A DNA stretch of 23,121 nt, from IMG/VR virus record IMGVR_UViG_3300022198_005865, positions 1-23,121 of that record; one strand, given 5' to 3'. Made by a program: the position numbers and the translations under genes. This document shows, in pieces, positions 1-23,121 of the stretch. This DNA is from a virus. Positions within the stretch are counted from its first letter, which is position 1, and every line of letters begins with the position of its first letter. Below the pieces are notes generated by a model that was not told the origin of the DNA, did no database searches, and saw nothing but the letters and a program-made list of their open reading frames with translations.

Positions 1-643
1 CAATATAATCAGTGTAGTTATTTCCATTTTTTACAACTTTAGTTACTTTAAATTTTCCATTGAAGTTGCCATCATCAAAATTTTTAACTTCTATTTCATC
101 GCCTACCTCTAATCCTAGAATTGCTTGTCGTAGGTATGTTTTTACGGTAGAGTCGGTTTCGATATAAAAGAATAATCCAAAAGAAGTTTCTATGCCAGAA
201 ATAAAGTTACCATTGGATCCCCAAGAATCATTGATTATGATGCCTTCTTTTAATAGTATGTCACCAGAAGAAGTTTTTAATTCTTTTGTTTCATAGTGGT
301 GAATACCGTTATAAAGATTATCATAAGATCCATATCTTTCTAATAATATTTTATCAAAAGCAGTTTGTGGTAATGGCCATTCTGTTTGGATATTTAAGAT
401 GTTATTAGATAGCAATATCAACCAGTCTAATCTCTCATCGCCATATATTTTAAATGCTACATTATCTGGTCTTTCATCTCCAATAATTTTATATTTTGTA
501 AAATATTGCAAGTCGCCGAATATATCTTCACGAATTTTCCCTCTTTTGAAGAGATTTTTTACTGTGATGTAATCTGATATTTTTGCGCCTGGTAGGCGAC
601 TCACATAATCAAAATTTGGAATATCTCTGAAGTATAGTGACAT
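1..643 (-). CDS. gp53: Baseplate wedge protein gp53 (partial, 3' end outside window)
   Basis: The frame opens at ATG 643 and stays open to the left edge (214 codons), so the C-terminus is missing. The protein begins MSLYFRDIPNFDYVSRLPG and contains a segment around residues 40-90 (FGDLQYFTKYKI, then GDERPDNVAFKIYGDERLDWLILLSNN) that is typical of T4-type gp53. T4 gp53 is about 196 aa and joins the wedges during baseplate assembly; this version is already longer. It starts 1 nt after the gp48 stop, so the two are probably co-translated as the last visible genes of the leftward late operon. The sequence shows the frame and the gp53-like N-terminal half; the wedge role is inferred from the family. 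Confidence 0.88.
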   Translation of the reverse strand, partial: MSLYFRDIPNFDYVSRLPGAKISDYITVKNLFKRGKIREDIFGDLQYFTKYKIIGDERPDNVAFKIYGDERLDWLILLSNNILNIQTEWPLPQTAFDKILLERYGSYDNLYNGIHHYETKELKTSSGDILLKEGIIINDSWGSNGNFISGIETSFGLFFYIETDSTVKTYLRQAILGLEVGDEIEVKNFDDGNFNGKFKVTKVVKNGNNYTDYI

Positions 644-644
644 A

Positions 645-1994
645 TTAGTAACCTATTGAATCTTCTGCTATTGCTATTGCTTCGTAGTCATCATAATATA
701 TTGGATCCAATTCAGTAAATGACATGGATAGTTCATATGAAGTCATAGTACCTGCTACATCATTATATGTCATGTATGTATTAGAAGGTGTATAATTTAC
801 TGTAAAATTTCTTAATGCGCAGGTTTTAAATAAATTTAGTGACTTGTGGGTGTCAACTTTTTTTGTTTTTATGTCATCTCCTCTAATGTATTTTATATCG
901 AATACATTTGGAGTTTCTAAAAATAGATTTCCAGTACTTCTTTGGACAGCCATATATTGTTTAAATACTCTAATAATTTTTCTTACTACTGTTCCTTCTT
1001 TTTCTGTTCTTGGAGTTAGCTTAAAATTAAAGGTGAAATTTCTAAGATCTGGTGATTCGAACAATAAAGTTAAATTTGGATTTGTTACTGCACCACCTGT
1101 TCTAGATAATAAATTAGTGTTTGAACTAATTGCCATTTTTGCCAAATAATTTTGAACTGCAGTAACTATTTCTGGAGTTATTTTATCTTGTGGTGCTATG
1201 GTTTGGCCAAATTTATTTGCCATGTCTTCTAGATAATTGCTTCCAGCATTCATTCCACTTAAGCTAATATTTGCTCCCATCATTTCTAATATCCCAAGTT
1301 TCGAATCTCCCCAAGAAACGGTGTTTGTATCTGTTATATTTGGTTGTATGGGAAGAATTATTGTACCTCTTGAATCTTTGTATTCACCTCTTGGGTCAAA
1401 CAGAAGATTGTTACTGGATAGTTTCTGTGAAATGTATTCAAAAATTTTAAATTGTATGAAATCTTGTCCATTTTTTTCTATTTTTTCTGGATATATAAGA
1501 GTACCAAAATCTTTTGTTTTTTTTATATCTATTTGTTCTGGTAAAGCTGCTGTATTTAAATCAGTGGGAGGTGGTTCGTCATCATTGTTATTGCTTACCC
1601 CAGGACCTATCTGTGCATTTGGATTATTTCTATTATATGCATCTACTTTGGCCAATATTGTAGAATTAATTTGCGATTGGACTGTAGTAGTAGTTGCACC
1701 AGTCCAACCGCCACGCCGATTAGCTAGTGCTTGTAGGCTGTCATATATTTGTGGATTTTGAGTGCCATCTAAAACCCTATACACTATTTGCCCATCAGTT
1801 CTTATTACAAACTCAAGATTTTTTATATTCAGATCAGTTGAACTAGTATTGGGAAAAGCCTTAACGAATCCTGATGGATTACTTGCCGTTATTGTTGTTA
1901 GTACATTTTTCCCATCTTCATCGTTATATGCAGAACTTACAACACCAATGCCAGTTCCTATATTTGGCGTTGAAATTTGCCAGGTATAATCCAT
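645..1994 (-). CDS. gp48: Baseplate tail tube cap protein gp48
   Basis: A 449-aa protein beginning MDYTWQISTPNIGTG. The C-terminal third (about 310-445) has the tube-like signature of T4 gp48/gp54: LRNFTFNFKLTPRTEKEG, then FKTCALRNFTVNYTPSNTY and a final SYELSMSFTELDPIYYDDY. In T4, gp48 (about 364 aa) sits on the hub and, with gp54, forms the platform on which the tube polymerises. The extra length here lies mostly in an N-terminal or middle insertion that includes an acidic, proline-rich stretch near residues 136-146. The ATG at 1994 is preceded by a strong AGGGGG ribosome-binding site, about 8 nt upstream, and overlaps the stop of a mini-ORF as TGATG. Family assignment is from motif recognition; the function is from T4. 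Confidence 0.87.
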   Translation of the reverse strand: MDYTWQISTPNIGTGIGVVSSAYNDEDGKNVLTTITASNPSGFVKAFPNTSSTDLNIKNLEFVIRTDGQIVYRVLDGTQNPQIYDSLQALANRRGGWTGATTTTVQSQINSTILAKVDAYNRNNPNAQIGPGVSNNNDDEPPPTDLNTAALPEQIDIKKTKDFGTLIYPEKIEKNGQDFIQFKIFEYISQKLSSNNLLFDPRGEYKDSRGTIILPIQPNITDTNTVSWGDSKLGILEMMGANISLSGMNAGSNYLEDMANKFGQTIAPQDKITPEIVTAVQNYLAKMAISSNTNLLSRTGGAVTNPNLTLLFESPDLRNFTFNFKLTPRTEKEGTVVRKIIRVFKQYMAVQRSTGNLFLETPNVFDIKYIRGDDIKTKKVDTHKSLNLFKTCALRNFTVNYTPSNTYMTYNDVAGTMTSYELSMSFTELDPIYYDDYEAIAIAEDSIGY

Positions 1995-2056
1995 CAGAAA
2001 TCCCCCTCAAATGTAAGAGGATCAATCATCTCAATTTTTTGTAGAGTATGAGACAT
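1994..2056 (-). CDS. Possible 20-aa mini-ORF or leader coupled to gp48
   Basis: An ATG at 2056 opens a 20-codon frame (begins MSHTLQKIEMIDPL) that ends in TGA overlapping the gp48 start codon as TGATG. Its last codons carry the AGGGGG ribosome-binding site of gp48. A late-promoter-like GATAAATA lies about 20 nt upstream of its start. It could be a real micro-protein, a leader that couples translation into gp48, or a chance frame. I do not recognise it, and its own ribosome-binding site is weak. Confidence 0.33.
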   Translation of the reverse strand: MSHTLQKIEMIDPLTFEGDF

Positions 2057-2075
2057 TTATATTATTTTTTATATC

Positions 2076-2083
2076 TATTTATC
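2076..2083 (-). promoter_or_regulatory. Putative T4-type late promoter (GATAAATA) before gp48
   Basis: Read leftward the sequence is GATAAATA, 7 of 8 matches to the T4 late promoter TATAAATA. It overlaps the TAA stop of the 202-aa gene and would start a transcript about 12-15 nt before the mini-ORF and gp48. AT-rich background makes chance matches possible. Confidence 0.4.
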
Positions 2084-2687
2084 GTTTAGAAATCAATACT
2101 GGATAAAAAGAAGGTACCCTCAAAACATATTCTAATTCTTGTGGCTTTATTCTATAAAACATCGATTGTATTCTAGAATAATTATAAGTTCTTATTGGAC
2201 TTTCGATGTATTCTGGTCTTCTTTGCCAATGGTAATTTACTCCTTTGTAATAATTATTTTCTTTAGATGTGATTAGACTTACTGGGTGGACATCATACCA
2301 TTTTCCTTGAGTAATTCCAATGTATTTGAAAGTGTAAATTTTTCCAACTTCTATTGTTTCTTCTGTTCTTCCCATTCTAGCAAGAATATCTACCAGAGCA
2401 TTATAGTAAAAATTTGGAGATTTATTTTTGGGTAAGTTATCGATTAAATTTTTGAAACTATAAAATTCTTCTTTTTGTCTTTCTAAATCTCTTTTTCTTT
2501 TTTGTAGTTGTTCATATACATATACTTTTGCATTTTCTTTTTTTAATTTTTGTTCTTCAAATATTATTTCCTGTTCTTCTCTTTGTAGTTTTCTTTCCGT
2601 TGCTTTTCCCAGAGTAGAAAACCAAGTTCTAACTGTACCAAATATAGTCCACAATCTTCTTGCTTGATTACTTAAAGGTTTAAACAT
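2079..2687 (-). CDS. Conserved-type structural/head-associated protein of unknown function
   Basis: A 202-aa protein I cannot assign firmly. Residues about 25-80 are highly charged, rich in E, K, Q and R, and predicted coiled-coil. The C-terminal half (about 112-200) is aromatic-rich and looks folded (GKIYTFKYIGITQGKWYDVH, then YYKGVNYHW). It lies 1 nt after the stop of gp4 and upstream of gp48 and gp53. In T4, gene 2 (DNA end protector), gene 4 and gene 53 are neighbours, so a gp2-like or head-completion role is a possible positional guess, but I see no diagnostic motif. A virion or assembly role in the late operon is likely. Start ATG 2687 has GGGA about 8 nt upstream. Confidence 0.75.
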   Translation of the reverse strand: MFKPLSNQARRLWTIFGTVRTWFSTLGKATERKLQREEQEIIFEEQKLKKENAKVYVYEQLQKRKRDLERQKEEFYSFKNLIDNLPKNKSPNFYYNALVDILARMGRTEETIEVGKIYTFKYIGITQGKWYDVHPVSLITSKENNYYKGVNYHWQRRPEYIESPIRTYNYSRIQSMFYRIKPQELEYVLRVPSFYPVLISKR

Positions 2688-2688
2688 T

Positions 2689-3135
2689 TTAGATTCCCAA
2701 TTCCCTTTCGGTGATTATTTTGAATACTATTCCGTTTTCATGGCAAAATTTTTCTGCTGCTTCCCATTTAGCTTGATTTATTTGGTATGTTTTCATTTCG
2801 TTCAACCAAGTTTTTGTTTTCTTTTTTGGTGTTGGGTTTGGTGGAATAGTTTGTCGTTTTGGCTTTATTTCTATGAGATATTTTTTTATTTCTCCATTTG
2901 ATTCTTTTATTTTTATGAATAAGTCTGGAAAATAACGATGCACTTTTCCAGTAATTGGATTCCTATATGGCACCCAACCTTCTTCCGATCCCCAAGAAAT
3001 AATACTTTCTGATAAATCACACCATTTAAATGCTCTCAATTCATAAGAGGAACGATATACAATTTGAGCTGGATTTCCAGAATATTTTTTTGGATTTATT
3101 GGAGAGTAAAATCCTTGTATATAATTCTTAGGCAC
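2689..3135 (-). CDS. gp4: Head completion protein gp4 (endonuclease-like fold)
   Basis: Related to T4 gp4, a 150-aa protein needed to complete filled heads before tail joining. Typical features are an INPKKYSGNPAQIVYRSSYE segment near the N-terminus, a GSEEGWVPYRNPITGKVHRY segment, and a PD-(D/E)xK-like pattern of D71 (in HRYFPD) and E89-x-K91 (in IEIKPK), followed by a basic stretch. The C-terminus is ERELGI. The frame also opens at TTG 3150, five codons further up. I prefer GTG 3135 (148 aa) because it matches the T4 length, and because the late promoter at 3164-3171 would leave only about 8 nt of leader before TTG but about 23 nt before GTG. No in-frame ATG exists near the start. Nuclease activity is inferred from residues only. 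Confidence 0.88.
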   Translation of the reverse strand: MPKNYIQGFYSPINPKKYSGNPAQIVYRSSYELRAFKWCDLSESIISWGSEEGWVPYRNPITGKVHRYFPDLFIKIKESNGEIKKYLIEIKPKRQTIPPNPTPKKKTKTWLNEMKTYQINQAKWEAAEKFCHENGIVFKIITERELGI

Positions 3136-3137
3136 TC

Positions 3138-3145
3138 TATAAATA
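3138..3145 (+). promoter_or_regulatory. T4-type late promoter (TATAAATA) for gp54
   Basis: An exact TATAAATA, the T4 late -10 element recognised by gp55-type sigma with the sliding clamp. If spacing follows T4, transcription starts about 6 nt downstream, giving a leader of roughly 22 nt before gp54. It lies at the gp4 start region, facing right. Confidence 0.72.
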
Positions 3146-3163
3146 ATCAATAGACATTAAAAA

Positions 3164-3171
3164 TATTTATA
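3164..3171 (-). promoter_or_regulatory. T4-type late promoter (TATAAATA) for the gp4-gp53 operon
   Basis: Read leftward the sequence is an exact TATAAATA, just before the gp54 start codon on the other strand. It would drive gp4, the 202-aa gene, gp48 and gp53. With T4-like spacing the start is near 3158, leaving a leader of about 23 nt before the GTG start of gp4. Confidence 0.72.
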
Positions 3172-3172
3172 G

Positions 3173-4036
3173 ATGGCAGAGAATAGACATCAACCTGCTT
3201 TCAATTCGCCTCAGTCAATGAGCACCATAAAGACAAAGCTATTAAGACCAGCTTTGACTTCCCATTTTTCTTGTGAATTTTTACCCCCACCTTCTGTTTC
3301 TGGTGGGTGGACCACAGATAAGAGGATAGCATTTGGTGAAGGTAATAAGAATTTTGACAAGGGTTTAATTTATTTGTCTTGTTGTGATGCCACAATGCCT
3401 GGGTCCACATTCTATACTCATGATGTAATGGATTATACTGGAGTTACAGAAAAAATTCCATATAGAAGAGTATATGATGATCGTGCTGATTTTACTTTTT
3501 ATGTAGATGGAGAATATGAAGTTATTAAATATTTTGAATTTTGGATGCAATATATTGCAAATGAACAATATACAAAAGATTATAATAACCAAAAATTTAT
3601 TAAATCCGAGTACTCTTATAGGATGGCATACCCAGATGGAACTGGAAAAGCCAATGATGTATCGAGAGGATATAGAACGGATATCCATTTGACTAAATTT
3701 GAAAGAGATTATGGTGGATTATCTGGGGACAACTCTGGAAAATCTTTAACATACAAATACATTGATGCATATCCAATATCAATTATGTCAATGCCTGTTA
3801 GTTATGAATCTTCTCAACTATTAAAATGTACTATATCATTTGCATATACTAGGTACATATTATTACCAAGTGCAATTGATACTATAGATAAACCAAACCC
3901 AAAACCACAAGAGTCTAGTGCGAATGGTCCTGCCAGCGCCGCCCCAACTAGTGCCACTAATAGTGTTACTAATGGTCCTGCTAATGGTTCTAATAATAGG
4001 ACTATTAATAGAGTAAATTTATATTCCGGTAGCTAA
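3173..4036 (+). CDS. gp54: Baseplate tail tube initiator gp54
   Basis: A 287-aa protein of the gp54/tail-tube fold family. Diagnostic stretches are KIPYRRVYDDRADFTFYVDG (about 103-122), then HLTKFERDYGG, YKYIDAYPISIMSMPVSYES and LLKCTISFAYTRYI (about 190-230). T4 gp54 (about 320 aa) binds the baseplate on top of the hub and starts polymerisation of the gp19 tube. After residue 235 the tail is low-complexity, rich in S, N, A, T and P, and is probably disordered. It is the first rightward gene; the perfect late promoter at 3138 lies 27 nt upstream. There is no clear Shine-Dalgarno sequence. A tube-protein paralogue is the main alternative, but length and context next to gp26 favour gp54. Confidence 0.86.
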   Translation: MAENRHQPAFNSPQSMSTIKTKLLRPALTSHFSCEFLPPPSVSGGWTTDKRIAFGEGNKNFDKGLIYLSCCDATMPGSTFYTHDVMDYTGVTEKIPYRRVYDDRADFTFYVDGEYEVIKYFEFWMQYIANEQYTKDYNNQKFIKSEYSYRMAYPDGTGKANDVSRGYRTDIHLTKFERDYGGLSGDNSGKSLTYKYIDAYPISIMSMPVSYESSQLLKCTISFAYTRYILLPSAIDTIDKPNPKPQESSANGPASAAPTSATNSVTNGPANGSNNRTINRVNLYSGS

Positions 4037-4083
4037 TATCTTTAAAGAATATACTATTGGTGGATATACATTCGAACTTTAAG

Positions 4084-4091
4084 AATAAATA
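4084..4091 (+). promoter_or_regulatory. Putative late promoter (AATAAATA) for gp26 and following genes
   Basis: AATAAATA matches TATAAATA at 7 of 8 positions and lies in the 85-nt gap between gp54 and gp26, about 30 nt before the gp26 ATG. The gap holds nothing else I can identify; I see no convincing terminator hairpin with a T-run. Confidence 0.5.
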
Positions 4092-4121
4092 ATCAAACGA
4101 ATTTAATATTATTCATTTAAT

Positions 4122-4841
4122 ATGCCTTTACCAAAAATTGCTACACCAGTCTTCGAATTGGATTTACCGTCAACTGGACAAACAATCAAGTACAGACCAT
4201 TTTTAGTAAAAGAAGAAAAACTTTTATTGCTCGCATTAGAATCAGAAGATACAAAACAAATTACTACTGCAATTAAGACAGTAATTAAAAATTGTATAGA
4301 AACTAGAGGAATAAAGGTAGAAGCTCTTCCTACATTTGATATTGAATATTTGTTTTTAAATATTCGTTCGAAATCAGTTGGGGAAGAAGTGGAATTATCT
4401 ATTATATGTCCAGATGATGGAGAGACTGCAGTTCCAGTTAAAATTGATATCGATGATATTCATATTCATAAAAATGAAAATCATACAAATAAAATTAAAG
4501 TAGATGATTCAATTATGATGGAAATGAGATACCCATCTTTGGATCAATTTATTAAAAATAATTTTGATTTTTCCGGTCAAAATGCAACCGAACAATCATT
4601 TGAAATGATTGCCGATTGTGTGGATAAAATTTATACTGAGGAAGAAGTTTGGACTTCATCTGATGTAACCAAAAAAGAAATAGTGGAATTTTTAGATCAA
4701 ATGAATTCATCTCAATTTAAACAGATTGAGACTTTCTTTGAGACTATGCCAAAATTATCCCATACAGTAAAAGTAAAAAATCCAAATACAAAAGTTGAAT
4801 CAGAAGTTGTTCTTGAAGGGTTATCTAGTTTTTTCGCATAG
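4122..4841 (+). CDS. gp26: Baseplate hub protein gp26
   Basis: A 239-aa member of the T4 gp26 / T4-type baseplate family (T4 gp26 is 208 aa). It begins MPLPKIATPVFELDLPSTGQ, then has IKYRPFLVKEEKLLLLALES, CIETRGIKVEALPTFDIEYL with FLNIRSKSVGEE, and a C-terminal helical part (SLDQFIKNNF, then FLDQMNSSQFKQIETFFETM). In T4, gp26 is part of the central hub. It starts a unit with the 55-aa gene and the two giant tape-measure-like genes. The last sense codons, AGT TTT TTC GCA before TAG, contain a T TTT TTC slippery heptamer (separate entry), so a fraction of ribosomes may extend the protein to 299 aa by reading into the next gene. Confidence 0.88.
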   Translation: MPLPKIATPVFELDLPSTGQTIKYRPFLVKEEKLLLLALESEDTKQITTAIKTVIKNCIETRGIKVEALPTFDIEYLFLNIRSKSVGEEVELSIICPDDGETAVPVKIDIDDIHIHKNENHTNKIKVDDSIMMEMRYPSLDQFIKNNFDFSGQNATEQSFEMIADCVDKIYTEEEVWTSSDVTKKEIVEFLDQMNSSQFKQIETFFETMPKLSHTVKVKNPNTKVESEVVLEGLSSFFA

Positions 4842-4860
4842 GTCTTTGCCATATGGACCT
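4829..4860 (+). promoter_or_regulatory. Putative programmed -1 ribosomal frameshift site (heptamer plus hairpin)
   Basis: Bases 4829-4835 are T TTT TTC in the gp26 frame, a canonical X XXY YYZ heptamer, two codons before the gp26 stop at 4839-4841. After a 4-nt spacer, AGGTCT (4840-4845) can pair with GGACCT (4855-4860): five Watson-Crick pairs plus one G-U, with a 9-nt loop. After a -1 slip the frame reads six codons (RIGLCH) and joins the ATG of the 55-aa gene at 4853 without a stop. The predicted fusion is 299 aa. Slipping itself is inferred; the stem is short. Confidence 0.6.
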
Positions 4861-5020
4861 TGAGAATTACTTTAAGTTAAATTTTGCTCTCATGCAATAT
4901 CATAAATATTCATTAACTGAGATTGAAAATTTGATGCCATGGGAGAGAGATATCTATGTGGCACTCTTAAATCAACATTTGGAAGAAGAAGAAGCAAAAT
5001 TAAAGAAGGCGTCGCTTTAA
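4853..5020 (+). CDS. gp51: Small hub/tail assembly protein in the gene 51 position
   Basis: A 55-aa protein (starts MDLENYFKLNFALMQYHKYS, ends KLKKASL) with a helix-rich, acidic C-terminus and a central LMPWERDIYVALLNQ segment that resembles the C-terminal part of tail assembly chaperones and of small gp51-like proteins in marine T4-like phages. In T4, gene 51 follows gene 26 and acts as a hub assembly factor, but T4 gp51 is much longer, so the symbol rests on position and general likeness. It lies in the -1 frame relative to gp26 and can be reached by the frameshift described at 4829, or by its own ATG with AGG 11 nt upstream. It ends 5 nt before the next gene. Confidence 0.8.
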   Translation: MDLENYFKLNFALMQYHKYSLTEIENLMPWERDIYVALLNQHLEEEEAKLKKASL

Positions 5021-5025
5021 GATAA

Positions 5026-7512
5026 ATGGCAAAAAAATGGTCTATTGCTAGCATTAAATTTCCTAGAAATAGGCCAAAAAATCAGGCTATAATTTTTGCT
5101 AGAAACTTAGGTATCAATGAAGCAGCTGACCCTGAACTATATTATTATGTCATAAAATGGTATGTAGAAACGAATACAGGAGACGAGTTTCCAATATCAG
5201 AAAATGAATATGACGAATTTGAAGAGGATTCTTTAGAGGGAGATTTTGGAAAAATTCATGATAAAGTATTAAAAGAAATAGAAGCATATCAAAAAGAACA
5301 GAAGAAAAATAAAAAACCAACCGCATCAAAAAGACCTCCAAAAGCACCAACTAAAAAATCACCTACACGACAAAGACAAAGAAAATCAACTGCTAATAAA
5401 AATCAAAACCCAATTTCGGAAGTATCTTCGTCCACAAATGTAGATACTCAGAACAAAGAAACCTGTTGCGAAGATATAAAAGATAAAATAGAAGATCTTT
5501 TAGGTGAAATAAAAAGAGGAGCAATCCAATTACAGAAAAAAGAACCTGGTCCAAGGACAAGACCAACTTCAAGGTCAGCAAGTACCTTTGTGAGTCCTTC
5601 TAATTTTAGGACTAGGAATGTAAGAATCGCTAGAACAACACTAGAAAGATCTCGTGCAGTAATCGATAATGGTGGGGGCGGAGGAAATAATGGAAGAGTT
5701 GGTGGCGGTGGTGGCGGTGGTGGATCAAACGATCCAATGGTGCAAATATTATTGAAAATACAAAAATCAGTAGATAATATATTAGCTGTTCTTTCAGCGC
5801 AGAGAGCAACGACCATAAAAACACAAAGAGTTGAGAGAATAACACAAGAGCAAAATAAAAGAAAAGAAGCAGAAAATCAATTAGAGTCTTCTGCGAAAAA
5901 AACATATGATTCATTTCAAAAAGTGATGTCTCCTGTAAAAGGAATATTGGATCGCATTTTTGATTTTATATTTTATACTTTACTCGGAAAAGCTTTCACT
6001 GAATTAGTTAAATGGATATCTGACCCAAAAAATAAGAAAAAAATAGAATCTTTAAAGAGATTTTTTAAAGATTGGTGGCCAGCGATTCTTGGCACATTCA
6101 TATTATTTGGAACAAGATTTGGTAAATTCATACGATCTACAGTAGGATTAGCAATAAATCTTACAAAATATATTCGTGCAATTGGTATACCAGGAATATT
6201 GAAGTTATTAAAGACCTTTGGAGTTCGTTCTTTATATGCTGGAGCAGCAGTTGCTGCAGCATACGGTGGATATCAATTATTAAAACCAAAAAATGAATCA
6301 GAAAAAATAAAACAACCAAAACCACAACAACAAAATAGTCCAGAAGAAAAAAAGATAAAACCACAACCGCTGCCGCCTTCTTATGCGTTCAATAGAGGTG
6401 GTATAATTCCTCAACGAAATTCTACTCCAATAGAAAAGATTGCTTTGGATGGAAGTCAACAAATCACTAGTAATTCTGGATTGGATATCACTGGTGCTGG
6501 ACCTGATACTCAATTAGTTGCAGCCAGACCAGGTGAAATTGTTGTAACCCCAGAAGATGCAAAGGACATTCAAAATAAAACTGGATTGAATTTATATCAA
6601 TTTGTGGCAGGAAGAAAGCCAAAATATGCCAACAACATTCAGATGGCAAAAGATGGAGGTATTGTTGGTGGTGGTAAATTAAGCGCAGCCGATTATAATT
6701 CTCTACTCGCCATTTCAGCACTAGAAGATGATACAGCACAAGGCAGAGCAGATGTTGCACAATCAATTTATAATCGATTACAAGCAGCAAATAATTATGG
6801 TGCAAATTTTTACCAGAAAAAAGATACAATAAAAGATATTATCATTGCTAAAGATCAATATCAACCAGTATTTGGTAATATTTCAGACTGGAAAAACATT
6901 GTAGACAGAAAAACTGCTGCACTTGCGGTGATGAATTCTACAAAAGGAAAAAAATATAATTGGAATATGCAGGAAGCTTTAAGGCAAATGTCTGACACAG
7001 AAAAAGCCCTGAAAAATATAAAGCTACAACAACAAGCGCAAAACTTTATTGGCACTAGAACTGCATTTCGCGGAAAAAGTGAACAGCCCTATATGAGACC
7101 AGACAAAGGAGATATACTAAGAAATAAAGATTCTAATTTCTTTATCCATGAAGGAAACTATGGAAATAAACCTGCGCCAATTCCAGCTCAATTCCAGGCA
7201 CCACCTCCACCAAAACCAAAACCAAAACCCCAAGGATTCTTAGAGCCTTTGTGGAATAATATTCTAAGATTTACTGGACTTAAAACCTCTGATGCATCAC
7301 TGGCTCCAGTTACTCCAAATGTAAGGCAACCTGGAAAACGAGTTCAAGGTAAAGGTAATTTTACCATCACAGAATTGCCACCAGTAATGGTTTCTTCCAA
7401 TCAAAATATAGCTCCAGGAGCTAAGAATGGAAGCCAAGTCCCTGCACTTTCTCCGATTCCCCCAAATAGAGAAGAAAGAGAAATTACACTTTCTGCATAT
7501 GGGTTGACATAA
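5026..7512 (+). CDS. Tape-measure-like tail protein with SleB-like cell wall hydrolase domain
   Basis: An 828-aa protein. Residues 1-90 are mixed and acidic; 90-215 are basic and low-complexity (K, R, P, S, T); about 214-236 is a Gly run. Residues about 237-300 are coiled-coil (MVQILLKIQKSVDNILAVL). A hydrophobic segment at about 313-331 (FIFYTLLGKAFTELVKW) and another at about 350-370 (WWPAILGTFILFG) could be membrane-active. Residues about 554-712 resemble SleB-type cell wall hydrolases: ALEDDTAQGRADVAQSIYNR, with E567 as candidate catalytic Glu, and DQYQPVF. The C-terminus is Pro-rich. Size, position after gp26/51 and coiled-coil suggest a tape-measure or hub-associated tail protein that helps pierce the wall. 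It is paralogous to the next protein. The domain call is by motif, not by search. Confidence 0.75.
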   Translation: MAKKWSIASIKFPRNRPKNQAIIFARNLGINEAADPELYYYVIKWYVETNTGDEFPISENEYDEFEEDSLEGDFGKIHDKVLKEIEAYQKEQKKNKKPTASKRPPKAPTKKSPTRQRQRKSTANKNQNPISEVSSSTNVDTQNKETCCEDIKDKIEDLLGEIKRGAIQLQKKEPGPRTRPTSRSASTFVSPSNFRTRNVRIARTTLERSRAVIDNGGGGGNNGRVGGGGGGGGSNDPMVQILLKIQKSVDNILAVLSAQRATTIKTQRVERITQEQNKRKEAENQLESSAKKTYDSFQKVMSPVKGILDRIFDFIFYTLLGKAFTELVKWISDPKNKKKIESLKRFFKDWWPAILGTFILFGTRFGKFIRSTVGLAINLTKYIRAIGIPGILKLLKTFGVRSLYAGAAVAAAYGGYQLLKPKNESEKIKQPKPQQQNSPEEKKIKPQPLPPSYAFNRGGIIPQRNSTPIEKIALDGSQQITSNSGLDITGAGPDTQLVAARPGEIVVTPEDAKDIQNKTGLNLYQFVAGRKPKYANNIQMAKDGGIVGGGKLSAADYNSLLAISALEDDTAQGRADVAQSIYNRLQAANNYGANFYQKKDTIKDIIIAKDQYQPVFGNISDWKNIVDRKTAALAVMNSTKGKKYNWNMQEALRQMSDTEKALKNIKLQQQAQNFIGTRTAFRGKSEQPYMRPDKGDILRNKDSNFFIHEGNYGNKPAPIPAQFQAPPPPKPKPKPQGFLEPLWNNILRFTGLKTSDASLAPVTPNVRQPGKRVQGKGNFTITELPPVMVSSNQNIAPGAKNGSQVPALSPIPPNREEREITLSAYGLT

Positions 7513-7513
7513 A

Positions 7514-10500
7514 ATGGCGCAAAATAATGTAACTCCAACTACACCTATCATACCAGGGTCAAGAAGAGGACCTGGTGGAGGTGGAAATGCACCTTTGAGT
7601 ATTTTGACATCAATTCACCAAAGTTTAAAGAAAATTGAAACTTTGGTTAAATTTAATTCTTCCCTTTTGTCCAACCAAAAAGAGCAACAAAGAAGACGAG
7701 CAATAACGCAGACAAGACAACAACAGGAAAAGCAATCCGAAACACCAAAACTCGTAAATCCATTAAAATATCTACAGGGAGCATTACCTAAAACTGGATT
7801 CCTAGATGCAATTCGTAATTTTATTCTCTATACTTTTATGGGATTTGCATTCACTAAACTAGTGAAGTTTCTCCCAAAAATATTAAGCACATTAAAGTTT
7901 ATAGATCCTTTTATAAAATTTACAGAAAATTTTGTTGGATCTGTATTTAAAAATTTTGTAGATGCCATTGATCTTGGTTATGAACAATATGATAAAGTAA
8001 GATCATTAGCAAAACAGGTCGGTGGAGAAAAATTTGAAAAGCAATTTGATGACCTTTCATCTGCTCTAAACAAATTTTTAAATACCGCAATTATTGTTGG
8101 ATTGGCAATTGCTGGTTCTGGTGCAGTTGGAGGTGGTGGAGGTAAAAAGTTACCCACAAGAATCTCTCCTAGATCTGGTGTAGGTGGACCTGGTGGATCA
8201 ACAAGATTAAGTCAATATTTTAGTCAGACTCGCGCACAAGAGGCAGTTACAAAAAAATATGGATTTGATGCAGCACGACTATATCAAGACAAAATTAATA
8301 AAGGATTAACTCCAGCTAAAGCATTAGAAGCAGTCAGAGAAAGATTTTCACCAAGAGCTATTCCTGCTGCTGGATTGGCTGGAAAAGGAAGAACTTCAGG
8401 TAGAATTGGAGCAAGAGGATTAGGAAAGACACAGCAGCGTACATCATTAAAATTATTTGGAAAAGCTGGCACAAAAATATTAGGCAAAATTCCAATTATA
8501 GGTCCAATAGCGGACTTTTTAATTAGTACATTGATATTTAAGGAAAGACCAGATAGAGCTGCTGCTGGTGCTGTTGGTGGTGCCGTTGGAGCAGCACTTG
8601 GAAGTTTTCCTGCTTTGATTCCCTTTGGTGGTCCAATTTGGGGTGGAATTCTTGGAGATATTGTTGGTAGATCATTATTTGATGCCGCAACATCCATGCA
8701 AGGTCAAGGTGAAAAAATACAAAAAAGAGCATCAGGAGGTACAATTACTAGGGGCAATAGATCACCAAATAGAACAATCAAAAGAACTATTTCGAGAAGA
8801 AAATCTACTTTACAAAAACCAAAAGGCCAACCACCCCAGCCTGGAAAAAATATTGGTGGGCTGAAGCAAATTAAAAAAATATTTCCATCACCAAAAAAAT
8901 CAGGAAAGAAAAATCCACTAAGAGCATTAAAAACTATATCAGAAATTATGAATAAAAACCGTGATCCACTTTTTGGTGGAATCATGATGGCGACTGCAAA
9001 TTTACCTTTGGGTCAAAAGCCAGATCCCCTATTGAATCAAGAAATTAAAAATAATTTTGCTGCATTGATTGACAATGCAATCGCAGCACAATCAGCAAAA
9101 GATGTTAATCAAATTGGTAGATCAATTTTTACAGCAGCACAAGGTGGTGTAGTTCCAGTTCAAAGAACAATTAATAAAAATGGACCAACAATTGGACAGC
9201 AATTAGGTGATGCAATATCTCGTTCATTTAAAAATGCTCTTGACAATAGAACTAATCAGATATTTCAAAGTCTTAGAAAAGAGATGGGACTTAAAGGCGA
9301 TGGACCTGGAGTAAGTACACCACCTGGTGGTGGTCCTGGAAATATAATTGTAAGTAGTAATAGCCCAAATTTTTGGTTACTTGCAACTGGAGCACTATTT
9401 GAAAATTCTGATCCTCAAGGTGCAGCTGATGTGGCACAAGTAATTTATAATAGAGTATCTGCTCCTGGTGATCCTTGGAAGACAAATGGGAGTATGAGAG
9501 CTGCTATATTATCGCCAGCACAATTTACGCCAGTAAGTAGATATGGTGGTGTCTCAGCTTGGTCAAAAATTATAACCAAGGAAGACGCTATTAGATTCGC
9601 TACATCCAATGGAAAAACACAAGCTGGATTAGAATCAGTGGCAGCTGCTTTATTAGATACAAATAGACAAAGATCAGCTAGAACTTTTGTTGGACCAAGA
9701 GATGCATTCAGAGCTACGACCCATGAGAATAGATTATATAATCAATTAGATGATAGTACTGAAGTTACTAGACATGGGCATATTTTTGGATTTGAACCTG
9801 GTGGGGCACAGATTGCTGCATTTAAGGCAGGTAAACTATCTCCAGCTCAAGTTTCATCTCAAACTAGAGGAACTGTAACTCAAACTGGTAGGGGTGGACT
9901 TCCTCTGACTGGAGAAAATGGAAGACTAAAACCATCACAACTTACTAGAGTAGGTACACTTGCTGATCCTCCAGATTATAACGATTGGTATGGTAATGGG
10001 GCATACCTAAGACACGATGCTGCCAGACAATTTCTTAAAGCAAAATCAGATGCAAGTAAACAAGGAATTACATTGATACTTACCTCTGCATACAGAAGTT
10101 TAGAGCATCAAAGAGCATTACAAGGAATATATTCAGTTGTAGGTGCACCAGGAACTTCTCAGCATGGTGAAGGTAGAGCACTTGATATTAGACCTTCAAC
10201 AAAAGGTTGGAACTGGTTTGTTACTAATGGACCAAATTATGGTTGGTATTATGCTGCAATTCCAGGTGATGATGTTCACTTCGAATTTAGAGGAGTTGTA
10301 ACGCAAACTCCACCACAACCACCTGCCCAAAATCCACCACCACAACCACCTGCCCAAAATCCACCACAACCAAACCAACCAATAAAAAATCAAGGTGTCA
10401 TATTTAAAAATGGAAAGTTTTATAAACTTGGTCTATTTGGATTTGATCAAGAAATAGATGTGACCGATAGAAATAATACGCAACTTAGACAAATTCCAAC

Positions 10501-10771
10501 CTTTGGATTGGGTAGAGGAAAAGAAGGAGAAATAAAACGAGCAGCAAATGGTGTTTACTATAAATTTACAGGTGGAAAGTGGATAGGTCTTCATGCAGGT
10601 GGAAATGCTTCTATTCAAAATAATATTCCATCTTCTTTAGTTGCACAAGCACAATTCACTCCTTTACCAATAAAAAATACAATGGACATGATTCAACAAT
10701 ATGATCAGTCATCCGAAGATCAGATTGTGAATACGCATCTTTTGGTAGTAAATAAAATTCAAACTGCGTAA
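7514..10771 (+). CDS. Giant tape-measure-like tail protein with SleB-like and M15 peptidase domains
   Basis: A 1085-aa protein paralogous to the upstream one. It shares a coiled-coil N-terminus (PLSILTSIHQSLKKIETLV) and the hydrophobic motif at about 102-121 (NFILYTFMGFAFTKLVKFL). Residues about 335-395 are rich in Ala, Gly and hydrophobics (GAVGGAVGAALGSFPALIPF). Residues about 618-760 are SleB-like (FENSDPQGAADVAQVIYNRV with candidate E630, then SPAQFTPVS). Residues about 830-927 look like an M15 zinc peptidase: SQHGEGRALD gives H884 and D891, and DDVHFEF gives D919 and H922, the spacing seen in T5-type L-Ala-D-Glu endopeptidases. A Pro/Gln repeat linker (932-956) and a compact C-terminal domain follow. 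It starts 1 nt after the previous stop. Likely role: tape measure or hub protein that cuts peptidoglycan glycan and peptide during DNA injection. Confidence 0.78.
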   Translation: MAQNNVTPTTPIIPGSRRGPGGGGNAPLSILTSIHQSLKKIETLVKFNSSLLSNQKEQQRRRAITQTRQQQEKQSETPKLVNPLKYLQGALPKTGFLDAIRNFILYTFMGFAFTKLVKFLPKILSTLKFIDPFIKFTENFVGSVFKNFVDAIDLGYEQYDKVRSLAKQVGGEKFEKQFDDLSSALNKFLNTAIIVGLAIAGSGAVGGGGGKKLPTRISPRSGVGGPGGSTRLSQYFSQTRAQEAVTKKYGFDAARLYQDKINKGLTPAKALEAVRERFSPRAIPAAGLAGKGRTSGRIGARGLGKTQQRTSLKLFGKAGTKILGKIPIIGPIADFLISTLIFKERPDRAAAGAVGGAVGAALGSFPALIPFGGPIWGGILGDIVGRSLFDAATSMQGQGEKIQKRASGGTITRGNRSPNRTIKRTISRRKSTLQKPKGQPPQPGKNIGGLKQIKKIFPSPKKSGKKNPLRALKTISEIMNKNRDPLFGGIMMATANLPLGQKPDPLLNQEIKNNFAALIDNAIAAQSAKDVNQIGRSIFTAAQGGVVPVQRTINKNGPTIGQQLGDAISRSFKNALDNRTNQIFQSLRKEMGLKGDGPGVSTPPGGGPGNIIVSSNSPNFWLLATGALFENSDPQGAADVAQVIYNRVSAPGDPWKTNGSMRAAILSPAQFTPVSRYGGVSAWSKIITKEDAIRFATSNGKTQAGLESVAAALLDTNRQRSARTFVGPRDAFRATTHENRLYNQLDDSTEVTRHGHIFGFEPGGAQIAAFKAGKLSPAQVSSQTRGTVTQTGRGGLPLTGENGRLKPSQLTRVGTLADPPDYNDWYGNGAYLRHDAARQFLKAKSDASKQGITLILTSAYRSLEHQRALQGIYSVVGAPGTSQHGEGRALDIRPSTKGWNWFVTNGPNYGWYYAAIPGDDVHFEFRGVVTQTPPQPPAQNPPPQPPAQNPPQPNQPIKNQGVIFKNGKFYKLGLFGFDQEIDVTDRNNTQLRQIPTFGLGRGKEGEIKRAANGVYYKFTGGKWIGLHAGGNASIQNNIPSSLVAQAQFTPLPIKNTMDMIQQYDQSSEDQIVNTHLLVVNKIQTA
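10310..10371 (+). repeat. Pro/Gln-coding direct repeat
   Basis: A 24-bp unit (starting CCACCACAACCACCTGCC) occurs at 10310-10333 and again identically at 10337-10360, followed by a partial third copy. It encodes the Pro-rich linker PPQPPAQN just after the M15-like domain, and probably arose by slippage. Confidence 0.85.
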
Positions 10772-10774
10772 ATA
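10767..10774 (+). promoter_or_regulatory. Weak late-promoter-like motif (CGTAAATA) before the hub gene
   Basis: A 6-of-8 match to TATAAATA that includes the TAA stop of the preceding gene, about 20 nt before the ATG at 10795. The spacing suits a T4-type late start, but the match is poor. Confidence 0.25.
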
Positions 10775-10794
10775 ATACATAAGACGAACAGAAA

Positions 10795-12087
10795 ATGAAT
10801 AAAATAAACCCAAGAGAATTTAGAATTAGAAGTAGAGACGGTAAAGTTGAAGAATATGCTGAGACTTCTATTACAACATTTAGTTACTGGGAAAGTATTC
10901 TTTCTACCTCCATACAAGCAAGCGTAACTTATGTTGACACTGGAAATAGAAACACCGCAAATTCAGGGTCTGGTACAGAGTCTAATGGTCTTGATATTGT
11001 AGGAACAGAAAAAATATATGTATCTTTTTATGATGAGGATAATAATCAAATAAGATTTAATACAGATACGACTGCATTTAGAATATATGATGGCAATCCA
11101 GTTTTATCAGATACAAAAAAAGAAGTTCTTTCTTTTAATTTATGTACCACAGAATATCTTAAAAAATTTTATAGCGACTATTATGTAACTGGATTTTATG
11201 AGGGAAAAATATCAGACTCTGTAAATAAAATATTAAAAGCAGATTTAAAAACTAAAAAACCAGTATATATTGATGAAACAATTAATCCATTGAGGTTCGA
11301 TGGTTGCGTAGATTGGACTGCACAAGATGCTCTACTTTGGCTTGCCCCACAATCTATTCCAAATTTACCTTCAGCAAAAGGAAAAACAGCTGGATATTTC
11401 TTTTATGAAACATCAGAAGGATTTAAATTTAAGTCAATAGATGTTTTATTGGGCCAACAAAAAAAGAGAACATTCATATATACGAATTCAGTTGATACTC
11501 CTAAAGGATGTGATGCTAGAATTTTGACTACTCCGATGTTTAAGAGTTCAGTGAATGCAGTAAATCTTATAAAACAAGGAGCATATAATTCTTTAACTTA
11601 TGTATATGATCCGGTATATGATAAAGTTAAACCGACTACTACTGATAAATCTGACCAAAAATCTGGGATATCAATGGCAGGGAAAAATATGCCAGACTTT
11701 ATAGATCCAGATTTTGCTGGAACTACTAAAACAAACTTCACAACTAAAGATTTAACTATGCTCCCTGGAGTTAGTGCAGAAGAACAATTAGCTAGATCGA
11801 ATGAAGAAAATTTAATTGTAGAAGATATAATAAATCAATCCCAGATGAGATATCAACAATTATTTGCAATTGAAGTTCAATTTACTATATTTGCGGATTT
11901 GACTTTACATGCAGGTGATATGGTTGAGTGTTTATTTCCAGAGATTTCTAATGACAATAAAACTAGTTCAAAGAAATCTGGCCTATATATGATAGTAGAC
12001 CTATGCCACCAGATCTCAACTAATGGTCCATCTTATACGGTATTGAAATTGACTAGAGATTCATATGGCAGGAGAATCAATCAATGA
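10795..12087 (+). CDS. gp27: Baseplate hub protein, gp27-like
   Basis: A 430-aa protein (T4 gp27 is 391 aa). The N-terminal part (REFRIRSRDGKVEEYAETS, then YWESILSTSIQASVTYVDTG) and the C-terminal part (FAIEVQFTIFADLTLHAGDM, then GLYMIVDLCHQISTNGPSYT and a final LTRDSYG) match the pattern of contractile-tail hub proteins: a terminal tube-like domain ending in 'G-YLI-x-x-x-H ... L-RDS'. gp27 forms the trimeric ring that carries gp5 and adapts baseplate symmetry to the tube. The gp5-like gene follows after one small gene, as expected for this pair. It ends with an ATGA overlap with the 70-aa gene. The identification rests on length, terminal motifs and context, and is less certain than gp48 or gp54. 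Confidence 0.74.
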   Translation: MNKINPREFRIRSRDGKVEEYAETSITTFSYWESILSTSIQASVTYVDTGNRNTANSGSGTESNGLDIVGTEKIYVSFYDEDNNQIRFNTDTTAFRIYDGNPVLSDTKKEVLSFNLCTTEYLKKFYSDYYVTGFYEGKISDSVNKILKADLKTKKPVYIDETINPLRFDGCVDWTAQDALLWLAPQSIPNLPSAKGKTAGYFFYETSEGFKFKSIDVLLGQQKKRTFIYTNSVDTPKGCDARILTTPMFKSSVNAVNLIKQGAYNSLTYVYDPVYDKVKPTTTDKSDQKSGISMAGKNMPDFIDPDFAGTTKTNFTTKDLTMLPGVSAEEQLARSNEENLIVEDIINQSQMRYQQLFAIEVQFTIFADLTLHAGDMVECLFPEISNDNKTSSKKSGLYMIVDLCHQISTNGPSYTVLKLTRDSYGRRINQ

Positions 12088-12296
12088 AAACAAAAATCTA
12101 CGAGACAATTCTAAAAATAGAAAAAGAATTGGACACGGAATGTTCAAAGCAAAGAAGAAGACATCTGGAAAATGAGTTAGAAAGACTACTTGAGTACATT
12201 GAACACCATCCAGATGCAGAATACACTCCAAGTCCACTAGAATTATTTTGTGATGAAAATCCAGATGCATTGGAATGTAGAGTATATGAGGATTGA
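12084..12296 (+). CDS. Small conserved-type acidic protein between hub and spike genes
   Basis: A 70-aa protein with an N-terminal charged helix (about 1-40, KIYETILKIEKELDTECSKQ, likely coiled-coil) and an acidic C-terminus (HHPDAEYTPSPLELFCDENP, DALECRVYED) with two Cys. Translation is tightly coupled: its ATG overlaps the hub stop as ATGA, and its stop lies 2 nt before the next ATG. I do not know its function. Small size, charge and placement between the gp27-like and gp5-like genes would fit an assembly chaperone or a small structural linker, but this is inference from context. Confidence 0.78.
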   Translation: MKTKIYETILKIEKELDTECSKQRRRHLENELERLLEYIEHHPDAEYTPSPLELFCDENPDALECRVYED

Positions 12297-12298
12297 GT

Positions 12299-15031
12299 AT
12301 GGGAATTAGTCGTGGCATACGAAGTGGACAATATTCAAATGCGAATGATTATGGATTTTATGGAGATTATGATGCGGTTGTAGTCGAATGTAGTTGGATT
12401 TCGGAGAAAAACTCTGGAAAGAAAGAATCGTTAGAAAAGAAGCGAGAAAAAGATTCTTCTGGTAATACAAAAAAACCTGCCAAAAGAAAAGTAAGAGTTA
12501 GAATAAATGGCATCCATTCTCCTGATGCAACTAAATTGCCTAACAATAAATTGCCTTGGGCAGAAATAACCGCACCAGCAAGCAGTGGAAGTGGATTTTT
12601 ATTTACCGGACATATTGCACAGATTTCTCCAGGTGATTCAGTTATAATAAGATTCAGGAATGGCAATAGAACAAAACCAGTTGTAACTGGAGTTAAAAGC
12701 AGAACATTTTATGAAAATTCATATGGAGAATTTGATCCAAAAAATGCACTAAACTCATTTTCTCCTACATTAAATGTAGTAATTCCAAATTATGGGTTTG
12801 AGGGAAATAGTGTTTATAATTTTAATGCCGTAGAGTATTCTGTAACAGAAAATTTTCATAGTAATATACAACCTTTCGAAACCGATTTGGCTATTCCATG
12901 TGCAGGCGAAGTCGAAGATGCCACGGAAGTAAAGACTGCATTATCAAATGCAATAAAAGAAATAGAGAACTTTAGAAAAAATGCTGCTCAATTTGCTCAA
13001 AATAGATTGCAATTTGTTGGTGAAGTACAATTAAAAATAGACAAATACGCAGAGATTGTTTCCGGTTGGATCTCAGCTAAAATAAAATGGCTACAAGAAG
13101 AAATATTAAAACGAATAAATGCTGCATCCGTATCGACAGCAAATGCTTTATCATTGAATTCTAGATTCCCAATTAGAGAGGGTCAAAGTATATTAGTGCA
13201 AGCAATATACTGTCTTTTTAATAAAATATTAGACAAAATTACAGATGCAATAGTTAATTTATTGAAGGATTTAATTGATAGATTTATTATAGTTCCATTG
13301 TGTGCCATTGAGAATTTATTGCAGTCTATATTGTCAAAAATATTAGGACTTCTTACATCTGTTTTAGGATCTATTGCATCATTAATCGGCGCAGTTGCTG
13401 GAATAGTAGATCAAGTATTGGGGTTCGTGATTGATCTGCTGTCAATATTTGATTGCGAACCACCAAAAAAATGTCCAGATGTAAATAAATGGAATTTACT
13501 TGAGGGCGCTGGAGATAATGCAGAAGGATTTGAATTAGATATCAATTCAATTTTAAAACAAGCAGAAAGTTTTGCGCAACAAGTTACAGACATTACAAAA
13601 TTAGTATATGATCCAGACACTGGAGAATTATTGGGAGTTGATATTGACGATTTTAGTTTCGATTTAAATGATGTATTAAGTGATTTAAGTTGTGAAGGAA
13701 CTCCTCTTCTTTGTGGTCCACCTAAAATTACATTCTTTGGTGGCAATGGATCTGGTGCCGCAGGTAACACAATTATTAGTTCTGCTGGTGAATTGTTAGG
13801 AGTTGATATAACTAATACTGGATCGGGATATTCTGACACTCCATTTGCATCAATTATAGATGAATGCGGAAAAGGTAGTGGTGCTGTAGTAAAACCTAAA
13901 ATTGGAATTATCCCACCAGAATTGGAATTCATTGCAACCCCACTTTCGGGTGGAGCTGTACAATTAAAATGGAAGACAAAACGAGCAAAAGTAGTTGAAA
14001 CTAATTTTGGGTCAACAGAACTTTCTGGTACCACCAGTGTTACTCCAACACAAGATACAAAATATACAGTAAAAGCAATAGGAAAATATGGTCAATACAG
14101 ACAAAAATCTCTTTTAGTAAGAGTCAATAATAATGCTATTGAATATGACCCTGATATTTTCACTACAATAGATCCAGATAATATAAATCCACCAATAGAT
14201 TCTGAAATCGATAATGGCAGTGGTGATAATGGTGGAGGTGATAATGGCAGTGATGGTGGTGGTAATGGAGGAAGTGATGGTAGTGGTGATAATGGTGGCG
14301 GTGATAATGGTGGCGGTAGTGGAGAATGTCCCCCATTAAAACCATTTATTTCAACTCGTAGACCTCCAATCGAAATAGATCCAGAAGATCTTGGAGTAGT
14401 TTCAGTTTTGGTTGTGGAGCCAGGATATGAATATCTTGCAACTCCTGATGGAAGTCTTGGTGGGGAAGGAAGGACTTGGGCAAATCCAGAAGATACAATA
14501 GTAAGAAGAAAAGATGGAAAATATGATTTGCCGTATCCTCCAAATTCTGTAGTTCAATTGAATCAATGCGATTATGTCAACCCACCAGGAGAAGATCCAT
14601 TTAGACCAGATGAAGATACTGAATATATTACACCAGAACCTCCACTTGGATATGATACAATAACTCGTGGGATATCACCTAGTTTTGAAAATGGTGATTA
14701 TGGAGTTGTACTTTACATTTGTGAGGTAGAAATTTTAAATGCTGGTGGTGCATATTCCCCAACAGATACAATCACTGTTACACCAGATAATGGGGCACAA
14801 TTGCAGCCAACATTTGATAAAAATGGTTCTTTGATAAAAGTTAATATTATTTCTTCTGGTAGTGGATTCTTAGAATTCCCAAGTATTACAGTAAATTCTA
14901 AGACCGGATTCAATGCACAATTGATACCAAAATTATGTGTTGAGAGAGTTGGAGATCTATTGGAAGACGATGTAAATAGATATAGTGGACAACAAATTAT
15001 ATCTGTAATTGATTGTGTAGGTAGAAATTAA
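12299..15031 (+). CDS. gp5: gp5-like baseplate hub/spike protein with OB-fold, lacking lysozyme
   Basis: The start is ATG 12299, with GAGG 7 nt upstream; the in-frame TTG at 12293 sits almost on that site and is unlikely. The 910-aa protein has an N-terminal gp5-type OB-fold (about 30-135): KRKVRVRINGIH, LPWAEITAP, GHIAQISPGDSVIIRF, KPVVTGV. T4 gp5 then has a lysozyme; none is visible here. Instead come helices (about 205-300), a very hydrophobic stretch (about 308-390, ILSKILGLLTSVLGSIASLI), 'SGSGYS' modules (about 480-535 and 810-880), an Ig/FN3-like module (about 541-611) and a Gly/Asp/Asn linker (about 638-677). It should bind the gp27-like ring and start the central spike. It overlaps the next gene as TAATG. 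Confidence 0.78.
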   Translation: MGISRGIRSGQYSNANDYGFYGDYDAVVVECSWISEKNSGKKESLEKKREKDSSGNTKKPAKRKVRVRINGIHSPDATKLPNNKLPWAEITAPASSGSGFLFTGHIAQISPGDSVIIRFRNGNRTKPVVTGVKSRTFYENSYGEFDPKNALNSFSPTLNVVIPNYGFEGNSVYNFNAVEYSVTENFHSNIQPFETDLAIPCAGEVEDATEVKTALSNAIKEIENFRKNAAQFAQNRLQFVGEVQLKIDKYAEIVSGWISAKIKWLQEEILKRINAASVSTANALSLNSRFPIREGQSILVQAIYCLFNKILDKITDAIVNLLKDLIDRFIIVPLCAIENLLQSILSKILGLLTSVLGSIASLIGAVAGIVDQVLGFVIDLLSIFDCEPPKKCPDVNKWNLLEGAGDNAEGFELDINSILKQAESFAQQVTDITKLVYDPDTGELLGVDIDDFSFDLNDVLSDLSCEGTPLLCGPPKITFFGGNGSGAAGNTIISSAGELLGVDITNTGSGYSDTPFASIIDECGKGSGAVVKPKIGIIPPELEFIATPLSGGAVQLKWKTKRAKVVETNFGSTELSGTTSVTPTQDTKYTVKAIGKYGQYRQKSLLVRVNNNAIEYDPDIFTTIDPDNINPPIDSEIDNGSGDNGGGDNGSDGGGNGGSDGSGDNGGGDNGGGSGECPPLKPFISTRRPPIEIDPEDLGVVSVLVVEPGYEYLATPDGSLGGEGRTWANPEDTIVRRKDGKYDLPYPPNSVVQLNQCDYVNPPGEDPFRPDEDTEYITPEPPLGYDTITRGISPSFENGDYGVVLYICEVEILNAGGAYSPTDTITVTPDNGAQLQPTFDKNGSLIKVNIISSGSGFLEFPSITVNSKTGFNAQLIPKLCVERVGDLLEDDVNRYSGQQIISVIDCVGRN
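14209..14327 (+). repeat. Low-complexity Gly/Asp/Asn-coding repeat
   Basis: Imperfect short repeats built on GGTGATAATGGTGG encode a flexible linker of the form (G-D-N-G-G/S)n inside the gp5-like protein. No spacer structure; this is coding low complexity, not CRISPR. Confidence 0.85.
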
Positions 15032-15636
15032 TGGCACAAGAAAAAAATGTTTATGCACATAGGGTTGGAAATAAAGATGGTGAAATTGTATTTGGAAATG
15101 TAGATAAAAACAATACTCTATCTGGAGTGAGCATTCGTAATGGATTTCCATTTCCAATTGGACATTATACCCAACTAAATTCAACTGGAAAATTTGCTGG
15201 TGGAACTACAAACCGTTGTCCTGGGACATATCAGATTAAATGTGGAGATTATCCAGTAGAAGGAGTTGGATTTGTTTTACATGCTGTTGATGGAGATATT
15301 ATTATTGGCGCACCAAGTGGCAGAGTTAGGATATTTGGAGAAACTGTCGATATCATCGCAACTGGAGCAGGTACATTAAAAGGAGACATAAATATCTCAG
15401 CAAATAATAATGTTAATATTGATGGAAAGCAAGTCAATGCAAAAGCAACTGCAGCAATGAAATTTGTCAGTTCTGGTAATGGATACATCACAGTAAGTAA
15501 TGTTTTATATCAAAGTGCAGCATTTATGAAAAATGCAACTGCAGCAACTGTTAAAATTCCACCATCTTTTACTGGCAATACTGGACCTCTGGAAACAATA
15601 CAAACAATAAAGAAAATATTATCTACCTTTTTATAA
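15031..15636 (+). CDS. Beta-helical central-spike-like protein
   Basis: A 201-aa protein beginning MAQEKNVYAHRVGNKDGEIV. The middle (about 85-155) has short alternating hydrophobic strands (DGDIIIGAPSGRVRIFGETV, then DINISANNNVNIDGKQVNAK) like the beta-helix/prism at the end of T4 gp5 and VgrG proteins. It overlaps the stop of the gp5-like gene by one base. This suggests the spike function is split: OB-fold in the upstream protein, beta-helix here. The C-terminus is a short helix (TIQTIKKILSTFL). An alternative is a small baseplate fibre. No PAAR tip signature is evident. Confidence 0.7.
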   Translation: MAQEKNVYAHRVGNKDGEIVFGNVDKNNTLSGVSIRNGFPFPIGHYTQLNSTGKFAGGTTNRCPGTYQIKCGDYPVEGVGFVLHAVDGDIIIGAPSGRVRIFGETVDIIATGAGTLKGDINISANNNVNIDGKQVNAKATAAMKFVSSGNGYITVSNVLYQSAAFMKNATAATVKIPPSFTGNTGPLETIQTIKKILSTFL

Positions 15637-15639
15637 TAA

Positions 15640-16554
15640 ATGTCAGCAGATTATTGCGCGATTAATGTTAGCGATCAACTATCAATATCAGCAAACCCAA
15701 CTGGTATTGGACCACCAATTCCTATTCCAATTACATTTAATACTTTAAGTGGATTTCTACATGTAAGTACTGCATCTCTACTTGGAAATCCTTTGGTATA
15801 TCCTGCACCACTAGGAAATGTGATGATTGGTCGGAGTTCCGATCTAAAATTAAAAGCATTACCAATGCTTTATGTTAGAAGCACACCAGATCCACCAACA
15901 CCAAGAGATGTTGTTTTAGGTGATCCAGTTGGTCCAGTTGGGATTGCAGTCAATTCGTTGATTATTAATATATTAAATGCTTCTTCGATTAATGTTGCTT
16001 CTCCGTTGTCTAATTGGACTGGAATTAAAAACTTACTTGGCGCAGAAACAATCACTGGAGCAAAAGCTCAAACTGGAGCAGAAGCAAGATCTGGATTAAA
16101 AACAATCAATGGATCTACGGTTATTAATGGAAATTTGGATGTCATTGGTAGTCTATTTTGTAGAAATGTTGATCTTATTGGGACAATTAATGTTCAAGGA
16201 TGGAAAGAATTTGATATTCCACACCCAACAAAACCAAATCATAGATTAGCTCATGCATGTATAGAAGGACCTGAAATTGGAGTGTATTATCGTGGTAGAT
16301 TAAATAATAATAATATAATTAATCTACCAGATTATTGGAGAGGATTAGTCGATCCAGAATCAATATCAGTTCAATTAACACCACATGGATGCTATCAAGA
16401 ATTATATGTGAAAGAAATTGAATGGGGATCTAAAATTATTATAACCAATAACTCAGGTGGTCCAATAAATTGTAGTTATGTCGTTTTTGGTAAGAGAAAG
16501 GATGTACCAGATTTAGAAATAGAATATATTGGAACTGAAATGAAAAGGAGATAG
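15640..16554 (+). CDS. Virion structural protein with phage-type C-terminal domain
   Basis: A 304-aa protein. The N-terminal half (1-130) is rich in Pro, Ile and Ser and not recognised. Residues about 140-185 form short beta repeats (GSTVINGNLDVIGSLFCRNV) as in spikes. The C-terminal domain (about 190-295) is one often seen in marine T4-like phage virion proteins: FDIPHPTKPNHRLAHACIEG, YYRGRL, LPDYWRGLVDPESISVQLTP, CSYVVFGKRKD. A stand-alone relative of this last part is encoded at 18005-18259. Position after the spike gene suggests a baseplate-periphery or short-fibre component. It starts 3 nt after the previous stop and ends 2 nt before the next gene, so the three are probably one operon. 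Confidence 0.72.
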   Translation: MSADYCAINVSDQLSISANPTGIGPPIPIPITFNTLSGFLHVSTASLLGNPLVYPAPLGNVMIGRSSDLKLKALPMLYVRSTPDPPTPRDVVLGDPVGPVGIAVNSLIINILNASSINVASPLSNWTGIKNLLGAETITGAKAQTGAEARSGLKTINGSTVINGNLDVIGSLFCRNVDLIGTINVQGWKEFDIPHPTKPNHRLAHACIEGPEIGVYYRGRLNNNNIINLPDYWRGLVDPESISVQLTPHGCYQELYVKEIEWGSKIIITNNSGGPINCSYVVFGKRKDVPDLEIEYIGTEMKRR

Positions 16555-16556
16555 TA

Positions 16557-18005
16557 ATGGCAGTATCAAAAAAAATTAAAGACGATATCAGTAAAAAAAG
16601 AGAACAAAAAGAAAAAAATATTGAAAATTATAAACAAGAATTATTAGTTGTTGATGCAGAAAAAGAACCTTATGATATTGCAACTAGACAGTTAGATCTT
16701 GATATACTAGCTTCTATTGAAGTAGTCAATCAATCAATGTATGACACTCAGGCGGCATATCAAGCTAGAATGGATTCTGGTTGTTATAGTGATTTATTTT
16801 GGAGAGCAGTAAACTATACTATAGGAGATCTTACAGTTGATATTGTTGTAGATCAATCTACTAGATCTGGCTATGGTGAGCCAGTTTTTTACATTGAGCC
16901 AGTTACCGGCAATATCATCTCATATGAAGAAAATGCAAAAGTTGGACTTACTACTCAAAATTTGTATGGTTTAAAATACTTTGATCAACCATACCTTAAA
17001 GATATTGGAGATACAACACTTGGAACTTTTGTTGGTCAAATTGGACTTGGTTCAACAGAACTTATTATTATATCTCAGGATCCAGATGATTTAATCGTTG
17101 GATTTGATACTGGAAATGTAATCACATGTTCGAAACAAGGAGTCTTCCCATCAACTACAAATACAATTGTAGGATTTGGTACGACAACAGTCAGTGGAAT
17201 CTCTACTTCTTTAAATGAACTTATTGGGATCTCGACAGATCCATTTTATACTATCTCTCTTATTTTAAAAGATTCTACGATTGGGTTTTCGTCCATACCA
17301 GAAGCTGATGGATCTTATGTTGATTATACCGTTGTGATTTCACCTGATGACTTTGAAGCAGAGAAACCAAGATTTAAATATGAACTTAAGGTATCTAAAA
17401 ATAGCAATAAAAGAAAAAAATTCACTAAGAATCCATTTTCACCAGAAACAATTGGAATTTTAGATACAACCACAGCAGGAACTGGTTACAAAGTAAAACT
17501 AGATAATTCTGGAAGTCCTTCAGCGACTCAAGAATGGAAACCAGAATTAAAAGGATCAGAAATTGGAGGAGATAAAATAAAAGAACCTAATGTTGGTGGT
17601 GGTAAGATATTTTTCCCTACTGGTTTTGCATATCGCCCAGTTGTTTCGCCAGGAGTACCAGCATCAAAAGGAACTAGTCTTAGTGGAATTGATATTGCAT
17701 TATTAGCAAATTATTATGAGTCAACTCCATCTTGTACGGCTGCAGTGAATAATGCTGTAAATACAGCAGCTTCAAATCAAGCAGCAAAGGAGTCTTCTAT
17801 ATCTGGTCCATGTGTTGCAAATATAGAGGACGCGGCAAATGCAATGAGAAATGAAAGAAGTGAATATGCTCTTAGAATATGGGGAATGAGACAATCCATT
17901 GGAAATCAAAATAATGAACTAGATGAATTAGAGGCTCTTGATATATACTTAGAACAGAGTTCACCCATCATTGATGGTAAATCGTCATCCAACTGCGTAG
18001 AATAA
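16557..18005 (+). CDS. Putative virion structural protein of unknown function
   Basis: A 482-aa protein that I do not recognise as any numbered T4 product. Residues 1-65 are charged and helical (KKIKDDISKKREQKEKNIEN), likely coiled-coil. Residues about 75-290 are beta-rich with repeated GxGSTE/VGFGTT patterns (FVGQIGLGSTELIIISQDPD, then TNTIVGFGTTTVSGISTSLN). Residues about 290-395 are basic then Gly-rich. The C-terminus (about 395-470) is helical (NNAVNTAASNQAAKES, then EYALRIWGMRQSIGNQNNEL). Layout and neighbours suggest a baseplate or fibre-attachment protein. It starts 2 nt after the upstream stop with AAAAGGAG just before, a strong ribosome-binding site, and overlaps the next gene as TAATG. 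Confidence 0.7.
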   Translation: MAVSKKIKDDISKKREQKEKNIENYKQELLVVDAEKEPYDIATRQLDLDILASIEVVNQSMYDTQAAYQARMDSGCYSDLFWRAVNYTIGDLTVDIVVDQSTRSGYGEPVFYIEPVTGNIISYEENAKVGLTTQNLYGLKYFDQPYLKDIGDTTLGTFVGQIGLGSTELIIISQDPDDLIVGFDTGNVITCSKQGVFPSTTNTIVGFGTTTVSGISTSLNELIGISTDPFYTISLILKDSTIGFSSIPEADGSYVDYTVVISPDDFEAEKPRFKYELKVSKNSNKRKKFTKNPFSPETIGILDTTTAGTGYKVKLDNSGSPSATQEWKPELKGSEIGGDKIKEPNVGGGKIFFPTGFAYRPVVSPGVPASKGTSLSGIDIALLANYYESTPSCTAAVNNAVNTAASNQAAKESSISGPCVANIEDAANAMRNERSEYALRIWGMRQSIGNQNNELDELEALDIYLEQSSPIIDGKSSSNCVE

Positions 18006-18259
18006 TGAAAAACACAACTCATAAAATTGACCAAACAACCTTATCAGTTCGTGGTAAATTAAATCAATCAAATCAAATTGAATTACCAAAATCTTGGAAG
18101 GATTTGGTAGACCCAAGAACAATCACTGTTTGTTTGACGCCAATTGGATCACATCAGAATTTGATTGTAAAAAGAGCAGATTCGGAAGAAGTTGTCATAC
18201 AGTCAAACGGAAATATTCCAATTCAATGTTACTATCATGTGTTTGCGCAACCTAAATAA
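18005..18259 (+). CDS. Small stand-alone relative of the virion protein C-terminal domain
   Basis: An 84-aa protein that aligns over about 70 residues with the C-terminal domain of the protein at 15640-16554: RGKL, IELPKSWKDLVDPRTITV, LTPIGSHQNLIVK, PIQCYYHVF versus RGRL, INLPDYWRGLVDPESISV, LTPHGCYQELYVK, PINCSYVVF. The HPTK...EGPE part that precedes this domain in the larger protein is missing and replaced by a short N-terminus. Translationally coupled to the 482-aa protein by TAATG. Possible roles are an extra subunit that pairs with the larger protein, or a cap. Function not known to me. Confidence 0.75.
   Translation: MKNTTHKIDQTTLSVRGKLNQSNQIELPKSWKDLVDPRTITVCLTPIGSHQNLIVKRADSEEVVIQSNGNIPIQCYYHVFAQPK
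18251..18258 (+). promoter_or_regulatory. Weak late-promoter-like motif (CCTAAATA)
   Basis: A CTAAATA core overlapping the TAA stop of the 84-aa gene, about 24 nt before the ATG at 18282. It is 6 of 8 to the T4 consensus, but the spacing is right for a late start. Confidence 0.3.
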
Positions 18260-18281
18260 CTTATAAAAGTGTTAATATAAA

Positions 18282-18704
18282 ATGCCATACATAGGAATTA
18301 ATACTGGAACTACACCAAATGATGGAACGGGTGATACTTTAATTGATGGCGCAGTAAAAATAAATCAACAATTCCAAGAATTATATGCTAGTGTTGGAGT
18401 AAAAAATTACACTGTTACTGATACTAGTAAAGTTCTTGGTTTGAATGAATTTTGTACAGTAACTGCATCAAATGTGCAATTATCTTTGCCATCAGTTCAA
18501 ACTAATGGATCTACCGTTCAAGTTTGTATTGCAGGAGCATACACAAACACTACAATACTTAGACCTCCTGGTCTTGGTGATGGAGTGAAAATCATGGGTC
18601 TAGCAGAAAATTTGACTATAGATCAATCAAATGTAACTGTTACACTTGTTGGAATTCAAACTATTTCTGGCACTCCAAGTAGTTTTGATTGGAGAATAGC
18701 TTGA
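18282..18704 (+). CDS. Virion/fibre protein with NDGTGD-type N-terminal module
   Basis: A 140-aa protein. It begins MPYIGINTGTTPNDGTGDTL followed by IDGAVKINQQFQELYASVG, a module common at the N-terminus of phage fibre and baseplate-attached proteins. The remainder (about 42-140) is a short beta-rich domain (VLGLNEFCTVTASNVQLSLP) that could be a small trimeric tip. It has no long shaft, so it may be a peripheral baseplate decoration. The next gene has a diverged copy of the same N-terminal module. Confidence 0.72.
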   Translation: MPYIGINTGTTPNDGTGDTLIDGAVKINQQFQELYASVGVKNYTVTDTSKVLGLNEFCTVTASNVQLSLPSVQTNGSTVQVCIAGAYTNTTILRPPGLGDGVKIMGLAENLTIDQSNVTVTLVGIQTISGTPSSFDWRIA

Positions 18705-18717
18705 TTATGCTTTTACA

Positions 18718-18725
18718 AATAAATA
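18718..18725 (+). promoter_or_regulatory. Putative late promoter (AATAAATA)
   Basis: A 7-of-8 match to TATAAATA in the 44-nt gap before the gene at 18749, with about 23 nt to its ATG. It suggests a separate late start for the fibre and adhesin genes. Confidence 0.5.
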
Positions 18726-18748
18726 TAATTAATTAACAACATAGTCTG

Positions 18749-19267
18749 ATGGCATATCAAGGAATAACTACTGATGTAGGTAGTGCCGATAGTTTATATC
18801 AGGGAGCACTAAAGATTAATAGTAATTTTGAAGAACTCTACACTGCTTTTGGTGATGGCACCAATTTGAATTTCAACAGTAAGTATGAAACATTTAAACT
18901 ATCTGCAACAGATACAATTATTCTTGATTTTTCTTTAAATGAAAAGATTGGATATCTTCCCAGTCCAACAGGACCATTAGCACTTAGTATACGAAATATC
19001 CCGATTCCATCTACATCGGATCAATCAGCAATTACATTTAGTATATTTGTGAATCAACCAGCAACTCCACAAACCTTTAGTGGCACAGTTAATTTTATTA
19101 CTTCTCCATTTTCTACTAATATACCTATTCGGTGGCAAGCTGGAGCAACACCAACTGGAAATGCATCTTCAATAGATGTATTTAATTTTATTCTAATCAA
19201 TACAGGAACTGCTGGAACTTTAGATGACTATACCGTAATTGGTAATCTAAATGGAGGTTATGCATAA
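18749..19267 (+). CDS. Virion/fibre protein with related N-terminal module
   Basis: A 172-aa protein. Its N-terminus (MAYQGITTDVGSADSLYQGA, then LKINSNFEELYTAFGDGTNL) is a diverged copy of the module in the preceding protein (D-x-L-x-x-GA-x-KIN-x-x-F-x-ELY). The rest is beta-rich (LNEKIGYLPSPTGPLALSIR, then PATPQTFSGTVNFITSPFST) and probably forms a compact domain. The TAATG overlap with the 850-aa repeat protein implies coupled expression, so it may anchor that protein to the baseplate. Confidence 0.72.
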   Translation: MAYQGITTDVGSADSLYQGALKINSNFEELYTAFGDGTNLNFNSKYETFKLSATDTIILDFSLNEKIGYLPSPTGPLALSIRNIPIPSTSDQSAITFSIFVNQPATPQTFSGTVNFITSPFSTNIPIRWQAGATPTGNASSIDVFNFILINTGTAGTLDDYTVIGNLNGGYA

Positions 19268-21819
19268 TGCCATTTTTATCAAAAACAGCTGATAATCTTG
19301 GGTTGATTTTTGCTGGTCCAACAGAAGGTCCATTTGAATTTTTTGTTGAGTTGTTTGGAGAGGGATTTGCTGACACTGTATATAACAATACCTCTAATGG
19401 TATTATAGTTAGTAGCCCAGTAGTTGAAAACGGAGCAGGTGGATATACAAAACTTTTAATGCAAATCCCGGAGGATAATGGCAATGTTTTACAAATAAGA
19501 CCAAATTTTTATGCTGGCGGAAATGAAAATATTTCAAGTAGTGGAAATGTCGATACTTCATTTATCGTAGTAGAAAGTTCTGGTGGAGATGCAAGTGGAA
19601 TAGCATTAAACGATATTTGGTTAGCTATTGCTGGCGGTGGTGGAAAAGGATCTTATAATTATACTGGAACCTCTGGTAATGCTGGTGGTGTTCCTTTTAG
19701 TTCATTTACTACTACTCCTAGGGGTGTTGGGGGAAATGGTTTGGGTGGATACAATATATCTAATCCTTTAGCTACTCCTATTGTAGGCGATGACGCCAAC
19801 ACAATTCAAGTAGCGAATATTATTGGATCTACTTTTAGTGCAACTTTCCTCGTTCAAGGTGCTAGTGGTGGAGGTACTCCAGGTGGAACTATAACACCAC
19901 AAAATAGTGGTGGTGGAGGTGGAGCAAACATAAGAATATGGTATGAAAACAATACACTAGATGGATACCTGACTTCACTCCCTAATGTAAAAATGACTTA
20001 TGTTGATTCTGCTGATGGAGCTTGGGAGGGACCACCAAAAGTTGTAGTTTCAAGTCCTGTCACTGGAATATCTAAAACATTTACATCTAATACTGATATT
20101 TCTATTAAAGAACTGAATTACATATTGGAACCATCGACAGAAGAAGTTGCATTTAATATCGAATTGTTTGGAGAAGGAAAGGGTGATATTGGTTTAGTTC
20201 GATTGGGACTAACAGGACCGTGTGGATCAGTTACCCAAACTCCTGTTCCAACTAGTAGTGGATCTGGTGGATATACAAAACTTTCCATGGTTGTTCCATT
20301 GGATAAAACCATATCATTCCAACCAAAATTTTATAGAGGTGGTGACCTCAGTGTAACTGAAAATGGTATAACCAATGTAAGTAGAGGTGTAGCTGGTGAT
20401 GGGGCGGCATTTGCTATTGATGGAGAATGGATGGCAATTGCTGGTGGATCATCGCAGGTGGGATATGATTTATTTTTGCGTGAGGTGAGATCGGGCACAT
20501 GTTCACCGCCAGGTGGATACTCAAGTATACAGAATATCATTGATAATATAATAGAACCTACAACAAATGGTGGTGGAGGAGTGAATGTTGATAATCCAAC
20601 TGCATCTCCAAGTATTGGCACAACAGCATTTGCCAATATTCCGATTAGTGGGACAACTGGAACTTTTCCAAATAGTGTATCTACATTTGATGGCACTTTT
20701 GGATCACCAGGTGGAGCAGGTGCTTTTGCTGGGAATGCTGGAGTAGCAGGAAAAGGAAATATTAGAATTTATGCTGATACTAGTGGTATAAGCACTTCAG
20801 GATCAATTCCATCTGTTCCTGAAGTTTTTATGAGACTTGTTGACAGTGCAGATGGGTTCTGGGTCGGTCAGTCAAAAGTTGTAGTTACAAGTCCTGTGAC
20901 TGGACTATCTACAACATTTACACAAGATACTGATATGAGTGCTAGAGAACTGAAAGCTCTATTAGAACCAACAACTGATATTGCTTTTGATATTGAGTTA
21001 TTTGGTGAGGGGATAGGTAGTGATCCCAATCTTGTCAGTGCAACATTTTTTGGTCCGCCATCTAGTGATATCATTACTCCTGTTGCAAATAATAGTCTTT
21101 TGGGTGGATACACTAAACTTCGTGTAATAGCTCCAATAATTTCTAGTATATCTCCGCAACCAAGACTATACTCAGGTGGAGCTGGAAAGAGAGCTGATGG
21201 CTCTAGTACTGGTCGTCCTGCTGCGTATGCCGCAGCATTTGATATCGATGGAGAATGGATGGCAATTGCTGGTGGATCTGGAGTAATCAAATATGAAGAA
21301 AATTCAAGTTATAGTATTGATAATACTGCTACACCAATACAAAGATTTGGACAATTGACAATTTCTAATTTGGTGCAACCTGTCGTCCCAGGTCGTGGAG
21401 GAGTGAATGTAACAAATCCAACAGCTTCTCCACAAAATGGAAGTGATTCTCTTGTAACTTATAGCTTTACTAATGCTTTCCCTAATTTTTCGTCGTCTGG
21501 CTCACTTGGAGGTGGTGGCGGCGGTGGAGCTCCAGGTGGAAGTAATTGGGTTGGGACAACTCCAGCACAAGGTGGTGGTGGAAATATTAGAGTTTGGGCA
21601 GAAACAGCAGCAGCAGGAATAGCAACATCTAAAGGTGATCTTACATCAGTCCCTGGAGTTTATATGAAACTTTTGAATTCTAGCAACGGAACCTCAAGCG
21701 GTATAGCTAAAGTCGTAATTACAAGTCCAATTACTGGAATTGCTGTGACTTATACTAATAATAGTACTTTTTCTATCGAAAATTTAAGAAGTATTTTGTA
21801 TCCTGGAATATCATTTTAA
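19267..21819 (+). CDS. Large triplicated Gly-rich virion protein, adhesin candidate
   Basis: An 850-aa protein built from three tandem copies of about 275 residues. Each begins with FxxELFGEG (about 26, 298 and 576), then has GGYTKL, a PxFYxGG or PRLYSGG element, (D)GEWMAIAGGS, one or two Gly-rich loops, NIRIW/RVW, a PxVxMxLxxSADG element, and ends with KVVVxSPVTGI, TFTxxTD and LxxxLEP. Copies 2 and 3 still share 32 identical bases (20419-20450 and 21247-21278), so that duplication is the younger. Gly-rich loops on a beta scaffold recall T-even gp38-type adhesins, but the fold is not established. It is coupled to the upstream small fibre protein. The final copy ends SILYPGISF at the stop. Confidence 0.75.
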   Translation: MPFLSKTADNLGLIFAGPTEGPFEFFVELFGEGFADTVYNNTSNGIIVSSPVVENGAGGYTKLLMQIPEDNGNVLQIRPNFYAGGNENISSSGNVDTSFIVVESSGGDASGIALNDIWLAIAGGGGKGSYNYTGTSGNAGGVPFSSFTTTPRGVGGNGLGGYNISNPLATPIVGDDANTIQVANIIGSTFSATFLVQGASGGGTPGGTITPQNSGGGGGANIRIWYENNTLDGYLTSLPNVKMTYVDSADGAWEGPPKVVVSSPVTGISKTFTSNTDISIKELNYILEPSTEEVAFNIELFGEGKGDIGLVRLGLTGPCGSVTQTPVPTSSGSGGYTKLSMVVPLDKTISFQPKFYRGGDLSVTENGITNVSRGVAGDGAAFAIDGEWMAIAGGSSQVGYDLFLREVRSGTCSPPGGYSSIQNIIDNIIEPTTNGGGGVNVDNPTASPSIGTTAFANIPISGTTGTFPNSVSTFDGTFGSPGGAGAFAGNAGVAGKGNIRIYADTSGISTSGSIPSVPEVFMRLVDSADGFWVGQSKVVVTSPVTGLSTTFTQDTDMSARELKALLEPTTDIAFDIELFGEGIGSDPNLVSATFFGPPSSDIITPVANNSLLGGYTKLRVIAPIISSISPQPRLYSGGAGKRADGSSTGRPAAYAAAFDIDGEWMAIAGGSGVIKYEENSSYSIDNTATPIQRFGQLTISNLVQPVVPGRGGVNVTNPTASPQNGSDSLVTYSFTNAFPNFSSSGSLGGGGGGGAPGGSNWVGTTPAQGGGGNIRVWAETAAAGIATSKGDLTSVPGVYMKLLNSSNGTSSGIAKVVITSPITGIAVTYTNNSTFSIENLRSILYPGISF
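19340..21819 (+). repeat. Three-copy tandem coding repeat, period about 815-835 bp
   Basis: Copies begin near 19340, 20155 and 20990. The anchors are the ELFGEG-coding sequence and the KVVV(S/T)SPVTG-coding sequence near 20038, 20875 and 21709. Copy 1 is the most diverged. Confidence 0.8.
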
Positions 21820-21838
21820 TTAAAATACATAATACTAT

Positions 21839-21846
21839 AATAAATA
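21839..21846 (+). promoter_or_regulatory. Putative late promoter (AATAAATA) for the Gly-rich tip gene
   Basis: A 7-of-8 match to TATAAATA in the 47-nt gap between the repeat protein and the gene at 21867, about 20 nt before its ATG. An AGGAAA ribosome-binding site follows. Confidence 0.52.
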
Positions 21847-21866
21847 AAAAAAAGGAAATAATTTAA

Positions 21867-22721
21867 ATGAGCACTTTAAGTCAATTTTTTGGTGGTGCAA
21901 CGACTTTACCAATCCCAATATCAGAAGATGCATTTAGAATCGACATAGTTGTCGTAGGTGGAGGCGGTGGAGCAGGAGCTGGTTCTTTTTTTTATACTGG
22001 TGGTGGAGGAGGTAGAGTAATAGAGGTATTTGGAACTTTAATTGAAAAAAATAAACTATATACAGTTACAGTTGGCGCTGGTGGACCTGTAAACAATACT
22101 AATACACCTAATAGTGGTACTAATGGTGGAGATAGTGCTTTTGCTGGATACCTTGCTCAGGGAGGAGGAACTCTAAACTCTAGAACTGGAGGACGAGGAG
22201 GTTCTGGATGTGGTAATGTACCTCCCCTATTTTCAAGTTTATCTACTTATCTTGGAGCAAACCCTAATGATACTTCATTGATTTTCAGTTACGGGAATTC
22301 CGGCGGTCCTGGAAGTGGGGCTAATGTGTCATTAGGAGGAGGAGGAGGCGCTGGCGGCGTTGGCGGTACTGGCGCTGCAGGCGGACAAGGCGGCAATGGT
22401 GGTGCTGGTCGTGTAACATATATTCCCATAAATAATGGACTTACTCTTGCTCAGGGTGGTGGTAGTGGTGGAGGTACCTCACAAGGATCTCCACAAGGTA
22501 ATGGAGCCGATAATACCGGAAATGCTGGTGGCGGTAATGCCGGTGCTGGTGGCAATGGTGGTAGTGGAACCGTTTATGTTGCATACCCAAACACATTTCC
22601 TTTAGCAACAACTACTGGAGATGCTGTATTGTTTTCAGCTCTTGCTCCAATTCCAAGTGAAATTAGAACTGGATATAATGTATATCAATTTAGAGGTTCA
22701 GGTACAATTACATTCAATTAA
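21867..22721 (+). CDS. Gly-rich tail tip/adhesin candidate
   Basis: A 284-aa protein. Residues about 22-45 give FRIDIVVVGGGGGAGAGSFF, the hallmark of a phage Gly-rich domain. There are long Gly/Ala/Asn loops (about 150-190 and 195-235, with GGGGGAGGVGGTGAAGGQGG). It ends GYNVYQFRGSGTITFN, a strand motif that usually opens such domains, so the fold may be circularly arranged. Poly-Gly sandwiches of this kind occur in T-even gp38 adhesins and other fibre tips. Base composition is richer in G and C than that of its neighbours because of the Gly codons. Likely receptor-binding tip; the partner fibre is not in the window. Confidence 0.72.
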   Translation: MSTLSQFFGGATTLPIPISEDAFRIDIVVVGGGGGAGAGSFFYTGGGGGRVIEVFGTLIEKNKLYTVTVGAGGPVNNTNTPNSGTNGGDSAFAGYLAQGGGTLNSRTGGRGGSGCGNVPPLFSSLSTYLGANPNDTSLIFSYGNSGGPGSGANVSLGGGGGAGGVGGTGAAGGQGGNGGAGRVTYIPINNGLTLAQGGGSGGGTSQGSPQGNGADNTGNAGGGNAGAGGNGGSGTVYVAYPNTFPLATTTGDAVLFSALAPIPSEIRTGYNVYQFRGSGTITFN

Positions 22722-22733
22722 TATAGAAACACT

Positions 22734-23121
22734 ATGGCACACTTCGTAGAACTCAATCGCAATAATACTGTTATTCGTTGTATTGTAGTAAGCAATCAGG
22801 TTATTATTAACGACCAAGGACAAGAAAGCGAAGAAATAGGTATTGCTTTCTGTAAATCTTTATACGGTGAACAAACAATCTGGAAACAAACCAGTTACAA
22901 TGCTAATTTTAGAAAAAATTATGCTGGAAGTGGATATACATATGACGAATCACTAGATGCATTCATCCCACCAAAACCACATAATTCTTGGATTCTAAAT
23001 ACCGAAACTTGCAATTGGCAAGCACCAGTTCCTATGCCAGAATTTGATCCACAAAAAGGATATTATGTTTGGAATGAACAATCTATTTCCTGGGACTTCA
23101 ACGAATTTCCTTCAACCACTT
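22734..23121 (+). CDS. Conserved-type marine T4-like phage protein (partial, 3' end outside window)
   Basis: The frame opens at ATG 22734 and stays open to the right edge (129 codons). It reads MAHFVELNRNNTVIRCIVVS, then FCKSLYG, QTSYNANFRKNYAGSGYTYD, DAFIPPKPHNSW and QAPVPMPEFDPQKGYYVWNE. This pattern (a short MAHF... protein with 'FRKNYAGxGYTYD' and 'AFIPPKPxxSW') recurs in marine T4-like phages, usually near tail fibre genes, without known function. It starts 12 nt after the Gly-rich gene. The end of the protein is not seen. Confidence 0.78.
   Translation, partial: MAHFVELNRNNTVIRCIVVSNQVIINDQGQESEEIGIAFCKSLYGEQTIWKQTSYNANFRKNYAGSGYTYDESLDAFIPPKPHNSWILNTETCNWQAPVPMPEFDPQKGYYVWNEQSISWDFNEFPSTT

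Follow-up and report, generated by a model that had tools for sequence, protein, structure and literature searches.

The locus considered here raises the question of whether a gp26 homologue and the short open reading frame (ORF) behind it are two genes or one. It lies in a 23,121-nucleotide stretch of DNA from a marine T4-like phage (hereafter the window), and a 55-aa ORF of the kind that is commonly annotated as a separate gp51 begins shortly after the gp26 stop codon. We consider it very probable, from comparison with related sequences, that gp26 and the 55-aa ORF form a single gene, from which a -1 slip at the heptamer T TTT TTC yields a second product.

Organisation of the gp26 locus

The features on which this reading is based are as follows.

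4122-4841, + strand: gp26, short chaperone form (TAC-N), 239 aa, the normal translation product (PF12322, phrog_150 and T4 gp26 homology)
4829-4835, + strand: slippery heptamer T TTT TTC (from the sequence, and found in the same place in Kyanoviridae-type sequences)
4839-4841, + strand: zero-frame stop codon TAG of gp26
4835-5017, + strand: -1 extension of 61 codons starting with CGC, TAC-NC once joined to gp26 (open frame, homologous in relatives)
4853-5020, + strand: 55-aa ORF, commonly annotated as separate gp51 (phrog_634, E 4.3e-26)

The gp26 product matches PF12322 (T4_baseplate, E 7.6e-79) and phrog_150 (baseplate hub). Its gene ends ...AGT TTT TTC GCA TAG, so that a single sense codon, GCA, stands between heptamer and stop. 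In the -1 frame the bridge reads CGC ATA GGT CTT TGC CAT and is followed by the ATG at 4853, the frame being stop-free as far as the TAA at 5018-5020; the predicted product of gp26 plus the -1 extension is 299 aa long. An earlier note on this DNA had placed T TTT TTC in the gp26 frame just before its stop, and had claimed that the -1 frame runs through six codons into the ATG of the 55-aa ORF. Both claims hold at the positions given above, and the -1 translation agrees with the junction peptide ...LSSFFRIGLCH... which that note had predicted.

Conservation of the heptamer and of the -1 frame

A single XXXYYYZ heptamer is little proof in itself, because the pattern is common: in the window 92 of the 7189 in-frame codon pairs show it, just two of them with six T. 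The weight of the argument therefore rests on conservation. The same frequency would favour the view that the heptamer is a chance occurrence in an AT-rich genome, or an assembly error; against this, independent contigs, and complete genomes of isolates as well, show the identical arrangement. The relatives refute this view, to which we give practically no credence.

TTTTTTC is invariant, 10 nt ahead of the gp26 stop, in the window and in 81/81 close relatives (IMG/VR contigs and phage S-SM2, at 68-81% amino-acid identity). Among 127 distinct Kyanoviridae-type sequences it is found at exactly the same place in 125, the T run lying 3 nt closer to the stop in the other two, and the seventh base of the heptamer is C in 126. 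The codon ahead of the Phe-Phe pair ends in T in all close relatives, though the residue that it encodes varies (Ser, Gly, Asn or Asp). The slip-site Phe-Phe is always written TTT TTC; elsewhere in the same genes Phe-Phe is encoded as TTC TTT (62 cases) or TTT TTT (18 cases), and never as TTT TTC. As the relatives share descent, naive probabilities calculated from such counts overstate the case, and the 81 distinct close sequences form 65 clusters at 85% nucleotide identity. Judged by these alignments, the heptamer arrangement is far beyond chance once relatives are compared.

The reading frame downstream of gp26 is -1 at all 143 loci compared. It stays open for at least 140 nt beyond the gp26 stop at 140 of them, and the remaining three reach contig ends. 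A +1 frameshift was also considered and is ruled out, the +1 frame meeting a stop at a median distance of 22 nt. Ahead of the heptamer, sequence variability tracks the zero frame (entropy 0.71/0.37/1.39 at codon positions 1-3), and downstream of it, including the bridge before the ATG, variability tracks the -1 frame (1.08/0.39/1.22), the third -1 position being the most variable and the second the most conserved. The aligned gp26/51 junctions, to which the earlier note had pointed as a check on its proposal, thus keep the -1 relation with a stop-free bridge, and nearly all of the Kyanoviridae-type sequences keep the heptamer as well.

These data also bear on the possibility of two separate genes, with a 55-aa protein made from the ATG at 4853 by re-initiation after the TAG at 4839-4841. 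An ATG is present here in many relatives, and database records do annotate a separate gp51; however, re-initiation requires no fixed frame, yet the -1 relation is found everywhere, and the locked TTT TTC codons would be left unexplained. No ATG, GTG or TTG occurs within the first nine -1 codons in 20/125 sequences, and a Shine-Dalgarno 4-mer is absent ahead of the ORF51 start position in 107/127 relatives, which makes it unlikely that the 55-aa ORF is translated separately. In phages syn9 and Melnitz, moreover, the annotated gp51 starts fall within the conserved domain. From this sequence evidence the 55-aa ORF is probably not an independent gene, and we regard re-initiation as a very unlikely account of the locus.

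Possible stimulators of slippage

Around the putative slip site three further features were considered.

4815-4820, + strand: GAAGGG, Shine-Dalgarno-like, about 10 nt 5′ of the slip site and possibly stimulatory (codon bias in relatives)
4840-4860, + strand: hairpin described in the earlier note, 4840-4845 with 4855-4860 (particular to this sequence)
4846-4859, + strand: position at which close relatives conserve a hairpin, 4846-4850 with 4855-4859 (covariation)

Glu-Gly codons yield GAGG or AAGGG/AAGGA about 10 nt 5′ of the heptamer in 126/127 sequences. The Glu codon at this point is GAG in 90/127, against a background of 31% (Fisher p 5e-19), and the Gly codon is GGG in 28% against 6% elsewhere. 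A Shine-Dalgarno-like motif is thus preserved through codon choice and, by analogy with dnaX, it may have a stimulatory role. The E. coli dnaX signal consists of a Shine-Dalgarno-like motif about 10 nt upstream, the heptamer A AAA AAG and a downstream hairpin. The present site would resemble it in all three elements, while differing in that dnaX is an unrelated gene with another heptamer and that the hairpin here is weak and lineage-specific.

The conserved motif also speaks to transcriptional slippage, in which RNA polymerase would slip on the T run and alter the base count, giving messages that are then read in frame. The T run is certainly present, and is of at least 7 T in some distant relatives, but six T is short for efficient transcriptional slippage; the C at the seventh base in 126/127 sequences interrupts the run and suits tandem tRNA slippage, and a conserved Shine-Dalgarno-like motif would act on ribosomes. 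We rate slippage by the polymerase as slightly less probable even than re-initiation, and continue with a ribosomal -1 slip as the preferred reading.

Downstream of the heptamer, the pairing of 4840-4845 with 4855-4860 that the earlier note had reported can indeed form, but its register is not conserved among relatives. Its folding energy is unremarkable against shuffled sequence (z -0.45 and -1.47). As a conserved stimulator this hairpin was rejected: its covariation equals that of shuffles, and over half of the relatives cannot form the three pairs in its middle. Close relatives have instead a conserved hairpin of 5 pairs (alignment columns 18-22/27-31) with double changes at 5/5 pairs, the cells with double changes numbering 45 against 11.4 +/- 5.9 in shuffled alignments. 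One of these pairs, 19-30, couples a first codon position (Val/Ile) with a synonymous third position (Asp GAC/GAT), and in these alignments protein conservation is no explanation for its covariation. The window retains 2/5 pairs of this hairpin, and a search for a consensus downstream structure in the syn9-like group found none; a downstream stimulator structure common to all these phages was thus not found.

Relation to T4 gp26 and gp51

A profile of predicted fusion proteins aligns end-to-end with the T4 gp51 family (columns 12-285 to 6-250, hhalign probability 98.9%). Only the gp26 part is matched by T4 gp26, which stops at the slip-site Phe-Phe (hhalign 99.5%). The two T4 proteins are themselves mutually homologous (hhalign 98.2%), and phrog_150 spans both parts of the fusion, scoring 317.7 bits with it against 283.1 with gp26 alone. 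The proteins of this locus are therefore homologous to those of the T4-like gp26/gp51 family, the predicted fusion corresponding to T4 gp51 and gp26 to T4 gp26.

Genes 26 and 51 are on opposite strands in T4, 44RR and Pet-CM3-4, and the 3′ end of T4 gp26 (GAG TTC TTT GAG TTA CTA TAA) has no slippery heptamer; T4 therefore has two genes for this pair of products. In T4 (Tevenvirinae) the two forms thus come from separate single-frame genes, whereas here they would come from one gene and a -1 slip.

Neighbouring genes and predicted structure

The gp26 locus stands between the following genes.

3173-4036, + strand: tail tube protein, upstream neighbour (PF23849 Phage_TTP_2, E 5.9e-11; phrog_45 tail tube, E 1.3e-31)
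5026-7512, + strand: candidate tape measure protein of 828 aa, downstream neighbour (position; phiM12 and Cr30 annotations)

In phage Cr30 the gene after gp26/gp51, with one small gene between, is annotated as tape measure, and the corresponding downstream gene of phiM12 as having ‘similarity to phage tape measure proteins’. The two large genes at 5026-7512 and 7514-10771 are partly paralogous, with 30% identity over 131 aa (E 7e-12) and a further stretch that matches. Each has a long hydrophobic segment as well as a cell-wall-hydrolase-like stretch, and either one may be the tape measure gene.

The predicted structure of gp26 is of good quality, with a mean pLDDT of 85.5. Among 350,542 PDB chains its top match was the HK97 tail assembly chaperone 2ob9, at a non-significant E of 0.96 (probability 0.80; 62 columns, rmsd 2.6), so that the likeness of the modelled fold to 2ob9 is suggestive, not significant. 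Among predicted viral structures, most matches to the gp26 model were T4-like gp26 proteins or baseplate hub proteins. A natural single-frame T4 gp51-like protein was folded as a stand-in for the long form, and the fold search with this model gave no chaperone match and nothing meaningful; likewise, gp26 and T4 gp51-like profiles searched against the sequences of solved structures gave nothing meaningful.

Proposed mechanism and comparison with known systems

We propose that the majority of ribosomes would terminate at the TAG at 4839, giving the 239-aa short chaperone, and that a minority would slip by -1 at T TTT TTC, where the tRNAs on TTT and TTC would re-pair on TTT and TTT. Pairing of GAAGGG with 16S rRNA would probably aid the slip, and the slipped ribosomes would continue in the -1 frame to give the 299-aa long form. 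If the two forms act as lambda gpG and gpGT do, the shorter would coat the tape measure protein, and the longer would recruit tail tube subunits. We infer slippage itself and its rate, as well as these roles in tail assembly.

The lambda G/GT slip site is G GGA AAG. Like the present locus as we read it, lambda makes a short and a -1-extended form from one start, and has the order tail tube, chaperone, large tail gene; its slip site differs from T TTT TTC, and the likeness is one of arrangement. P2 E/E′ likewise belongs to a contractile-tail phage and has a poly-T heptamer, given in the earlier note as T TTT TTG; its last base is G where it is C here. In the chaperone loci of Vandenendeviridae and Andersonviridae (PMC12846349) the same comparative inference points to a conserved -1 frameshift, GTTTTT standing where the short chaperone gene ends; these are other phage families, and the motif is shorter.

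Tail assembly chaperones made by -1 frameshifting have long been known, in lambda and others, and are described as widely conserved except in T4 (review PMC5009743). The suggestion that gp26 and gp51 are the T4-lineage counterpart of such a chaperone pair, fused by a -1 frameshift, is strongly supported by the conservation and by the end-to-end homology to T4 gp51 reported above. The accompanying remark, that no such description was known for T4-like phages, no longer holds: the T4-like tail assembly chaperone genes were identified by Vladimirov, Gautam and Davidson (2022, Virology 566:9-15, doi 10.1016/j.virol.2021.11.003). According to a summary of that work, some T4-like phages have a longer, fused gene beside a short one (PMC10885494), and it is also cited for poly-T slippery sequences in T4-like TAC-N genes (PMC12846349, 2025). 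The T4-like chaperone pair was thus already named in 2022 and is not new here; the window is a well-supported further case.

Distribution among T4-like phages

A gp26 with TTTTTTC or TTTTTTT and a -1 extension is found in phages P-SSM2, S-N03, syn9, Melnitz, DLP6, Mendera and phiM12, in Cr30, pf16, phiAS5, D491s, Bakedbeans and Atu_ph07, and in a second set comprising Aeh1, Cronobacter S13, Aeromonas 65, VmeM-32, phi-ST2 and P-TIM68. The -1 relation was present at every junction checked, including those of Aeromonas, Vibrio, Sinorhizobium, Caulobacter, Stenotrophomonas and Agrobacterium phages. In Kuja and PLL1 (Ackermannviridae) and in the Vibrio phage D504 the -1 relation is kept as well, but a short T run takes the place of the TTTTTTC/TTTTTTT heptamer ahead of the stop, so that their slip site may be weaker or of another kind. 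A scan of distant viral contigs with a Vibrio gp26 found no relatives. In the 490-kb Agrobacterium phage Atu_ph07, the gp26 ending in TTTTTTC and its -1 extension lie in very different gene surroundings.

The -1 frame would also account for two earlier puzzles of annotation. Cyanophage gp51 has been described as about 20% of the usual length and without the first ~200 residues, and Aeh1 as seemingly without gp51 (PMC3037559). The cyanophage protein would be short because gp26 supplies the missing residues through the -1 frame, and the gp51 of Aeh1 would appear to be missing because its gp51 domain, which we find in the -1 frame behind TTTTTTC, is unannotated. The gp51 starts annotated inside the conserved domain of syn9 and Melnitz, apparently for want of an earlier ATG, are probably mis-annotations. 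A joined gp26-gp51 annotation was absent from all annotated phage records compared, so that in many abundant marine phage genomes gp51 is annotated split or mis-started.

Considering the T4 superfamily as a whole, we somewhat favour the view that -1 frameshifting in gene 26 is widespread and probably ancestral, being shared by the Kyanoviridae, the Aeh1- and phi-ST2-type Straboviridae, phiM12, Cr30, Menderavirus and the 490-kb Agrobacterium phage, and that it was replaced in the Tevenvirinae by a second single-frame gene (51). On this same view the Kyanoviridae would carry a signal of the dnaX type, in which the internal Shine-Dalgarno is conserved, and the Ackermannviridae a shorter T-run variant.
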